A DNA stretch of 64,000 nt from Gammaproteobacteria bacterium (GTDB lineage Bacteria; Pseudomonadota; Gammaproteobacteria; Xanthomonadales; SZUA-36), in NCBI GenBank assembly GCA_021772935.1, contig JAJFLA010000032.1, forward strand, positions 62,001-126,000. Direction: 5' to 3'. A program made the position numbers and the translations under genes. Shown here one piece after another: positions 1-64,000 of the stretch (position 1 is the first letter of the stretch; every line of letters starts with the position of its first letter). The notes beneath the pieces were generated by a model. It did no database searches. It saw nothing but the letters and a program-made list of their open reading frames with translations, and had not been told where the DNA came from.

Positions 1-1457
1 ACCGCTTCAGCCTTGCGGCCATAATAAGCCAGGGGAACGGGGTTGGTGGTGTGTGCCGTATGGTTCTGGCCAGTCCGATGGTCTGTCATCTGTTCAATAT
101 TGCCATGGTCGGCAGTGACAAGTAAGTCACTATTCGTCGACTGGATTGCTTTTAGTACAACTCCAAGACACTGATCAACCGCTTCAACTGCAACAATGGC
201 GGCCGTCATGTTGCCGGTATGTCCGACCATATCAGGATTGGCTACGTTACAGATAATGACGTCAAATTTTCCACTACGGATAGCCTTATCGAGTTCAGCT
301 GACAGTTTTTCGATACTCATTTCTGGCTGTTGGTCATAGGTTGCTACGTCGGGTGATGGTACCAATAAGCGTTGTTCACCGGCGTAGGGTTTTTCTTCGC
401 CGCCATTGAAGAAAAAAGTCACATGGGCGTACTTTTCTGTCTCCGCGATTCGCAGCTGAGATAAGTGCTGTTTAGAGAGGCACTCTCCGAGTAGGCCCTT
501 AAGCTGTTCAGGGGGATAGGCGACATCGGCAGGCAAACCCTCCAGATATTGTGTCATGCTAGCGAAAGCAGAGAGTTTTGGCGCTCGCCGCTCAAAGGCT
601 TGAAAATCCGGTTGGATGAATGCCTGACTGATTTCGCGAGCGCGGTCAGCCCTGAAGTTGACAAAAATAACAGCATCATCGTCCTGCATGCCGGTATATG
701 GGCCAATGGTCGTTGGGCTGACAAACTCATCACTTTCATCACGTTCATAGGCAGACTGAAGCGCAGTCGCCGCGTCGTTGAAATTGAACAATGCCTTAGC
801 GTTTACGAGAGTCTGCCAGGCTGATTCAACCCGACTCCATCGTTGATCTCGGTCCATCGCATAATAACGTCCACACAGACTGGCAAAGGAAGCGTTAGGG
901 AGGCCATCCAGGCAGTTCTGCATTTTTTGGATCGACGCCTTGGCGCTACGAGGAGCAGTATCCCGTCCGTCAAGAAAGGCGTGCACCCTGATTCTACGGG
1001 CCCCTTGCACAGCAGCCATACGTATTGTCGCCAGGAAATGATCTTCATGACTGTGTACCCCACCCGGTGACAACAAACCCATGATGTGCAGTGTAGATGC
1101 ATGTGTGAGACAGGCCTTAGCCGCTTTGTTAAGCGCCGGGTTATTGATGAAACTACCGTCTTGTATGGCATCACTGATACGGGTGAAATCCTGAAAAACA
1201 ATACGTCCGGCGCCGATGTTCATATGCCCAACCTCGGAATTCCCCATCTGACCTCTCGGCAGACCAACGAATTCACCGGAGGTTTCTATGGTTGTGTGAC
1301 AGCCAATCTGCTGTATCTGATCCCAATAAGGTGTTGAGGCTTCGCTGATGGCGTTGTCAATAGCATCTTTCCGATAACCCCAGCCATCCAGTATCATTAA
1401 TACCAGCGGACTGGCTGCTGATTGAGGAACTGGTTTATGTCTTTTATTGGCTGTCAT
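1..1457 (-). CDS. gpmI: 2,3-bisphosphoglycerate-independent phosphoglycerate mutase (C-terminus cut by window edge)
   Basis: Interconverts 3- and 2-phosphoglycerate in the cytosol, using two manganese ions and a phosphoserine intermediate. Reading leftwards from an ATG at 1457 gives an open frame of about 485 residues to position 1; the family is about 510 long, so roughly the last 25 residues lie outside. The start reads MTANKRHKP, then the alkaline-phosphatase-superfamily opening LVLMILDGWG. The motif GNSEVGH at about residues 78-84 carries the nucleophilic serine. Near the window edge TADHGNIEQM and HTAHTTNPVPL are the C-terminal metal-site and substrate motifs. The frame is intact. It is divergent from the rhodanese-secB-gpsA group, the usual gammaproteobacterial arrangement. 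Confidence 0.95.
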   Translation of the reverse strand, partial: MTANKRHKPVPQSAASPLVLMILDGWGYRKDAIDNAISEASTPYWDQIQQIGCHTTIETSGEFVGLPRGQMGNSEVGHMNIGAGRIVFQDFTRISDAIQDGSFINNPALNKAAKACLTHASTLHIMGLLSPGGVHSHEDHFLATIRMAAVQGARRIRVHAFLDGRDTAPRSAKASIQKMQNCLDGLPNASFASLCGRYYAMDRDQRWSRVESAWQTLVNAKALFNFNDAATALQSAYERDESDEFVSPTTIGPYTGMQDDDAVIFVNFRADRAREISQAFIQPDFQAFERRAPKLSAFASMTQYLEGLPADVAYPPEQLKGLLGECLSKQHLSQLRIAETEKYAHVTFFFNGGEEKPYAGEQRLLVPSPDVATYDQQPEMSIEKLSAELDKAIRSGKFDVIICNVANPDMVGHTGNMTAAIVAVEAVDQCLGVVLKAIQSTNSDLLVTADHGNIEQMTDHRTGQNHTAHTTNPVPLAYYGRKAEA

Positions 1458-1655
1458 TTAGATTCCATAAAATGGGTAAGATTTGCCTTTCCGCCCCGGT
1501 CACTTCAATCAATCGTGGTACCGGTGCCCGGACGTGGTTTTTAGTCTCCAACTGTCATTGTACGACTGACTCTTGCAAAAATGGCCCATTGCCACCACAT
1601 GACACAGGCGCACGACGATGTAATGACCACTGCGAATATGTAAATCGAAAACAGG

Positions 1656-1687
1656 GGTTGTTGTGGGTATATTATTTCACAACAACC
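1656..1687. promoter_or_regulatory. Perfect 10-bp inverted repeat between gpmI and the rhodanese gene
   Basis: GGTTGTTGTG (1656-1665) is repeated exactly in inverse as CACAACAACC (1678-1687) around a 12-nt AT-rich centre. No T-run follows on either strand, so it does not look like an intrinsic terminator. The AT-rich centre contains TATATT, which could be a -10 element, so a dyad operator over a promoter is possible. The rest of the 318-bp intergenic stretch (1458-1775) shows nothing else I recognise. Confidence 0.4.
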
Positions 1688-1775
1688 GATCAACCGCAGT
1701 TCCATTACGGTTGGTGAATAGTTTGGAACGAAACTTCCGATGGATACTACCGGATAATTGTCAGGAGATCGAAAC

Positions 1776-2201
1776 GTGGAACAATTAATAGAATTTGCAG
1801 GCAACCATGGAATGTTGGTCGCTGGTTTTGCCGGTATAATACTGTTACTTGTCTGGACAGAAATCAGCCGACATACTCGTGGATATATAGAATTGACCCC
1901 GATCCAGGCTGTGCAAAAAATCAATCAGGGACAAACCTCCATAGTGGATATATCATCGTCCGCGGACTTTTCAAAAGGTCATTTGGCTGGCGCAGCACAT
2001 ATCGCCCTGTCTCGGTTCACTCAAGCAGATCCAGACATTGAAAAAATAAAGACCGGTCCGGTACTTCTTGTATGTAAAAACGGTCAAACGGCGCACCAGG
2101 CGGCTGCAAAACTGGTTAAATTGGGCGCAGTTGACGTGGCGGTCCTTAAAGGCGGCACAACACAGTGGATGGCGGATCAGTACCCACTCGCACGTAAGTA
2201 A
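1776..2201 (+). CDS. Membrane-anchored rhodanese-like protein (YibN type)
   Basis: Predicted sulfurtransferase-like protein of 141 residues. One transmembrane helix lies near residues 12-27 (MLVAGFAGIILLLVW), followed by a single rhodanese domain facing the cytosol. The active-site loop VCKNGQT holds the expected cysteine, so it may be catalytic. I chose the GTG at 1776 because AGGAG lies 8 nt upstream; an upstream TTG at 1758 has no ribosome-binding site. In many gammaproteobacteria yibN is followed by grxC and secB. Here no glutaredoxin gene lies in the 107 bp before secB. The physiological sulfur acceptor is unknown. Confidence 0.85.
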   Translation: MEQLIEFAGNHGMLVAGFAGIILLLVWTEISRHTRGYIELTPIQAVQKINQGQTSIVDISSSADFSKGHLAGAAHIALSRFTQADPDIEKIKTGPVLLVCKNGQTAHQAAAKLVKLGAVDVAVLKGGTTQWMADQYPLARK

Positions 2202-2308
2202 GTTATTGCTCGTCTGGTCATTCAGGCGGCGCAATGAGATAATTTCCCATTATCATTTCATCGTTAGATGTATGAAATTAACTAATTAGAGCAAAGAGAA
2301 ATACGATC

Positions 2309-2827
2309 ATGGCAGAAGAACAGAATCAGGAAACAGCAACAGAAGAACAGCAGCAAGCACAATTTCAGTTGCAGAAGCTATACGTAAAAGATGTTTCTTT
2401 TGAGCTACCTAACGCACCTCAGATATTCCAGGACGATGGGCAGGTTGAAATTAAAATGAACCTTGCACAAAGAGTTGAAAACCTCGCTGAAAATGTTCAT
2501 GAGGTCATTTTAACTGTTACTGTAACGGCAAGTCTTGGTGAAAAAACTGCTTATCTCGCTGAGGTTCAACAGGCCGGTATTTTTTCCATCGTAGGTCTGG
2601 ACGAACAGGCCAGACATGTCGCGTTGAACACGCTTTGTCCTCACACTTTGTTCCCTTATGCCCGGCGGTCAATCACTGACCTGGTGGCTGATGGTGGCTT
2701 CCCACCGCTAGTATTACAGCCGATCAATTTTGATCAGGTTTATGCGCAGCGCATGCAGGAAGCGCAAGCACAAGCGAAGGCAAAGGCTAACGTTTCCGAA
2801 GACATGGAAGTTCAGGGTAACGCCTGA
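2309..2827 (+). CDS. secB: Protein-export chaperone SecB
   Basis: Cytosolic tetrameric chaperone that keeps preproteins unfolded and hands them to SecA. At 172 residues it is slightly longer than E. coli SecB (155). The extra length is a Q/E-rich N-terminus (residues 1-20) and a charged C-terminal tail rich in A, Q and K. The core shows the family signatures LQKLYVKDVSFELPNAP, an ILTVTVTA strand and FPYARRSITDLVADGGFPPL followed by LQPINFDQVYAQ. AAAGAG lies upstream of the ATG. It precedes gpsA by 54 bp, so the two are likely co-transcribed. Confidence 0.97.
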   Translation: MAEEQNQETATEEQQQAQFQLQKLYVKDVSFELPNAPQIFQDDGQVEIKMNLAQRVENLAENVHEVILTVTVTASLGEKTAYLAEVQQAGIFSIVGLDEQARHVALNTLCPHTLFPYARRSITDLVADGGFPPLVLQPINFDQVYAQRMQEAQAQAKAKANVSEDMEVQGNA

Positions 2828-2881
2828 CCCGGTTGCTTATGAACCCGTATATTGCACCTGTATCCGGGGGACTAAAATAAT

Positions 2882-3895
2882 ATGAGGGCCAAGGCACCTG
2901 TTATTGCTGTTCTGGGAGCGGGGTCGTGGGGGACTGCATTGGCCTTGCAACTGGATCGCAGCGGCTCCAGCAGTATCCTGTGGGGCCGTGATGCCGAGCA
3001 TATATCGCAGATACGTTTAACTTGTCGCAATCACCGTTACTTACCGGACATTGAGATACCGGGCTCCATAGAGCTTGAAAGCGATATCCTCGCAGCGGTG
3101 AAAGCAGCGGATCATGTGTTGATCGTCACACCGAGTTACGCCTTTGCTGCAACCATCAAGCAGTTCCGCAAGGAACTTACACCAGGGCAGGGCGTTGCCT
3201 GGGCTTGTAAAGGTTTTGAGCCGGGTAGCGGTCGTTTATTGCATCAAGTTGCGGCAGAACTGTTACCACCTGAAACACCACTGGCCATCGTCACCGGACC
3301 TTCATTTGCAAAAGAAGTGGCCATGGAACTGCCGACCGCAGTGACAGTGGCTGGCTCTGACAGTAGTTTCACCAATACCATTGCCGCTGCTTTGCACGGG
3401 AGTCGCTTTCGGGCCTATACCAGTGATGACATGGTCGGGGCTGAACTCGGTGGTGCGGTCAAGAACGTCATGGCGGTGGCTACTGGTATCTGTGATGGTA
3501 TGAAACTGGGTGATAATGCCCGCGCTGCCCTGATCACCCGTGGTCTGGCTGAAATGATGCGTCTCGGTATAGCCATGCATGCAAAACCGGAAACATTGAT
3601 GGGTCTGGCGGGTGCCGGTGATTTGATATTGACCTGTACTGGTGATTTGTCACGAAACCGGCAACTGGGCCTGTTGCTTGGAGAGGGAGATACACTCTCA
3701 CAGGCGCTGGATAAAATCGGTCAGGTGGTTGAGGGTGTTAACAGCGCAGCCGAGGTTCAGCGTCTGGCTGAGCAACACAATATAAAAATGCCTATCTCAA
3801 AGCAGGTCAACGGTATTATTCACACGGGTTGGAACCCGGTGGAAGGGGTCGCGCGATTGCTCGCCAGAGAGCAGAAAGCGGAGTACGGCGACTAG
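2882..3895 (+). CDS. gpsA: Glycerol-3-phosphate dehydrogenase [NAD(P)+]
   Basis: Reduces dihydroxyacetone phosphate to sn-glycerol 3-phosphate for phospholipid synthesis. It has 337 residues, the usual length. The N-terminal Rossmann motif is [12 protein letters not shown] (about residues 10-21). The nucleotide-domain signature GPSFAKEVA is in the middle. The C-terminal catalytic domain has [17 protein letters not shown] with the catalytic lysine, and [19 protein letters not shown]. It follows secB, as in E. coli and Pseudomonas. A hairpin repeat unit lies just after the stop codon. Confidence 0.97.
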
Positions 3896-3909
3896 CTCGC
3901 ATATTTCAC

Positions 3910-3938
3910 CACCAAGAGTAGGCGCCCTCAGGCGAGAG
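3910..3938. repeat. Short hairpin repeat unit (about 29 bp)
   Basis: The unit CACCAAGAG-T-AGGCGCCC-TC-AGGCGAGA downstream of gpsA recurs at 24057-24085 with three differences. A more diverged version (CACCAACAGTAGGCGC...) is at 23998. Each contains a small stem, CGCC-CTCA-GGCG here. Both other copies sit inside one larger repeat element, which suggests a short mobile or copied palindromic unit. Confidence 0.5.
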
Positions 3939-4058
3939 CGGTCAATGAAATGACTTTATCATTTTGATTCAAGGCTTTACTGGGTACACGCGATGCTATT
4001 CGCCTCAAAAGAGTGAAAATACTGTCCTCACTATGCCGTTTTCTCGCGACGGATATTT

Positions 4059-4538
4059 CTACGACGCAGGCTCTTGGACCCCTTTAGCGAACCCCATTTG
4101 TCGCCACGCTTCGTATACACCTACAGCCACCGTGTTGGACAGATTCAAGCTGCGGGAAGTTAAGGCCATGGGCAGGTGCAAACAGTATTCGGAACCTGTT
4201 TCAGCCAGTACCGATTCTGGCAGGCCACGTGTTTCGGGCCCAAACAGGAGTCCATCATCGGCTTGAAACTCAGCCTCAGTGTATGGTCTTTCTCCACGGG
4301 TGCTAAAGGCCCAGATTCTCATTTCAGGATGTTCGGTCCGGAAACTGTTCCAGTTCACGTATTGATATACACAGGTCATTTCTGCATAGTCCAGACCGGC
4401 CCGTTTGACGCGAGTATTATCAAGCTGAAATCCCAGCGGCCCCACAAGGTGCAAGTTAGCACCGGTATTGGCACACAGTCGGATAATATTGCCGGTATTG
4501 GGCGGAATCTCGGGTTGATAAAGAATGACATGCAGCAT
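4059..4538 (-). CDS. trmL: tRNA (cytidine/uridine-2'-O-)-methyltransferase TrmL
   Basis: SPOUT-class methyltransferase that 2'-O-methylates the wobble base C34 or U34 of tRNA-Leu isoacceptors with SAM. It has 159 residues, the family length. It shows the N-terminal LYQPEIPPNTGNIIRLCANTG signature, LHLVGPLGFQLDN, and the knot motifs LLFGPETRGLP and LPM-x-RSLNLSNTVAV. The gene is convergent with gpsA. Confidence 0.95.
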   Translation of the reverse strand: MLHVILYQPEIPPNTGNIIRLCANTGANLHLVGPLGFQLDNTRVKRAGLDYAEMTCVYQYVNWNSFRTEHPEMRIWAFSTRGERPYTEAEFQADDGLLFGPETRGLPESVLAETGSEYCLHLPMALTSRSLNLSNTVAVGVYEAWRQMGFAKGVQEPAS

Positions 4539-4561
4539 AAAGAAACTCTTAAACAGTAAAA

Positions 4562-4592
4562 AGCCCTGCCCGATAAAAAACCAGGCTGGGCT
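4562..4592 (-). terminator. Intrinsic terminator, minus strand
   Basis: On the minus strand AGCCCAGCC pairs with GGCAGGGCT across a 13-nt loop, with one mismatch, and is followed by TTTTT. It would stop transcripts of the secreted-protein gene (5374 to 4781) after they read through the repeat element. Confidence 0.65.
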
Positions 4593-4605
4593 CTGAGTAT
4601 AACGT

Positions 4606-4770
4606 TAAGGAGCCTCTGATCTATCCATGAAATCGTATCTTGCGTCCAAAATATCCAGTTTCTGCGTTGCAAATCTTCGCAATAGCTAGCTATTACGTGC
4701 GATTTGCGTCTTGAACCTGAACATTTTGAATCTCAATCTACTTCGTTCAGAATAAATCAGAGGTTCCTTA
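4606..4770. repeat. MITE-like intergenic element, copy A (full length)
   Basis: 165-bp element with terminal inverted repeats: left TAAGGAGCCTCTGATCTAT and, inverted at the right end, TAAGGAACCTCTGATTTAT. It encodes nothing. Its inverted outer arms match copy B at 23940-24104 nearly base for base (GAACGAAGTAGATTG, TTCAAAATGTTCAGGTTC, CGCAGAAACTGGATATTTTGG). The central block differs and here contains the palindrome AATAGCTAGCTATT. It lies between the divergent trmL terminator and a secreted-protein gene. Confidence 0.8.
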
Positions 4771-4780
4771 AAATAAAAAA

Positions 4781-5374
4781 TCAGTCTTCTGTGACGATTT
4801 CCTTCTTGATCACGATAACTTTGTGGCCACCTTGGCCTGCATGCATTTCGTGAAGCTCTTCAAGGTCGATGTTTCCAGTATCAGAAACCCAAACCAATTT
4901 ATCACTACAACTGGTACCTTCATCTTCATCGGTGCAGGTGAGTTCTATTTCCTCATGAATAATGACGTTGTCGCCATCTTCACCCACCCAGTTTAGAACG
5001 GCATTATCGTCACTGTTAAGGACAAATACAGTTTTGTTGCACTCGTCACCATCAGCACAAACGACTTCAACGTGTTTTCTAATCTTATGTTGTTCATGCA
5101 GATTTTCATTGTCAAAGTTCATTTCCAGCAATTCACCATCCACATAAATTTCGGCACCATCAGCAGTACGCAGGATATCGATGACCTTGCCGCTTTCGGT
5201 TTCAATGGTTTGTGCTTCACCGATGGCCAAGGTGCTGATATCGGTTTCTGTCAGTTCAAAATCATCTGTTTTAAGCGCAATAACCATTTTCAGGTCGGTT
5301 TCCGCCTGGACAGAAGTTGTAGCAAGAAGTGCAATTGCTGTCAGAGCGAAAATGGGTTCTAAATAGTGTTTCAT
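4781..5374 (-). CDS. Secreted acidic protein of unknown function
   Basis: I do not recognise the family. The 197-residue protein starts with a clear Sec signal peptide (hydrophobic segment at about residues 7-20, cleavage after SVQA near residue 24). The mature part is very acidic, with patches such as DADGDE-like and DEDEG segments. It has four cysteines in two similar pairs (VCADGDECNK and LTCTDEDEGTSC), which suggests two disulfide-linked loops or a small repeated motif. The C-terminus is basic and hydrophobic (KVIVIKKEIVTED). A ribosome-binding site (GGAGA) precedes the ATG. It stands alone, with its own terminator beyond the repeat element. Confidence 0.7.
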   Translation of the reverse strand: MKHYLEPIFALTAIALLATTSVQAETDLKMVIALKTDDFELTETDISTLAIGEAQTIETESGKVIDILRTADGAEIYVDGELLEMNFDNENLHEQHKIRKHVEVVCADGDECNKTVFVLNSDDNAVLNWVGEDGDNVIIHEEIELTCTDEDEGTSCSDKLVWVSDTGNIDLEELHEMHAGQGGHKVIVIKKEIVTED

Positions 5375-5592
5375 TAGAGAATCTCCAGGTTTTTAAAAAT
5401 TTGCGACGAAACGAAAGCCTGATTTACCAAGGTTTCCATGACTCCCTAACTGGACGCTGTCTGCGTAAAAAACGTCACAAACCCTGTAACATTATGAATC
5501 GAAAATGATATTTTAGTATGGTGACTGATTTGGCCATACGCCGAGGTACGTTTGACAGACTTGATTTTCGCCGGTATTGTTCACTACCTCAG

Positions 5593-5640
5593 ACACAATA
5601 TCTTGTGTTTTTCGAGAGGGGAAGGCACAATAACTTGTGT
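5593..5640 (+). promoter_or_regulatory. Two NrdR boxes upstream of nrdJa
   Basis: ACACAATATCTTGTGT (5593-5608) and GCACAATAACTTGTGT (5625-5640) both match the NrdR operator pattern ACACWATATMTWGTGT. Their centres are 32 bp apart, about three helical turns, which is the usual spacing of paired NrdR sites. They lie 41-88 bp before the nrdJa start codon. The 305-bp intergenic stretch otherwise shows no riboswitch. Confidence 0.88.
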
Positions 5641-5680
5641 CCATAGTCAAATAAAACCAAGTAATTAAGCGGGATAATTC

Positions 5681-7828
5681 ATGAACAGTGTTCGGGTTGA
5701 GGCCATAGGCACTGAAATACAAGCAGTTCCTTTCCAGGAAGCGTCCCTTGATATCTGGGATAAAAAATACCGTTTGAAGTCCAAGATAGGTGTAAGCATC
5801 GATACCAACATCGATGATACCTATAAAAGGGTTGCGCAAGCGATATCCAACGTTGAAAAAACCAGGGAATTACGCGAGCAATGGAACGATTCATTTTTAT
5901 GGGCCTTGCGACGTGGTGCAATACCAGCAGGAAGGATCACGTCCAATGCCGGAGCACGCGAACACAAGCCGGCAACCTCTACGATTAACTGTACCGTGTC
6001 AGGAACCATCAAGGATTCCATGAATGGCATACTCGATAAGGTACACGAAGCAGGATTGACGCTCAAAGCAGGCTGCGGCATAGGTTATGAGTTTTCTACG
6101 CTGCGTCCTAAAGGTGCTTATGTATCTGGTGCTGGTGCTTATACCTCCGGCCCGCTGAGCTTCATGGACATCTATGACAAGATGTGCTTTACCGTTTCTT
6201 CAGCCGGTGGCAGAAGAGGCGCCCAGATGGCTACATTTGATATTGGACACCCGGATGCCATGGAGTTTATCCGGGCAAAGCGTGAGGATGGCAGACTACG
6301 TCAGTTCAACTGCTCTTTGCTGATCACCGATGAGTTTATGCAAGCCGTTGCCGATGATGACGATTGGGCATTAGCGTTTCCCATTACACCGCAGGAAGCC
6401 ACCGAGTTGGATATTGATGATTCGCAACAGGTGCTGTGGAGGGAGTGGCCGCTGGTCGACGACTATGTGACTCGTGAAGATGGTCTGGTAGCCTGTAAGG
6501 TATACAAGAAATTTCCTGCACGCCGTATGTGGGACATGATCATGTCATCTACCTATGACTTTGCTGAGCCGGGTTTTATCCTGATTGATCGTATCAATGA
6601 AATGAACAATAACTGGTTTTGCGAGAATATCCGTGCAACCAACCCCTGTGGTGAACAACCATTGCCGCCGTACGGTGCCTGTTTACTTGGCTCAATCAAC
6701 CTGACGCGGTTTGTTGAAAAACCCTTCACCGATGTCGCCGAGTTTAATTGGGACGAATATCGTAAGGTTGTAAAAATCTTTACCCGTATGTTAGATAATG
6801 TTGTAGAAATCAATGGATTACCTCTCGGTAAGCAACGAGATGAAATAGAGCGAAAGCGTCGGCACGGTATGGGCTTTTTAGGGCTGGGGTCAACATTGGT
6901 CCTGTTGGGTATGAAGTATGGTTCTGAGGATTCTCTGGAGTTTACCGAGAAAGTTGCCCGAGACATGGCCATTGCCGGATGGAAAGAGTCGTTAGAGCTG
7001 GCTCGCGAGAAGGGTCCGGCACCGGTGATGACTGAGGATTTCAGAGTGAGTGCTGAGATGTTGCGCAAACGGCCGGAAATGGCAACAGATGGTTACGGTA
7101 TAGGGGATTCCGTTTGTGGTTCGGTGTTGCATGCGAAATATAGTCGTTATATGCAACAGGTAGCAGAGTTAGAACCGGAATTGGTAGAAGCGCTGGCGAA
7201 GGAAGGTGGTCGTTTCACACACCACACATCAATTGCACCAACCGGTACAATATCCCTGTCATTGGCAAATAATGCTTCAAATGGGATTGAGCCCAGCTTT
7301 GCCCACCATTACAGCCGCAATGTAATCCGTGAAGGCAAAAAGAGTAAAGAAAAGGTAGAGGTGTTCAGTTATGAGTTACTGGCTTATCGTGCATACGTGA
7401 ATCCGGCAGCTATACCGGACTCACAAGACGAGAAAACAAAGTTGCCGGAACAATTCATTTCTGCGGATGACATCATGCCGACCGAACACGTTGATGTGCA
7501 GGCGGCGGCACAGAAGTGGATTGATTCTTCTATTTCCAAGACAGCCAATGTACCGACTGATTACCCTTACGAAGATTTTAAAAATATTTATACCTATGCA
7601 CACAGCAACGGCCTGAAGGGTTGCACTACTTTCCGGTTCAATCCAGAGGTTTTCCAGGGTGTGCTGGTCAAGGAAAACGACCTCTCAAATACCACTTATC
7701 GTTTTGTGCTGGATGACGGTGAGGTACTTGAGGTAAAGGGTAATGAAGAGATTGAGTACGATGGTGAAGTGCATACTGCAGCCAATCTGTTTGATGCCTT
7801 GAAAGAGGGTTATTACGGAAAGTTTTAG
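5681..7828 (+). CDS. nrdJa: Adenosylcobalamin-dependent ribonucleotide reductase, large subunit
   Basis: Class II reductase that makes deoxyribonucleotides with or without oxygen, using coenzyme B12 to generate a thiyl radical. It has 715 residues. NPCGEQPLPP at 321-330 supplies the radical cysteine (C323) and catalytic glutamate (E325). STINCTVSG holds the N-terminal redox cysteine (C104). The segment AGCGIGYEFSTLRP and the phosphate-binding APTGTISL (near residue 520) are family hallmarks. The second part of the enzyme is encoded separately just downstream, as in Pseudomonas. Two NrdR boxes upstream predict repression when dATP is plentiful. Confidence 0.95.
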   Translation: MNSVRVEAIGTEIQAVPFQEASLDIWDKKYRLKSKIGVSIDTNIDDTYKRVAQAISNVEKTRELREQWNDSFLWALRRGAIPAGRITSNAGAREHKPATSTINCTVSGTIKDSMNGILDKVHEAGLTLKAGCGIGYEFSTLRPKGAYVSGAGAYTSGPLSFMDIYDKMCFTVSSAGGRRGAQMATFDIGHPDAMEFIRAKREDGRLRQFNCSLLITDEFMQAVADDDDWALAFPITPQEATELDIDDSQQVLWREWPLVDDYVTREDGLVACKVYKKFPARRMWDMIMSSTYDFAEPGFILIDRINEMNNNWFCENIRATNPCGEQPLPPYGACLLGSINLTRFVEKPFTDVAEFNWDEYRKVVKIFTRMLDNVVEINGLPLGKQRDEIERKRRHGMGFLGLGSTLVLLGMKYGSEDSLEFTEKVARDMAIAGWKESLELAREKGPAPVMTEDFRVSAEMLRKRPEMATDGYGIGDSVCGSVLHAKYSRYMQQVAELEPELVEALAKEGGRFTHHTSIAPTGTISLSLANNASNGIEPSFAHHYSRNVIREGKKSKEKVEVFSYELLAYRAYVNPAAIPDSQDEKTKLPEQFISADDIMPTEHVDVQAAAQKWIDSSISKTANVPTDYPYEDFKNIYTYAHSNGLKGCTTFRFNPEVFQGVLVKENDLSNTTYRFVLDDGEVLEVKGNEEIEYDGEVHTAANLFDALKEGYYGKF

Positions 7829-7858
7829 ATGGGCCATGGAAAATGATAGTTGAGAAAA

Positions 7859-8584
7859 ATGACGATAAAAATTAACAAAAACATTGCTGGCTACGAAGTA
7901 GTCAAGCCGGAAGAAGAGTTAGCGGCACTAAAGATTGCCGCTGAAGAAAAGGAAGCCCGTAGTTCAGCTAAGATCATTCGCATGACAGAGAAAGTCATGC
8001 GTCCCGAAGGTATGGAGTCACTGGAGGGTTCCACCTACAAAATTAGAACACCGCTGGATGATCATGCGATGTATGTGACCATCAACGATATCATTCTCAA
8101 TCCGGGTACTGAGTATGAACAGCGTAGGCCGTTTGAGATTTTTATTAACTCAAAGAACATGAATCACTTCCAGTGGATCGTGGCTTTGACACGCTTGATG
8201 TCAGCTGTTTTTCGCAAGGGTGGGGATGTGACTTTCCTGGCGGAAGAACTACAGGCGGTGTTCGATCCCAAGGGTGGTTATTTTAAGCCTGGTGGCAGAT
8301 TCATGCCTTCCATCATAGCCGAGATCGGTGATGTGATAGCACATCATATGCGCAAAATCGGTTTGATGGAAAAAGAAGAATTGTCAGAGCAGCAGAAGCT
8401 GATTCTTGATCAGAAACGCGCAGAAGTGGAGGGCGCGCAAAAAGAAACGATAGCTGATTCAGCCGAAGCGGATACTGGATACCCCGCTTCGGCCACCTTG
8501 TGCAACAAGTGTTTTACCAAGGCTGTGGTGGTGATGGATAATTGCGCGACTTGCCTGTCGTGTGGTTATTCCAAGTGTGGGTAG
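7859..8584 (+). CDS. nrdJb: Adenosylcobalamin-dependent ribonucleotide reductase, C-terminal subunit
   Basis: Second polypeptide of the split class II reductase, 241 residues from the ATG at 7859; a TTG at 7850 is also possible. The middle part (ITINDIILNPGTEYEQRRPFEIFINSKN-like region, then FQWIVALTRLMSAVFR) corresponds to the TSCPD-type domain. The end carries the cysteine cluster CNKCFTKAVV...CATCLSCGYSKCG, which should shuttle reducing equivalents to the active site of NrdJa and may bind zinc. It starts 30 bp after nrdJa, so it should be co-transcribed and share the NrdR control. Confidence 0.92.
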   Translation: MTIKINKNIAGYEVVKPEEELAALKIAAEEKEARSSAKIIRMTEKVMRPEGMESLEGSTYKIRTPLDDHAMYVTINDIILNPGTEYEQRRPFEIFINSKNMNHFQWIVALTRLMSAVFRKGGDVTFLAEELQAVFDPKGGYFKPGGRFMPSIIAEIGDVIAHHMRKIGLMEKEELSEQQKLILDQKRAEVEGAQKETIADSAEADTGYPASATLCNKCFTKAVVVMDNCATCLSCGYSKCG

Positions 8585-8671
8585 AAGTTGGGGCCAACAT
8601 TTTGTTGGCAGCCATCCTTTTCGCTAGCCTGCTTTCGACCCAAAATACAAAATCACTGTTATTATGACTAT

Positions 8672-9982
8672 ATGTTGTTGCCCGCAGAAACCATAAGAGC
8701 CAAGAGAGATGGCCAAGAGCTGACACAGGATGCTATAAGAGGCTTTGTGGATGGTATCACTAAGGGGCGGGTAAGTGATGCCCAGATTGGCGCCTTCGCG
8801 ATGGCTGTGCATTTCCAAAATATGAGTATGGCAGAGCAATCGGCGCTCACCCTCGCCATGCGCGATTCTGGACGCTGCCTTCACTGGTCTGGTCTTGATG
8901 GCCCGGTTCTCGATAAACACTCCACTGGTGGTGTCGGTGACCTGGTGAGCCTGGTCATGGCACCCATGTTGGCAGCCTGTGGCGCCTATATCCCAATGAT
9001 CTCAGGACGCGGTCTTGGCCATACCGGAGGTACGTTGGATAAGCTTGAAAGCATTCCAGGCTTTAACGTTAATCTCTCACAACAGTTATTTGAACAAACA
9101 GTGCGGGAAACCGGACTGGCAATGATCGGTCAAGGCAATGATTTAGCCCCAGCAGACGGCAGGATTTATGCAGTCCGTGATGTAACCGCTACAGTGGATT
9201 CAATACCATTGATTGTGGCTTCAATTCTTTCCAAGAAACTGGCCGAAGGGCTGGATGGTCTGGTATTGGATATCAAGACCGGCAATGGCGCATTCATGTG
9301 TGACCGTGACCGTGCCCGGGACCTGGCAGCCAATCTTATTGAAGTGGCCGCATTGGCCGGTTTGCCTTGCCGTGCATTGTTAACCGATATGAATCAACCC
9401 TTGGCTCGCACTGCAGGTAATGCGCTGGAAATGAGTGAGGCCATTGAGTTTCTGTCAGGTGGAGACCGTCAGCCAAGGCTGGAAGATGTCGTTTTGTCAC
9501 TGAGTAGTGAGCTATTGTTGTTGGGTGGTTTGGCTGAAACACCGAACACTGCCAGGCTTAAGCTAAATAAAGTGCTTGAGTCGGGTTTGGCGGCAGAGCA
9601 TTTTGCACGCATGGTGAGCAAGCAGGGTGGGCCGGCCGACCTGATGGATCGGCCAGCGAAGTATCTGCATGCGGCTCCTGTGGTTCGTGCTTTGCCTGCG
9701 CCAGGTGAAGGCTGTATAGAGTTCATGGATACGCGGGCGATCGGCCTGTCTGTAGTCAGTCTGGGCGGTGGGCGCAGACGTGTTGAAGATATCATTGATC
9801 ATCGTGTGGGCTTATCAGGTTTTTGTCTGGTTGGAGAGACTGTAAACAAAGGTGACCCACTGGTTACTATTCATGCAGCAGATGAAGTGACCTGGCAGGT
9901 AGCTGCTGAGGCACTCGTAGATGCTATTATTATTGGTCGTCCGACGGATGCCTTGCCTGCCGTCTACGAACAATTTGCATAA
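8672..9982 (+). CDS. deoA: Thymidine phosphorylase
   Basis: Splits thymidine and deoxyuridine with phosphate into the base and 2-deoxyribose 1-phosphate. It has 436 residues from the ATG at 8672, the family length. An in-frame extension to 8588 is possible but matches nothing in the family. It shows the signature SGRGLGHTGGTLDKLESIPG, the phosphate-binding KHSTGGVGD, and LDIKTGNGAFM. It is the first of three nucleoside-salvage genes (deoA, deoD, cdd) behind the reductase operon. Confidence 0.96.
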   Translation: MLLPAETIRAKRDGQELTQDAIRGFVDGITKGRVSDAQIGAFAMAVHFQNMSMAEQSALTLAMRDSGRCLHWSGLDGPVLDKHSTGGVGDLVSLVMAPMLAACGAYIPMISGRGLGHTGGTLDKLESIPGFNVNLSQQLFEQTVRETGLAMIGQGNDLAPADGRIYAVRDVTATVDSIPLIVASILSKKLAEGLDGLVLDIKTGNGAFMCDRDRARDLAANLIEVAALAGLPCRALLTDMNQPLARTAGNALEMSEAIEFLSGGDRQPRLEDVVLSLSSELLLLGGLAETPNTARLKLNKVLESGLAAEHFARMVSKQGGPADLMDRPAKYLHAAPVVRALPAPGEGCIEFMDTRAIGLSVVSLGGGRRRVEDIIDHRVGLSGFCLVGETVNKGDPLVTIHAADEVTWQVAAEALVDAIIIGRPTDALPAVYEQFA

Positions 9983-10017
9983 GCTGGGCGAGACAATAGT
10001 CTGAAAAAGGGATAACA

Positions 10018-10743
10018 ATGACTGGAACACCACATATCGAGGCCTGTAGGGGAGATTTTGCAGAAACAGTGCTGATGCCAGGTGACCCTCTAAGGGCACA
10101 GGCACTTGCAAAAAACCACCTGGATGATGTCAGGCTGGTTAACAGTGTACGTAACATGTTTGGGTTTACCGGTACCTTTAAAGGCAGGCCAGTCTCTATC
10201 ATGGGCTCAGGTATGGGCATGCCGTCGATCAGTATTTATGCGCATGAATTGTTTGATTATTACGACGTAAAACAGATCATACGTGTAGGTACCTGTGGCG
10301 GACTGCTTCCTGACATGCACGTAGGCGATCTGGTATTAGCCAGTACCGCAAGCACTGACTCTGCCATGAATCGGCAGCGCTTCAGTGGCTGGGACTTTGC
10401 TGCCAATGCAGATTTTGAACTGTTGCGCCGGGTCCATGAAAAAGCAGTGCAAAGTGGCTTGAAGATCAGGACGGGCAACGTGTTTGCATCTGACTGGTTT
10501 TATAATCCCGATGAGACATTTATAGCCAAAGTGCAAAAAATGGGTGTTCTTGCACTGGATATGGAATCAGCAGCTTTGTATGCATTGGCACACCAGCACG
10601 GTAGAAAAGCCTTGACCATTCTGTCTGTGAGCGATGTGATCCCAACCGGCGAGCAAGCATCTCATGAAGTCCGGCAGAATGCTTTTGGTGCCGTGATTGA
10701 AGTGGTACTCGAAGCTGCACTTGAAGTAGAAACCCAGGTATGA
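10018..10743 (+). CDS. deoD: Purine-nucleoside phosphorylase, DeoD type
   Basis: Hexameric phosphorylase that cleaves purine (deoxy)ribonucleosides with phosphate. It has 241 residues. PGDPLRAQALA and the phosphate-loop region VRNMFGFTGTFKG are at the N-terminus, and GSGMGMPSISIYAHEL and RVGTCGGL in the middle. Near the C-terminus LDMESAALYALA binds ribose and VSDVI carries the catalytic aspartate. GGGATAAC precedes the ATG. It overlaps cdd by 4 bp (ATGA), so the two are translationally coupled. Confidence 0.96.
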   Translation: MTGTPHIEACRGDFAETVLMPGDPLRAQALAKNHLDDVRLVNSVRNMFGFTGTFKGRPVSIMGSGMGMPSISIYAHELFDYYDVKQIIRVGTCGGLLPDMHVGDLVLASTASTDSAMNRQRFSGWDFAANADFELLRRVHEKAVQSGLKIRTGNVFASDWFYNPDETFIAKVQKMGVLALDMESAALYALAHQHGRKALTILSVSDVIPTGEQASHEVRQNAFGAVIEVVLEAALEVETQV

Positions 10744-11147
10744 GTGCAACGGAGAAAGCCATTGAAAAACTCTATATCCCCGCACGAACGGCTAGTGACA
10801 ATGCCTACTCACCGTATAGTGGTGCCAGGGTAGGCGCCAGCTTGCTGGATGAAAAGGGCAACGTATATACCGGTTGTAATGTGGAAAACGCCTCATACGG
10901 CTTGACACAATGTGCAGAACGTAATGCCCTGTCCGCGGCAATCAGCGCAGGTATGAAGCCGGGCACCGCTCACGTTTTATTGATTTATGCCACCGGGTTT
11001 GAAGTTTTAGCACCCTGTGGCGCCTGCCGTCAGGTGATGAGTGAATTGTTAGCGGATGATGCTGTGATCATTTCCTGTCATAGCGAAAAAGATTTTCACA
11101 GCTGGTTAGTAGGAGAATTGTTGCCAGATTCATTCGTTTTGAGCTAG
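10740..11147 (+). CDS. cdd: Cytidine deaminase
   Basis: Hydrolyses cytidine and deoxycytidine to uridine and deoxyuridine. At 135 residues it is the small tetrameric form. The zinc site is C-A-E in LTQCAERNA (Cys as first ligand, Glu catalytic) and PCGACRQVM. It overlaps deoD by 4 bp. The stop codon TAG (11145-11147) coincides with the left end of a MITE. Without the element the TA target would read TAGAGG and still give TAG, so the insertion left the protein unchanged. Confidence 0.96.
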   Translation: MSATEKAIEKLYIPARTASDNAYSPYSGARVGASLLDEKGNVYTGCNVENASYGLTQCAERNALSAAISAGMKPGTAHVLLIYATGFEVLAPCGACRQVMSELLADDAVIISCHSEKDFHSWLVGELLPDSFVLS

Positions 11148-11412
11148 TGCTCCTTCAACATGATAATTACGGATGCAGTTGGCTTGTCAGTGTTCATGGC
11201 AAGGCGCATCTCGCAGGTAATGGCCTTAGTCCTTGGCAAGAGGTGCAACGACGTCCATGGGCACTGACAAGTCAACCCACAGGGCGCTCCTGTGGGATTC
11301 AGCCGTCGCGTTGCAGCGCTTGTAAAGGACCAGCCATTCACTGCACACTGCGCCTTACGGCAAAACCCCACAGGAGCGCTGAATCCACAATTATCATGTT
11401 GAAGGAGCATTA
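11145..11412. mobile_element. 264-bp MITE flanked by TA, inserted at the cdd stop codon
   Basis: The element spans 11147-11410 between TA dinucleotides at 11145-11146 and 11411-11412. Its terminal repeats are GTGCTCCTTCAACATGATAATT on the left and, inverted on the right, ATGCTCCTTCAACATGATAATT (one difference in 22). Further inverted arms lie inside: GGCTTGTCAGTG against CACTGACAAGTC, and GCTCCTGTGGGATTCAGC against its inverse near 11370. Short frames on both strands start in the terminal repeats and encode nothing recognisable. The TA flanks suggest mobilisation by an IS630/Tc1-mariner-type transposase; none is present in the window. Confidence 0.85.
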
Positions 11413-11426
11413 GAGGAGAGTAATCA

Positions 11427-11669
11427 ATGCACCACCTGGTCTGCGGCGAGGACCCAAAGAATTACAACTTAAGGTCCAAACAAGCTATCCAACAAATAGC
11501 TGCTTTAGTGGACTATCGTTTGAACACCAAACAGATATGCCCAGTTCCGTCGAAACCCCCCATTTTTTCAAGCGCTGACGTTCAGGGCAGCGGAGCAAGT
11601 AAGCGGTTTTGCACGATGCGGAGAGACTTAACACCAGAGTATCAACCAATGAAGAGTATCAACCAATGA
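11427..11669 (+). CDS. Possible 80-residue protein between cdd and the RidA gene
   Basis: No recognisable family. The ATG is preceded by a good ribosome-binding site (GAGGAGAG, 6 nt away), and its TGA overlaps the RidA start as ATGA. The composition is ordinary with few hydrophobic stretches. The last codons lie in a 17-bp tandem duplication, which sets the reading frame. It may be a remnant or a leader that couples translation of ridA; it may also be fortuitous. Confidence 0.25.
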   Translation: MHHLVCGEDPKNYNLRSKQAIQQIAALVDYRLNTKQICPVPSKPPIFSSADVQGSGASKRFCTMRRDLTPEYQPMKSINQ

Positions 11670-11670
11670 A
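11637..11670. repeat. 17-bp perfect tandem duplication at the RidA start
   Basis: GAGTATCAACCAATGAA occurs twice in direct succession (11637-11653 and 11654-11670). Each copy contains an ATG. The second ATG (11666) is in frame with the signal peptide of the RidA protein; the first is not. Confidence 0.8.
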
Positions 11671-12112
11671 ATTAATTCTGAATGTCATAGTGTTCACGAC
11701 TATTTTATTCACCCAGGCTGCCGTCGCCGGCAAGCCTGATGTAGAGCATTATGCAGTTACCGGGAATATACAATTGCCTTTTTCCGAAGCGGTCCGTGTT
11801 GGACATATGCTTTACCTTTCCGGTCAGATTGGGCTCGATTACAGCACATCTAAACTGGCCGACGGTGGGATCACCGGACAAACCCGACAAACGCTGGAAA
11901 ACATCAAAAAAACACTTGAAAAACATGGCTCGTCGATGGCGCAGGTTGTGAAATGCACCGTATACCTGGCTGATATCAACGAGTGGGCTGCCATGAACAC
12001 GGTCTATACGACTTATTTTCCGAGCAAGCTACCGGCCCGTAGTGCTCTGGGTGCCAGCGGTCTGGCACTGGGTGCGCGCACCGAGATTGAATGTATGGCT
12101 ACTGTTCAATAA
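11666..12112 (+). CDS. RidA-family protein with a signal peptide
   Basis: 148-residue member of the RidA/YjgF/Rid family. Cytosolic RidA hydrolyses reactive enamine/imine intermediates. This one starts with a Sec-type signal (hydrophobic residues 3-20, cleavage near AAVA-GK), so it should work in the periplasm. After it comes a complete Rid domain: VRVGHMLYLSGQIGLD, then TLENIKKTLEKHGSSM, then PARSALGASGLALGARTEIEC. The arginine in PAR and the following EIE correspond to the catalytic carboxylate-binding positions of active Rid proteins. It lies 73 bp before an exported amidase, so a shared role in periplasmic amide or peptide breakdown is possible but unproven. Confidence 0.85.
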   Translation: MKLILNVIVFTTILFTQAAVAGKPDVEHYAVTGNIQLPFSEAVRVGHMLYLSGQIGLDYSTSKLADGGITGQTRQTLENIKKTLEKHGSSMAQVVKCTVYLADINEWAAMNTVYTTYFPSKLPARSALGASGLALGARTEIECMATVQ

Positions 12113-12185
12113 AACATTAACTCTAAGTCTGTACAGTGGGCTGATTTCTTCAGCAGGTAACCTAAACAACCCTTGGGAACATCTT

Positions 12186-14762
12186 ATGCGCATTGGTTCA
12201 TTAGTAACTTTCTGTTTTTTCGTAATTGGGTTCTCTTTTCAATCAGTTCAGGCTGAGAATGGACCGGCGATCAACCGTTTTGCAGCACTGGCGTTGGAGT
12301 GTGTACATCAGGAATACCCCAACAAGATTTCACACGTCCTGTCCGGCGATCAGGACGTTGCACCACCACATGCACTGACACCGGTATTCTATGGTTGTTT
12401 TGACTGGCATTCATCAGTACACGGGCACTGGCTTCTGACGCGTTTAATCCATCTTTATCCGCAAGCAGATTTTGTTTCAGCGGCCGAAGCTGCATTGAAC
12501 GCCAGCTTTACTGCTGAAAATGTCGCTGTAGAAGTGCGCTACGTCAACCATGAGCAACGTGATTCTTTCGAAAGACCTTACGGTGTCGCCTGGCTATTGC
12601 AGTTGTCGGCTGAATTTCGCGAGTGGGACGATCCACGCGCTAAACGCTGGTTAAAAGTACTTGAACCGCTTGAAGCCGTTTTGGTGGAGAAAATGGAGGT
12701 TTGGCTGGGGAAACTGGCCTATCCAATCCGCATTGGCGAGCACGCTCAAACGGCGTTTGCTTTTGGTCTTTTCCTGGATTGGGCGAAGGCAGCAGGCCGT
12801 GATGATTTCTTTGATTTGGTGTCACGACGGTCCATGGTTTTTTATGCGGGTGACCGTGATTGCCCGTTGGCCTATGAGCCGGGTGGGCAGGATTTTTTGT
12901 CACCTTGTCTTGCAGAGGCTGATTTGATGCGGCGCATCATGAGCCAGGAGGATTTTGCTGTGTGGCTGACGGACTTCATGCCCGCCATACCGATGGATGG
13001 TGCGAGTGACTGGTTGCCGTTAGCAGTGGTCACTGACCCGAGCGACGGTAAGCTGGCTCACCTCGATGGCTTGAATATCAGTCGTGCATGGATGCTGGAA
13101 GGTATAGCCTTTGCTTTGCCATCTGGAGATCCCCGTAAAGCAGCATTAAGCAATGCCGCTGTTGATCATAAAAGTTCTGGATTGGCTGCTGTCACAGGCG
13201 AACATTATGAGGGTGGTCATTGGCTCGGTAGTTTTGCGACTTACCTGCAGACGTCACGGGGCCTGAGTCTCGATAAAGAAGAAGCTCTGCCGCCAGCAGA
13301 ACTGACAGCGGTGTCCCGGTTACGGCTGACAGAGTCTAGAATGGCGCGCTGGGAAAATCAGCTTAATGCAGTCATAGGCATGAACCCGGAAGCGGACGCT
13401 ATCGCAAACAGGCTGGATAGCGAATACGCCAAGGGGCAGGCCAGAGGCCCATTACATGGTTACCCGGTCATGCTCAAAGACAATATCGAAACACTGGATA
13501 TGCCGACCACGGCCGGCTCACTTGCACTTAATGATAACCACACCAAACGCGATGCCGAAGTGGTCCGGCGATTGCGTGACGCCGGCCTGCTAATTGTGGG
13601 TAAAACCAACCTGTCTGAGTGGGCGAATTTCCGTGACAACGCGTCCACCAGTGGCTGGAGCGGGGTGGGTGGCCTGACGGTGAATGCCTGGGATGCCAAA
13701 CGTACGGCATGTGGATCCAGCTCAGGATCTGCCGCTGCAGTTGCAGCAGGCTTTGTGCCTTTTGCTTTGGGTACCGAAACCAACGGTTCTGTTATCTGCC
13801 CTGCTTCCTTCAATGGTGTGGTTGGAATCAAACCAACACTCGGCTTGGTAAGCCGGCGGGGTATCGTGCCGATTGCGCACAGTCAGGATACTGCGGGACC
13901 CATTGCTTCCAGTGTCGCGGCGGCGGCCATGTTGCTGTCAGCCATGGAAGGTGAAGATGCAGAAGACCTGCTGACCCTGCGTAGTGCTAAACATCATGGC
14001 CGTGATTACAGCAAAGCACTGCAAGCAGATGGTTTGCGTGGTTTGCGGGTCGGTGTCATTCGTTCGCAAACGTTTCATATGGATAGCGTCAGTGTTTTTG
14101 AGCAGGCAATTGCAGACATAATTAAGGCTGGTGCTGTGGTGGTTGATGAGCTGGAGTTTCCAGAATGGCCTGATGACTTTTGGGATGATGCTATCAACGT
14201 CCTACATTATGAGTTTAAACACGATCTGAATAGATACTTTGCCTCATTGCCGGGCGAATTGAATGGCTTCACACTGGAAAAGCTGATCAGGTTTAACCAG
14301 GAGAACGCCGACAGAGAAATGCCCTGGTTTGCTCAGGATTTACTGGAAACAGCACAGGCCAAAGCGGGACTGGATACCGATGAATACAAACGGGCTTTGC
14401 AGGCCGTACAGTCTTTTACACGTTCATCCATTGATGCTTTGTTAAGCGCTTATAACGTTGATGTACTGATATTGCGTAGTAATGCGCCAGCATTTGCGAT
14501 TGATCTGGTATATGGCGACAATTATCAGGGTGGCAGTAGTTCCATGGCGGCCATCGCGGGCTACCCGCATATTACTGTTCCCATGGGGCGCTGGAAGGGG
14601 CTTCCGGTAGGACTGTCATTTGTAGGTACCGCTTTTGCCGAGCCAATATTGATACGTGCTGCTTACGCCTATGAACAAGCCACCCGACATGGCACCAGTC
14701 TGGCTGGTAAGAACCCATGGGGGTTTGCCAGCGTAATTAAGCGTGACGAACAACAGCGATAA
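12186..14762 (+). CDS. Exported fusion of a DUF2891 domain with an amidase-signature hydrolase
   Basis: 858 residues from the ATG at 12186, with a signal peptide (residues 1-24, cleavage near VQA-EN). Residues about 30-345 match DUF2891: NRFAALALECVHQEYPNKISHV, YGCFDWHSSVHGHW, ERPYGVAWLLQL, CPLAYEPGGQDFLSPCLAEADL and GEHYEGGHWLGSFATYL. From about residue 390 it is an amidase: LNAVIGMNPEA, GPLHGYPVMLKDNIET (catalytic Lys), GSSSGSAAAVAAG (cis-Ser) and GTETNGSVICPAS (nucleophile Ser), so the triad is complete. The first ~50 residues typical of amidases are replaced by a short linker. Known amidases of this family cleave C-N amide bonds; the role of DUF2891 is unknown. The fusion is one uninterrupted frame. 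Confidence 0.88.
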   Translation: MRIGSLVTFCFFVIGFSFQSVQAENGPAINRFAALALECVHQEYPNKISHVLSGDQDVAPPHALTPVFYGCFDWHSSVHGHWLLTRLIHLYPQADFVSAAEAALNASFTAENVAVEVRYVNHEQRDSFERPYGVAWLLQLSAEFREWDDPRAKRWLKVLEPLEAVLVEKMEVWLGKLAYPIRIGEHAQTAFAFGLFLDWAKAAGRDDFFDLVSRRSMVFYAGDRDCPLAYEPGGQDFLSPCLAEADLMRRIMSQEDFAVWLTDFMPAIPMDGASDWLPLAVVTDPSDGKLAHLDGLNISRAWMLEGIAFALPSGDPRKAALSNAAVDHKSSGLAAVTGEHYEGGHWLGSFATYLQTSRGLSLDKEEALPPAELTAVSRLRLTESRMARWENQLNAVIGMNPEADAIANRLDSEYAKGQARGPLHGYPVMLKDNIETLDMPTTAGSLALNDNHTKRDAEVVRRLRDAGLLIVGKTNLSEWANFRDNASTSGWSGVGGLTVNAWDAKRTACGSSSGSAAAVAAGFVPFALGTETNGSVICPASFNGVVGIKPTLGLVSRRGIVPIAHSQDTAGPIASSVAAAAMLLSAMEGEDAEDLLTLRSAKHHGRDYSKALQADGLRGLRVGVIRSQTFHMDSVSVFEQAIADIIKAGAVVVDELEFPEWPDDFWDDAINVLHYEFKHDLNRYFASLPGELNGFTLEKLIRFNQENADREMPWFAQDLLETAQAKAGLDTDEYKRALQAVQSFTRSSIDALLSAYNVDVLILRSNAPAFAIDLVYGDNYQGGSSSMAAIAGYPHITVPMGRWKGLPVGLSFVGTAFAEPILIRAAYAYEQATRHGTSLAGKNPWGFASVIKRDEQQR

Positions 14763-14852
14763 CCAGTATAAACAACACGGACTTATCTGATCTCGGTCAA
14801 CAAGCATTTTTTTTAATACGCTATCATGTAGTTATTGTTGCTGGAGAACGAT

Positions 14853-15305
14853 ATGGCTACCTATCAAAACATCCTGGTTGCGGTTGATCTGAGCAGTGAA
14901 TCTGAAGTGGTGCTGCAAAAGGCGCAACTTATTGCTGATTCAAATGCCGATATACACCTTGTCTATGTACAGGAGCCTATGGATAACGTTTACGTCGGCA
15001 TTGTTCCGCAGAGTGCAGCGTTTAGTGGTTTAGGTGATCTTGAAGCACAGCTTGGTGAGGAGCTGAAACAAAAACTGGCGGTCCTGGGTGATGATTTCAG
15101 CGTTCCTTCCGACCACCTTCATATCCTTAATGGTTCACCAGCCCACGAAATCCACCGTTTCGCTAAAGAAAACGACATTCAGTTAATCATTATCGGCACG
15201 CATGGTCAAAAAGGTCTTCAGCTGTTGTTGGGTTCTACGGCCAACGCGGTACTACACGGTGCGGGTTGTGATGTGCTATCTGTCAGAATTGGTGTTGCCA
15301 GGTAA
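14853..15305 (+). CDS. Universal stress protein, UspA family
   Basis: 150-residue single-domain UspA protein. It opens with YQNILVAVDLSSES and ends with IIIGTHGQKGLQLLLGSTANAVLHGAGCDVLSVR, which contains the G-2x-G-9x-G-S nucleotide-binding motif, so it probably binds ATP. GGAG lies 8 nt before the ATG. A monocistronic unit is likely; it converges with dxs across a small hairpin element. Confidence 0.92.
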   Translation: MATYQNILVAVDLSSESEVVLQKAQLIADSNADIHLVYVQEPMDNVYVGIVPQSAAFSGLGDLEAQLGEELKQKLAVLGDDFSVPSDHLHILNGSPAHEIHRFAKENDIQLIIIGTHGQKGLQLLLGSTANAVLHGAGCDVLSVRIGVAR

Positions 15306-15328
15306 GGTATCAGCTACTGGGTTGTGTA

Positions 15329-15396
15329 TGGATTCTCGGATCTATTCTTTGCGGATCACAACTTACTCTTCTCAGAACAGATCAGAGGCTCTTTAA
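15329..15396. repeat. Short derivative of the AAGGAACCTCTGAT element family, copy D, overlapping the dxs 3' end
   Basis: 68-bp hairpin-forming copy. Its right end, read inverted, is TTAAAGAGCCTCTGATCTGT followed by TCTGAG, which agrees with the family end at about 21 of 25 positions. The left end GGATTCTCGGATCTATTCTT is a more diverged inverse partner. The interior of copies A and B is missing. The right arm encodes the last 13 residues and stop codon of dxs. Confidence 0.7.
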
Positions 15397-17260
15397 GTTC
15401 TTTGAGCCGGTTAGTTACCTGTTCAAATATACCATTTGCATCCAGACCAGCCATGCTCAGGCAGTCATCCCGTGAGCCATGTTCAATATAACGGTCTGGT
15501 ATTCCGATATTCAGGGTGTTAACGACCACTCCGGCTGCGCAGAGCAGTTCATTCACACTACTACCTGCACCACCAGAGACTGCATTTTCTTCCACTGTAA
15601 CCAGTAAATTATGACCGTCAGCCATTTCGTGAATGAGGTCAGCATCAAGCGGTTTGACAAATCGCATATTGACCAGACTTGCACCAATACGTATAGCTAC
15701 CTCACGAGATGGTTCGAGGCTGCTTCCGAATGCCAGGATCGCAACACTGTTACCCCTTTTAACCACTTCCGCCGTGCCAATAGGTATTTGTCGCATGGCT
15801 TTTTCTACAGCTTTACCGGTTCCGATGCCACGGGGGTATCTCACGGCTGCGGGTCCCTGATGTTGAAAACCAGTATAAAGCATTTGTCGACATTCATTTT
15901 CATCGGCTGGCGCCATGATCAACATATTCGGGATACAGCGTAAAAAACTCAGGTCAAAACTGCCAGCATGGGTCGGACCGTCGGATCCAACCAGACCTGC
16001 TCGGTCAATAGCAAACAGAACCGGCAGGTTTTGAAGGCAGACATCGTGAATAAGTTGATCATACGCACGTTGCAGGAAGGTGCTGTAGATTGCCACCACC
16101 GGGTGAGTTGCTTCGCAGGCCATGCCGGCAGCCAGTGTTACGGCATGCTGTTCAGCGATACTGACATCAAAATAACGATCTGGATAACGTTGTGCAAACT
16201 CAACCATTCCAGAGCCTTCACACATCGCTGGCGTGATCGCCAGCAGGCGTTCATCCTGTTCTGCCATATCGCACAACCACTGGCCGAACACCTGAGTGTA
16301 GGTCGGCGATGGTTTGACTACTGGAGTGGTTTGAACGATTCCCTTGTCTGGATCAAAAGGCCCCACGGCATGATATTTTACCGGGTCTTCCTCTGCCGGT
16401 GCATAACCTTTACCTTTGGTGGTTATGATATGAAGCAGATTTGGCCCTTCAACTGTTTGTATGGTCCGTAGTGTGCGTATTAACACCGGCAGATCATGGC
16501 CGTCGATCGGACCGAGGTAGTTAAAACCAAATTCTTCGAACAGTGTGCTTGGCACGATCATACCTTTGACATGTTCTTCCCAGCGGCTCATAAAACGCCA
16601 CACACGGGAGTCCCTGTGCATCAGCTGCTTACCGCGTTCGCGGATATTGGTCACCGTTGGCCCGCTCATCATTCGTGCCAGTATCTTGGTTATCCCACCG
16701 ACATTGGGCGAAATCGACATCTGGTTTTCATTTAATATAACCAGCATGTTCGGGTTGAGTGACCCCCCGTGATTGAGGGCCTCGAAAGCCATACCGGCGG
16801 TCATTGCACCATCACCAATGATAGATACCACTCGCCTGTCTATATCCTTATGGGTCGATGCCAGTGCCATGCCAAGGCCCGCACTGATCGAAGTCGATGA
16901 GTGACCAACGCCAAAGGTGTCGAATTCACTTTCATCGCGTTTTGGGAACGGTGCCAGACCGCCAGTCTTTTTTATCGTACCGATGCGGTCACGTCTGCCG
17001 GTTAGTATCTTATGTGGGTATGCCTGGTGACCAACATCCCAGATAATTCGATCATGGGGTGTTTCAAAGCAGTAGTGCAAAGCTATTGTGAGTTCTACGC
17101 AACCCAGACCAGCACTAAAATGTCCGCCACTTTTTGAGACAGCTTGCAGCAAATATTCGCGTAATTCATCAGCCACCTGAGGTAACTGATCTTCATTCAA
17201 TTCACGTAAATCAGCCGGTGTAATTACCTGGTCAAGTAGTGTGTGTGTTTCTGGATTCAT
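15356..17260 (-). CDS. dxs: 1-deoxy-D-xylulose-5-phosphate synthase
   Basis: Thiamine-diphosphate enzyme that condenses pyruvate and glyceraldehyde 3-phosphate, the first step of the non-mevalonate isoprenoid pathway. It has 634 residues. It shows the TPP motif [18 protein letters not shown] continuing to ILNENQMS, the catalytic histidine region [15 protein letters not shown], the transketolase-type [18 protein letters not shown] and the C-terminal domain [12 protein letters not shown]. The final tail [13 protein letters not shown] is unlike the family ends and is encoded by a repeat element. It sits 10 bp after ispA in the xseB-ispA-dxs operon. Confidence 0.97.
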
Positions 17261-17269
17261 AGGGGTGTT

Positions 17270-18160
17270 TTATCGGTCACGGTCCACAGCGTAAGCTGCC
17301 AGCCACTCTAGTGTGTCAATTTCACCTGGCAAATGTTTTAGTTCAGCCAGTGCCTGGTCCCTGAGCTCATGCGCTCTTTGAATAGATTTTTCCACACCAA
17401 TGATGGCAGGAAAAGCGGGTTTTGACCTGGCAGCATCAGCTTGACTCGGTTTTCCGGTTATCGCACTGGTGCCTGTCACATCAAGCAGATCATCAAAAAC
17501 CTGGAAGGCCAGCCCCGTTAGTTTACCAAAACGGGAAAGAGCATCGGTTTGTCTGCCGTTCGCCACTGCCAGCAATGCTGGCGCCACGGTACTTATCTGA
17601 ATTAATGCACCGGTCTTGAAGGCGTGAATTTCTTCGAGTTCCAGTTGGGAAATTTGTCTGCCAAGGCTGGCAAGATCCAGCACTTGACCACCTGCCATAC
17701 CACTGGCACCACAGGCCTGGGCGAGGCTCAAAATAATTGCAATTTGTTGCTGATGGTTGCCACCAAGGGTTGCATCGGCTGCCAGAATTTCGAATGCCAG
17801 TGCTTGTAATGCGTCACCGGCCAATATAGCGGTCGCCTCATCAAACTGACGATGACAGCTAGGCTGCCCACGTCTGAGGTCATCGTCGTCCATACTTGGT
17901 AAATCATCGTGTATCAGCGAATAGGTATGGATGAGTTCAATTGCAACAGCGATGCCGTCAAGTTTGTCTTCATCTAAATTCAATGCACGGCCTGACGCAT
18001 ACACGAATAATGGCCGGATACGCTTGCCACCAGCAGTGGCGGAATACTGCATCGCCTGAAGAAGCAGTCGCGGTGTTTGCGAGGCCTCTGGCAGATAACC
18101 GGGAAGGATGTTTTCAAACCGTGTCTGCCATGCCTTGATGATGGCAGAAGTTTCAGGCAT
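17270..18160 (-). CDS. ispA: Farnesyl diphosphate synthase (short-chain prenyltransferase)
   Basis: Condenses dimethylallyl/geranyl diphosphate with isopentenyl diphosphate to farnesyl diphosphate, using magnesium. It has 296 residues. The first aspartate-rich motif is HDDLPSMDDDDLRRG and the second is FQVFDDLLDVTG. GGKRIRPLFVYASG and the GMAGGQVLDLAS region complete the family pattern. It overlaps xseB by 8 bp and precedes dxs, the conserved gammaproteobacterial operon. Confidence 0.96.
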   Translation of the reverse strand: MPETSAIIKAWQTRFENILPGYLPEASQTPRLLLQAMQYSATAGGKRIRPLFVYASGRALNLDEDKLDGIAVAIELIHTYSLIHDDLPSMDDDDLRRGQPSCHRQFDEATAILAGDALQALAFEILAADATLGGNHQQQIAIILSLAQACGASGMAGGQVLDLASLGRQISQLELEEIHAFKTGALIQISTVAPALLAVANGRQTDALSRFGKLTGLAFQVFDDLLDVTGTSAITGKPSQADAARSKPAFPAIIGVEKSIQRAHELRDQALAELKHLPGEIDTLEWLAAYAVDRDR

Positions 18161-18392
18161 CCGATTTAAATGGCTTCAGTGATTCTTCGTCTTCAACATT
18201 GATCAGTTCTTCGACGGTTTGCTGCGCATTATCCAGTGTTTCCTGACATTGGCGGGTCAATTCCATGCCGTGTTTGAAGCCAGACAGAGATGCGTCCAGC
18301 GATAAATTACCTTCTTCGAGGCCCACGACCAGTTTTTCGAGTTCGGCCAACGTCTTTTCAAAGTCGGGACCAGCCTCAGTTTTTTTGCTCAT
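18153..18392 (-). CDS. xseB: Exodeoxyribonuclease VII small subunit
   Basis: Small subunit of the XseA/XseB nuclease that degrades single-stranded DNA from either end. It has 79 residues. The typical helical pattern is FEKTLAELEKLVVGLEEGNLSLDASLSGFKHGMELTRQCQETLDNAQQ, with the LEEGNLSL signature. xseA is not in the window. It is translationally coupled to ispA. Confidence 0.95.
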   Translation of the reverse strand: MSKKTEAGPDFEKTLAELEKLVVGLEEGNLSLDASLSGFKHGMELTRQCQETLDNAQQTVEELINVEDEESLKPFKSDA

Positions 18393-18448
18393 AATCTGTG
18401 TTCCGGGTTCAGCGGAGCGACACTAACGTACCGCACCGGCAGGGTCAA

Positions 18449-19831
18449 CTAATGTTGTTGCGTGTGGATGTACTGTAATAATGGGTGCTGCGGGCGCCAA
18501 CTCAACTTGATGTTGTTTTCAGACATCCAGAATGCAAACTGCTCGTCAAAACACCAATCTCCCATGGCAACCAACTCATCCTCCAGTTTGCAAAGTGGGA
18601 TGCTGTCTCTAAGCCAGGGCGGAATGCCAGCCGTCTGGAAAAGGTTTTTTAGACTTTTATGATGGCTACCCTGGCTAATTACTGTTTCTACCATGCTGTT
18701 GCGATTGCCGACAAAAAATCCGGTCTCAGGTCGAGGCCAATCACACGAGCTGACCCCGTGCTTGCCGCTTGTCTTCAATACGAGTTGGCCAGCGTCGCGA
18801 CCCAAATCAATTTTGCTGTGCCCCACTGGCCATTTAACAGTAGGGCAAGGTGAAATCCCGATGTCCGTATGTAGCCATAAATGTTGTTTATACAGGCGCA
18901 AATTCCACCCATTCCAATGTACATTTATTTTGTGTCTGCTATCTGATTGTTGAACTTGCTTATAAAAGGACTCCAGTCTGTAGGCAGGGATGGAAGACGC
19001 GCCTGACTGTTGCATCCAGCGACGGATTACTAGCTTGAACAATTCCGGATCATCAAAAAGTCGCGGAGTTATTTGTAATGCAAAAACGTGAACAAGATTT
19101 TGTCCAAGATAATCATCTGCAAGTCTTTCCAATAACTGCCGTGCGTCAGTCATAGCCCGGCGTGTTAACAAAAGTCTTTTGCTTACTTCAGGCCAGCGGG
19201 TTTCCAGTAAGGGAATGAGTTCGTGCCGTACAAAGTTACGGTCATGTTTCAGGTGTCGGTTGGAAGGGTCTTCTGCCCATTCGACATGGTTCTCTTGTAA
19301 GTAGCTAATTAAGGCACTGTTTTGAAACCCCAGCAATGGTCTTTGCAAAACACCCTCACCGAGAGGTCTGCTTTCCGGCATGGCCGACAAACCGTCAACA
19401 CCGCTGCCTCGCATTAAATTCAACAATAGTGTTTCAGCCTGGTCATCCGCGTGGTGGGCAGTTAACAGGCAGGTCCCGGGTTTGAGCAGTTTCGACATGG
19501 CTTTGTAACGCAAATGGCGGGCTTCTGCCTCCAGACCTTTGCCTGAGCATTTACTGGGTTCAATTTTGAGACAAGTCAATTCAATTTTATTTTGATGACA
19601 AAAGCTCTCACAATGTAGCTGCCACTGGTCGGCGTCTTCATGCAGACCATGGTTAATGTGTACAGCTGTAATGGAAGCATTTACCTGGCTTTGAATTACA
19701 CTGAGTGCATGCAGCAATGCAGTGGAATCGGCTCCGCCACTGAAACCCACAAGATACGACTTTACCGCAGGAAAAGACCGGAGAATGTGCAACAGACGTT
19801 CTGCAGTAAAAGCTAAGGCACGATTACTCAT
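18449..19831 (-). CDS. tilS: tRNA(Ile)-lysidine synthase
   Basis: Attaches lysine to C34 of the CAU-anticodon tRNA-Ile with ATP, converting it to read AUA. It has 460 residues. The PP-loop signature SGGADSTALLHAL is at about residues 30-42, with HINHGL and LTAHHADDQAETLLLNLMRGSGVDGLSAM after it. The C-terminal substrate-binding domains follow, ending in GIPPWLRDSIPLCKLEDELVAM. It begins 15 bp after accA, so the two are likely co-transcribed. Confidence 0.95.
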   Translation of the reverse strand: MSNRALAFTAERLLHILRSFPAVKSYLVGFSGGADSTALLHALSVIQSQVNASITAVHINHGLHEDADQWQLHCESFCHQNKIELTCLKIEPSKCSGKGLEAEARHLRYKAMSKLLKPGTCLLTAHHADDQAETLLLNLMRGSGVDGLSAMPESRPLGEGVLQRPLLGFQNSALISYLQENHVEWAEDPSNRHLKHDRNFVRHELIPLLETRWPEVSKRLLLTRRAMTDARQLLERLADDYLGQNLVHVFALQITPRLFDDPELFKLVIRRWMQQSGASSIPAYRLESFYKQVQQSDSRHKINVHWNGWNLRLYKQHLWLHTDIGISPCPTVKWPVGHSKIDLGRDAGQLVLKTSGKHGVSSCDWPRPETGFFVGNRNSMVETVISQGSHHKSLKNLFQTAGIPPWLRDSIPLCKLEDELVAMGDWCFDEQFAFWMSENNIKLSWRPQHPLLQYIHTQQH

Positions 19832-19846
19832 TAGCCAGGCACAGGT

Positions 19847-20803
19847 TTAGTCTTTGAATTCGCCGTAAGAGAGCAAACGCTGGTAACGTTCTTCCAGTAG
19901 ATCCTCTGTTGTCAGCTTGTCGAGTTCCTCAAGTTGGGTGGCCAGACAGTCGCCAACCCGTGTTGCGACTTTCTCTGGATCTTTGTGGGCACCACCTAAT
20001 GGTTCAGGGATCACTTCGTCAACCAAGCCCAATTGTAAAAGCCTGTCAGAGGTGATGCCGAGGGCAGAAGCGGCATCTTTCGCCAAGGCTGCATCTTTCC
20101 ATAGAATGGATGCGCAGCCTTCTGGCGAGATTACAGAATAAGTACTGTATTGCAAAATATTGACGCGATCACCCAGACCGATGGCAAGGGCCCCGCCTGA
20201 ACCCCCTTCACCGATCACTGTACAAATGACAGGCACCGGCAATCCTGACATGTATTTGAGGTTGGTGGCGATAGCTTCGGATTGGCCACGTTCTTCTGCA
20301 CCAACGCCTGGGTAGGCGCCCGGCGTGTCAATGAAGGTAAACACCGGTAGTCGAAAACGTTCTGCCATTTTCATTAAACGTAGCGTTTTGCGATAGCCTT
20401 CGGGTCGAGGCATACCAAAGTTCCTGAATACTTTGGCTTTGGTATCGCGTCCTTTTTGTTGTCCAATTACCATCACAGCGCGACCGCGGAACCGGGCCAG
20501 GCCCCCGACGATGGCGTGATCATCAGCAAAAGCACGGTCGCCGTGAAGTTCGTGAAACTCATCAAACAAGTAGTCCACATAGTCCAGTGTATAGGGTCTA
20601 AGTGGGTGGCGGCTGAGTTGCGATATTTGCCATGGCGTCAGGTCTTTGAAAATACTGGTTAGTTTTTGCCGCATTTTAGTTTGCAAGCGCTGAATTTCTT
20701 CGTCCAGGTTTAGCGCATTGTCAGAACCTACATTACGCAGTTCGTCAATTTTTGCCTGTAGCTCCGCAATGGGCTGTTCGAAATCCAGGTAGTTTGAGTT
20801 CAT
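19847..20803 (-). CDS. accA: Acetyl-CoA carboxylase carboxyltransferase, alpha subunit
   Basis: Carboxyltransferase half of the enzyme that makes malonyl-CoA for fatty-acid synthesis; it works with AccD. It has 318 residues, the usual length. The opening [18 protein letters not shown], the [22 protein letters not shown] segment, the [22 protein letters not shown] motif and the oxyanion-type [12 protein letters not shown] are all present. It is followed directly by tilS. Confidence 0.97.
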
Positions 20804-20857
20804 GACAATCTGATTCCAGGAAAGAATGCGAATTATAAACGCAACTGAAGGTTTAGT

Positions 20858-21739
20858 TTAGGGTCCGTTTGGCATAATCGTTTTTCGGCGGGGTATCAAG
20901 TCGCTGTTCCAATGTGCTAATGCCCAGTCCCACAAAACCTCCAGCGAATAGCCAGTTGGAGGGTTTTGGCCCAGAAAATATAGAACTTGCTCAATAGCAC
21001 GGGCCGGGTCTTGGTGCTTAATCGGGTCTGTTCGGGTCCGTTTGCTCAGTTTTTTGCCATCAATGGATATGGCGACCGGCAGATGCATATAAACCGGGGA
21101 AGTGATCCCCAGCGCTTTTTGCAAACAAATTTGCTGACTGGTGGATTTAAGCAGGTCAGCGCCTCGCACTATTTGGGTGATGCCCTGGAAGTCATCATCT
21201 ACAACCACGGCCAGCTGATAGGCAAACAGTCCATCTGCACGGCGAATGATGAAATCACCACTGGTGCTTGCAGCTGGGTCTGAAACAAGGCCCTGTAGGT
21301 TATCAGTAAAAGCGCAGATATCGCTGTTAACACAGAATCGGATAGAACGCGCGTGTTTGCCGTCAGGTATACCGTTTTTACACGTGCCCGGATATATACC
21401 CGATGCTGGCATATCTTTGCGTGAACATGCGCAAGGATATGCTAGTCCTTTTCCCAGTAAACGGTTTAACGCATGCTGATAGGCATCAAGCCTGCTACTT
21501 TGATACAAAATAGGGCCATCCGGTACCATGCCGAATCTGTGCAGGTCATTGATGATGCGCGTAGCGCTACCGGCAACCTCTCTGGGTGGATCGATGTCTT
21601 CGATCCTGAGTAGCCAATGACCGCCCGCACATTTGGCTTCAAGAAAGCTGCCTACCGCCGATACCAGGGATCCAAAGTGCAAGTCGCCGGTAGGTGAAGG
21701 AGCGAATCGACCAATAACAGGAGCCCAATTCTTGATCAT
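20858..21739 (-). CDS. gluQ: Glutamyl-Q tRNA(Asp) synthetase
   Basis: Truncated paralogue of glutamyl-tRNA synthetase that adds glutamate to queuosine 34 of tRNA-Asp. It has 293 residues and lacks the anticodon-binding domain. It has the HIGH-like motif RFAPSPTGDLHFGSL, a cysteine zinc site (YPCACSRKD and YPGTCKNG) and the KMSKS-like KLSKRT. It stands between accA and the FimX-like gene with short gaps. Confidence 0.95.
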   Translation of the reverse strand: MIKNWAPVIGRFAPSPTGDLHFGSLVSAVGSFLEAKCAGGHWLLRIEDIDPPREVAGSATRIINDLHRFGMVPDGPILYQSSRLDAYQHALNRLLGKGLAYPCACSRKDMPASGIYPGTCKNGIPDGKHARSIRFCVNSDICAFTDNLQGLVSDPAASTSGDFIIRRADGLFAYQLAVVVDDDFQGITQIVRGADLLKSTSQQICLQKALGITSPVYMHLPVAISIDGKKLSKRTRTDPIKHQDPARAIEQVLYFLGQNPPTGYSLEVLWDWALAHWNSDLIPRRKTIMPNGP

Positions 21740-21758
21740 TCTGCACTACGCTCGGTGG

Positions 21759-23789
21759 TCATTGCTCAATAACTTGGGGTGCCTCATTGAGGAAATCACC
21801 TGTAACCAGTTTGACACCGCATTGCCAGAGCACGGCCAGATCGGAAGCATCCTGGACCTCATCTGCAATAAGGGTAATGTCATAAGGTTCAACGGCCCTG
21901 ACGACGGCCCGGATGGCTTCCTGGTTCGTCATGTTGGTCGATAAACCCTGTCCCAGAGCGGGGCGAAGCTTGATCATGTTTACGGGTAAATGTTCAAGTA
22001 ATTGGATGCTTCGATGGTCGTTGTCAAATTCCGACAGCACAAAACCACAGCCTAGATTCTGCAGTTCGTCGATAATGCGACGGGTTGCTTTAAGGTTAGA
22101 TTCCGCAGTCATTGCAGAGATCTGAAGAATCAATTGTGAACCCTCAACAGCGGATTCTTTCAGCGAGCGTTGAAACCAGTTGGGGAAGCTAAAATCAAGT
22201 ATCGAGTTGCTGCTCAGGGCTATGATGTGCCTGTCACCGGTGCCGGCAATAGCGACCATCAGTTGAGGAATAACATGGCGGTCAATGGTGCTACCAAGAT
22301 CGTTGCGTTCTGCAGCCAGCATAAATTCGCTGGCGCGAGTATCCCTATCTTCTTCGCGCATAAAAGTGCGATTCTCGAAAAGACCTTCGTTTTCACCCTC
22401 CAAATCGACGATCGATTGCTGAACACTATAAAAGTCACGATTGTTCAGTGCATAACGAATACGCTCCACCCAATCCCGGTCAGCTTCGCCGGAATTGACC
22501 GTGGTCAGCGCGGGTTTGAACCTGACCAGCTTATTGCCTGCTTTTGATGCTTGCTTAAAGGCAGCTCTGGCATGAGCAATGACCTCCTTGGCATCACGGG
22601 TCAAGGAGCCTAGGGTTGCCATGCCTATGCTACATGAAGCGGTCATGGATTTATCGCCGTGGTCTATAATGTGATCCGTATAACTTTCCAATATACGATC
22701 GCCCGTCTGTTGTAGAGCTGATTTTTCATTGCGCCGGATGAGTATGGCAAAACCGTGATCACTATAGCGTGCAGGAGTATCTGTTTCCGCTATACAGTCA
22801 TTGATAATATTGGCCAGATCTGTGATGTAGGCATCAATGCTCTCCACCCCGAGATCTTGTTGCAAGTCCCCGATGCCGTCGGTTTCGATATACAAAACGG
22901 CACTTCTATAGTCATCGTAACTTTCAGTTTCGATCAACTCAGATAGCCTGGTGATGAATGTTTGCCGGTTAATCATCTGTGTCAATTGATCGGTTTTGCG
23001 TAAATGTTCCAGTTCTTCATGAAGAACCAGGTTGGCATCCTGTTTACGCACCATCATCTGGATACATTGTTCACCATTGAACCTGGCAGGTGAAAATGTC
23101 AACTCTGCCTTTAAGTTCCTGTTCCCATGAGTGCTGATTGTGACGGTCAGCGTATCTTCCGGGAAATTGGCCTGGTTCATGTCACGCAGTAGCTTTTTCA
23201 AGTCAGTCCCATCGTTAGCAGTCATCAAGTCCAACAGAGAGAGGCCTTTTATATCATCCAGGGTTTTTAGCTGTAATAACTCGAGATAGGCCCGGTTGGC
23301 ATAGATATGCAGACCTTCATGAATGTAAGCAATGGAGTCTCTGGCGCTATCGAGCAGGAGGTCATAACGATGTTGCAACTCTCCCAGTTTCAGCGATAAG
23401 ATTTGGTATTCGCCAGCAGTTTTACCGCCAGAAAGGTGTTGTTTCACAACCTGCATTAATTGGCTGTTTTCTTTGGCGTTGATGACCAGCAAAGGATGTG
23501 TTCTTATCGCGGCCTCAATGTTTGGCGTGTTTCCTGGCATAAACTGTAGTGCTACTGGTGTTGAATATTGCTCCGCTATTTGCACAATCTGATTGATTTT
23601 TACAGCACCTGGTAGCTGTGTGCCAATGAGTATCATAAAGGGTGACTTGTCTATTAATGCAGCTTCTAATTCGTTGAGATTTGAAGCGTTTACGACCCTT
23701 ACGGCTATTCCTGCATTGCGCAAAAAGCTGTTGATGACCTGAGCATGGTCTGGAGAGTGGTCAAAGACCAGCAAGTAGGCGCTATCCAT
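21759..23789 (-). CDS. FimX-like multidomain signalling protein with degenerate GGDEF and EAL domains
   Basis: 676 residues: receiver-like domain (about 1-120), PAS (about 135-250), GGDEF (about 255-420) and EAL (about 430-676). The GGDEF signature is replaced by YSDHGF, so cyclase activity is not expected. In the EAL domain the region after VQQSIVDLEG reads FENRTF where active enzymes have an EAL/EVL-type glutamate motif, and other catalytic acids are missing, so it is probably not a phosphodiesterase. FimX of Pseudomonas has the same domain order, binds c-di-GMP and promotes type IV pilus assembly at the pole. Similar sensor use here is inferred from architecture. Confidence 0.8.
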   Translation of the reverse strand: MDSAYLLVFDHSPDHAQVINSFLRNAGIAVRVVNASNLNELEAALIDKSPFMILIGTQLPGAVKINQIVQIAEQYSTPVALQFMPGNTPNIEAAIRTHPLLVINAKENSQLMQVVKQHLSGGKTAGEYQILSLKLGELQHRYDLLLDSARDSIAYIHEGLHIYANRAYLELLQLKTLDDIKGLSLLDLMTANDGTDLKKLLRDMNQANFPEDTLTVTISTHGNRNLKAELTFSPARFNGEQCIQMMVRKQDANLVLHEELEHLRKTDQLTQMINRQTFITRLSELIETESYDDYRSAVLYIETDGIGDLQQDLGVESIDAYITDLANIINDCIAETDTPARYSDHGFAILIRRNEKSALQQTGDRILESYTDHIIDHGDKSMTASCSIGMATLGSLTRDAKEVIAHARAAFKQASKAGNKLVRFKPALTTVNSGEADRDWVERIRYALNNRDFYSVQQSIVDLEGENEGLFENRTFMREEDRDTRASEFMLAAERNDLGSTIDRHVIPQLMVAIAGTGDRHIIALSSNSILDFSFPNWFQRSLKESAVEGSQLILQISAMTAESNLKATRRIIDELQNLGCGFVLSEFDNDHRSIQLLEHLPVNMIKLRPALGQGLSTNMTNQEAIRAVVRAVEPYDITLIADEVQDASDLAVLWQCGVKLVTGDFLNEAPQVIEQ

Positions 23790-23939
23790 AGCAAAAATCC
23801 TTCGATCCTCGATCCTTGAGGGTTTTAAAAGTCATTAGCAGCCATGATGATATCAAAAAACACGGTGTTCCATGCAAATTCAACTAAGAATCAGCATCCT
23901 TTGGATTTCCAGATCATACCTTTATGACCGTATTTAGTC

Positions 23940-24104
23940 TAAGGAACCTCTGATTTATTCTGAACGAAGTAGATTGTGATTCAAAATGTTCAGGTTCACC
24001 AACAGTAGGCGCTTGAAGCGACGCAGAAACTGGATATTTTGGACGCACCAAGAGAAGGCGCCCTTAGGCGAGATACAATTTCATGAATATATCAGAGGTT
24101 CCCT
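23940..24104. repeat. MITE-like intergenic element, copy B, carrying two short hairpin units
   Basis: Inverted copy relative to copy A (4606-4770). The left end is AAGGAACCTCTGATTTATTC and the right end ATCAGAGGTTCCCT. Shared interior blocks are GTTCAGGTTCA and CGCAGAAACTGGATATTTTGG. At the point where A has its AGCTAGCT palindrome, B has CCAACAGTAGGCGCTTGAAGCGA. After GGACGCA, B has an extra CCAAGAGAAGGCGCCCTTAGG unit. Both are related to the hairpin unit at 3910. It lies in the 598-bp space between the FimX-like gene and efp. Confidence 0.8.
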
Positions 24105-24266
24105 AGCATGACCTATGTTTGACACGATGATGTAGAAACAACCCAGGGTTAAGAAATCTTCGATAATCTGCCAATTGTTTATAGGCTCAGTTTGAAGCAA
24201 GAATCCGGTCAAATTCTATCGTGGATACCGTGTTCGCGTTATCATTAGGCAGATTTTCAAATATTT

Positions 24267-24320
24267 TTAAAGAATCTCTGGTCTGTTCGTTTTGCATAGA
24301 ATAAATCAGTGCTTCCTTAA
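24267..24320. repeat. 54-bp mini copy C of the same element family, in the efp leader
   Basis: Two degenerate ends face each other with almost no interior: TTAAAGAATCTCTGGTCTGTTC and, inverted, TTAAGGAAGCACTGATTTATTC. It would fold as a hairpin 68 bp before the efp start. Apart from copies B and C, I see nothing recognisable in 23790-24387. Confidence 0.6.
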
Positions 24321-24387
24321 TTTAACAAAATGAACCTATGCGGGTTTTGTCCGTAGTGGTTTTCGTGAAATTATTTCGGAGAAAGCA

Positions 24388-24957
24388 ATGGCGTTCTACA
24401 GCACCAATGAATTCAAAAGTGGTCTGAAAATAATGATCAACGGTGACCCTCACAACATCGTAGAAAATGAATTTGTAAAGCCCGGTAAGGGCCAGGCATT
24501 TAGCCGGGTTAGGGTACGCAACCTCAAGACTGGACGGGTGGTTGAGAAAACATTCAAATCAGGTGAGACGGTCGAAGCCGCTGATGTATTTGAAACCGAT
24601 GTGCAGTATCTGTACAACGATGGTGAATTTTGGCACTTCATGCACCAGGAGTCCTACGAGCAATATGCTATAGACAAGGAGGCGATTGGTGATGCCGTAT
24701 GGTGGATGCAAGAGGAGAGTATTTGCAACTTGACGCTGTTTAATAACGCACCCTTAAGTGTGTTGCCTCCAAATTTTGTTGAAATGCAGATCGTTGAAAC
24801 CGACCCTGGCGTGCGAGGTGATACCTCGGGTGGCGGTGGTAAGCCCGCTAAACTTGACTCCGGTGCGGTGGTGCGAGTGCCTTTGTTCATTCAAGAAGGT
24901 GAGGTGATAAAGATCGATACTCGAACCGGAGAGTATGTGTCTCGCGTGAAAAGCTAA
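24388..24957 (+). CDS. efp: Elongation factor P
   Basis: Binds the ribosome between P and E sites and relieves stalling at polyproline stretches. It has 189 residues and three beta-barrel domains. The loop KPGKGQAF places lysine at position 34, the residue that EpmA beta-lysylates in enterobacteria, so that modification route is likely rather than rhamnosylation. The C-terminal [18 protein letters not shown] is typical. GGAG lies 7 nt before the ATG. A hairpin repeat lies in the leader. Confidence 0.97.
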
Positions 24958-24960
24958 GCG

Positions 24961-26301
24961 ATGCGACAGACTACATTACTACTACCGCGCTTTCTGGTGC
25001 CGGTACGGCCTCGTCAACAGGTGTTGGAGCAGATGGCGGTAGTCATCGAGGGAGAGCTTATAACCGCTGTATTACCACGAGCCGAGGCGATCCTTGCATA
25101 CGAAGGCGCTTCGCGAGTCGAATTGCCTGAACATGTCCTGGTACCAGGGTTTATCAATATGCATACCCATTCAGCCATGTCTTTGCTGAGGGGGTATGCG
25201 GATGATCTTAACCTGCAGGTGTGGCTTAACGACCACATCTGGCCTGTTGAAAAAGCCTTTCTTGGTCCAGGGTTTGTGCATGATGGAGCCAAACTGGCTA
25301 TTGCGGAAATGCTGCGTGGCGGTACAACATTTTTCAATGACCTCTATTTTTTCCCTGAAGTGACAGCGGCAGCAGCAGTTGAAGCAGGTATGCGTGCCTG
25401 TATCGGCTTACCTGTGATTGACGTGCCAACTGTTTGGGCAGCCAATGAACAAGAATGTATCGATAAAGGTCTGGATGTCAGTGCCAGTTGGCAAGGTGAG
25501 CCACTTATCTCTACTTCATTTGCTCCCCATGCACCGTACTCAGTGGGTGATGCTGCCTTGAAACGAATTGTAGAATTGTCAGCGGTACATGATCTACGTG
25601 TTCATATGCATGTGCTGGAGTCAAACTGGGAGATTGGTGAGTCTTTGCGACAGTTTGGTAAGTCGACGCTGGAAAGGTTAGGTGACCTGGGTTTGTTGAA
25701 CGAGCGTCTGCTCGCCGTCCATATGACACAGCTAAATGGGACCGATTTGCGAGCACTTTCCAATGCAGCAGTGAATGTTATCCATTGTCCAGAGTCCAAT
25801 CTCAAACTTGGTAACGGTATTTGTCCAGTAGCACGCCTGCAAGAGCACGGTATTAATATGGCTTTGGGTACCGATGGTGCGGCGAGCAACAACGACCTTG
25901 ATTTACTTGCAGAATCCAGAACGGCCGCTTTGTTAGCCAAGGGGTATTCAGCTGATCCATGTGTGTTGAATGCTTTCCAGGCTTTGGAAATGTTGACTAT
26001 TAACGCTGCAAAAGCACTCGGAAAGTCACATCAGCTGGGAAGTGTCGAAGTTGGGAAACTGGCTGACTTGTGTGCTGTTCGCATGGACTCGCTGCAGACC
26101 ACACCTATGTATGATGTGGTTTCTCATTTAATTTATGCCGCATCCAGTCAGCAGGTGTCTCATGTTTGGGTGGGCGGGAGAATGTTGCTGCAAAACGCCC
26201 AGTTCCTACAGATGGACGTAAACGATACCATTGATCGTGCAACATACTGGGCGGAGCGAATCGCAACTGAAACCGGAGCGGTAGGAGCACAAGTTACATG
26301 A
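24961..26301 (+). CDS. mtaD: 5-methylthioadenosine/S-adenosylhomocysteine deaminase (TRZ/ATZ family)
   Basis: Amidohydrolase that deaminates adenosine-type by-products of SAM use. It has 446 residues. The metal site HTHSAM, the later FAPHAPYSV, HMHVLESNWEIGES and HCPESNLKLGNG, and the catalytic LGTDGAASNN are present. It starts 3 bp after the efp stop and overlaps ubiG by 4 bp. In Pseudomonas the same enzyme precedes ubiG and mupP, which supports the assignment. Exact substrate preference cannot be read from sequence. Confidence 0.88.
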   Translation: MRQTTLLLPRFLVPVRPRQQVLEQMAVVIEGELITAVLPRAEAILAYEGASRVELPEHVLVPGFINMHTHSAMSLLRGYADDLNLQVWLNDHIWPVEKAFLGPGFVHDGAKLAIAEMLRGGTTFFNDLYFFPEVTAAAAVEAGMRACIGLPVIDVPTVWAANEQECIDKGLDVSASWQGEPLISTSFAPHAPYSVGDAALKRIVELSAVHDLRVHMHVLESNWEIGESLRQFGKSTLERLGDLGLLNERLLAVHMTQLNGTDLRALSNAAVNVIHCPESNLKLGNGICPVARLQEHGINMALGTDGAASNNDLDLLAESRTAALLAKGYSADPCVLNAFQALEMLTINAAKALGKSHQLGSVEVGKLADLCAVRMDSLQTTPMYDVVSHLIYAASSQQVSHVWVGGRMLLQNAQFLQMDVNDTIDRATYWAERIATETGAVGAQVT

Positions 26302-27020
26302 ACGACATTAAGGCGAACGTTGATCCTGCAGAACAACAGAAGTTTGATGCCATAGCGGCCTCATGGTGGGACCCAGATGGTGAGTCACGACCATTACACG
26401 ACCTGAATCCGGCACGATTGGCCTATGTCACCGAACGAGTTGCTCTCAAGGGTAAAAATGTTATTGATGTGGGTTGTGGTGGCGGAATTTTGTCAGAATC
26501 CATGGCCCGGCAAGGGGCGCTTGTGACCGGGATCGATGTTGCTGCCAAAGCGTTATCGGTCGCAAAACTGCACTTACATGAATCAGGTTGTAAGGTTGAT
26601 TATCAGCAGACTACGGCAGAATCATGGGCACAACAACACCCGTCCACTGCCGATATTGTGACCTGTATGGAAATGCTCGAGCATGTACCGGATCCGACAT
26701 CGGTGGTTGCAGCGTGCGCAGGTATGCTGCTGACGGGTGGCCACCTGTTTTTGAGCACTCTGAACAGGAATGCTGCATCTTTTGCCGTTGCCATCCTTGG
26801 TGGTGAGCACATAACCCGAATCATTCCAAAGGGAACACATCAATATGATCGTTTTATCAAACCTTCGGAATTGTGCCGGTGGTTGCGGGTGTCTGGTATG
26901 AAAGTTGAAGAAATTACCGGGATTCACTATAACCCTTTGGAGCGAACAGCACGTACGGGTGGCCACGTAAAGGTGAATTATCTCATTCACGCGATTAAAA
27001 CAGACCAATCATGTGATTAA
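26298..27020 (+). CDS. ubiG: Ubiquinone biosynthesis O-methyltransferase UbiG
   Basis: SAM-dependent enzyme performing both O-methylations of ubiquinone synthesis. It has 240 residues. FDAIAASWWDPDGESRPLHDLNPARL is the family start and VIDVGCGGGILSESMA is the SAM-binding motif. Later EMLEHVPDPTSV and HQYDRFIKPSEL fit the family. The ATG overlaps the mtaD stop (ATGA). It overlaps the next gene by 8 bp. Confidence 0.97.
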   Translation: MNDIKANVDPAEQQKFDAIAASWWDPDGESRPLHDLNPARLAYVTERVALKGKNVIDVGCGGGILSESMARQGALVTGIDVAAKALSVAKLHLHESGCKVDYQQTTAESWAQQHPSTADIVTCMEMLEHVPDPTSVVAACAGMLLTGGHLFLSTLNRNAASFAVAILGGEHITRIIPKGTHQYDRFIKPSELCRWLRVSGMKVEEITGIHYNPLERTARTGGHVKVNYLIHAIKTDQSCD

Positions 27021-27675
27021 GGCAGTTTTGTTTGATCTCGATGGTACTTTGCTGGATTCAGCCTCGGATCTTGTTGCAAGCTTAAATCACCTTCGTGCTG
27101 GTCTGGGGCTCGCCGCCATACCGGTCGCTGACTTGCGATCTTTTGTATCGCGGGGTGCAATAGGCTTGATCAAGGCAGGTATGCCGCCGTGTGATGATGA
27201 AACATTAGCATCATGGCGGGAGGCTTTTTTAGGTCACTACCAGGAAAACAGTTTTGTTCATTCCCGGCCGTTTGATGGCGTTGAATTACTGTTGGCTGAG
27301 TTGGCAGGCAGAGGTGTTCCCTGGGGTATTGTGACTAACAAAATGGAGCTTTTGAGCTTTCCGATACTTAAAAAAACTGAATGGCTATCATCTGCTTCTG
27401 CCGTGATATGCGGGGATACTGTTGCATATTGTAAGCCGCATCCTGAGCCTGTTTTGGCTGCTTGCAGAAAAATTGGGGTCGACCCCAGGAAGACACTGAT
27501 GGTAGGTGATGACCTGCGGGATATGGAGGCGGGGAAACGGGCCGGTTGTCAAACTGCGTTTGCGCTTTATGGGTATGCTGACGAGAAAAGCAAAACCAAT
27601 ATTGGAGGTAACACAACACTGGTCAATACACCGGCAGAAGTGCTGGACATATTAGAAACTCCGGGCGACGCCTGA
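27013..27675 (+). CDS. mupP: HAD phosphatase, probably N-acetylmuramic acid 6-phosphate phosphatase MupP (or Gph)
   Basis: 220-residue HAD hydrolase. Motif I is FDLDGTLLDSASDL, motif II VTNKM, motif III YCKPHPEPVL and motif IV GDDLRDMEAGKRAGC. The start is GTG at 27013, inside the end of ubiG. The sequence alone fits both phosphoglycolate phosphatase and MupP. I favour MupP, which acts in cell-wall MurNAc recycling, because mtaD-ubiG-mupP-yciK is the Pseudomonas order and a YciK-like gene lies 1.7 kb downstream. Confidence 0.72.
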   Translation: MIKAVLFDLDGTLLDSASDLVASLNHLRAGLGLAAIPVADLRSFVSRGAIGLIKAGMPPCDDETLASWREAFLGHYQENSFVHSRPFDGVELLLAELAGRGVPWGIVTNKMELLSFPILKKTEWLSSASAVICGDTVAYCKPHPEPVLAACRKIGVDPRKTLMVGDDLRDMEAGKRAGCQTAFALYGYADEKSKTNIGGNTTLVNTPAEVLDILETPGDA

Positions 27676-28538
27676 TGGCAGGTGCTTCATCGCTTGAACT
27701 CAATCATTGTACCGAGTTGGCAATGACGCCCGGTAGCCTGTTCGAGTTTACCAGTCGCTTTCTGCCGACCAATCATTTGGAACCGTTATTGAGCGTGTAC
27801 GCACTCAAGCAGGCCATCAGCACGATTCCACAAAGACAGCTAGATGATTCGGTAAAATGGGCCAAGCTGAAGTGGTGGAGTGAGGAATTGATCGCTGATC
27901 CTGCTTCACCTAACCGTCATCCAGTTTTGCGAGCGTTGAGGCAATCGGGCGCAAGAAAGCACTTGAGCAATGCTCTCTTGCAACAACTAATCAATAACGC
28001 AGTCATGCAGATTGATGCCACCCCGGATAGTGATAGTCATGCCATGTTTGAGCGATTTGCGGCATTGGGCACAACAGATATTCAGCTGGAACTTGCACTG
28101 GATGGTGCTGAAATCAGTACTCAAAACCTAAATTTCCTTGCTGCGGCTTCCAGGTTATTTCACATGATCTCAAGTTTTGCTGCGAATCATCGATCTGACT
28201 CGGAACGATTACCACTCAGTATATTGGCAAAATACAACATTAATGCAGAGCAACTGGAACAAACACCATACCCGGCTGAGCTCACAGGTATTATTGTGCA
28301 ACTCACCGAGGATGGTCTGGATTGGTTCTCAAAAGGTATGACAGACTTAGAGATTTCACCAAAACCTGGGCTATGTACGCATTTACAATTATGCTGGGCG
28401 ATGGAAAAAAGATGTCTGGCAGTAATCAGAAAAGATGTGGGTAGGTTTCTTGATGCAGGCAAGCACTTTGGGCCAGCGGATGCCTGGTTTGCCTGGCGGT
28501 TTCTCCGGCGGGTGAAACATCAACCTGGATATATTTGA
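27675..28538 (+). CDS. Squalene/phytoene synthase-like protein lacking the aspartate motifs
   Basis: 287 residues with the outline of the squalene/phytoene synthase fold: SLYEFT-like start (LFEFTSRFLPTNHLEPLLSVYALKQAI), then VKWAKLKWWSEEL (typical K/R-WW-EEL), and a later RLFHMISSFAANHRSD...LPLSILAKYNI segment. Both magnesium-binding DxxxD motifs of active synthases are absent, so it is probably not a prenyl synthase; NDUFAF6-type proteins of this fold are non-catalytic. It overlaps the mupP stop codon (TGATG), so it belongs to that operon. The function is unknown. Confidence 0.65.
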   Translation: MAGASSLELNHCTELAMTPGSLFEFTSRFLPTNHLEPLLSVYALKQAISTIPQRQLDDSVKWAKLKWWSEELIADPASPNRHPVLRALRQSGARKHLSNALLQQLINNAVMQIDATPDSDSHAMFERFAALGTTDIQLELALDGAEISTQNLNFLAAASRLFHMISSFAANHRSDSERLPLSILAKYNINAEQLEQTPYPAELTGIIVQLTEDGLDWFSKGMTDLEISPKPGLCTHLQLCWAMEKRCLAVIRKDVGRFLDAGKHFGPADAWFAWRFLRRVKHQPGYI

Positions 28539-28549
28539 GGATTGTTCGT

Positions 28550-28924
28550 ATGCACACATGTTCGGGTGGATGTCATTGTGGTCGCGTGAAATTTGAGATC
28601 GAGATCCAAACTAAAATCGTTGTACATCGATGCAGTTGTTCAATTTGTAAAAAATCCGGCTATCTTCATTTGATCGTAACTGCAAGCCAATTCAATCTGT
28701 TATGCGGTGAAGAAAGTCTTGTGGACTACCGTTTTCATACTGGTGTTGCCCGTCACCTGTTTTGTGGTCATTGCGGAGTCAAATCATTTTATGTGCCACG
28801 TTCTCATCCCGAATCATTCAGTGTAAATGTAAACTGTATTGATTTACCTGATGAGATTGATGTCAATATCCATGAGTTTGATGGTCGTAATTGGAGTAAG
28901 AATCGCGAGGGCTTTTTGAAATAA
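28550..28924 (+). CDS. GFA/CENP-V-fold zinc protein
   Basis: 124 residues with the zinc-binding pattern of the glutathione-dependent formaldehyde-activating (GFA) family: CSGGCHCGRVKFEI at the N-terminus, HRCSCSICKKSGYLHL, and FCGHCGVKSFYVPRSHPESFSVNVNCID. I start it at the ATG at 28550; an in-frame TTG at 28535 is weaker. Most family members have no proven activity. It lies 11 bp after the squalene-synthase-like gene and may be the end of that operon. Confidence 0.85.
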   Translation: MHTCSGGCHCGRVKFEIEIQTKIVVHRCSCSICKKSGYLHLIVTASQFNLLCGEESLVDYRFHTGVARHLFCGHCGVKSFYVPRSHPESFSVNVNCIDLPDEIDVNIHEFDGRNWSKNREGFLK

Positions 28925-28950
28925 CATGACTTGGTTTTGGAAAGGCGTTC

Positions 28951-29241
28951 TTAAGGGGTTTTGTCGCCAGTTATATAGTCTGGACCTTTACCGGCAGTTT
29001 TTTCATATACGCCTTTTTCAACCTTTTTAAACTGTGTTAGCCCATGTTTTTCAATATTACTCTGTGATAACGAAGGTGTAGGACTGACCACGTTGGGAGG
29101 CGAAATCTTTCTGCGTACCGGGTTGTGACACTTAGGGCAAAATTTGGGTGGATCATCGGATAGCTTTTGCAGGACATCATATGCGGTTACGCAATAGTCA
29201 CAACAGTCATGGCCGGCAGCCTGATATTCATAAATGGGCAT
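28951..29241 (-). CDS. FmdB-type zinc-ribbon protein
   Basis: 96 residues starting MPIYEYQAAGHDCCDYC, followed by VLQKLSDDPPKFCPKCHNPVRRKIS, the FmdB zinc-ribbon layout. The first knuckle here is HDCC/DYC rather than the usual CxxC, so metal binding may differ. The C-terminal half is polar and probably disordered. It converges with the GFA gene and is divergent from the SDR gene. FmdB-like proteins have no settled function. Confidence 0.82.
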   Translation of the reverse strand: MPIYEYQAAGHDCCDYCVTAYDVLQKLSDDPPKFCPKCHNPVRRKISPPNVVSPTPSLSQSNIEKHGLTQFKKVEKGVYEKTAGKGPDYITGDKTP

Positions 29242-29384
29242 TCATAGCACCAGAGAGATTGTCCGTTACAAGGTTCGTCTGATTTAGCGATAGAGTCAAC
29301 CGGTAATCTGATATGTTGCTTATTCTCTTTTTACCGTAGTAATACTCAAATAGTTTAAATAAATTAAAAATATAGGATTTCATC

Positions 29385-30101
29385 ATGGATCTTTCTGGTA
29401 AAACAATACTGATTACAGGTGCTGCAGGCGGGCTTGGCGCTGCACTTGCACTACAGTGTGTCGGCGATGGTGCTGACTTGATTCTGCTTGATAAAAATCG
29501 TCGGGGTCTCAGTGATTTGAGTGATACGATTACCGATCGGGGGCTAACACCGCCGGGGCTCTATCCTATGGATCTGGCGGGCGCGGGCGTTGACGATTTT
29601 ACTGATCTGGTTGACACCATACAGGCAGAATATGGTGGCTTGCATGCTCTGATCCATTGCGCGGTTGATTTTGATGGTTTGCAACCCTTTGAACAGGTTC
29701 AGCCACAAGAATGGTTGAAATCAATGCAAGTGAATGTCAACGCGCCGTGGTTGTTGAGTTGCGCAGTCTTGCCGCTGTTGAAGAAATCGGAAAGTGGGCA
29801 CTTGTTTTTTATTCTGGATGACCTTGACACAGTCACTGGTGCTTATTGGGGTGCCTATGGTACCGGTAAAGCAGCGCTTGCCGGGATGGTGAGACAGTTT
29901 GATGCGTCATTAAATAATGCGACGGTCAATGTGCGGGGTATATTCCCTGGTGCAATGCGTACCGGCTTCCGGGCAAAAGTCTATCATGCTGAAAATCCGT
30001 TAGATCAACCTGAGCCAGCGATTGCTGCAGAAAAAATTGCCGCTATGTTGGCAGTGGGTCTTTCGGGTGATGACCCGATGGTAAATCTTTCAGATTATTA
30101 G
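29385..30101 (+). CDS. Short-chain dehydrogenase/reductase, YciK-like
   Basis: 238-residue Rossmann-fold oxidoreductase. GAAGGLGAAL is the dinucleotide-binding motif. The catalytic tyrosine and lysine are in YGTGKAAL. The GAYWGAYGTGKAALAGMVRQF block is characteristic of YciK-like proteins. In the position of the usual catalytic serine the sequence reads FILDDLD, so catalysis by the standard triad is doubtful. Its substrate is unknown. It is part of the mtaD-ubiG-mupP-yciK neighbourhood, here interrupted by three genes. Confidence 0.85.
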   Translation: MDLSGKTILITGAAGGLGAALALQCVGDGADLILLDKNRRGLSDLSDTITDRGLTPPGLYPMDLAGAGVDDFTDLVDTIQAEYGGLHALIHCAVDFDGLQPFEQVQPQEWLKSMQVNVNAPWLLSCAVLPLLKKSESGHLFFILDDLDTVTGAYWGAYGTGKAALAGMVRQFDASLNNATVNVRGIFPGAMRTGFRAKVYHAENPLDQPEPAIAAEKIAAMLAVGLSGDDPMVNLSDY

Positions 30102-30109
30102 TTTTAATG

Positions 30110-30952
30110 TCAGGCTTTCTGGCCCGTACCTGTTGCTGCCTCGTAAGCAATCATTGCTTGCTTGGTGTTGATGCCCCATCGATATCCTCCCACCGTGCCG
30201 AGACTATTAATGACACGATGGCAGGGGATGAGCCAGGATACCGGGTTGCGCCCAATAGCTGAGCCGGTTGCACGACTGGCTCCGGCATGACCAGAGAATG
30301 AAGCCAGTTGTCCGTAGGTGCAATGTGTTCCGGCCGGCAAGCTAAGCAGAGCCTCCCAGACCTGAAGCTGGAATGGGCTGCCTCTGAGCCAGACTTTTAA
30401 TTTTTTTTGTTCTTTTTCGTTAAAAATCTCTGCCAGTTTTTTGCTTGCCCGCAAATTGTCCTCAGACAGACTTGCATCTGGCCATTGCTGCTTGAATTGC
30501 TTCCAGACATGTTGCTTGCTCTCTTCGTGACAGAAACCAAGAAAACAGATCCCCTTATCGGTCCACCCAAGAAGTGCTTCACCAAAAGGTGTTATTCCAT
30601 AGCCACACCCCATTTCTACATCAAACCCTTTGCGCTTCGCTTCACCAGGGGTCATTGCCTGTGTTGTAATCAGCAAATCATGTAACCTGCCGGGCCCAGA
30701 CAGCCCACTGGAAAGGGCAGAGTCAAGCACGGTCTGGCCTTGTCTGAGACGTTCCATCGCCTGAGCTTTGGTTAGATACTTTAAAAATTGTTTGGGTGAT
30801 ACACCTGCCCATTCCTGGAAAAGACGTTGTAGATAATGAGGGCTAAGGCCAACATGGTGCGCCAGTTCTTCGAGACCGGGTTGTTTTTGCTGGTTCTGGC
30901 ATAGCCAATGTAAGGCTTTGGCTATTATTTGATAATGACGTTGATTATCCAT
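30110..30952 (-). CDS. Ada-like protein: AraC-type HTH plus O6-alkylguanine-DNA methyltransferase
   Basis: 280 residues. The N-terminal half has an AraC-family double helix-turn-helix (PGLEELAHHVGLSPHYLQRLFQEWAGVSPKQFLKYL). The C-terminal half is a suicide alkyltransferase with PCHRV holding the acceptor cysteine and the GASRATGSAIGRNP arginine-finger segment. The N-terminal zinc/phosphotriester domain of E. coli Ada is missing, so the sensing cysteine there is absent. It converges with the SDR gene (8-bp gap). Confidence 0.92.
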   Translation of the reverse strand: MDNQRHYQIIAKALHWLCQNQQKQPGLEELAHHVGLSPHYLQRLFQEWAGVSPKQFLKYLTKAQAMERLRQGQTVLDSALSSGLSGPGRLHDLLITTQAMTPGEAKRKGFDVEMGCGYGITPFGEALLGWTDKGICFLGFCHEESKQHVWKQFKQQWPDASLSEDNLRASKKLAEIFNEKEQKKLKVWLRGSPFQLQVWEALLSLPAGTHCTYGQLASFSGHAGASRATGSAIGRNPVSWLIPCHRVINSLGTVGGYRWGINTKQAMIAYEAATGTGQKA

Positions 30953-31101
30953 GTGGCTATTGTAAAAGGTTCACAAATCATAACCACCCGATTCTTGTTG
31001 TCGTTGCTTGAGACGCCTGGATCAATTCGTTGATACAAATCAGAAGCGCTCAAAAGAAAAGTCAGTTACTATTTTAAATCAACTGATGGTGAGTAAATAA
31101 T

Positions 31102-31446
31102 ATGTCAGACGACCTTTTCCTTAAAATCATTTCCCGGGAGATTCCGGCGGATATAGTATTTGAAAATGATGATGTTTTGGCGTTCAGGGATGTTAATCCT
31201 CAAGCGCCGTTACATGTGTTAATAATCCCAAAGATTCATATACGAACCATCAATGATATGCAGCAACAAGACGCTGAATTGTTTGGAAAGCTATTTTTTG
31301 CTGCGCGAGAAATCGCGCTAGAGCAGGGCATTGCTAAAGATGGTTATCGAGTTGTGATGAATTGTAATGCAGCAGCCGGACAAACGGTTTTTCATGTTCA
31401 TTTGCATTTGCTTGGCGGAAGGAAGTTTGACTGGCCTCCAGGCTGA
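31102..31446 (+). CDS. HIT-family purine nucleoside phosphoramidase (HinT-like)
   Basis: 114 residues. LFLKIISREIPADIVFENDDVLAFRDVNPQAPLHVLIIPK is the typical start. HVHLHLLGGR carries the histidine triad. HinT hydrolyses nucleoside phosphoramidates. It is preceded by a fair ribosome-binding site (GGTGAG). It stands alone. The 281-bp stretch to the next gene holds a hairpin and nothing else I recognise. Confidence 0.95.
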   Translation: MSDDLFLKIISREIPADIVFENDDVLAFRDVNPQAPLHVLIIPKIHIRTINDMQQQDAELFGKLFFAAREIALEQGIAKDGYRVVMNCNAAAGQTVFHVHLHLLGGRKFDWPPG

Positions 31447-31617
31447 TATCAGCCTCAGGTGGTCGTGTCTTAAGAGATCATGGATATTCTAGTGGTTTAA
31501 GTCGCTTGGGTTTGAGGTCGTGCTCAGCTCAGGTTTTTGGGTGGGTTGTTTGGCAAGTAGCTGGATAATGAACTAACACGAATGGTCAGGTATACATCCA
31601 GGCTTAAAGGAGAAAGT

Positions 31618-31640
31618 GCCCCTGCATTAGATGCAGGGGC
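31618..31640. terminator. Strong 9-bp hairpin, probable terminator of the repeat-protein operon
   Basis: GCCCCTGCA and TGCAGGGGC form a perfect stem around TTAGA. On the minus strand it is followed by ACTTTCTCCTTT, only moderately T-rich. It lies about 90 bp past the stop of the minus-strand repeat protein and 170 bp past the HIT gene, so it may stop transcripts from both sides. Confidence 0.6.
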
Positions 31641-31727
31641 AAATAGACTCGTTGGTAAAACATAGAGCCAATAGAAATCGCAACAACTTTCAAATTTATT
31701 GCAAAATCCATTGTTAGTAATTCCTAT

Positions 31728-32411
31728 CTAATTCCTATTGTTCCGATAAAGACCTTCTCCAAATCTAGGTTCGGTCCCACCAAAACTGGACTCACATAAA
31801 CCAGTGTCGCCCACGACTTTGATGTTGTTGAAGGAAACAATCTCAGTAAAGTTAGAATCAAGAACTGAGACCGAAGCGGTGTCACAACCTAGTGTGATTT
31901 CCATTTCAAGGCCAGTATATGATGGCAATGTGATAGCAATGCTTTCATTCCCAGTACCGCCACCGGTAACTTCTATACCAGTACCGCCGCCAGTGACTTG
32001 TACGCCAGTGCCGCCGCCAGTGACTTGTAAACCAGTACCGCCGCCAGTGACTTGTACGCCAGTGCCGCCACCAGTAACTTCTGTGAACGGATCTGGACTG
32101 GCTAATCTAATTTCGGTTAATGATAGGTTTGTCGCTGAGCCATTCAGGGCTGATACTCCGGAGAATATGCTGCCATCAATAATCCAAGATACTAATAACG
32201 TATCATTTTGTACTACAAGATTGAGAGAGCCTTCAGGTTGTAGTTGGTTCGCGTTTACCTGAGAAGCAAATGCAATTGACACCATTGATAATGCCAATAG
32301 ACTTTTCCGGATTCCCGTACCTGATTTTTCGATGCCGGTCCCAGATTTTTCAATTCCTGTACCTGACTTTTCAATTCCAGTTCCATCTTTTTCAATCATC
32401 CAACGAGTCAT
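31728..32411 (-). CDS. Exported protein with GTG-type repeats on both sides of its signal peptide
   Basis: 227 residues, family not recognised. Residues 9-36 hold four copies of a 7-residue unit, (K)SGTGIE, before a hydrophobic stretch (37-50) and a signal-peptidase-like NANQ site near 54. So the n-region is an unusually long repetitive one. Residues about 110-154 hold five copies of a 9-residue unit VTGGGTGVQ with V/L/I and Q/E variation. Between and after are beta-rich, surface-like segments; two cysteines near the end (GCDTAS, GLCESS) could form a disulfide. Its ATG is 2 bp from the DUF6502 stop codon, and the ribosome-binding site AGGAG lies inside that gene, so the two are coupled. Confidence 0.75.
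   Translation of the reverse strand: MTRWMIEKDGTGIEKSGTGIEKSGTGIEKSGTGIRKSLLALSMVSIAFASQVNANQLQPEGSLNLVVQNDTLLVSWIIDGSIFSGVSALNGSATNLSLTEIRLASPDPFTEVTGGGTGVQVTGGGTGLQVTGGGTGVQVTGGGTGIEVTGGGTGNESIAITLPSYTGLEMEITLGCDTASVSVLDSNFTEIVSFNNIKVVGDTGLCESSFGGTEPRFGEGLYRNNRN
31950..32083. repeat. 27-bp tandem repeats, five units
   Basis: On the plus strand units such as CCGCCGCCAGTGACTTGTAC repeat with a 27-bp period and a few synonymous and conservative changes. They encode the VTGGGTG-x-x repeats of the exported protein. The end units (CCACCGGTAACTTCT) differ most, as expected if the middle units arose by recent duplication. Confidence 0.85.
32304..32390. repeat. 21-bp tandem repeats, four units
   Basis: Units of the type TTTTTCAATTCCTGTACCTGA repeat with a 21-bp period and encode SGTGIEK ahead of the signal peptide of the same protein. 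Third-position differences between units show some age. Confidence 0.8.
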
Positions 32412-32413
32412 AA

Positions 32414-33271
32414 TTATTCTCCTATATCTTTTGTGTCAGGATCACCCCATTGGTACCAACCGATACCGACTGTGAGCTGACCTGGTTGCTTTTGTGTATC
32501 CTCAAACTTCTCGAGTAACGCATCCCCTTCCTTAATTTGGTTTTCTAGAAGTTGGCGAACTTCCGTTCTGAATTGCTTGTAGTTTTTTGGGTTAAGTCGA
32601 TAAGTCCATCGTCCTTGTTGTGGCACTCTTTGTTCTATGTCGCATTGTGTATTGTATAAAACCGCCTCGAGTACTCTTGAAGACTCAAGGAGACCGACTT
32701 CTGTAGATTTTGCGTAATCCGAAGAGATTGGATTATAAAATCTAGAAACTAATTCAACCCTTGGTATATCACCTTGAACAATTTGAACAGTTCCGCCTTT
32801 TAACAATCTGTCCAAAACTGTTTTTACAGTAATATTTCTTCCGATTGCTCTTAGTACCAACGACTGAAAAGTTCTGCCTCTTCCCTCTATCGGTAGAATT
32901 GCAGGTTCTCCAGTCTCTTTGTCTTGAAACGTATCGTCACTGCTCCAGATGTCTATCAATGTATTTTCAGGGTTAGCGGTGACAGGCATGGAATCGGGAT
33001 TCTGGTTTTCCTTTAAAAGAGCACTTACAACCCTAGTGTCAAGACCTGTAATTAACGCGAGCGCGCTCTTGGTGGGTTTTGAACCACTTTTATTAAGTTT
33101 TCTTTTTGCCTCTTCTACATATATTGATTTAAGTAAATCAGCCAGGACTGGAAAAGATATTGTTCCAATCAAAAGCCGAACTATTTTTCTGAATAGAAGT
33201 GGCAACACTTGATAGACAGCACTGTTCTCAGTCATCGTCTCATGTCTTATGTGATGTAGGTTGCTCGACAT
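32414..33271 (-). CDS. DUF6502-family protein
   Basis: About 285 residues from the ATG at 33271, which has GGGGAAG 8 nt upstream; a GTG at 33301 and an ATG at 33235 are alternatives. The N-terminal part VLPLLFRKIVRLLIGTISFPVLADLLKSIYVEEAKRKL continues to TKSALALITGLDTRVVSALLKE. This looks like a helix-turn-helix-type DNA-binding segment and matches my memory of DUF6502. The C-terminal half is mixed helix/strand and ends QLTVGIGWYQWGDP. A regulatory role is inferred only. It is the first gene of a two-gene operon with the GTG-repeat protein. Confidence 0.7.
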   Translation of the reverse strand: MSSNLHHIRHETMTENSAVYQVLPLLFRKIVRLLIGTISFPVLADLLKSIYVEEAKRKLNKSGSKPTKSALALITGLDTRVVSALLKENQNPDSMPVTANPENTLIDIWSSDDTFQDKETGEPAILPIEGRGRTFQSLVLRAIGRNITVKTVLDRLLKGGTVQIVQGDIPRVELVSRFYNPISSDYAKSTEVGLLESSRVLEAVLYNTQCDIEQRVPQQGRWTYRLNPKNYKQFRTEVRQLLENQIKEGDALLEKFEDTQKQPGQLTVGIGWYQWGDPDTKDIGE

Positions 33272-33494
33272 TATATAGTCTTCCCCAAAACTCCTTGGCA
33301 CTACTCAACGACTTCCTTTTCAAGACAAGTCAAACATTAGTATCCGCATCATTGCAAACACCCCTGTAACTTAAAGCCCACCCTTTAGGATAGTATTTTA
33401 TTCAATGACTTGCACTGCCTAATTAAACTGTTTCCTATAATGTTCATACTTCTTACAGCAAGGATTCTGTATATATATAACTAAAATCCTTGCA

Positions 33495-33735
33495 TCAAAA
33501 ATTAAAACAGGTACCCACATTCCTTGTGGGTACCGGCTGTAGAGCGAAAAGGACGAACTTTTTCTTAATTTGAGCGCTCCGTGTTCATTAATTCCGAACC
33601 TTTCCGTTCGTACACTAATATCCGTGTACTTGTAGGAGATGTGAGTCCTTACGCATCCCGTCTTCACTGGCCGACCCATCGGGGTCAACAATTCGTTTCA
33701 CTTACCAGGCCCCAAAAACATGTTGTGTGCTACAA
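33495..33735 (-). ncRNA. Candidate CsrA-titrating small RNA (RsmY/RsmZ/CsrB type), minus strand; 5' end approximate
   Basis: Read on the minus strand, seven GGA motifs lie between 33658 and 33521, about three times the chance number. Three sit in hairpin loops: stem GTACAC/GTGTAC (33629-33624 with 33615-33610), stem CGAAC/GTTCG (33610-33606 with 33599-33595), and the terminal stem GGTACCCACA/TGTGGGTACC (33534-33525 with 33519-33510). The terminal stem has loop AGGAA and is followed by TGTTTTAATTTTT, so it is an intrinsic terminator. Its ACAAGGAATGT is close to the CsrA consensus ACARGGAUGU. No promoter is clear; I place the 5' end near 33735 from a weak TATTCT. It precedes the DUF6502 operon on the same strand, so a leader with attenuator is the main alternative. 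Confidence 0.62.
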
Positions 33736-33801
33736 GAATATTGTCTCTTGAAGCACGGCAATCTGAATCCCCACGGCTAAGATAACAAATATAGCCATGG
33801 G

Positions 33802-33813
33802 TGTCTATAGACA
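33802..33813. promoter_or_regulatory. Perfect 12-bp palindrome between the two divergent small RNAs
   Basis: TGTCTATAGACA is a perfect palindrome centred 91 bp upstream of the predicted start of the plus-strand RNA. TGTATTTAGCC occurs twice nearby (33818-33828 and 33866-33876). GacA/UvrY activates Rsm/Csr RNAs through TGTAAG-N6-CTTACA-like dyads; this site shares only the outer TGT...ACA, so its regulator is uncertain. Confidence 0.4.
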
Positions 33814-33862
33814 TATCTGTATTTAGCCTAAAAAGAATTTAGACGAAATTGTAAATAGACAC

Positions 33863-33891
33863 TTGTGTATTTAGCCAAAGTTGGCTATAGT
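33863..33891 (+). promoter_or_regulatory. Predicted sigma-70 promoter of the plus-strand small RNA
   Basis: TTGTGT (33863-33868) and TATAGT (33886-33891) are separated by exactly 17 bp. The -10 box matches the consensus in five of six positions and the -35 box is weak, as expected for an activated promoter. The predicted start is the A at about 33898. Confidence 0.55.
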
Positions 33892-33897
33892 GTATTC

Positions 33898-34045
33898 ATC
33901 AAGGGGCGAAGTGGGCAAGGAAAACACTATTTCGTTAGCAGAAGGATCTGCTCAGCTTTGAGGTGCAAGGAAGCGATTGGCGGGTGGCGACACGTCCGCA
34001 TGGCGGCACGGGGTATCACGGATGATACCTCGGTCGCTTTTTTTT
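33898..34045 (+). ncRNA. Candidate CsrA-titrating small RNA (RsmY/RsmZ type), plus strand
   Basis: About 148 nt from a predicted promoter to an 8-T run (34038-34045). GGA motifs occur at 33919, 33944, 33969 and 34020. The second is the loop of a perfect stem AGCAGA-AGGA-TCTGCT (33937-33952). The fourth is in the loop of GGTATC-ACGGAT-GATACC (34012-34029). That stem and a CCGC/GCGG stem are enclosed by GCGAC (33987-33991) and GTCGC (34033-34037), directly before the T-run, so the end is an intrinsic terminator. This is the layout of RsmY/RsmZ RNAs, which sequester CsrA. A 62-residue frame across it has no ribosome-binding site or family. Confidence 0.68.
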
Positions 34046-34251
34046 GCCTGTAACTAAAAGATGTCAGAATCAATTCAGGATAGGGTCTTATCCATCGAGT
34101 CAGTAGTTCGGTTCACCGAGGTTCGATAAGGCCAATGATTTGTAGCTAGTATTGTCAATACAAATTGTGAGCGGGATTTCCAATGTATATCAGTACTCAG
34201 ACATCCCATTCATATGGGATCGATCAGAGCTTACATAAAAGGATAGCGCAT

Positions 34252-35652
34252 TCAGAAATCTGCCCTGCCAGGAACACGAGGGTAGGGAATAACATCACGG
34301 ATATTAGACATTCCGGTTATATATGTAATCAAACGCTCAAAACCCAGCCCAAAGCCAGCATGGGGTACGGTTCCATAACGTCGTAAATCAACATACCAAC
34401 TATAGGTTTCTGCATCCATCCCTTGTTCAGCCATTCGTTGCTGCAAAGTATCCAATCGCTCTTCGCGTTGCGCCCCACCAATAATTTCCCCAATACCCGG
34501 TGCTAATACATCCATGGCAGCCACGGTTTTACCATCATCATTCAAGCGCATATAAAATGCCTTGATTTCCACGGGGTAATTTTTTACAACTACTGGGGCG
34601 TCAAAATGTTTCTCAGTAAGAAAGCGTTCGTGTTCTGTTTGCAGGTCAAGACCCCATTCCGGCTTAAACTCAAACTTCTGTCCGGAGTTTCTGAGAATAT
34701 CAATAGCGTCGGCATAGTCAACGCGGACAAAAGGAGCACCGATTAGTGTTTCTAATCGTTCCACTGCCTTTGGTTCTATTCTCTGAGCAAAAAAAGCCAT
34801 GTCATCCGGGCATTCATCCAACACTGCTTGGAAGACATATTTCAGAAAATCTTCTGCAAGATCTGCAAGATCATCCAGATCAGCGAATGCGATTTCGGGT
34901 TCGATCATCCAGAACTCGGCTAGATGACGCGTGGTGTTGGAATTTTCTGCCCGGAATGTGGGACCAAAAGTATATACCTTTGATAAGGCCTGACAGTAGC
35001 CCTCAACATTCAATTGCCCGGAAACTGTTAAAAAGGTTTCACGGCCGAAAAAATCCTGTTCGTAATCGATTTCGCCATCTTCATTGTGTGGGAGGTTGGT
35101 CATATTCAGCGTGCTTACCCGAAACATATCTCCGGCACCTTCAGCATCTGATGCAGTAATAATCGGGGTGTTAATCCAGAAAAAACCATTTTCATGAAAA
35201 TAACGGTGAATTGCTTGTGCCGCTACATGGCGAACGCGTGTTATTGCACCAAAAGTATTGGTACGTGGGCGCAGGTGAGCAACATCCCTAAGGAACTCAA
35301 AACTGTGACGCTTTGGTTGGATAGGGTAGGTGTCGGGGTCATCGATCCAACCTGTCACTTTCACGGCTGAAGCCTGGATCTCGAATTTTTGACCACGCCC
35401 TTGTGATTCAACCAGTTCGCCGGTGCAGATCACGGCACAGCCACTGGTGAGTTTTTGTATTTCTTCGCTGTAGTTGGCAAGGTCCGAAGGGGCGACAACC
35501 TGAATTGGATCAAAACAGGACCCGTCATGGACGGAAACAAAAGAAAATCCGGCTTTGGAGTCTCTGCGGGTACGCACCCAGCCTTGTATCTTGACGATGG
35601 ATCCAATTGAGATATCTCCGCTGAGGGCTTTTTTTATGCTGTCCGCTGACAT
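34252..35652 (-). CDS. asnS: Asparaginyl-tRNA synthetase
   Basis: Class II synthetase charging tRNA-Asn. It has 466 residues. The N-terminal OB fold is [28 protein letters not shown]. Motif 2 is [26 protein letters not shown] and motif 3 is [16 protein letters not shown]. The acidic EGAGDMFRV stretch is the substrate-binding loop. The 198 bp between its stop and the small-RNA terminator shows no feature I can support. Confidence 0.97.
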
Positions 35653-35763
35653 GATGTTATGGTTGATCTCTGGTTAAGTGGCCCAAGATAATAGATCACC
35701 CGGGGCGATGCGCACAGTCTTTTAGAGTGCTAAGCTGAAATTGACCACGACGGTATCATGATT

Positions 35764-36087
35764 ATGAGTATTCAGTTAACTGACAATGCGGCACAACGTG
35801 TGAAACATTTTCTTGAAAAAGAAAGTGGTCTTGCGCTACGGCTCGGGGTCAGGAAAACCGGTTGTTCAGGTTGGGCGTATGAAGTCAGTATCGCTTCGGA
35901 GCTTGGCAAGGATGATCAGGTTTTCGAAGACAAGGGTGTTAAAATCGTAATTGATCGCGAAAGTTTACCGTTTTTACTCGGCTCCAAAATTGATTTTACC
36001 GTCAACGGACTGAACCGAACCTTCCAATTCAATAATCCCAATGCTACGGATGAATGTGGCTGTGGAGAGAGTTTCACGATTTCCTGA
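35764..36087 (+). CDS. A-type iron-sulfur carrier (IscA/HesB family)
   Basis: 107 residues from the ATG at 35764; an ATG two codons earlier (35758) is equally possible. It carries iron or iron-sulfur clusters between scaffold and target proteins. The three ligand cysteines are present in VRKTGCSGWAYEV and ECGCGESF. It is not next to other isc genes here. E. coli has three such paralogues (IscA, SufA, ErpA); the sequence is closest in style to IscA but I would not choose firmly. Confidence 0.9.
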   Translation: MSIQLTDNAAQRVKHFLEKESGLALRLGVRKTGCSGWAYEVSIASELGKDDQVFEDKGVKIVIDRESLPFLLGSKIDFTVNGLNRTFQFNNPNATDECGCGESFTIS

Positions 36088-36287
36088 TCGTTCATCTGAA
36101 TCGGCGGCAGGTGCGACAGACCTTGCCAGCCGGAATAGCTCACTGATATAATCCGCCGGCTCTGTCTTTGGCAGGGCAAACAATCCTTGCTTCACGCACC
36201 CAATGGTTGGGTTGTCGGAGGCTTTGCAGGTCCTGGATAGCCACTTTTCAAGGTTGGCAGGGCTCGAAAACCCATAGGGAGTTAACT

Positions 36288-36830
36288 ATGCGTCATTATG
36301 AAATCTGTTTTCTGGTCCACCCGGATCAAAGTGAGCAGGTCCCAGCCATGCTGGAGCGTTACCGCGGCATGATTGAAGAAAAGAGCGGTAGCATTCACCG
36401 TCTCGAAGATTGGGGCCGTCGGCAGCTCGCCTACCCCGTTGCCAAGCTGCATAAAGCACATTACGTACTTATGAATATCGAGTGCGATGGTGAAACATTG
36501 AATGAACTGGAAGGTTTGTTCCGTTTTAATGATGCGGTCTTGCGTCATCTAACGGTTCGCAGGCAAAACGCTGTGATTGAGCAGTCTGAAATGCTCAAAG
36601 CCAAAGAAGAAAAAGACCGTTCCAGCCGTGATCATTCGGATCGCCGTCGCTCAACTTCTTCAGGGACTGCATCAAGCGAACCTGAAAAAAAGGCTGATGC
36701 AATAGTTGAAGTTGAGGCTGTTGCCAAGACGGACGCAGTTGAATCAGCACCCGAAGAAACAACCATTGCTACACCGGTTGAATCCACATTAGCTGAAAAC
36801 AAAGAAACGAATACGGAAACGGGAGAATAA
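36288..36830 (+). CDS. rpsF: Ribosomal protein S6 with a long acidic tail
   Basis: Small-subunit protein that binds 16S rRNA with S18. It has 180 residues against 131-135 in E. coli. The first ~100 residues are canonical ([57 protein letters not shown]). The remaining ~75 form a serine/arginine patch and then a long E/A/T-rich acidic tail. AGGGAG precedes the ATG. It starts the rpsF-rpsR-rplI operon. In E. coli the S6 tail receives glutamates from RimK, so the long acidic end is a natural extension of that theme. Confidence 0.95.
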
Positions 36831-36832
36831 TC

Positions 36833-37060
36833 ATGGCACGTCAACAATTTCGTCGTAGAAAATTTTGCCGTTTTACGGCTGATGGAGTTACCGAAATCGA
36901 CTACAAAGATCTCAGTATACTGAAAGAGTATGTTGGTGAGTCCGGTAAGATTGTACCCAGTCGCATAACGGGTACAAAAGCCAGGTATCAACGTCAGTTG
37001 GCAACGGCTGTGAAGCGGGCGCGTTTCCTGGCTTTGCTGCCTTACACTGATAACCACTGA
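36833..37060 (+). CDS. rpsR: Ribosomal protein S18
   Basis: Binds S6 and the central domain of 16S rRNA. It has 75 residues, the family length: [68 protein letters not shown] in outline. It begins 2 bp after rpsF. Confidence 0.98.
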
Positions 37061-37078
37061 GTATCCAGGAGAATTATC

Positions 37079-37525
37079 ATGGATCTTATCCTGCTTGAAA
37101 AAGTACAGAATCTGGGTGACCTGGGTGACCTGGTAAAAGTAAAAGCCGGTTTTGGCCGTAACTACCTGGTACCGCAGGGCAAAGCTGCACCTGCAACCAA
37201 AGATAATCTTGCCCAGTTCGAAGTTCGTAGAGTTGAATTGGAAGCAGCTGCCAAGGGTAGACTTGGTCAGGCCGAAGCACGCAAGTCCAGCTTGACTGGA
37301 GTGTCGGTTGAAATAACTGCTAACGCGAGTGAAGAAGGCAATCTATATGGCTCTATTGGCCCGCGAGAAATTGCAACTGCAGTTTCAGCTCTCGGTCATG
37401 AAATCACCAAGAGTGAAGTTAACATGGGCGAAGGCCCAATTAGAACGGTCGGTGAGTTTGAAGTTGTAGTGCAACTACACGCAGACATCGAGACCCTTGT
37501 GAAGGTCATTGTCAATCCGGAATAA
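37079..37525 (+). CDS. rplI: Ribosomal protein L9
   Basis: Large-subunit protein with two globular domains joined by a long helix. It has 148 residues. MDLILLEKVQNLGDLGDLVKVKAGFGRNYLVPQGKA is the classic N-terminal signature. The ATG follows AGGAG. It is the last gene before an intrinsic terminator. Confidence 0.98.
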   Translation: MDLILLEKVQNLGDLGDLVKVKAGFGRNYLVPQGKAAPATKDNLAQFEVRRVELEAAAKGRLGQAEARKSSLTGVSVEITANASEEGNLYGSIGPREIATAVSALGHEITKSEVNMGEGPIRTVGEFEVVVQLHADIETLVKVIVNPE

Positions 37526-37588
37526 GCCATGCTAAGTCCAATAGCGTGTTATCCCGAATAGTCATAGCAGCTGCGCTCTGATATGCTG

Positions 37589-37626
37589 AACTGCGAACTG
37601 TCATTGGATGGTTCGCAGTTTTTTTT
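37589..37626 (+). terminator. Intrinsic terminator after rplI
   Basis: AACTGCGAAC (37589-37598) pairs perfectly with GTTCGCAGTT (37611-37620) and a T-run follows. It ends the ribosomal operon before dnaB. Confidence 0.92.
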
Positions 37627-37652
37627 GATTCAATAAACGATAAGACCCACCC

Positions 37653-39032
37653 ATGGCTACACCCAAATTAGCGATTGTTGAAACGACAAAAGTACCGCCA
37701 CACTCACTGGAAGCCGAGCAATCGGTGTTGGGTGGACTCATGCTGAGTACGGTGGCGTGGGACCAGATTGCTGACAAAATTACTGAATCAGACTTTTACC
37801 GTGAAGATCATCGGTTGATTTTTCAGGCAATTCATGACCTGCATGAAACCAGTCGGCCATGTGATGCGGTTACAGTCAGCGAGTGGTTTGAATCGCACGG
37901 CAAAGCAGACCATGTCGACGGCGGGAATTACATCTCTCAACTCGCCAACAATACGCCTAGCGCGGCCAATGTTGGAGCATACGCAGACATTGTGCGTGAA
38001 AAGAGCATACTTCGTAGTCTCATTGATGCTGGTGCCCAGATAACTTCCAATGCATTTTCCTCTGATGGTAGAGAGAGCAAAACGCTTTTGGAAGAAGCCG
38101 AACGCTTGGTGTTTGCAATTGCGGACAAAGGTGCACACGGGGGGGCAGGTTTTGTCTCTGTTCAAGATACTCTCAAGGAGGCAATGTCCAAAATTGAGGA
38201 GCTCAATGCATTTGAGGGTGATATCACTGGTATTCCAACAGGTTACCAGGATTTTGACCGCCTGACTGCGGGCTTGCAGCCTTCTGATTTGATCGTTGTT
38301 GCGGGACGACCAGCCATGGGCAAAACTACTTTTGCGATGAATATTGCCGAGCATGCTGCCATTAAGCACGGCAAATCAGTGGCGGTTTTCAGTATGGAAA
38401 TGGCGTCTTTGCAATTGGTCATGCGAATGTTTTCCTCAGTAGGGCAGATTGAACAGAATCGTATTCGTACCGGTACCTTGGATGATCTGGATTGGCCGAA
38501 ACTGACATCGGCTATGAATTTGCTTCACAAAAGTAAAATATTTATTGATGACACACCGGCATTATCACCTGCGGAGCTACGTGCCCGGGCGCGTCGGTTG
38601 AAGCGGGAACATGACATAGACATGATTGTTGTCGACTATCTCCAATTGATGTCCGTACCAGATACGCGGGAAAATCGAGCGACAGAAATCGCTGAAATTT
38701 CGCGTTCCTTAAAAACAATCGCCAAGGAACTGAATGTCCCGGTGGTTGCATTGTCCCAGCTAAATCGAGCGCTGGAACAACGCCCCAATAAACGACCATT
38801 GATGGCTGACCTCAGGGAGTCCGGTGCTATTGAGCAGGATGCTGATCTGATCGTATTCATCTACCGGGATGAGGTTTATAACCCGGAAACCAGTGAGAAA
38901 GGGAAAGCTGAAATTATCATTGGTAAACATCGCAATGGCTCAACCGGAACGATCCACCTGGCCTTTCAGGGGCCATGGTTACGGTTTGTTAACCTGGCGC
39001 CTGAAAGTGCCTATCAATATGACCATCATTGA
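37653..39032 (+). CDS. dnaB: Replicative DNA helicase DnaB
   Basis: Hexameric 5'-3' helicase of the replication fork. It has 459 residues. The N-terminal domain is PPHSLEAEQSVLGGLML. The RecA-like core has GRPAMGKTTFAMNIAE (Walker A), VDYLQLM (Walker B) and ALSQLNRALEQRPNKRPLMADLRESGAIEQDAD. No intein is present. The alanine racemase gene that usually follows is reduced to a remnant. Confidence 0.98.
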   Translation: MATPKLAIVETTKVPPHSLEAEQSVLGGLMLSTVAWDQIADKITESDFYREDHRLIFQAIHDLHETSRPCDAVTVSEWFESHGKADHVDGGNYISQLANNTPSAANVGAYADIVREKSILRSLIDAGAQITSNAFSSDGRESKTLLEEAERLVFAIADKGAHGGAGFVSVQDTLKEAMSKIEELNAFEGDITGIPTGYQDFDRLTAGLQPSDLIVVAGRPAMGKTTFAMNIAEHAAIKHGKSVAVFSMEMASLQLVMRMFSSVGQIEQNRIRTGTLDDLDWPKLTSAMNLLHKSKIFIDDTPALSPAELRARARRLKREHDIDMIVVDYLQLMSVPDTRENRATEIAEISRSLKTIAKELNVPVVALSQLNRALEQRPNKRPLMADLRESGAIEQDADLIVFIYRDEVYNPETSEKGKAEIIIGKHRNGSTGTIHLAFQGPWLRFVNLAPESAYQYDHH

Positions 39033-39121
39033 TAATCGGTAATTACCCGACAAATTAAAAATTCTACCAATCAAGTGAAGCGTCACAATACCATCGCCGG
39101 TATCAGTCCAGAGGCCATCTG

Positions 39122-39381
39122 AGACGCCTGGGTAAAGGGGTTCCAGTGTTGGTTTACGGTAAAGGGCGCAACTTGCCAGTCGCGTATCCATGGATTTGAT
39201 TACGCTGGAATTAGGTGGTCATGACGATGACGTCATTGGCGACCCTGTTGTGTTATGGGGTGAAGGGTTTGTGGTGGAAACAGTAGTGTCGTGGGCGGAC
39301 GCCGTGCCATATGCGCTGAATTGTGGCGTTAGCGGGCGAATACCACGCATTTCGCGTTTGATTATTCGTCGTTTTCAGTAA
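39122..39381 (+). pseudogene. alr: Remnant of alanine racemase (C-terminal part, frameshifted)
   Basis: In one frame 39122-39184 reads RRLGKGVPVLVYGKGRNLPVA. After a frame change near 39181 the sequence reads RVSMDLITLELGG, then VIGDPVVLWGEG, then AVPYALNCGVSGRIPR. These are consecutive blocks of the alanine racemase C-terminal domain (normally ...VAGRVSMD...GDPVVLWG...PYELLCG...R.PR). The N-terminal three quarters, including the PLP lysine, are gone. alr normally follows dnaB in gammaproteobacteria, so this is the decayed original. Its last codons overlap the end of the opposite-strand pspF-like gene. Confidence 0.85.
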
Positions 39382-40393
39382 GTTCATATTTACGCAGGTA
39401 GCCACGTAACTGGTGGTATGTCATGCCAAGAAATTCGGCGGTTTTTTTCTGATTAAACCGACACTGCTCCATGGCACTCTTTATCCGGCGTACCTCTTCG
39501 TCCTGTATGCTTTGCTTGAAATCATAGGGCTCGTCGGGCAAAAGTATTGATCCTTGGTTTTCTTTGACAGGATGTGTACCTGGACGCCAGGGAGAATCAA
39601 AGGGGTCGAAAATAATGTCAACAATTGGTTGGTCATAATCCCTGCAGGTATAAACAGCCCGTTCAACAACATTTTTTAGTTCGCGCACATTGCCTGGCCA
39701 GGCATACTGCAAAAGCTCTTTTCGAGCCAGTTCACTGAAGCCATTAAACAGGTCTTTGCCCAGCTCGCCAGCCATTTTGACGGCAAAATGATTCGCCAGA
39801 GTCAGAATGTCGCCCGGGCGTTCCCGCAAAGGTGGCAAAGTAATCACATCAAAAGCCAGTCGATCAAGCAGGTCTGCGCGAAACTTTCCCTTTTCAGCGA
39901 GACCCGGTAAATCTTCATTGGTTGCACCGATGATGCGTACATTGGTGTGAATGGTTTCACTGCCTCCGACGCGTTCAAATTCACCGTATTCAATCACACG
40001 CAGGATCTTCTCCTGCACACCGGAAGATGTGCTGGAGAGTTCGTCCAGAAACAAGCTACCTTTATTAGCCAACTCAAAGCGACCGAGGCGGCGTTTGGCC
40101 GCACCAGTAAATGACCCGGCTTCGTGCCCAAAAAGCTCTGTTTCTAACAAGGTTTCTGCCAGTGCAGCACAATTCATTTTAATAAAGGGGTAATCCCACC
40201 GTCCGGAAAGAAAATGAATTCGGGCTGCAATCAATTCTTTGCCTGTGCCGCGCTCTCCGATCACTAACACCGGTCGGTTCAGCGGCGCTACGCGGGAGAC
40301 GTGTTCAAGTACTTCCAGAAATACTGGGGATTCCCCGATTAATTGCTGGTCTTCCGGTTTACGCATATTTTTTATCTCAACCTGATTAAGCAC
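39362..40393 (-). CDS. pspF: Sigma-54 activator, PspF-like
   Basis: 343 residues: an AAA+ sigma-54-interaction domain straight from the N-terminus, with no receiver domain, and a Fis-type helix-turn-helix at the end (NQKKTAEFLGMTYHQLRGYLRKYEL). It has Walker A GERGTGKE, the sigma-54 contact loop as GSFTGA (usually GAFTGA), and Walker B GSLFLDEL. This domain order and LIGESPVFLEVLEHVSRVAPLNRPVLVIGERG identify PspF, activator of the phage-shock genes. pspABC is not adjacent; radA lies divergently at 99 bp. Confidence 0.88.
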   Translation of the reverse strand: MLNQVEIKNMRKPEDQQLIGESPVFLEVLEHVSRVAPLNRPVLVIGERGTGKELIAARIHFLSGRWDYPFIKMNCAALAETLLETELFGHEAGSFTGAAKRRLGRFELANKGSLFLDELSSTSSGVQEKILRVIEYGEFERVGGSETIHTNVRIIGATNEDLPGLAEKGKFRADLLDRLAFDVITLPPLRERPGDILTLANHFAVKMAGELGKDLFNGFSELARKELLQYAWPGNVRELKNVVERAVYTCRDYDQPIVDIIFDPFDSPWRPGTHPVKENQGSILLPDEPYDFKQSIQDEEVRRIKSAMEQCRFNQKKTAEFLGMTYHQLRGYLRKYELTENDE

Positions 40394-40491
40394 TGACCAA
40401 TGTTTATTGTAAGTAATCTGCTTATTATTGTCTTAGGCTGGAGGTAATGGGTCCGATCTGCTACAACAGTACTATCAATCAGGAAACTATT

Positions 40492-41853
40492 GTGGCAAAA
40501 ATAAAAACGTCTTTTTATTGTACCGCTTGTGGTAGCGAACTATCCAAGTGGGCTGGGCAATGCCCCGACTGCAAGGCCTGGAATACGGTTGAGGAATTCC
40601 GTCCGGCAGCGATCGCCGGTGTAGCGCGCATGAGTGGGTATACCGGAACTACTAAGCAGCAAGTGACTGAGTTAGCAGCAGTTTCCGATCAGAAAGTTGC
40701 AAGAATCGGTATTGGTATTAATGAACTGGACCGTGTCCTCGGTGGAGGAATCGTGCCAGGGTCGGTGATCCTGATTGGTGGTGATCCAGGTATTGGAAAA
40801 TCAACCCTGCTGCTACAGGTACTCGCGGGCCTGATGGGGCAATTGAAATGTCTGTATGTCAGCGGCGAGGAATCCCTGCAGCAAATAAATATGCGCGCAA
40901 AACGGTTGGGTCTTGATGTGGGCGCGTTGCGCTGCTTGACTGAAACCAACGTTGAACAGATTTTAAAGGTAACAGGTGAAGAGAAACCAGACTTGGTAGT
41001 GGTAGATTCCATTCAGACGCTGCACTCGGAGCAGGTACAGTCAGCACCGGGTTCTGTCGCTCAAGTCAGGGAATCAGCAGCAGCATTGGTGCGTTATGCC
41101 AAGCAAATGAACTGCGCAGTGGTATTGGTTGGGCACGTCACCAAGGATGGGTCTCTCGCCGGGCCACGTATCCTGGAGCATATGGTGGATGCGGTACTGT
41201 ACTTTCAAAGTGATGAAGGTAGTCGTTACCGTGTTATTCGGGCTTTCAAAAATCGTTTCGGTGCGGTCAATGAATTGGGTGTATTCGCCATGACTGGGCT
41301 TGGTCTTAAAGAGGTCAGCAATCCATCAGCAATTTTTCTGTCCGGCCACACGCAACCGGCCGCAGGTAGTGTTATCACCGTGATCAGGGAAGGCACCCGC
41401 CCGATGCTGTTGGAATTACAAGCGCTGGTCGATGAAAGTCACCTGGCTAATCCGAGAAGGGTCACAATTGGTCTGGAACACAGTCGTCTCTCAATGTTGT
41501 TGGCGGTTCTGCACCGCCATGGTGGCATCAATCTTGGTGATCAGGATGTATTTGCCAACGTGGTCGGTGGTATGCGTATAACAGAAACCGGTTCAGATCT
41601 GCCGCTGTTATTAGCCATCATTTCCAGTTTCCGTGACCGTATTCTGCCGGAAAAAACAATTGTTTTTGGTGAGGTGGGTCTGTCCGGTGAAGTGCGGCCA
41701 GTCTACAACGGTGACGCGCGGTTGAAAGAGGCAGCCGGTCTCGGTTTTAACCGTGCAATTATTCCTAAGGCCAATCAGCCAAGACAGGCAATTGAAGGTG
41801 TGACGATCAATGCCGTAAATAGCCTGGGTGAGGCCATTGCTGCAGTGTTTTGA
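40492..41853 (+). CDS. radA: DNA repair protein RadA
   Basis: RecA-like branch-migration protein that helps process recombination intermediates. It has 453 residues from the GTG at 40492, where AGGAAA precedes and the family start (AKIKTSFYCTACG) begins; an upstream ATG at 40447 is unlikely. It shows the zinc finger CTACGSELSKWAGQCPDC, Walker A GGDPGIGKSTLLLQ, KNRFGAVNELGVF and the C-terminal Lon-like domain with VGLSGEVRPV. Confidence 0.96.
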   Translation: MAKIKTSFYCTACGSELSKWAGQCPDCKAWNTVEEFRPAAIAGVARMSGYTGTTKQQVTELAAVSDQKVARIGIGINELDRVLGGGIVPGSVILIGGDPGIGKSTLLLQVLAGLMGQLKCLYVSGEESLQQINMRAKRLGLDVGALRCLTETNVEQILKVTGEEKPDLVVVDSIQTLHSEQVQSAPGSVAQVRESAAALVRYAKQMNCAVVLVGHVTKDGSLAGPRILEHMVDAVLYFQSDEGSRYRVIRAFKNRFGAVNELGVFAMTGLGLKEVSNPSAIFLSGHTQPAAGSVITVIREGTRPMLLELQALVDESHLANPRRVTIGLEHSRLSMLLAVLHRHGGINLGDQDVFANVVGGMRITETGSDLPLLLAIISSFRDRILPEKTIVFGEVGLSGEVRPVYNGDARLKEAAGLGFNRAIIPKANQPRQAIEGVTINAVNSLGEAIAAVF

Positions 41854-41995
41854 TCAAAATGTGGCTAAGGTAAATGGCAGAGGAGGCACCAATAAAAAAT
41901 GGCCAGTATCCGGAAAATATTTTTGCCAGTCTGCATTTGGCAAAATCAAGGCTGTCTGTGCTGTGGGGGTGGTCTTAGGTGGTATACAACATATA

Positions 41996-43261
41996 TCAGG
42001 TGTTTCTGACCCGATTGGGCTTGATCAGTACTTTGTGGATGACGTTTTCCCGAATATCCACAATGGTCATAATGTGTGAATCGATTTTAATGCTGCATTT
42101 TCCTTCCGGAATGAGCTCCATCTCTTCGATCAACAACCCGCCCAGCGTGTGTGCCTCGTCAAAAGGCAGGTTCCAGTCGAGTTGCCGGTTTAGGGTGCGT
42201 ACGCTGGTAGAGCCGTCGACAAGGTAGTTGCCGTCATCCAATCGGCGCATGGTACGCGGACGGCCCCGGCCTTCGGGGGTGAATTCGCCGACGATTTCTT
42301 CCAGTATGTCATCCAGTGTAACCAGCCCCTGGATATCCCCATACTCATCAACTACCAGCGCCATACGTCGTTCTTTTTCCTGGAACTCGAGTAGTTGGCG
42401 GGTCAGTGATGTGCCTTCCGGAACAAAATACGGGCGCCGGACCGAACGTTGTAAATCATCAAATCGCAGACCTCCCAGTGAAAGCTTTGAAATGACAGTG
42501 CGGATGTGAAGTAAGCCTACGACATTATCGATACTTTCCCGGTAGACCGGTAAACGTGTGTACATGGTTTGTGTCAATTGACTCAGTATGTCAGCCCAGT
42601 CATCATCCAGGTCGATGCCAATGATTTCCCCTCGCGGGACCATCACGTCTTCAACTGAAGCTTGTTCAAGATCAAGAATGTTGACCAACATACGCTGATG
42701 GTCGTTGGATATTTGTCCGCCCTCTGTTACCAGTGTGCGTAACTCCTCCCGGTTCAGGCGTTCGAGAGCGACGACATCAGTTTTTACGCCGAAAGGCCGG
42801 AGCAGTAAATTTGCAAAGGAATTAACCAACCAAACAATGGGATTAAGCAGTTTGAGCAGCACGACCAGTACGTAAGATGCTGGAAAAGCGACTTTCTCCG
42901 GGTAAAGAGCAGCCACCGTTTTGGGAGCGACCTCGGCAAAAATCAACACAATGACTGTCATCACCAACGTTGATAACCAGATACCGTTATCACCAAACAT
43001 ACGCATGGCAATCACGGTGGCAATGGATGCTGCAAGGATATTGACCATGTTATTGCCCAGCAATATCAGCCCAATCAGTCGGTCAGGCCGGGTCAGTAAT
43101 TTTTGTGCCAGACGGGCGCCGCGATGTCCGTTGTTGGCCAAATGCTTCAGACGATAACGGTTGATGGCCATCAGACCTGTTTCCGAACTCGAAAAAAAGC
43201 CTGATAGTATGATCAGTATGAACAGTGCAGCGTAAAGACTGCCTAGCGGGATATCGTCCAA
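41996..43261 (-). CDS. CNNM/CorC-type membrane protein (DUF21 plus CBS pair)
   Basis: 421 residues. Four predicted membrane segments form the DUF21 domain (LYAALFILIILSGFFSSSETGLMAINRYRLKHLA...). Two CBS domains follow (VMVPRGEIIGIDLDDDW..., RMALVVDEYGDIQGLVTLDDILEEIVGEF) and a CorC_HlyC domain ends the protein (GSTSVRTLNRQLDWNLP). This order is that of CNNM-family magnesium transport proteins and E. coli YfjD/CorB. It is downstream of ypjD on the same strand with 27 bp between, the same pairing as in E. coli. Confidence 0.9.
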   Translation of the reverse strand: MDDIPLGSLYAALFILIILSGFFSSSETGLMAINRYRLKHLANNGHRGARLAQKLLTRPDRLIGLILLGNNMVNILAASIATVIAMRMFGDNGIWLSTLVMTVIVLIFAEVAPKTVAALYPEKVAFPASYVLVVLLKLLNPIVWLVNSFANLLLRPFGVKTDVVALERLNREELRTLVTEGGQISNDHQRMLVNILDLEQASVEDVMVPRGEIIGIDLDDDWADILSQLTQTMYTRLPVYRESIDNVVGLLHIRTVISKLSLGGLRFDDLQRSVRRPYFVPEGTSLTRQLLEFQEKERRMALVVDEYGDIQGLVTLDDILEEIVGEFTPEGRGRPRTMRRLDDGNYLVDGSTSVRTLNRQLDWNLPFDEAHTLGGLLIEEMELIPEGKCSIKIDSHIMTIVDIRENVIHKVLIKPNRVRNT

Positions 43262-43288
43262 ATCGGTACTTTGTTCCTGTGTAAGCCT

Positions 43289-44101
43289 TTAAATGTGCCA
43301 ACTACGTTGCAGGATAACTTCCAGAATCAGCTTGCTACCGAAATAGGCTAACAGCAAAAGTGCGATGCCTGAGAGAGTCAAGCGCACGGCAACTCGTCCG
43401 CGCCAGCCTCTTTTCCATCGGCCCCACAGAACCAATGCGAATATCAACCAGGCAAAAATTGATAAAAAGGTCTTGTGAGCCAAATGCTGACCGAACAGGT
43501 CATTGACAAAGATCAGTCCCGTGACCAACGAAATTGTCAAGACGGCAAAACCGGCTTTGACCAGGTGGAACAACAACGCTTCCAGGGTGTCCAGAGCTGG
43601 TAGGGTTTGCACCAGTTTGTTGAGGCTGTGTCGGCGTAACAGCTGGTCTATCAAGTTGACAAAGACGGCGTAAACACCCGCGATACTGAGCACGCCGAAG
43701 GCAATAATGGAAGTAATAATATGTACCGTAATCCCGGTTGTATTCTTGGTGATTTCCATGGTGGGCGCACTGATTATCCCTTCAGCAACAAGGATTACAA
43801 CCGAAAGCGGTAAAGCCACAAGGCTGGCATCGAAAAGACTGTTACGTAAGGGGAATGTGCTGAGCGGTATGACGACCGTTACCAGCGCACACAAGGATAA
43901 AACATTCAGCAAGCTGACTTGCGGTGACACTGGCATCAACCAATGCTGGGTCTCTGCCCAGGTGTGCAACAGCACGCCCAGCAGGGTGATGCTGGCTGCC
44001 AATATACGTTTGCTGCTGGAACGCTCCGCAACTGCCAGATAAAGCAAAACTACGGCTGCCAGGTAGCAGCCTGCGGTGATTAATAAAATCTTGTCATGCA
44101 T
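43289..44101 (-). CDS. ypjD: YpjD-like membrane protein (CcsA/cytochrome c assembly family)
   Basis: 270 residues with about eight hydrophobic segments and the pattern of the cytochrome-c-assembly (CcsA/CcmC) family. YpjD proteins are found next to ffh in gammaproteobacteria, as here, where ffh is divergent at 69 bp. The haem-handling WWD motif is not obvious, and the function is unsettled. Confidence 0.85.
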   Translation of the reverse strand: MHDKILLITAGCYLAAVVLLYLAVAERSSSKRILAASITLLGVLLHTWAETQHWLMPVSPQVSLLNVLSLCALVTVVIPLSTFPLRNSLFDASLVALPLSVVILVAEGIISAPTMEITKNTTGITVHIITSIIAFGVLSIAGVYAVFVNLIDQLLRRHSLNKLVQTLPALDTLEALLFHLVKAGFAVLTISLVTGLIFVNDLFGQHLAHKTFLSIFAWLIFALVLWGRWKRGWRGRVAVRLTLSGIALLLLAYFGSKLILEVILQRSWHI

Positions 44102-44170
44102 GGCAAATTCAGTGCCGTTTGGAAGTGGTCAACCGCTATAATACCTGACTGCTGAATCATGGAGTAAATA

Positions 44171-45538
44171 ATGTTTGATAACTTGAGCCAGGGTCTGACT
44201 CGGGCCATGCAAAAACTGCGTGGCAAAGGACGTTTGACCGAAGACAGCATTCGAGAAACTTTGCGCGAAGTTCGTGTTGCGTTGCTGGAAGCTGATGTAG
44301 CACTACCGGTTGTACAGTCCTTTATAAGCCAGGTTAAAGAGCGTGCGCTCGGACAAGATGTCATCAGCAGTCTCCAGCCAGGGCAGGCATTGGTTAAAAT
44401 CGTTCATGACGAGCTGGTTCGGGTTATGGGTGAGGAGAATGAAGCGCTTGATCTTAAAGCCACACCTCCCGTGGTAGTGTTGCTGGCCGGTCTGCAAGGC
44501 TCTGGTAAAACCACAACCACCGCAAAGCTCGCGATGCATCTCAAGGAACATGCCAAAAAGAAGGTCATGGTAGTTAGTTGTGATGTCTACCGGCCTGCCG
44601 CTATCGATCAGTTGGAAACACTCGCTGCGCAAGTAGATGTGCTTTTTCATCCTTCAACCACGGCCGACCAACCAGTCACTATTGCGAAACAGGCAATGGA
44701 TGCTGCGCGAAAACAGTTTGTCGATGTGTTACTGGTAGATACTGCTGGTCGCTTGCATATAGATGCTGAGATGATGGATGAGATTCGTCAGTTGCATGGG
44801 GCCGTCAATCCACATGAAACTTTATTTGTGGTCGATAGTATGACCGGTCAGGATGCGGCAAATACGGCGCAGGCTTTTAATGAGGCCTTGGCGCTGACGG
44901 GTGTGATTTTGACCAAGACAGATGGTGATGCCCGTGGTGGTGCCGCTTTGTCGGTCAGACAAATAACCGGCAAGCCGATCAAGTTCATGGGCAGTGGGGA
45001 GAAAATTGATGCGCTGCAACCGTTTCATCCTGAACGCGTGGCTTCACGGATACTGGGTATGGGTGATGTATTGTCGCTGGTTGAGGACGTACAGCGGCAT
45101 GTCGACCAGGACAAAGCAGAAAAACTTGCACGCAAGATCAAAAAGGGGAAAGGTTTTGATCTGGAGGATTTTCGCAGTCAATTAGAGCAGATGCAAAGTA
45201 TGGGTGGCCTCGGCAGCATGGTCGATAAGATGCCAGGTATGGGTGAGTTGCCTGATCAGGTCAAAAACCGTGTAAACGATAAACAAACTGTCAGCATGAT
45301 AGCTATTATTAACTCCATGACACCCCAGGAAAGACGTTTTCCTGATGTTATCCGCGGTTCACGAAAGAAACGGATTGCTGCTGGTTCCGGTACCAAAATT
45401 CAGGATATAAACCGGATGGTCAAGCAGTTTTCCCAGATGCAGCGCATGATGAAAAAGTTTGGTAAAGGTGGCATGAAAGGCATGATGCGAAAGATGGCTA
45501 GTTTAAAGAACCAATTGCCGCCAGGTGGGTTTTCCTGA
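44171..45538 (+). CDS. ffh: Signal recognition particle protein Ffh
   Basis: GTPase that, with 4.5S RNA, targets nascent membrane proteins to FtsY. It has 455 residues. The N domain is MFDNLSQGLTRAMQKLRGKGRLTE. The G domain carries GLQGSGKTTTTAKLA, DVYRPAAIDQLE, DTAGRLHID and LTKTDGDARGGAALS. The methionine-rich M domain ends MMKKFGKGGMKGMMRKM and binds RNA and signal sequences. Confidence 0.98.
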   Translation: MFDNLSQGLTRAMQKLRGKGRLTEDSIRETLREVRVALLEADVALPVVQSFISQVKERALGQDVISSLQPGQALVKIVHDELVRVMGEENEALDLKATPPVVVLLAGLQGSGKTTTTAKLAMHLKEHAKKKVMVVSCDVYRPAAIDQLETLAAQVDVLFHPSTTADQPVTIAKQAMDAARKQFVDVLLVDTAGRLHIDAEMMDEIRQLHGAVNPHETLFVVDSMTGQDAANTAQAFNEALALTGVILTKTDGDARGGAALSVRQITGKPIKFMGSGEKIDALQPFHPERVASRILGMGDVLSLVEDVQRHVDQDKAEKLARKIKKGKGFDLEDFRSQLEQMQSMGGLGSMVDKMPGMGELPDQVKNRVNDKQTVSMIAIINSMTPQERRFPDVIRGSRKKRIAAGSGTKIQDINRMVKQFSQMQRMMKKFGKGGMKGMMRKMASLKNQLPPGGFS

Positions 45539-45553
45539 TAAGGGGATATATGA

Positions 45554-46972
45554 GTGAGACCTGAAAATCGACGTAGTTTTCTGAAACATGGCCTGGTTGC
45601 CGCAGGTGGATTGGGTTTGGGCTTGGCCGCCTGGTCGCGATTCGCACCACAAAGCACGGCCCCGGAGTTTCATCATGCATTGGGACCATTGCGGCCGGTC
45701 CAGGATCAGACCAGTGGCTTGCCTATCCTAAGCTTGCCGAAAGGCTTTCGGTACCATAGTTTTGCATGGGCGGGTGACACGCTTGGTGATGGCTATCGCA
45801 GCCCAGGTGCCTGTGATGGTATGGGGGTGGTAAGTGATGATAATGGTATCGTCACATTGATCCGGAACCATGAGTTGCGTGGCTCAACCGGACCCATAGG
45901 GGACCCGCTAAAGGCTTGGGATATCACCGGTGGAGGAACAACAACACTGAAATTTGATACAGCCACAGAGCGTTTGCTGGATTCCAGGGTCAGTCTGAGC
46001 GGCACGGTCAATAATTGCGCGGGTGGAGTTACCCCGTGGGGTACATGGCTTTCTTGCGAAGAGGGGCCGTTGACACCGGAGTTAATGCATCATGGTGGTG
46101 AGCTACGGCAAAAGTTCTGGCATGTTGAGAATGCCACAAAGCCTCATGGCTATGTGTTCGAAGTGCACCCTGAAGGTGAATCAAACCCGCAGCCCATTAT
46201 CCCCATGGGGCAGTTTTATCATGAGGCTGCTGCGGTTGACCCGAAAAGCGGTGCCGTTTATATGACTGAGGACCGTTCCCCCCATGCGGGTCTTTACCGC
46301 TATGTACCGAAAACTCCAGGGAAATTGCAGGCAGGTGGTAAGTTGCAAATGCTCAAGGCCGAGGGTCATAAGGAGTTGATTGGCTCGATGCCTTTGAACA
46401 AACCTATGGTGGTTGCATGGGTGAATATCCCTGAACCTGGCCAGGGTCATACGCCAGGCACCCACGATGGCGCCGGCGTTGTTGCCCAGGGTTTGGCTGC
46501 TGGTGGAACGGCGTTTGTGTCACTCGAAGGCTGCGTTTGTTTTGATGACTCGATTTATTTCACTTCGAAAGCCGGCGGTGGGGCAGGTGCCGGGCAAGTC
46601 TTCCGTTTGGATATCGTTCAAAACACATTGGAATTGATCTTTGAAGCCAGTGGGCACGACAGTTTTTCAGGACCAGACAATATTATCGTCAGTCCGCGTG
46701 GCAGCTTGATGATTTGTGAAGACCGCCTGGGTATAATGAAAAAAGGCCAGCATATCGTAGGACTGAATGCGAATGATGGCTTATTTACATTTTGTCAGGT
46801 CAATTCGAAATTGCAAGCTGACTATCGTGGTCATGATCTGGCAAATACCGCGGTCAGTAGCGAGTGGGCGGGTGTCTGTTTTTCCACCGATGGTCAGTGG
46901 ATGTTTGCCAACCTTTACAATCCGGGCATGACGTTAGCAATCACCGGGCCGTGGCTTAAAGGCCCTGTTTGA
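45554..46972 (+). CDS. Tat-exported PhoX-like protein (DUF839)
   Basis: 472 residues. The start is GTG at 45554 with AAGGGG 8 nt upstream. The twin-arginine signal is NRRSFLKHGLVAAGGLGLGLA. The mature part has the PhoX/DUF839 pattern: GDGYRSPGACDGMGVV, LIRNHEL, NNCAGGVTPWGTWLSCEE, EAAAVDPKSGAVYMTEDRSP and FSGPDNIIVSPRGSLMICED. PhoX is a calcium/iron alkaline phosphatase; this shorter DUF839 protein is probably a periplasmic hydrolase, with phosphatase activity likely but not certain. It is inserted between ffh and the rpsP operon, which are often adjacent. Confidence 0.85.
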   Translation: MRPENRRSFLKHGLVAAGGLGLGLAAWSRFAPQSTAPEFHHALGPLRPVQDQTSGLPILSLPKGFRYHSFAWAGDTLGDGYRSPGACDGMGVVSDDNGIVTLIRNHELRGSTGPIGDPLKAWDITGGGTTTLKFDTATERLLDSRVSLSGTVNNCAGGVTPWGTWLSCEEGPLTPELMHHGGELRQKFWHVENATKPHGYVFEVHPEGESNPQPIIPMGQFYHEAAAVDPKSGAVYMTEDRSPHAGLYRYVPKTPGKLQAGGKLQMLKAEGHKELIGSMPLNKPMVVAWVNIPEPGQGHTPGTHDGAGVVAQGLAAGGTAFVSLEGCVCFDDSIYFTSKAGGGAGAGQVFRLDIVQNTLELIFEASGHDSFSGPDNIIVSPRGSLMICEDRLGIMKKGQHIVGLNANDGLFTFCQVNSKLQADYRGHDLANTAVSSEWAGVCFSTDGQWMFANLYNPGMTLAITGPWLKGPV

Positions 46973-47155
46973 ATAAAAAGTACAAGCGGTTGTTTTCTTT
47001 TGTTACAAACACGGTTAAAATGTGCGGTTTCGTGGAGCCGGCTCAGCGGAAGCGCTTTTGTGTGGCTGGTATCAACCATGGTTTTGCTTGATTTGACATG
47101 TTTTCAACAGGGAAAGCCCGGCCAATTAATTGGTTTTAAGAAAAGGTTTTAAGGA

Positions 47156-47410
47156 ATGGTAAAGATTCGACTGGCGCGCGGTGGCGCTAAAAAGCGGCCC
47201 TTCTATCACATAGTTGTAGCGGATTCTCGTAACAAACGTGATGGACGTCGTATTGAAAGAATTGGTTTTTTTAACCCGCTAGCCCGTGGTCAGGAAGAGC
47301 GTCTTCGGCTTAATCTGGAGCGTGTCGACTATTGGACTGGTGTTGGTGCGCAGCTCAGTGAACGGGTGCAGAACCTGGTTTCACAAGCCCGGAGCAGTGC
47401 TGCGGCCTGA
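47156..47410 (+). CDS. rpsP: Ribosomal protein S16
   Basis: Small-subunit assembly protein of 84 residues: [25 protein letters not shown] is the family start, followed by [16 protein letters not shown]. It heads the rpsP-rimM-trmD-rplS operon, conserved across proteobacteria. AAGGA precedes the ATG. Confidence 0.98.
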
Positions 47411-47443
47411 ACGGTTTATGACTGATGTCGTAGACTTGGCAGG

Positions 47444-47944
47444 ATGAGCGAACACCAACAGGTAGCGCTTGGGTATATATCTGCGGTTCATGGCATTAAA
47501 GGTTGGGTCAAGGTGCATTCCTGGACCCGACCCATGGAAGCAATCCTTGAATACCAGCCATGGTTGCTGGGAGAGGACAAAAGTCCTGTCAACATTGTTG
47601 ATGGACGTAAACAAGGTAAAGGGCTGGTGGCTTTATTGCCGGCTGTTGAAGATCGGGAGCAGGCGATCAGCTTGGTGGGGCAGCAGATTTTTGTCGGACG
47701 TGATCAGTTACCGGCAACCGCTGAGGATGAATATTATTGGTCTGATCTGGAAGGACTGGATGTTCATACTACCAAAGGTGAGGTGTTAGGTCGGGTAGAG
47801 AAGTTAATGGAAACCGGCGCTAATGATGTTTTGGTTATCCGTGGTCAACGGCAACACCTGGTACCGTTTGTGCAGGGCCAATATGTAATTCGTGTTGATC
47901 TTGATGCTGGATTGATTGAAGTCGACTGGGACCCTGAATTTTAG
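47444..47944 (+). CDS. rimM: Ribosome maturation factor RimM
   Basis: Helps 30S head assembly through S19. It has 166 residues. [22 protein letters not shown] is the N-terminal signature. [40 protein letters not shown] and IEVDWDPEF at the end mark the PRC-barrel half. It lies between rpsP and trmD. Confidence 0.97.
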
Positions 47945-47963
47945 ACGGGAGCGGGAAAGTATC

Positions 47964-48713
47964 ATGCGTATAGACGTGATTACGCTGTTTCCGGAGTCGT
48001 TGCAGGAATTGGTAGGTTTGGGTGTTACCGGCCGTGCAATCCGGGATGGACGGGTTAACTTGCAAACCTGGAACCCTCGGGATTTGGCGACTGACCGGCA
48101 CCGAACAGTGGATGACCGGTCATATGGTGGCGGACCGGGTATGGTGATGGCTGTAGAGCCTTTAAGCTCAACTATACAGGCGGCACGTAAAGAACATGCT
48201 GGTGAGACTTGCGTCAGTTTGATGAGCCCGCAGGGCCGCAAGTTGGATCAGGCGGGTATTTTTGAGTTAGCAAGCAGACCTGGATTAATCCTTGTTTGTG
48301 GACGTTACGAAGGCATCGATGAACGGATAATTGAGTCTGAAGTTGATGAAGAATGGTCGATTGGTGACTATGTTATAAGCGGTGGAGAATTGGCTGCTGC
48401 CGTTATCATTGACGCGGTCACCCGGCTATTGCCAGGTGTGCTGGGAGATGAGCAATCGGCAATACAGGATTCGTTTGTGGATGGTCTGTTGGATCACCCG
48501 CATTACACCCGACCTGAAGTGGTGGGTGGTAAATCGGTACCGGAGGTACTGTTGTCAGGCGACCACGAGGCGATCCGTCGCTGGCGCAGGAAACAGTCAC
48601 TGGGCCGAACCTGGCAACGACGGCCAGATCTGTTGGAAGACAGGGAACTGGATGAAGAGGCGAAATTGCTTTTAGAGGAATTTCGTCATGAATTGGAACA
48701 CACAGTTAATTAA
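47964..48713 (+). CDS. trmD: tRNA (guanine-N1-)-methyltransferase
   Basis: Knotted SPOUT enzyme that methylates G37 next to the anticodon to prevent frameshifting. It has 249 residues from the ATG at 47964 (GGGAAAG upstream). [44 protein letters not shown] and [16 protein letters not shown] are the signature blocks; [14 protein letters not shown] forms the knot. Confidence 0.97.
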
Positions 48714-48748
48714 TGCCTGAAAGTGGCTTATATTGAAAGGACAGAACG

Positions 48749-49093
48749 ATGAATATCATTGAGCAAATCAACGCAGAGCAAGCAACCCGGGAGTTACCGG
48801 AATTCAATCCCGGTGATACCGTCATCGTTAGCGTTAAAGTGAAAGAAGGCAACCGTGAACGTTTGCAGGCTTTTGAAGGCGTTGTTATTGCGGTTAAAAA
48901 TCGAGGCCTGAATTCTGCCTTCACCGTTCGCAAAATTTCACATGGCACCGGTGTTGAACGTGTTTTCCAGACCCACAGTCCACTGATTGATTCAATCAAG
49001 GTCAAACGTCGTGGTGATGTTCGGCGCGCCAAGTTGTACTACCTCCGTGGTCTGGAAGGCAAAGCTGCCCGGATCAAAGAAAAGCTGGGTTGA
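48749..49093 (+). CDS. rplS: Ribosomal protein L19
   Basis: Large-subunit interface protein of 114 residues: [30 protein letters not shown], then [31 protein letters not shown]. It is the last gene of the operon, followed by an intrinsic terminator. Confidence 0.98.
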
Positions 49094-49111
49094 TCAAGCT
49101 GTTATTTTATG

Positions 49112-49138
49112 AAAAGCCCGCATTGCGGGCTTTTTTTT
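49112..49138 (+). terminator. Intrinsic terminator after rplS
   Basis: AAAAGCCCGC (49112-49121) pairs with GCGGGCTTTT (49125-49134) around ATT and is followed by a run of T. Confidence 0.93.
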
Positions 49139-49327
49139 GCCTCGTAAAACAGCCAGTAGATCAGGTACCTTGTTACCCACCATTTCATGTAACCACTCCT
49201 CAACACCATAATGGCTTTGATAAAAAGTTGGTTAATGAACTACCCACTCTTTAGATTTATTCTGCGCTTGAAAGTTAGGTAGCAGACCCAACTTAGGGCA
49301 GTAGTATTCAATTTTGCGGAAACCACC

Positions 49328-51310
49328 ATGACTGAAACCACCAATACTAAAACCAGCAAAGCTAAAATCAATAAGGCTAAAACCAGTAAGGCTAAAACCA
49401 CCAAAGCTGAAAATATTGTCACCGAAAAACATGAATTTCAGGCCGAGGTACGCGAAGTACTGAACCTGATGGTTCATTCCCTGTACTCCAATCGCGAAAT
49501 TTTTCTGCGTGAGTTGGTATCAAATGCATCGGATGCCTGTGACAAGCTGCGATTTGAAGCGTTGCAAAATGAAAAACTTCTGGGCGGTGATGCCGAGTTA
49601 AAAATTGAAATCGAAGTCGACGAAGAAGCGGGACTGGTTACTGTCCGGGATAACGGTATCGGTATGTCCAGGCAGGACGTCGTAGAAAATATTGGTACGA
49701 TAGCCCGCTCTGGTACACGGAAATTTCTTGAGAACGTATCCGAAAGCAAAGAGTTTGATTCAAACCTGATCGGCCAGTTCGGTGTCGGTTTTTACTCATC
49801 ATTTATTGTCGCAGACAAAGTCACCCTGTTGACAAGGGCTGCTGGTAGTGAAACATCTGAAGGCGTGCGTTGGGAATCAGATGGCGCGGGTGAATACACC
49901 CTTTCACAAGTGGATCTACCCAAGCAGGGTACCGAAGTGACCTTGCATTTGCGTGAAGATGCAAAAGAATACAAGGCTTCCTGGACAGTTCGCTCGTTGA
50001 TCCAGAAGTACTCAGACCATATCGGATTTCCGATCTACATGAAGACCCAGCCAGTTCCGGCCGATGGCGAAGATGAGAAAGCAGAACCGCAACCGGAATG
50101 GGAGGCCATCAACCAGTCTTCCGCCTTGTGGACATTAAAGAAATCCGAAATTAGCAGTGATGAGTACCAGTCTTTCTACAAGCACATAAGTCATGATTTT
50201 GAAGACGCATTGAGCTGGACTCATAACCATGTTGAAGGCAGTCAGAACTACACTTCATTGTTGTACCTGCCATCCAAAGCGCCGATGGACATGATGATGC
50301 AACGTGATGAGCGTCACGGGCTACGTTTGTATGTCAAACGGGTATTCATCATGGATGCCGCCGAACAATTACTGCCGCATTATCTTCGTTATGTACGTGG
50401 TGTGATTGATTCTGATGACTTGCCACTAAACGTTTCCCGCGAATTGTTACAGGAAAATGCACTGGTCGCTAAAATTCGCTCAGCAGTGGTCCGGCGTAGC
50501 CTGGATTTACTGCAGAGATTGGCAGACAAAGATGTTGAAAAATTCAATAGCTTCTGGGATGAATTCGGTAATGTTCTCAAGGAAGGTCTGGTTGAAGACA
50601 TGGCCAACAAGGATAAGATTGCCAAATTACTGAGATTTTCCTCAACCGGCGATACTGCCAGCGAACAACGTGTCAGCCTGGAAGATTATGTTTCCCGTAT
50701 GCAGGAAGGCCAGGATGTCATCTGGTATGTCACTGCAGAGAACCGCAAAGCTGCTGAAAACTCCCCGCACCTGGAAATATTCCGTAAGGAAGGTGTTGAA
50801 GTGCTGTTGATGTCTGATCGCATTGATGAGTGGGCGATGGGTTACTTCACAGAATTTGACGGCAAGAAAATGCGTTCAATCGCCAAGGGTGATGTTGACC
50901 TGGGGTCCGATGATGCCAAGGCGGATGCCGAAGAGAAGGATGATGCCGATAAAGATCCGTTGTTGGTGCGTCTGTCTGAAGCCCTGGCGGACGATGTCAC
51001 TGAAGTCCGTGCCAGTCAGCGCCTGACTGAATCTGCCTCCTGTCTGGTGTTGAATGAACAGGAACTCGCAATGCACATGCGTCGCATGTTGGAACAGGCC
51101 GGACAGGCCATGCCTGATAGCAAGCCGGTGCTGGAGGTCAACCTCGATCATCAACTGCTCAAGCAAGTGTCAGCGATAGAATCCGATGAAGCATTCAAGG
51201 ATTGGGCAACTTTACTGTTCGAGCAAGCAGTACTGGCAGAAGGCGGGCAACTGGAAGACCCAGCCAGCTTTGTACAACTGGTTAACCGCTTAATGCTCAA
51301 CGCTGGCTGA
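49328..51310 (+). CDS. htpG: Molecular chaperone HtpG (Hsp90)
   Basis: 660 residues. Residues 1-30 are a repetitive lysine/threonine/serine extension (TKTSKAK, NKAKTSKAKTTKAEN) not typical of HtpG, encoded by imperfect 18-bp DNA repeats (about 49341-49407). From residue 35 it is canonical: EFQAEVREVLNLMVHSLYSNREIFLRELVSNASDA, the ATP-site DNGIGMS and GQFGVGFYSSF, then middle and C-terminal dimer domains. An internal start at the first canonical residues has no ATG, so the extension is probably translated. It is followed at 72 bp by another heat-shock gene, hslR. Confidence 0.96.
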   Translation: MTETTNTKTSKAKINKAKTSKAKTTKAENIVTEKHEFQAEVREVLNLMVHSLYSNREIFLRELVSNASDACDKLRFEALQNEKLLGGDAELKIEIEVDEEAGLVTVRDNGIGMSRQDVVENIGTIARSGTRKFLENVSESKEFDSNLIGQFGVGFYSSFIVADKVTLLTRAAGSETSEGVRWESDGAGEYTLSQVDLPKQGTEVTLHLREDAKEYKASWTVRSLIQKYSDHIGFPIYMKTQPVPADGEDEKAEPQPEWEAINQSSALWTLKKSEISSDEYQSFYKHISHDFEDALSWTHNHVEGSQNYTSLLYLPSKAPMDMMMQRDERHGLRLYVKRVFIMDAAEQLLPHYLRYVRGVIDSDDLPLNVSRELLQENALVAKIRSAVVRRSLDLLQRLADKDVEKFNSFWDEFGNVLKEGLVEDMANKDKIAKLLRFSSTGDTASEQRVSLEDYVSRMQEGQDVIWYVTAENRKAAENSPHLEIFRKEGVEVLLMSDRIDEWAMGYFTEFDGKKMRSIAKGDVDLGSDDAKADAEEKDDADKDPLLVRLSEALADDVTEVRASQRLTESASCLVLNEQELAMHMRRMLEQAGQAMPDSKPVLEVNLDHQLLKQVSAIESDEAFKDWATLLFEQAVLAEGGQLEDPASFVQLVNRLMLNAG

Positions 51311-51382
51311 GTGTTGTGTAAATGACTGCGGTGATGGTGGACAATGATGTCTACCATCACGTTCTCAGTTTAAACTCTGAAT

Positions 51383-51769
51383 ATGGATGCATCTACCCGA
51401 TTAGATAAATGGCTTTGGGCCGCACGCTTTTTCAAAACCCGCTCTGTTGCCCGTGAAGCCGTATCTGGCGGCAAGGTACATCTCAACGGTAAGCGCGCCA
51501 AACCTGGGCGGGCGCTCAATGTTGGTGACGAGTTGCGGGTTCAGCGTGGTGAGGAAGAGTACTCGATTACGGTTGTCGAGCTCTCGGTACGCCGCGGTCC
51601 GGCGCTTGTCGCAGAAACACTTTATGCTGAGTCCGAAGACAGCCGCAGCAAGCGCACGAAGCTTGCAGAAACACGTAAGCTGGAACGGCAACAAAAGACC
51701 ACACGTGAAGGTCGTCCAGATAAGCGCCAACGCCGCCGTTTGGTTCGTTTTAAGCAAGATATTGATTAG
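51383..51769 (+). CDS. hslR: Ribosome-associated heat shock protein Hsp15
   Basis: Binds free 50S subunits carrying stalled nascent chains and helps recycle them. It has 128 residues. The S4-type RNA-binding fold opens RLDKWLWAARFFKTRSVAREAVSGGKVHLNGKRAKPGRAL. The C-terminal tail is strongly basic (RKLERQQKTTREGRPDKRQRRRLVRF). Confidence 0.95.
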   Translation: MDASTRLDKWLWAARFFKTRSVAREAVSGGKVHLNGKRAKPGRALNVGDELRVQRGEEEYSITVVELSVRRGPALVAETLYAESEDSRSKRTKLAETRKLERQQKTTREGRPDKRQRRRLVRFKQDID

Positions 51770-51917
51770 TGGTTGGTGTTCAGCACCACCCTATCTGCAG
51801 CAACATGGGTATTGCCTTGTGAGACTCGCCGTGAATATAGTCATAGTGTGTTTTCACCTGACCGAAGTTTCACAAGGCCTTACCCATACCTGCACTTATA
51901 TTGGCTGCTGACAGGCC

Positions 51918-54497
51918 TTATGGTTTCAGTAGGGTTTTTAGCTGATATACCAGCTCTAACGCCGCCCGTGGTGTCAGTTCATCCGGGTTGGTTTCATCCA
52001 GTTTGTCCAATACCGGGTTATCCGGTTCAAGCTCTGGTTCCGGTTCTTCATAGGTCATGAACAGACCCATTTGAGGCTGGTCGTTGTCGGCTTTTTCCAG
52101 TTTTGACAGCTGAAAACGGGCCCGGCGCAACACATTTTTCGGGATGCCGGCCAGCGCGGCTACCTGCAAGCCGTAACTCTGGCTGGCCGGACCTTCGTTG
52201 ACGGAGTGCAAAAATACGATGCTGTCACCATGCTCTACCGCTTTGAGGTGTACGTTATGTACGCCTTCAAGCTGTTCAGGCAGGTGGGTTAACTCAAAAT
52301 AATGGGTTGCAAACAGGGTATAGGCTTTTACCTGGCGTGCCAGGTGTTCGGCCACCGCCCAGGCCAGTGCCAGGCCGTCGTAGGTGCTGGTGCCACGTCC
52401 AATCTCATCCATCAAAACCAGTGAATGCTGGCTGGCGCTATGCAGGATAGCGGCTGTTTCGGTCATCTCCACCATAAAAGTGGAGCGTCCACGACTTAGA
52501 TCGTCCCCGGCACCGATACGGGTGAATATTCTGTCCAGGGGTCCGATAACCGCACTGGAGGCGGGTACCCAGCTGCCCGAATAGGCCAGAAGGCAGATCA
52601 ATGCTGTCTGGCGCATGTAGGTGGATTTGCCACCCATGTTAGGGCCAGTAATAATCAGCATCCGGCGTTGCGGGTTCATGTTGGTATTGTTGGCTGTGAA
52701 AGCCTCGGTTTGAACCTGTTCAATCACCGGGTGGCGGCCGTCGCGTATATCGATTCCTGTCTGGTCGCTAAGTTCCGGGCAGCAGAAATCCAGTGTTATA
52801 GCTCGTTCGGTCAAGGCAGATAAAACATCCAGCCGGGCGATGACGGCAGCCATTGCCTGTAAGGGCTCCAGCTCCGATTGCAGACTGCTTACCAACTGTT
52901 CATAACAGTGCAGCTCCCGGCTTTGTGCCCGTTCGCGGCTGGACAGCACCTGGTCCTCAAATGCTTTCAGTTCTTCGGTGATATAGCGTTCTGCTGCTTT
53001 CAGGGTTTGACGGCGTTTGTAATGTAACGGAACTTTGTCTGTGTGTGCATGGGTGACTTCAATAAAATAACCATGTACGCGGTTGTAACCCACTTTCAGA
53101 CTTGAGATGCCGGATTCCTGCTTTTGCCGATTCTCGTATGCCAGCAGAAAATCATTGGCGTTTTCCGACAAGCTGCGTAATTCATCAAGTTGCGTGTCGT
53201 AACCCGGCGCGATGACACCGCCATTGCGAATCAGAACCGGTGGTTCATCCACCAGCGCGCTACACAGCAGTTCATACAGGTGTGGTAAACACTTAATGTT
53301 CTCACCAGATTGCTGCAGAGGTTCGCGTTGGGCGGAGATGAGACTGGATTTGATTTGCGGCAAAACACCCAGAGCTTGTCGCAGAGTTGTCAGGTCGCGG
53401 GGCCGTGCTGATCCCAATGCTACCCTGGCAAGAATGCGCTCTACATCGCCGACGGAACGGAAAAGCGTGCGCAATGTTTCATATAAAGCGGTCTGTCGCA
53501 ATGCACCGATGGTGTTGTGGCGTAACTGCAGGCGTTGCCGGTCACGAATGGGTTCGGCTATCCAGCGCCGTAACAACCGCCCACCCATGGGTGTCACGGT
53601 CGAATCCATGATGCCAGCCAGGGTATGTTCGTTACGACCTTCCGGGTGGTGTAATAACTCAAGATTGCGGCGCGTTGCTGCATCCATGTGGAGGTGGTTG
53701 TGTGGATTCTCCATTTGCACGCCACGCAAATGGGGCAGGGCGGTACGTTGTGTTTCCTGTGCGTATTGAAGCAAGGCTCCGGCGGCTGCGATGACGGCTG
53801 GTTCGTCTTCAATGCCAAAACCAGCCAGATCCCTGGTTCCAAATTGCTCGGTCAATAAGTGGTAGGCAGACTCTCGATCAAAATGCCAGGGTGCACGTTT
53901 CCTCACACCCTTCTGGCCAGATAGATGTTCGGTCCAATCGGCATCTTCACTGATCAATAGCTCTGTTGGTAACAGACGTTCCAATTGGGTTTCAAGCTCG
54001 GCCTGTGTGGGCAGCAGACGGGCCAGGAAGCGACCGCAAGACAGATCCATCCATGACAATGCCCAAGATTTGCCAACACAGGCTGCTGCTGCCAGCAGAT
54101 TATCCTGGCGTCCGGATAACAATGCGTCGTCGGTGACAGTTCCGGGCGTGACGATACGCACGACCTTACGTTCCACAATACCTTTGCCTGCGGTTGCTTC
54201 ACTTACCTGCTCACAGATCGCGGCTGACTCACCTTTGCGTATTAACTTGACCAGATAGCCATCCAATGCGTGGTACGGGATGCCGGCCATTGGGATTGGT
54301 GTGCCCGCTGATGTGCCGCGGCTTGTCAAGGTGATATCCAGCAATTTGGACGCGCGCCGCGCGTCGTCGTAAAATACCTCGTAAAAGTCCCCCATTCTGT
54401 ACAGCAAAATAGTATCCGGGTGCTCGGCCTTGATACGCAGGTACTGTTGCATTAACGGTGTATGCGAAGCTTGTTTTGAAACGTCTGGAGATGACAT
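51918..54497 (-). CDS. mutS: DNA mismatch repair protein MutS
   Basis: Recognises mismatches and starts repair with MutL. It has 859 residues. The mismatch-binding domain has [12 protein letters not shown] with the conserved F-x-E. The core and clamp domains follow. The ATPase has [40 protein letters not shown] and [11 protein letters not shown]. The end of the protein keeps a short region for tetramerisation. It is divergent from pncC-recA. Confidence 0.98.
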
Positions 54498-54608
54498 CGT
54501 GGAAAGTGTAACGTAGGAAGTTGTGGGTGACTATAATCGTGTCCGTAAAAAGTTGAAGATCATTTGAATATCAATAGCCGGGACCAATCACCGGGTGGAA
54601 TCTCATCA

Positions 54609-55112
54609 ATGTCTGAATTCGAAACAAAAGTTGATAGCTTGCTGATAAAAGTTGCCACCTTATTGACTCAACGCAACTGGCGTATGGTAACGGCAGAATC
54701 TTGTACTGGTGGCTGGATTGCGAAGTGTTGCACCGACGTGGTGGGTAGTTCCGCCTGGTTTGACCGGGCCTATATTGCCTATAGCTACAGGGCAAAAGAA
54801 CAGATGTTGGGTATATCACATGATGACCTGTTGAAATATGGTGCGGTCAGCGATGAAATTGCCTGCCAGATGGCAACGGGAGCAAAACAGCACTCGAATG
54901 CTGCTGTCACTGTTTCTGCTACCGGTATCGCCGGTCCAGATGGCGGCATGCCCGGCAAACCGGTCGGGCTTGTGCACTTTGGCTGGTGTATTGAGGGTCA
55001 GGCAACAAGTTGTGGTGCAGAAGTTTTTGCAGGTGACCGTCAATCAGTGCGTCAGCAGACGGTATTGCATGCGCTGGAAGGCATCATTTTACGAATGAGA
55101 GATCAAACCTGA
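54609..55112 (+). CDS. pncC: Nicotinamide-nucleotide amidase (CinA C-terminal type)
   Basis: Deamidates NMN to nicotinate mononucleotide in pyridine recycling. It has 167 residues from the ATG at 54609, preceded by GGGTGG; an earlier TTG at 54564 is weak. RMVTAESCTGGWIAKCCTDVVGSSAWFDRAYIAYSYRAKEQMLGI and VTVSATGIAGPDGGMPGKPVGLVHF are the family blocks. Only the C-terminal CinA domain is present. It precedes recA, a common order. Confidence 0.95.
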   Translation: MSEFETKVDSLLIKVATLLTQRNWRMVTAESCTGGWIAKCCTDVVGSSAWFDRAYIAYSYRAKEQMLGISHDDLLKYGAVSDEIACQMATGAKQHSNAAVTVSATGIAGPDGGMPGKPVGLVHFGWCIEGQATSCGAEVFAGDRQSVRQQTVLHALEGIILRMRDQT

Positions 55113-55349
55113 ATTTTTGGTTGATCATGATCAAATTATCGTGATTTGAGAATGGCGTGTTGCAAACTACAGGCAATGTTATAGCTGGACCGTAGCTTAA
55201 TGATGATTTATGACAGGTTTTGGGTGGATTTCAGATAATATTTGTAGGAATTTACGGTGCTGCCGGATGAGAGTATTAAGACGCAGACAGGCCTGTGTCA
55301 TAATGCCGCCTAGTGGTGGAAACCAACACAACATACAGGAGAGGATCAA

Positions 55350-56372
55350 GTGGACGACAACAAAAAGAAGGCGCTGTCAGCGGCGCTATCGCAAATTGAA
55401 AAGCAGTTTGGCAAGGGCGCTATCATGCGCATGGGTGACGGGTCTTCAGTGCGGAATGTTGATGTTGTACCTTCTGGGTCTCTGGCACTGGATGTAGCCC
55501 TGGGGATCGGTGGCTTGCCACGCGGGCGGGTCGTTGAAATTTATGGACCTGAATCCAGTGGCAAAACCACCTTGACCTTGCAGGTGATTGCAGAAGCACA
55601 AAAGTTGGGTGGTACAGCTGCATTCGTTGATGCAGAACACGCACTTGATCCCCAATACGCGGAAAACCTGGGTGTTGATGTGGAAGATCTGTTGGTATCG
55701 CAACCCGATACCGGTGAACAGGCTCTGGAAATCACCGATATGCTGGTGCGGTCCGGCGCGATCTCCATCGTGGTTATCGATTCTGTCGCCGCTTTAACAC
55801 CCAAAGCCGAAATTGAAGGTGAAATGGGCGACCGTCACGTTGGTTTACAAGCCCGCTTGATGTCACAGGCCTTACGCAAGCTAACTGCCAATATACAGCG
55901 CTCCAATTGCATGGTGGTATTCATTAACCAGATCCGAATGAAAATTGGTGTGATGTTTGGAAGCCCTGAAACCACAACCGGTGGCAATGCACTTAAATTC
56001 TATTCCTCGGTACGCTTGGATATTCGCCGGATCGGTGCAATCAAAAAGGGCGATGAAGTGATCGGTAACCAAACCCGTGTCAAAGTCGTCAAGAACAAGA
56101 TGGCGCCGCCATTCAGGCAGGCCGAGTTTGAAATACTCTATGGCAAAGGCATCTCCAAGCTGGGTGAACTGATTGATCTTGGTGTCGCTAACGGCCTGGT
56201 GGAAAAATCGGGGTCCTGGTACAGCTATGAGAAAGATCGAATCGGCCAGGGTAAAGAAAACGTACGTAGTTTCCTGCAAGAACACCCAGAAATTGTAGAG
56301 CAGCTTGAAAGCCGCTTACGTACCATGTTGTTGCCGACGAAAGTGTCTGCTGAGGCAGCGGTAGAAGCTTAA
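55350..56372 (+). CDS. recA: Recombinase RecA
   Basis: Strand-exchange protein and SOS coprotease. It has 340 residues, starting at GTG 55350 with AGGAGAGG upstream. It shows the start [24 protein letters not shown], Walker [12 protein letters not shown], the [14 protein letters not shown] region and [11 protein letters not shown]. In the 237 bp upstream I see no CTGT-N8-ACAG LexA box, so SOS control through that motif is not evident. Confidence 0.98.
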
Positions 56373-56377
56373 ATATC

Positions 56378-56848
56378 ATGCGTGGCAAGACTGCGCGTGA
56401 TCTGACTGAAGCAGAAGTCCGAGACATCGCGGTAGGCTATCTCAGCCGCCGCGAATACGGTATTAAGGAGCTCAGGCGTAAACTTTTACAGCGGGGTGCA
56501 GATTCTGATATTTCTGATAAAGTTGTCAGCGATCTTGCTGATGCTGACCTGGTGTCCGACCAGCGTTTCACAGAAATGTATGTTCGTACACGCATACGCC
56601 ACCTGTTCGGGCCGTTAAAAATTCGGGGTGAATTGCGCAGCCGGGGTATTGCTGACTACCTGATAGCTGAGGTCATACCGAGTGAAGAGGAAACCTGGTT
56701 TGATGCGGCAACCCAATGGGCCAGTAAACGATGTCAGGGTGAACTGGATTATACGGCTCGGGCAAAGCTTCACCGTAGCTTGATGAACCGGGGCTTTACC
56801 CACGAGCAGGCGAATGTTGCTTTAAACTCCATAATTTCCAGCGATTGA
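56378..56848 (+). CDS. recX: Regulatory protein RecX
   Basis: Inhibits RecA filament growth. It has 156 residues of tandem three-helix repeats: AVGYLSRREYGIKELRRKLLQRG, DLVSDQRFTEMYVRTRI, FGPLKIRGELRSRGI. It starts 5 bp after recA, so dosage of the two is linked. Confidence 0.96.
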   Translation: MRGKTARDLTEAEVRDIAVGYLSRREYGIKELRRKLLQRGADSDISDKVVSDLADADLVSDQRFTEMYVRTRIRHLFGPLKIRGELRSRGIADYLIAEVIPSEEETWFDAATQWASKRCQGELDYTARAKLHRSLMNRGFTHEQANVALNSIISSD

Positions 56849-56929
56849 TTCCTTCCGCAGCTATGTTTCGGTAAACTTGCAGGCTTGTTGCGCGCAGAGC
56901 GCAACCTCAAGCTTACAGGCACGGAAATA

Positions 56930-59572
56930 TTGAAAACAACAATTGAAATTCGCCAGGCTTTTCTGGATTTTTTTGCCAGCCAAAAACACGAGGTTATTGC
57001 TTCCAGCTCGTTGGTTCCGGCGGGTGACCCGACCTTGCTTTTTACCAACGCAGGTATGGTTCAATTCAAAGACGTATTCCTGGGCGCCGAGCAACGTGAA
57101 TGCTTACGTGCAACCACCTCGCAAAAATGTGTTCGTGCTGGTGGCAAGCACAACGACCTGGACCAGGTGGGATATACGGCCCGCCATCACACGTTCTTCG
57201 AAATGCTGGGCAATTTCAGCTTTGGTGACTATTTTAAAAAGGATGCCATACACTTTGCCTGGAACCTCTTAACTGAAGAATACGGCCTGGATATAGATCG
57301 TTTGTGGGTAACGGTCTATCACACCGATGATGAGGCTTCTGATATTTGGATAAACGACATCGGTCTGACCCAAAACCGGGTAATCCGTATCGGCGACAAG
57401 CCCGGTGGGGCCGCGTTCGAGAGCGATAATTTTTGGGCTATGGGTGATACGGGTCCCTGTGGTCCCTGTAGCGAAATATTTTATGATCATGGTGCCGAAT
57501 TTGACGGTGGATTGCCCGGCTCTGAAAATGAGGATGGTGATCGTTACGTTGAAATATGGAACCTGGTTTTCATGCAGTTTGACCGTGCTGCAGATGGTAC
57601 TTTGAAGTCCTTGCCCAAGCCATGTGTTGATACCGGTATGGGTCTTGAGCGGGTTGCAGCGGTATTGCAGGGTGTTCACAGCAATTACGATATTGACCTG
57701 TTCCAGGCCTTGATTGCAACGGCGGCACGACTGACCCATTGCAGTGATACGGGCAACAAGTCCCTGAATGTTATTGCTGACCACATTCGTGCCTGTGCTT
57801 TTTTGATTTCAGACGGTGTGTTGCCATCTAATGAAGGCCGCGGATATGTTTTGCGGCGCATTATCCGGCGTGCAATACGGCATGGTTTCAAGTTGGGTCA
57901 GAAGGGTCCGTTTTTTGCCGCCATGACGCCTTGCCTGGTTGAACAGATGGGCGCAGCGTATCCCACCCTGATAAAACAGGAAGCACACATCAGTGCAACA
58001 CTGGCAGAAGAAGAACGACGCTTTGCGCATACTCTGGATAAAGGCCTGGGGTTGTTGCAAACCGTGATGGATAAGGCCATTGCTGGCAATCACAGGATTG
58101 ATGGGGAGACTGCATTTACGCTTTACGATACCTATGGTTTTCCGTTAGATTTAACCCAAGATATTGCGCGTGAAAATGAACTTGAGGTCGATATCAAAGG
58201 CTTTGACACCGAAATGGAAAAACAGCGGTCACGTGGCCGTACAGGGGGTCAGTTCCAGCACAAGGATCAGGTATCAGTAGACATCTTCAAAGCACTACCC
58301 GCAACGCGTTTTATCGGCTATGAGAAGCTTTCAACAGACCAGGCCAACATTGTCGGAATCCTTGTGGATGGCCAGTTGGTTGAAGGATTGCAGGATAGTG
58401 AAACCGCGATGCTGGTATTAGACCAGACGCCATTTTATGCAGAGTCAGGTGGTCAGGTTGGTGACACAGGTGTAATCAACTCTGAAAATGCAAGATTTAA
58501 AGTGGAAGACACGATCAAGCTCGGCGGTACTTTCTTTGCTCATGTTGGTCGACTGAGCAAGGGAGTACTCGAATCAGGCCAGCAGGTTACCGCGCATGTG
58601 GATGAAGACAGACGCCAGGCAATTGTCATTCACCATTCTGCGACTCATCTGATGCACCGGGCCTTGCGCGATATTCTGGGTCAACACGTTGAGCAAAAGG
58701 GCTCATTGGTTGCACCTGATTATACGCGTTTCGATTTTTCTCACCCGAAACAACTCAGCATGGATGAATTACAACAGATAGAGCGCCATGTTAACGATGC
58801 GATCCGGGTTAACCCCTCGACGGTCGCTGAAGTGATGAGTTTTGATGACGCTTTGAAAACCGGTGCAATGGCACTGTTTGGTGAAAAGTATGGTGACAAG
58901 GTGCGTGTGTTGCGCTTTGGTGATTTGTCTACCGAGCTTTGTGGTGGTACACATGTGAGCAGGGTAGGAGATATTGGGCAGTTCAAAATAATCTCCGAAT
59001 CTGCAATTGGCTCTGGCGTGCGCCGTGTCATGGCAGTTGTGGGTGAAGCCGCGATTGAGTATATTCAGAGTATGGAAAGGCAGCTTCAGGCGGTTGCCCA
59101 TACACTTAAAGTGAGCCCGGAGGCGGCTCCACCACGACTGAAACAAGTGCTGGAGCGTAATCGTCAGCTTGAAAAAGAATTATCAGCAATGAAATCCAGT
59201 CTGGCTAGTTCAGATAGTGATAGCTTGCTAAGTAATGTCAATGAGATCAATGGAATAAAGGTGTTGTCAGCGCGAATGGATGACGTCGACGCGAGTGACC
59301 TCAGAGATAGTATTGATCATTTGAAAAACAAGTTGGGTAGTGCAGTGGTGGTACTATCCAGTGTCGATGGTAATAAGGTTAGAATAGCCGCTGGCGTCAG
59401 TAAAGATTTGACTGCTCGGATAAAGGCAGGAAATCTGGTAAACTTTATCGCAAGTCAGGTTGGTGGCAAGGGCGGTGGACGCCCTGACTTTGCTCAGGCA
59501 GGTGGTAATCGTCCGGATTTAGTGGATGAGGCGCTTTCCTCCGTGTCGGCTTGGGTGGCCGATCAGACTTGA
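56930..59572 (+). CDS. alaS: Alanyl-tRNA synthetase
   Basis: Charges tRNA-Ala and edits Ser/Gly mistakes. I choose the TTG at 56930 (LKTTIEIRQAFLDFF), which gives 880 residues and the family N-terminus; the open frame extends upstream to 56885. The class II core has HTFFEMLGNFSFGDYFKKDAI and CVDTGMGLERVAAVLQ. The editing domain has the zinc ligands HHSATHLMHRAL and CGGTHV. The C-terminal C-Ala domain ends GGKGGGRPDFAQAGG. Confidence 0.97.
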   Translation: MKTTIEIRQAFLDFFASQKHEVIASSSLVPAGDPTLLFTNAGMVQFKDVFLGAEQRECLRATTSQKCVRAGGKHNDLDQVGYTARHHTFFEMLGNFSFGDYFKKDAIHFAWNLLTEEYGLDIDRLWVTVYHTDDEASDIWINDIGLTQNRVIRIGDKPGGAAFESDNFWAMGDTGPCGPCSEIFYDHGAEFDGGLPGSENEDGDRYVEIWNLVFMQFDRAADGTLKSLPKPCVDTGMGLERVAAVLQGVHSNYDIDLFQALIATAARLTHCSDTGNKSLNVIADHIRACAFLISDGVLPSNEGRGYVLRRIIRRAIRHGFKLGQKGPFFAAMTPCLVEQMGAAYPTLIKQEAHISATLAEEERRFAHTLDKGLGLLQTVMDKAIAGNHRIDGETAFTLYDTYGFPLDLTQDIARENELEVDIKGFDTEMEKQRSRGRTGGQFQHKDQVSVDIFKALPATRFIGYEKLSTDQANIVGILVDGQLVEGLQDSETAMLVLDQTPFYAESGGQVGDTGVINSENARFKVEDTIKLGGTFFAHVGRLSKGVLESGQQVTAHVDEDRRQAIVIHHSATHLMHRALRDILGQHVEQKGSLVAPDYTRFDFSHPKQLSMDELQQIERHVNDAIRVNPSTVAEVMSFDDALKTGAMALFGEKYGDKVRVLRFGDLSTELCGGTHVSRVGDIGQFKIISESAIGSGVRRVMAVVGEAAIEYIQSMERQLQAVAHTLKVSPEAAPPRLKQVLERNRQLEKELSAMKSSLASSDSDSLLSNVNEINGIKVLSARMDDVDASDLRDSIDHLKNKLGSAVVVLSSVDGNKVRIAAGVSKDLTARIKAGNLVNFIASQVGGKGGGRPDFAQAGGNRPDLVDEALSSVSAWVADQT

Positions 59573-59667
59573 ACTCACGAAGGCAGATAATGTCCTTTAG
59601 AGTTAGGATTTAAAATAAAAACAGGGATAAGGTGGACTGTTAAGCCGGACACCAAGGGAAGGTACTC

Positions 59668-59865
59668 ATGCTAATACTTACAAGACGAGTTGGAGAAAAA
59701 CTCGTGATTGGAGAAAATGTGACCGTCACCGTACTCGGTGTCAAAGGTAACCAGATACGCATTGGTATCGATGCGCCACCTGAAGTACAGGTGCATCGGG
59801 AAGAGATTTTTCAGCGGATTCTGAAAGAGCGGGACGAGTTGGAAAGTAGTCACGGTAACAAGTAA
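59668..59865 (+). CDS. csrA: Carbon storage regulator CsrA
   Basis: Dimeric RNA-binding protein that represses or stabilises mRNAs at GGA motifs. It has 65 residues: [51 protein letters not shown]. Arginine 44 and the L4 region needed for RNA binding are present. It is in the standard alaS-csrA-tRNA-Ser order. Two candidate CsrA-titrating RNAs lie 25 kb away at 33.5-34.0 kb. Confidence 0.98.
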
Positions 59866-59907
59866 CTCACTTTATAACTCACTTTACATCTTTACCCAGA
59901 ATCAATG

Positions 59908-59937
59908 AACCGGTATGCTTCCGCATCCCGGTTTTTT
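59908..59937 (+). terminator. Intrinsic terminator after csrA
   Basis: AACCGG-T-ATGC pairs with GCAT-C-CCGGTT around TTCC and is followed by six T. Confidence 0.9.
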
Positions 59938-59969
59938 GCACTTTAAAATCCGGGTAAAATATGATTTAT

Positions 59970-60062
59970 GGAGAGGTGGCCGAGTGGCTGAAGGCGCTCC
60001 CCTGCTAAGGGAGTAAGGGTTTAAAATGCCCTTCGAGGGTTCGAATCCCTCCCTCTCCGCCA
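59970..60062 (+). tRNA. tRNA-Ser (anticodon GCT), CCA encoded
   Basis: 93 nt with acceptor stem GGAGAGG/CCTCTCC, the D-loop segment GAGTGGCTGAAGGCG, the anticodon loop CTGCTAA with anticodon GCT, a long variable arm as expected for serine, the T-loop GGTTCGAATCC and a genomic 3' CCA. Confidence 0.97.
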
Positions 60063-60066
60063 AATA

Positions 60067-60108
60067 CCAAAAAGGCTCCGCCCAAAAGGCGGGGCCTTTT
60101 TGGTTTTT
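60067..60108 (+). terminator. Intrinsic terminator after tRNA-Ser
   Basis: CCAAAAAGGC-T-CCGCC pairs with GGCGG-G-GCCTTTTTGG around CAAAA, followed by TTTTTG. Confidence 0.9.
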
Positions 60109-60231
60109 GACAAAGAGGTTGGTTTGTTAAAGAACACCATGCGAAGCATCCAGGGTTCGATTACTGGGCACGAAAGCCCAGGAAGACATCGACGCAGGAG
60201 ACGCCCACAGGGCGAAGGTCATGGATGGCCT

Positions 60232-60254
60232 GAATCAATCCCCCCTCTCCGCCA
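60232..60254. other. Partial duplicate of the tRNA-Ser 3' end, possible attachment-site scar
   Basis: CCCTCTCCGCCA at 60243-60254 repeats exactly the last 12 bases of tRNA-Ser (60051-60062), and GAATC precedes it in both. Integrative elements that enter at tRNA 3' ends leave such duplicates. The duplicated part is short, so chance or ancient decay cannot be excluded. No integrase is seen in the window. Confidence 0.4.
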
Positions 60255-60862
60255 CACAGTCTTGTCTTTGACGAGAGTTTCCGTCAGAGCCTGAGAATAT
60301 ATCGATAAATCAATCAAATACAGAACTAAGCCTCGTTAAAATTCGAAACAATTTCTCTTAAATTCACCCAAATTTTCCCGATATAGCACTCCAGTCTCTT
60401 TTGTCGAAATCAGAGGTTCGGTTTTTTAAAAAGGAAACGGGATCGCAGTTAGGCTCAACCGCTCGTGTTGTCTAGGACAGATGGCCTTTTGAAATTCTTG
60501 ACTGGCATTTCTGGAGGTATGATTCGGTGCAGTATGAAAATTAGACTGGGTACTCATAAAAAACCTCGAAATATCAAGACCAAACACAATATATAGGTTG
60601 AATTCCTTGAGCTTGACCCCATATGTTGTGTTTATACCTCTGGTGCTTATTTCTGCTACCTGCACGGACCACTTGCAGTCATCCGGCCGATATTAGAACC
60701 AAAACTCCAGGCGTGATTTGTTCTGATGTGCTGGATGTGATTGTTGCTTGCAACGAGCGGTGTAGCAATCTCGCCAATCTTAAGTGACTCCTCACCAGCC
60801 CAGAACCCGTAGCGGATGATGTATGAAAGCTTTGTCCGCTTTTATCCGGCAAGGAGTTGGAC
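60255..60862. other. Non-coding stretch before the accessory genes
   Basis: About 600 bp with only short, low-quality frames on either strand and no recognised protein or RNA. AAATCAGAGGTTC near 60407 recalls the end of the intergenic element family, but no partner end is visible. It looks like decayed junction DNA next to the tRNA. Confidence 0.4.
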
Positions 60863-61111
60863 ATGAGCAGAAAAGATTTAAAACGTGACATTCATGTTGT
60901 ACAGCACAAAGACGGTGGCTGGGCTACAAAGAAAGAAGGTGCAAGTAAGGCTGGTTATCGAACAAGAACCCAAAAGCAAGGGATTGCCCGCGCCCGCAAC
61001 CAGGCGAAACGTGAAAGTGTGGAAGTGGTCATTCATCGACCTGATGGAAGAATCCGGGACAGCGATAGTTATGGTCGGGACCCATTTCCGCCACGGGACA
61101 AGAAGCACTAA
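60863..61111 (+). CDS. DUF2188-domain protein
   Basis: 82 residues from the ATG at 60863, 6 nt after AAGGAG. HVVQHKDGGWATKKEGASKAGYRTRTQKQGIARARNQAKRESVEVVIHRPDGRIRDSDSYGRDPFPP is the DUF2188 pattern: two strands with a GGW core and a C-terminal R-x-DSYG-x-DP-x-PP. The function is unknown. It is the first gene of the accessory region after tRNA-Ser. Confidence 0.88.
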   Translation: MSRKDLKRDIHVVQHKDGGWATKKEGASKAGYRTRTQKQGIARARNQAKRESVEVVIHRPDGRIRDSDSYGRDPFPPRDKKH

Positions 61112-61185
61112 AAATTTATTCTCATGATTTGAGAAGCACCTTGTGTACGCTCAAATTTGGAGAATTGATTCAGGTAGTTTAACCA

Positions 61186-61344
61186 ATGAACGTGATAGTC
61201 CAAAGAATACTGCTACGGCCGGCGGTGTTTTGGCTGTTTTCTATCGCAATATTCGTATATCTGATTGGCCATATAGCGGACTCGTTTTTCGGGAGTCAGA
61301 TTTTGGTCGGTAAGGCACTAGTAAACCAATCCGAAATGGTATGA
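61186..61344 (+). CDS. Possible 52-residue single-pass membrane peptide
   Basis: ATG at 61186, stop at 61342-61344. Residues 13-31 are strongly hydrophobic (AVFWLFSIAIFVYLIGHIA) and the N-terminus has two arginines, so a transmembrane helix with the N-terminus inside is plausible. The ribosome-binding site is weak (AGGT about 11 nt upstream). It may be a small membrane protein of the downstream module or a remnant of a longer gene. Nothing else is visible in the 306-bp gap. Confidence 0.3.
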   Translation: MNVIVQRILLRPAVFWLFSIAIFVYLIGHIADSFFGSQILVGKALVNQSEMV

Positions 61345-61417
61345 CATTGGTGAGATTATTGCTGCCAATACGTGGCTGGTAGTCAGACCAAACAGACAAC
61401 TTAAGGAGAGACATGAT

Positions 61418-62572
61418 ATGGCATTTCAAGTTCCCCTTCGGGGTTTTGTATTTTGGAACGTTGGCACAGGGGATTCCAGTAGTGTCATCATTAACGATGA
61501 ACGCTGGCTCCAAGTGGATCTTAATCACAAGGCTGAGGCCGACGAAGACGACAGTGTGTATTCTGGCGTAGTTGATGAACTAATCGATCGACTGCCACTA
61601 CGAAACAGACGGCCGTATCTAGCGGTCTTCGCATTAACCCATCCTGATCGGGATCACTGCCTTGGGTTTCAACGCTTGCTGGATGAGGTTGACATTGGCG
61701 AGCTCTGGTTTACGCCGCGGATTTTTGATGAATACAAAAAGGACCTCTGCGATGACGCCATCGCATTTAAGGAGGAGGCAGAGCGCAGGGTCAAAGCGAC
61801 CATCAAAGATCCAGCTGCTGAGTCTGGTGATCGGATTCGTTTGATCGGCTATTCGGATCGGCTGGACGAAGAGCCATACAAGGCATTTCCGGAAGAGCGG
61901 CTAACCGTGCCAGGCAACGCCATTGTTGAGGTGGACGGAGAGGATTTGACTGACGATTTTCGCGCGTTTATTCATGCACCGTTTAAAGATGATGTCGCTG
62001 ATGATGATCGCAATGCCACCAGCCTTGCGTTACAGGTACGAATCGTTGAGGAAGGTACTGAATCGAACGTGCTGATGTTCGGCGATCACGCTTATCCAGT
62101 GTTGCGAAAAATCTTTGATCATAGTGAAGCGGCTGATCTCGCGTGGGGCGCGTTCTTGACTGCCCATCATTGCTCAAAGTCCGCTATGTACTGGGCGGAT
62201 ACCGCAAACGATGAAGAAACACTTCGACAAGATATTTTAGATGATCTCAGTGTGAACGGGGTCGAACCTGGCTACTGTGTTTCGAGTTGTGAGCCCATTC
62301 CGGGCAGCAATAAGAAAGGAGAAAATCCTCCGCACGCAAAAGCGAAACGACGCTATGAAGAGATTGTTGACAAAGGCCGTTTTCTGGTTACCCAGGAACA
62401 TCCAGACGAAGGCAAGCCCGAACCCATTACGTTCGAAGCAACTGCCGACGGGTTGACGTTCACGGGCTCAACGTCCGCGTCAATGCCAAAGAGTAAGGCG
62501 AAAGTGGCAGCTGCTGCAGTTATTGCTCCGCCAGCTGCACCGCGGGAGCCTCAGCGGTACGGAAGACCGTAA
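61418..62572 (+). CDS. Metallo-beta-lactamase-fold hydrolase, ComEC/Rec2-like
   Basis: 384 residues, AAGGAGAG upstream of the ATG. The metal-binding motif is THPDRDHCLGF (residues 74-84), the H-x-D-x-DH form seen in ComEC-type hydrolases. Later LMFGDHAYP and LTAHHCSKSAM supply further ligand candidates; in ComEC this last motif is HHGS. The N-terminus FVFWNVGTGDSSSVII also fits the ComEC hydrolase domain (NVGQGDS). There are no membrane segments, and the C-terminal ~40 residues are A/P-rich and probably disordered. The end is 4 bp before an E2-E1 gene, so they form an operon. Substrate is unknown; nucleic-acid or nucleotide phosphodiester cleavage is plausible. Confidence 0.85.
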   Translation: MAFQVPLRGFVFWNVGTGDSSSVIINDERWLQVDLNHKAEADEDDSVYSGVVDELIDRLPLRNRRPYLAVFALTHPDRDHCLGFQRLLDEVDIGELWFTPRIFDEYKKDLCDDAIAFKEEAERRVKATIKDPAAESGDRIRLIGYSDRLDEEPYKAFPEERLTVPGNAIVEVDGEDLTDDFRAFIHAPFKDDVADDDRNATSLALQVRIVEEGTESNVLMFGDHAYPVLRKIFDHSEAADLAWGAFLTAHHCSKSAMYWADTANDEETLRQDILDDLSVNGVEPGYCVSSCEPIPGSNKKGENPPHAKAKRRYEEIVDKGRFLVTQEHPDEGKPEPITFEATADGLTFTGSTSASMPKSKAKVAAAAVIAPPAAPREPQRYGRP

Positions 62573-62576
62573 CGGT

Positions 62577-64000
62577 ATGGTTAGTTCCGAGCAGCTCACC
62601 GACGCGCTAACGGATCTCAAGGCTCTCGAAGCTGATTCCGAATTCGGTATTGAGGTCGTGCGGATCTGCAAGCCGAAAAAGCAAAGTGAGCCACTGCTTG
62701 TGGATGTGTCCATAGATTGCAGCAGTCTTGTGCACACTAGTAAAGGCCTCAAGTTGCGCTCTCGCGAGCGGTTCTGGTTATGCTTTTCGCCTGATTTCCC
62801 TTTAGATCCGCCGACAGTTTTTGCGCCAGACAGACGCTTTGCTTTTCATGATCACGTTTACTGGATGGATGCACTCGGCGTTAATCTTTGCGTGTATTAC
62901 AGTACTGAACAACAATGGCAACCGGCTCTTGGTGTCACGGGCTTTGTACACAGATTTATGCAATGGCTGGAAGATGCCGTGGGTGGGACTCTCGATCGCC
63001 AGGATCAACCATTCCACCCACCACAGGTTCTTGGTGATCTGGCGAAACAATTCTTTGTAGTACGTGCGGATTGTCCAGATTTCAATGCTGCATGGTTAGG
63101 CTATGCCGTGTTGGAACCAAAACTGGAAAATCGAATTGACCTTGTAGATTGGACACAAGATTGGAGTGTCCACAGGAATAGGACATTGGCACCGACAATA
63201 CTGGTTGATACACCTTTCGTCTCCGAATTTCCCAAGCATGTCAGTTCTCTTTTGATATTGCTGGAGCGCGTAGGCGTTGACACGGGAGCTCTAGCGAACC
63301 TTTTATTGGTGCATGCGCAACACTCGAAGGGGCGTCCACCTATGTTTTTGGTGCTCGGGGTGGCAATGCGTGGAACGATTGGCCAGCAAGCCAACCAACA
63401 TCTGGTAGTTTGGCGGATTGGCGATCGTGACGCGAACGATTTACGAAACTTGGTACGACGGCGTAAAAAGTATTCGGAGAAAAGTGCCAAGGCGACATTC
63501 AATCGGGGCACGACATTGATTGAGCAATGGAAAGAATCTCCGCGCCGGTTGACCTTTTGTACAGTTTATGAAGACCGCCCTGAAATTGTCACGCGTCGGG
63601 ATAACAAGTCCAAGGTAGCCTGGTTCAATGGTAAAACAGTCACGCTATGGGGTGTCGGTGCGTTGGGCTCTCCGATTGCAGAGCACTTGGTGCGCGCTGG
63701 GCTGACTGAGCTACGACTCGTTGATTCGCAAAGGGTAACACCCGGGCTTTTAGTTCGACAAAATTATCGTGACACCGATATTGGTAAATCCAAAGTGGAA
63801 GCGCTGAAACAACATCTGATGGCCATAAATCCCAAGCTCAGAGTTGTTTCATTTCCAAATAATTTGTTGAGTGCAGGGGAATGGTTCGATCAGTCATTGG
63901 TTGATACAGATGCGCTGATTGATGCAACAGCATCACGGCGAGTGGCGATGGTGATTGACAGGTTGTTGCGTGACAAAGGGCCACTTCGGCACCCGGTTGT
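62577..64000 (+). CDS. E2-E1 fusion of a ubiquitin-like conjugation system (cut by window end)
   Basis: Open from the ATG at 62577 to the window edge, 474 residues seen. Residues about 1-130 form an E2-like domain: PDFPLDPPTVF, a histidine pair, then GVNLCVYY with the probable catalytic Cys105, and WQPALGVTGFVHRFMQWL. A central domain of unknown fold follows (about 135-345). From about 350 is an E1/ThiF adenylation domain: GVGALGSPIAEHL at 359-371, the LVRQNY arginine segment and DIGKSKVEAL. The order E2-E1 is that of Cap2 of CBASS and related Ub-like systems. The E1 catalytic cysteine and any JAB partner would lie beyond the window. Confidence 0.85.
   Translation, partial: MVSSEQLTDALTDLKALEADSEFGIEVVRICKPKKQSEPLLVDVSIDCSSLVHTSKGLKLRSRERFWLCFSPDFPLDPPTVFAPDRRFAFHDHVYWMDALGVNLCVYYSTEQQWQPALGVTGFVHRFMQWLEDAVGGTLDRQDQPFHPPQVLGDLAKQFFVVRADCPDFNAAWLGYAVLEPKLENRIDLVDWTQDWSVHRNRTLAPTILVDTPFVSEFPKHVSSLLILLERVGVDTGALANLLLVHAQHSKGRPPMFLVLGVAMRGTIGQQANQHLVVWRIGDRDANDLRNLVRRRKKYSEKSAKATFNRGTTLIEQWKESPRRLTFCTVYEDRPEIVTRRDNKSKVAWFNGKTVTLWGVGALGSPIAEHLVRAGLTELRLVDSQRVTPGLLVRQNYRDTDIGKSKVEALKQHLMAINPKLRVVSFPNNLLSAGEWFDQSLVDTDALIDATASRRVAMVIDRLLRDKGPLRHPV

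Follow-up and report, generated by a model that had tools for sequence, protein, structure and literature searches.

The locus described here occupies one intergenic region in a 64,000-nucleotide stretch of DNA (the window) from a gammaproteobacterium of the order Xanthomonadales. It is flanked by a gene with a DUF6502 domain (Pfam) and by a gene that we take, from its translation, to be asnS. Two putative RNAs point away from each other out of a shared control region made of phased 16-bp boxes, and a csrA gene lies farther along the same window. The features are as follows, with plus and minus denoting the strand.

33496-33772, minus: predicted leftward RNA, about 275 nt, eight GGA sites and three GGA hairpins, both ends putative
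33510-33534, minus: leftward terminator hairpin GGTACCCACAAGGAATGTGGGTACC, whose loop contains GGA, followed by TGTTTTAATTTTT (terminator scan)
33595-33610, minus: leftward hairpin CGAAC-GGAAAG-GTTCG
33610-33629, minus: leftward hairpin GTACAC-GGATATTA-GTGTAC
33779-33784, minus: leftward -10 element TATCTT, preceded by TG, with a 17-bp spacer (promoter scan)
33802-33807, minus: leftward -35 element TAGACA (promoter scan)
33792-33887, no strand assigned: six 16-bp units TAGMCA-N10 in phase, starting at 33792, 33808, 33824, 33840, 33856 and 33872
33863-33868, plus: rightward -35 element TTGTGT, read in the window
33886-33891, plus: rightward -10 element TATAGT, with a 17-bp spacer
33898-34045, plus: predicted rightward RNA, 148 nt, starting near 33898, with four GGA sites (33919, 33944, 33969 and 34020)
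33899-33961, plus: closing stem TCAAGG/CTTTGA, enclosing hairpins 1 and 2
33907-33934, plus: hairpin 1, AAGGA in the loop (folding and 20-row pairing analysis)
33937-33952, plus: hairpin 2, AGCAGA-AGGA-TCTGCT (folding and 20-row pairing analysis)
33965-33974, plus: hairpin 3, GC-AAGGAA-GC (20-row pairing analysis)
33980-33999, plus: nearly invariant GGA-free hairpin GCGGGTGGCGACACGTCCGC (alignments of relatives)
34009-34045, plus: terminator hairpin with ACGGAT in the loop (stem CGGGGTATCACGGATGATACCTCG at 34009-34032), then a T-run at 34038-34045 (terminator scan)
59668-59865, plus: csrA, 65 amino acids, intact and close to CsrA/RsmA proteins of known structure, the expected ligand of the RNAs

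The rightward unit begins with promoter-like elements that match the consensus at 8 of 12 positions. This promoter is absent from the list that the promoter scan returned for the window, and the rightward terminator is listed by its scan. The evidence for this promoter is comparative: its two elements are kept, as TTGYG and TAWANT, in all 16 aligned upstream regions. A preliminary description of this DNA had proposed the 17-bp-spaced promoter, about 148 nt of non-coding sequence, a perfect stem with an AGGA tetraloop and a terminator-proximal stem with ACGGAT in the loop followed by eight T, and each of these is borne out at the positions given above. Its inventory was incomplete: it named two of the GGA sites and overlooked those at 33919 and 33969, and its account of the region left out both the GGA-free hairpin and the box array. 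Folding, which it had suggested as a check, places GGA in loops; two versions of the unit have z-scores of -3.6 and -4.0, with none of 200 shuffled sequences equally stable. A 62-amino-acid frame with a GTG start traverses the unit in the window (33865-34053). No reading frame is common to the RNA across 20 relatives, in which the longest frames start at variable places and many run beyond its end. By sequence, the predicted rightward RNA looks non-coding and has its own promoter-like elements and an intrinsic terminator.

DNA similarity identifies the rightward unit in 16 of 41 genomes, counting its own. A scan of a species-genome collection for the core pattern returned 20 stretches, 16 of which were judged to be the true locus and four to be chance matches; these four (L022, L029, L034 and L036) lie in seemingly coding DNA of unrelated bacteria and were rejected. 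A covariance model (R1), built from 11 rows, finds the rightward RNA in 20 of the 39 genomes of the host's family, as a single copy in each and in 11 of 14 genera. If only family genomes with a completeness of 90% or more and a contamination of 5% or less are counted, the proportion is 18 of 22. An order-wide draw of 299 genomes, searched with stricter filters at which weak matches are lost, gave 20 positives, all in the host's family, and none among the 260 genomes of other families. An equally strict search of 369 genomes across the class recovered the RNA of the window's own genome and one weak match in another genome (G579, 28.6 bits), which was set aside as chance; it falls in DNA that looks protein-coding and has no core.

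The stems of the rightward RNA vary in a compensatory manner. In an initial alignment (A1), the closing stem was shifted in several rows; alignments of 11 rows (A3) and 20 rows (A6) were used instead. Across the 20 aligned RNAs, in an alignment that was fitted to the model and is biased towards structure by construction, 95.7% of cells pair and 28 of 40 pairs are doubly changed, a result matched by none of 500 shuffles, and slid controls reach at most 43.9% pairing. A plain, unfitted alignment of 11 rows gives 94.7% paired cells and 12 doubly changed pairs of 40. The closing stem shows 98.3% paired cells, with double changes in four of its six pairs. While the stems vary, the GGA in the loops is invariant or nearly so, with exceptions of the type found in genome G004, for instance in hairpin 2 of loci L004 and L006. 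The most conserved part of the RNA is the GGA-free hairpin (GCGGGTGGCGASACGTCCGC): five of its seven pairs never change, each of the other two deviates in a single row, and the six-base loop varies only by an exchange of C and G. Relatives carry RNAs of 142-185 nt with four to nine GGA sites across the 20 rows, nine being found in one relative.

Hairpins that present GGA in the loop are also more frequent than in shuffled sequences. With stems of at least five pairs, 35 are found over the 20 rightward loci vs 5.3 in shuffled sequences; taken singly, 10 of the 20 loci reach p <=0.05 and four have no such hairpin. Within the window, only 5 of 1700 half-overlapping stretches of equal size from the remaining DNA attain the rightward count of at least two hairpins with stems of at least five pairs. 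When stems of at least four pairs are counted in the window's own genome alone, the excess is modest, the observed count being reached by 34 of 300 shuffles for the rightward RNA and by 24 of 300 for the leftward one. Conservation and covariation together remove a chance origin, and the rightward unit is, on this comparative footing, a member of a conserved RNA family.

The leftward RNA is less well conserved as DNA, with matches in 4 of 40 other genomes over about 48-140 of 311 bases. All four matches sit just upstream of the rightward RNA and point away from it, and a GGA-hairpin-rich transcript is predicted upstream of the array in most relatives. Over 23 loci, 82 leftward GGA hairpins with stems of at least five pairs are counted vs 13.4 in shuffles, and 18 of the 23 loci reach p <=0.05. 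The counted stretches were fixed at 520 bases, except for two shorter ones (62 bases in L037 and 429 in L031), so some of these hairpins lie beyond the terminator. At least four GGA hairpins occur in 12 of the 21 full leftward stretches (mean 3.9) vs none of 588 flank stretches of 520 bases (mean 0.47). The window's own leftward stretch has four, of which three fall within the RNA and one beyond it, and this value is reached by 1 of 478 stretches. GGA is retained in the loop of the terminator hairpin, whose stem is 99% paired with double changes in five of nine pairs in 11 loci chosen, as recognisable, from 22.

The two RNAs do not always occur together. By our reading, two of 19 loci lack a recognisable leftward RNA: one (G005) has no counted hairpin, and the other (G006) has three weak ones (p 0.01) and no terminator hairpin. 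Conversely, the rightward RNA was not found in three genomes of genus g8 that keep the array and the leftward transcript. Taken together, these cases indicate that the pair is not obligatory.

Two further elements lie between the leftward RNA and its neighbouring gene. On the minus strand, the interval from the leftward terminator to the DUF6502 gene contains a block like GTGCAAGTCATTGAATAAAATACTATCCTA at 33386-33415, which recurs in the loci of many relatives and is probably the promoter of that gene. Downstream of the leftward RNA in L025, L027, L028 and L032, a hairpin of the TTTTCAGGAGACTGAAAA type with GGAG in its loop directly precedes an ATG. This ATG is probably the DUF6502 start, and the hairpin may form a ribosome site under CsrA control.

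The control region between the two RNAs consists of six units in the window, the third and fourth of which have one mismatch, and the last unit ends in TGGCTA against the rightward -10 element. Relatives carry four to seven units per locus with at most one mismatch (23 loci, counted in the 16-bp phase only). Three exact boxes in a row (an exact triple) are present in 18 of 39 family genomes, and a reversed control pattern occurs in none. All 50 listed places with the triple are this locus or, in genus g8, its counterpart. The window's own genome has no exact triple. In the order as a whole, the triple is present in 20 of 398 genomes, two of them outside the host's family; these two matches (L085 and L086) are simple repeats by their letters and were rejected. 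The reversed control itself matches three of the 398 genomes (G095, G184 and G195), so that matches outside the family represent background. The array overlaps the rightward -35 element and spacer as well as the leftward -35 element and may therefore be a repressor array. Because the array is specific to this locus and spans both promoters, we infer that one cooperative regulator controls both RNAs.

Most known CsrA antagonists come from Pseudomonas, enterics, Vibrio and Legionella. Features of this class that can be read from sequence are present here: several GGA motifs in loops, covarying stems, promoter-like elements and a terminator, and csrA in the genome. The csrA gene is found in 31 of the 39 family genomes. 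Seven of the 20 RNA-bearing genomes have csrA and the RNA locus on one contig, separated by 25-31 kb. A search of the window against Rfam returned nothing relevant either at the gathering score or at E <=5, two microRNA matches and one NrrF match being judged chance. Among 17 related loci searched at E <=0.5, only two matches appeared, both to RF00166 (PrrB_RsmZ) and both overlapping the rightward RNA, at 23.7 and 22.5 bits (E 0.21 and 0.46) vs a gathering score of 44; the other 15 loci and the window gave none. These scores are far below the gathering score, and the rightward RNA is therefore not filed as RsmZ. It should nonetheless work like the RsmZ class. With RsmZ/PrrB and the CsrB/RsmY class it shares GGA-loop hairpins, a GGA-bearing terminator hairpin and the presence of csrA in the genome. 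It differs from them in scoring about half the RF00166 threshold, in belonging to a divergent pair with one control region, and in having phased 16-bp boxes in place of the GacA box and an additional, nearly invariant GGA-free hairpin.

These observations are best accounted for by a pair of divergent RNAs that sequester CsrA and answer to a single common regulator, and we regard this as highly probable, with transcription, CsrA binding and shared regulation all being predictions from sequence. In this model, the rightward and leftward RNAs would present several GGA-loop hairpins to CsrA dimers and, when made, would free the mRNA targets of CsrA. One cooperative DNA-binding protein on the phased array would set the levels of both RNAs together. 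A divergent pair of CsrA-antagonist-type RNAs was also the central proposal of the preliminary description, and it gains support from the GGA enrichment on both sides, the covariation of the stems, the csrA gene in the window and the sub-threshold RsmZ matches.

The regulator that occupies the array would differ if the boxes were a changed site of the GacA-like regulator itself, with the ordinary Gac route as input. In 31 of 39 genomes, a GacA/UvrY-like protein stands out clearly as the best match, at about 211-261 bits (226 vs 125 for the next match in the window's own genome, where the gene lies at 3471-4112 of L096 on contig C41). In the two genomes read, the gene beside it is presumably rne, judging from the translation. 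The DNA-binding region is conserved in the 29 aligned rows from these 31 genomes, which favours this assignment. Several observations argue against this assignment. The curated cut-off of the GacA/UvrY family, 280 bits, is reached in none of the 39 genomes. GacA boxes have the consensus TGTAAG-N6-CTTACA, and none is present at 33780-33900 with up to three mismatches; window-wide, 18 such matches occur vs 23.3 in shuffles. The sCache_4 sensor domain is found in none of the 39 genomes in a search that covers sensors bearing this domain and in which E. coli, as a control, is positive; a sensor of another kind may be present. The phosphate-accepting aspartate is kept in 19 of the 29 aligned sequences, and it is replaced by serine or asparagine in all nine aligned genomes of the host's own genus and by alanine in G017. 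Alignments to VraR and NarL place the serine at the position of their aspartate. The tenth genome of the genus (G001) has a weaker best match only and is not in this alignment. On this evidence, the ordinary Gac input looks weakened in the host's genus; a non-phosphorylated GacA could still act. On balance, direct control of the array by the GacA-like protein through the ordinary route is a possibility that we hold only tentatively.

A second alternative concerns the leftward transcript, which could be chiefly a small-protein mRNA whose 3' region is regulated by CsrA, its remnant in the host's genus being a decaying relic and not a working sponge. Nine genomes from six other genera encode, always at this locus, a small protein of 57-107 amino acids at the start of the leftward transcript; it begins MLYVLHH or MYWVIHY. 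By our reading, its ATG lies 6-7 nt past the presumed leftward -10 element (TANNNT) in all nine relatives, and for this reason the message looks leaderless. Over the first 32 codons, third codon positions are the most variable in 35 of 36 pairwise comparisons, with one tie. A profile search of 398 order genomes with the nine-sequence alignment found the same nine genomes and no other. Pfam searches with three of the proteins gave nothing above the curated cut-offs, one having sub-threshold matches to DUF3303 (E 0.099) and FmdA_AmdA (E 0.12). The frame is gone in the host's genus, and the loss of leftward hairpins or terminator in G005 and G006, two members of that genus, would fit decay there. 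Against a predominantly messenger role, the GGA hairpins and the GGA-bearing terminator, with its compensatory changes, persist in most loci of the genera that lack the protein, including most genomes of the host's own. We therefore consider a message with a regulatory tail an improbable description of the leftward RNA as a whole.

A sequence motif recurs between this small protein and another part of the region. The open reading frame that follows the DUF6502 gene (31728-32411, minus strand) starts with EKSGTGI repeats in tandem; similar motifs (EKDGTGI, EKGGTGI and ERSGTGI) occur in several of the leftward small proteins of other genera.

The near-invariance of the 20-nt GGA-free hairpin raises a third alternative, in which the rightward RNA is mainly a base-pairing sRNA with this hairpin as its working part and GGA loops that let CsrA tune its stability or activity. 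The hairpin is indeed the most conserved stretch of the RNA, but the GGA loops are likewise conserved or nearly so and their number rises as high as nine, and the leftward partner has only the GGA design in common with the rightward RNA. Outside the locus, the window contains no complement to the core of 10 bases or more and three of 9 bases, below the chance expectation. A mainly base-pairing function is accordingly quite unlikely. Chance hairpins in AT-rich spacer DNA, which the modest GGA-hairpin excess of the single genome might suggest, are a negligible explanation, given that the RNA is conserved and covaries across 11 genera and that the array is specific to this locus.

The reading of the locus as two divergent CsrA-sequestering RNAs can be set beside the antagonists already described. 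In the same order, Xanthomonas campestris has RsmU, an RsmA/CsrA-binding RNA with GGA motifs that arises by processing of a comEA-like mRNA within its 3'-UTR; the sections of the report drawn on here place RsmU in Xanthomonas only and describe no homologue of the other known antagonist families there (PMC7694677). The RNAs of the present locus resemble RsmU, as far as those sections portray it, in their GGA motifs, in their predicted binding of CsrA/RsmA and in belonging to the Xanthomonadales, and they differ in that each has its own promoter-like elements and the two sit between the DUF6502 gene and asnS, not in a comEA 3'-UTR. In Pseudomonas brassicacearum, rsmX-1 and rsmX-2 are described, in the portion of the paper used, as duplicated RsmA/CsrA antagonists under GacS/GacA (PMC7911923). 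These two are related by duplication, whereas the locus here holds two unlike RNAs that point apart.

The nearest published parallel is in Pseudomonas putida, where two RsmA-binding RNAs on opposite strands of one intergenic region (PP_1865/PP_1866) were predicted by machine learning only (PMC5568370). By the coordinates in the table of that paper, this pair also diverges; the section containing the table mentions neither a shared box array nor conservation across genera. Within the sources covered by our literature search, in part by excerpts, no published divergent antagonist pair closer than this one was found. The preliminary description had remarked that such an arrangement is not standard, and it is indeed unusual, with this one predicted look-alike. 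The locus has no match to plasmids.

A more far-reaching view of the paired sponge RNAs combines the state of the GacA-like protein with the small protein of the sister genera. The classical input would have decayed, the GacA-like regulator of the host's genus no longer being phosphorylated at its usual site; another protein, bound to the array, which as an exact triple has a single place per genome in 18 relatives, would switch both predicted CsrA sponges, and the locus would represent a passage between mRNA and sponge RNA. We put this forward as a speculative extension that is more doubtful than the paired-RNA model itself. On this view, the transcript of one sponge also carries, in sister genera, the small-protein gene that looks leaderless.

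The locus adds a conserved, predicted pair of CsrA antagonists with one control region, apparently in another family of the order to which Xanthomonas belongs. The DNA of the array alone could serve to fish out the upstream regulator. With a small-protein gene on the leftward transcript in some genera and predicted GGA hairpins in most, the locus also lends itself to studying how mRNAs and sponge RNAs may interconvert.
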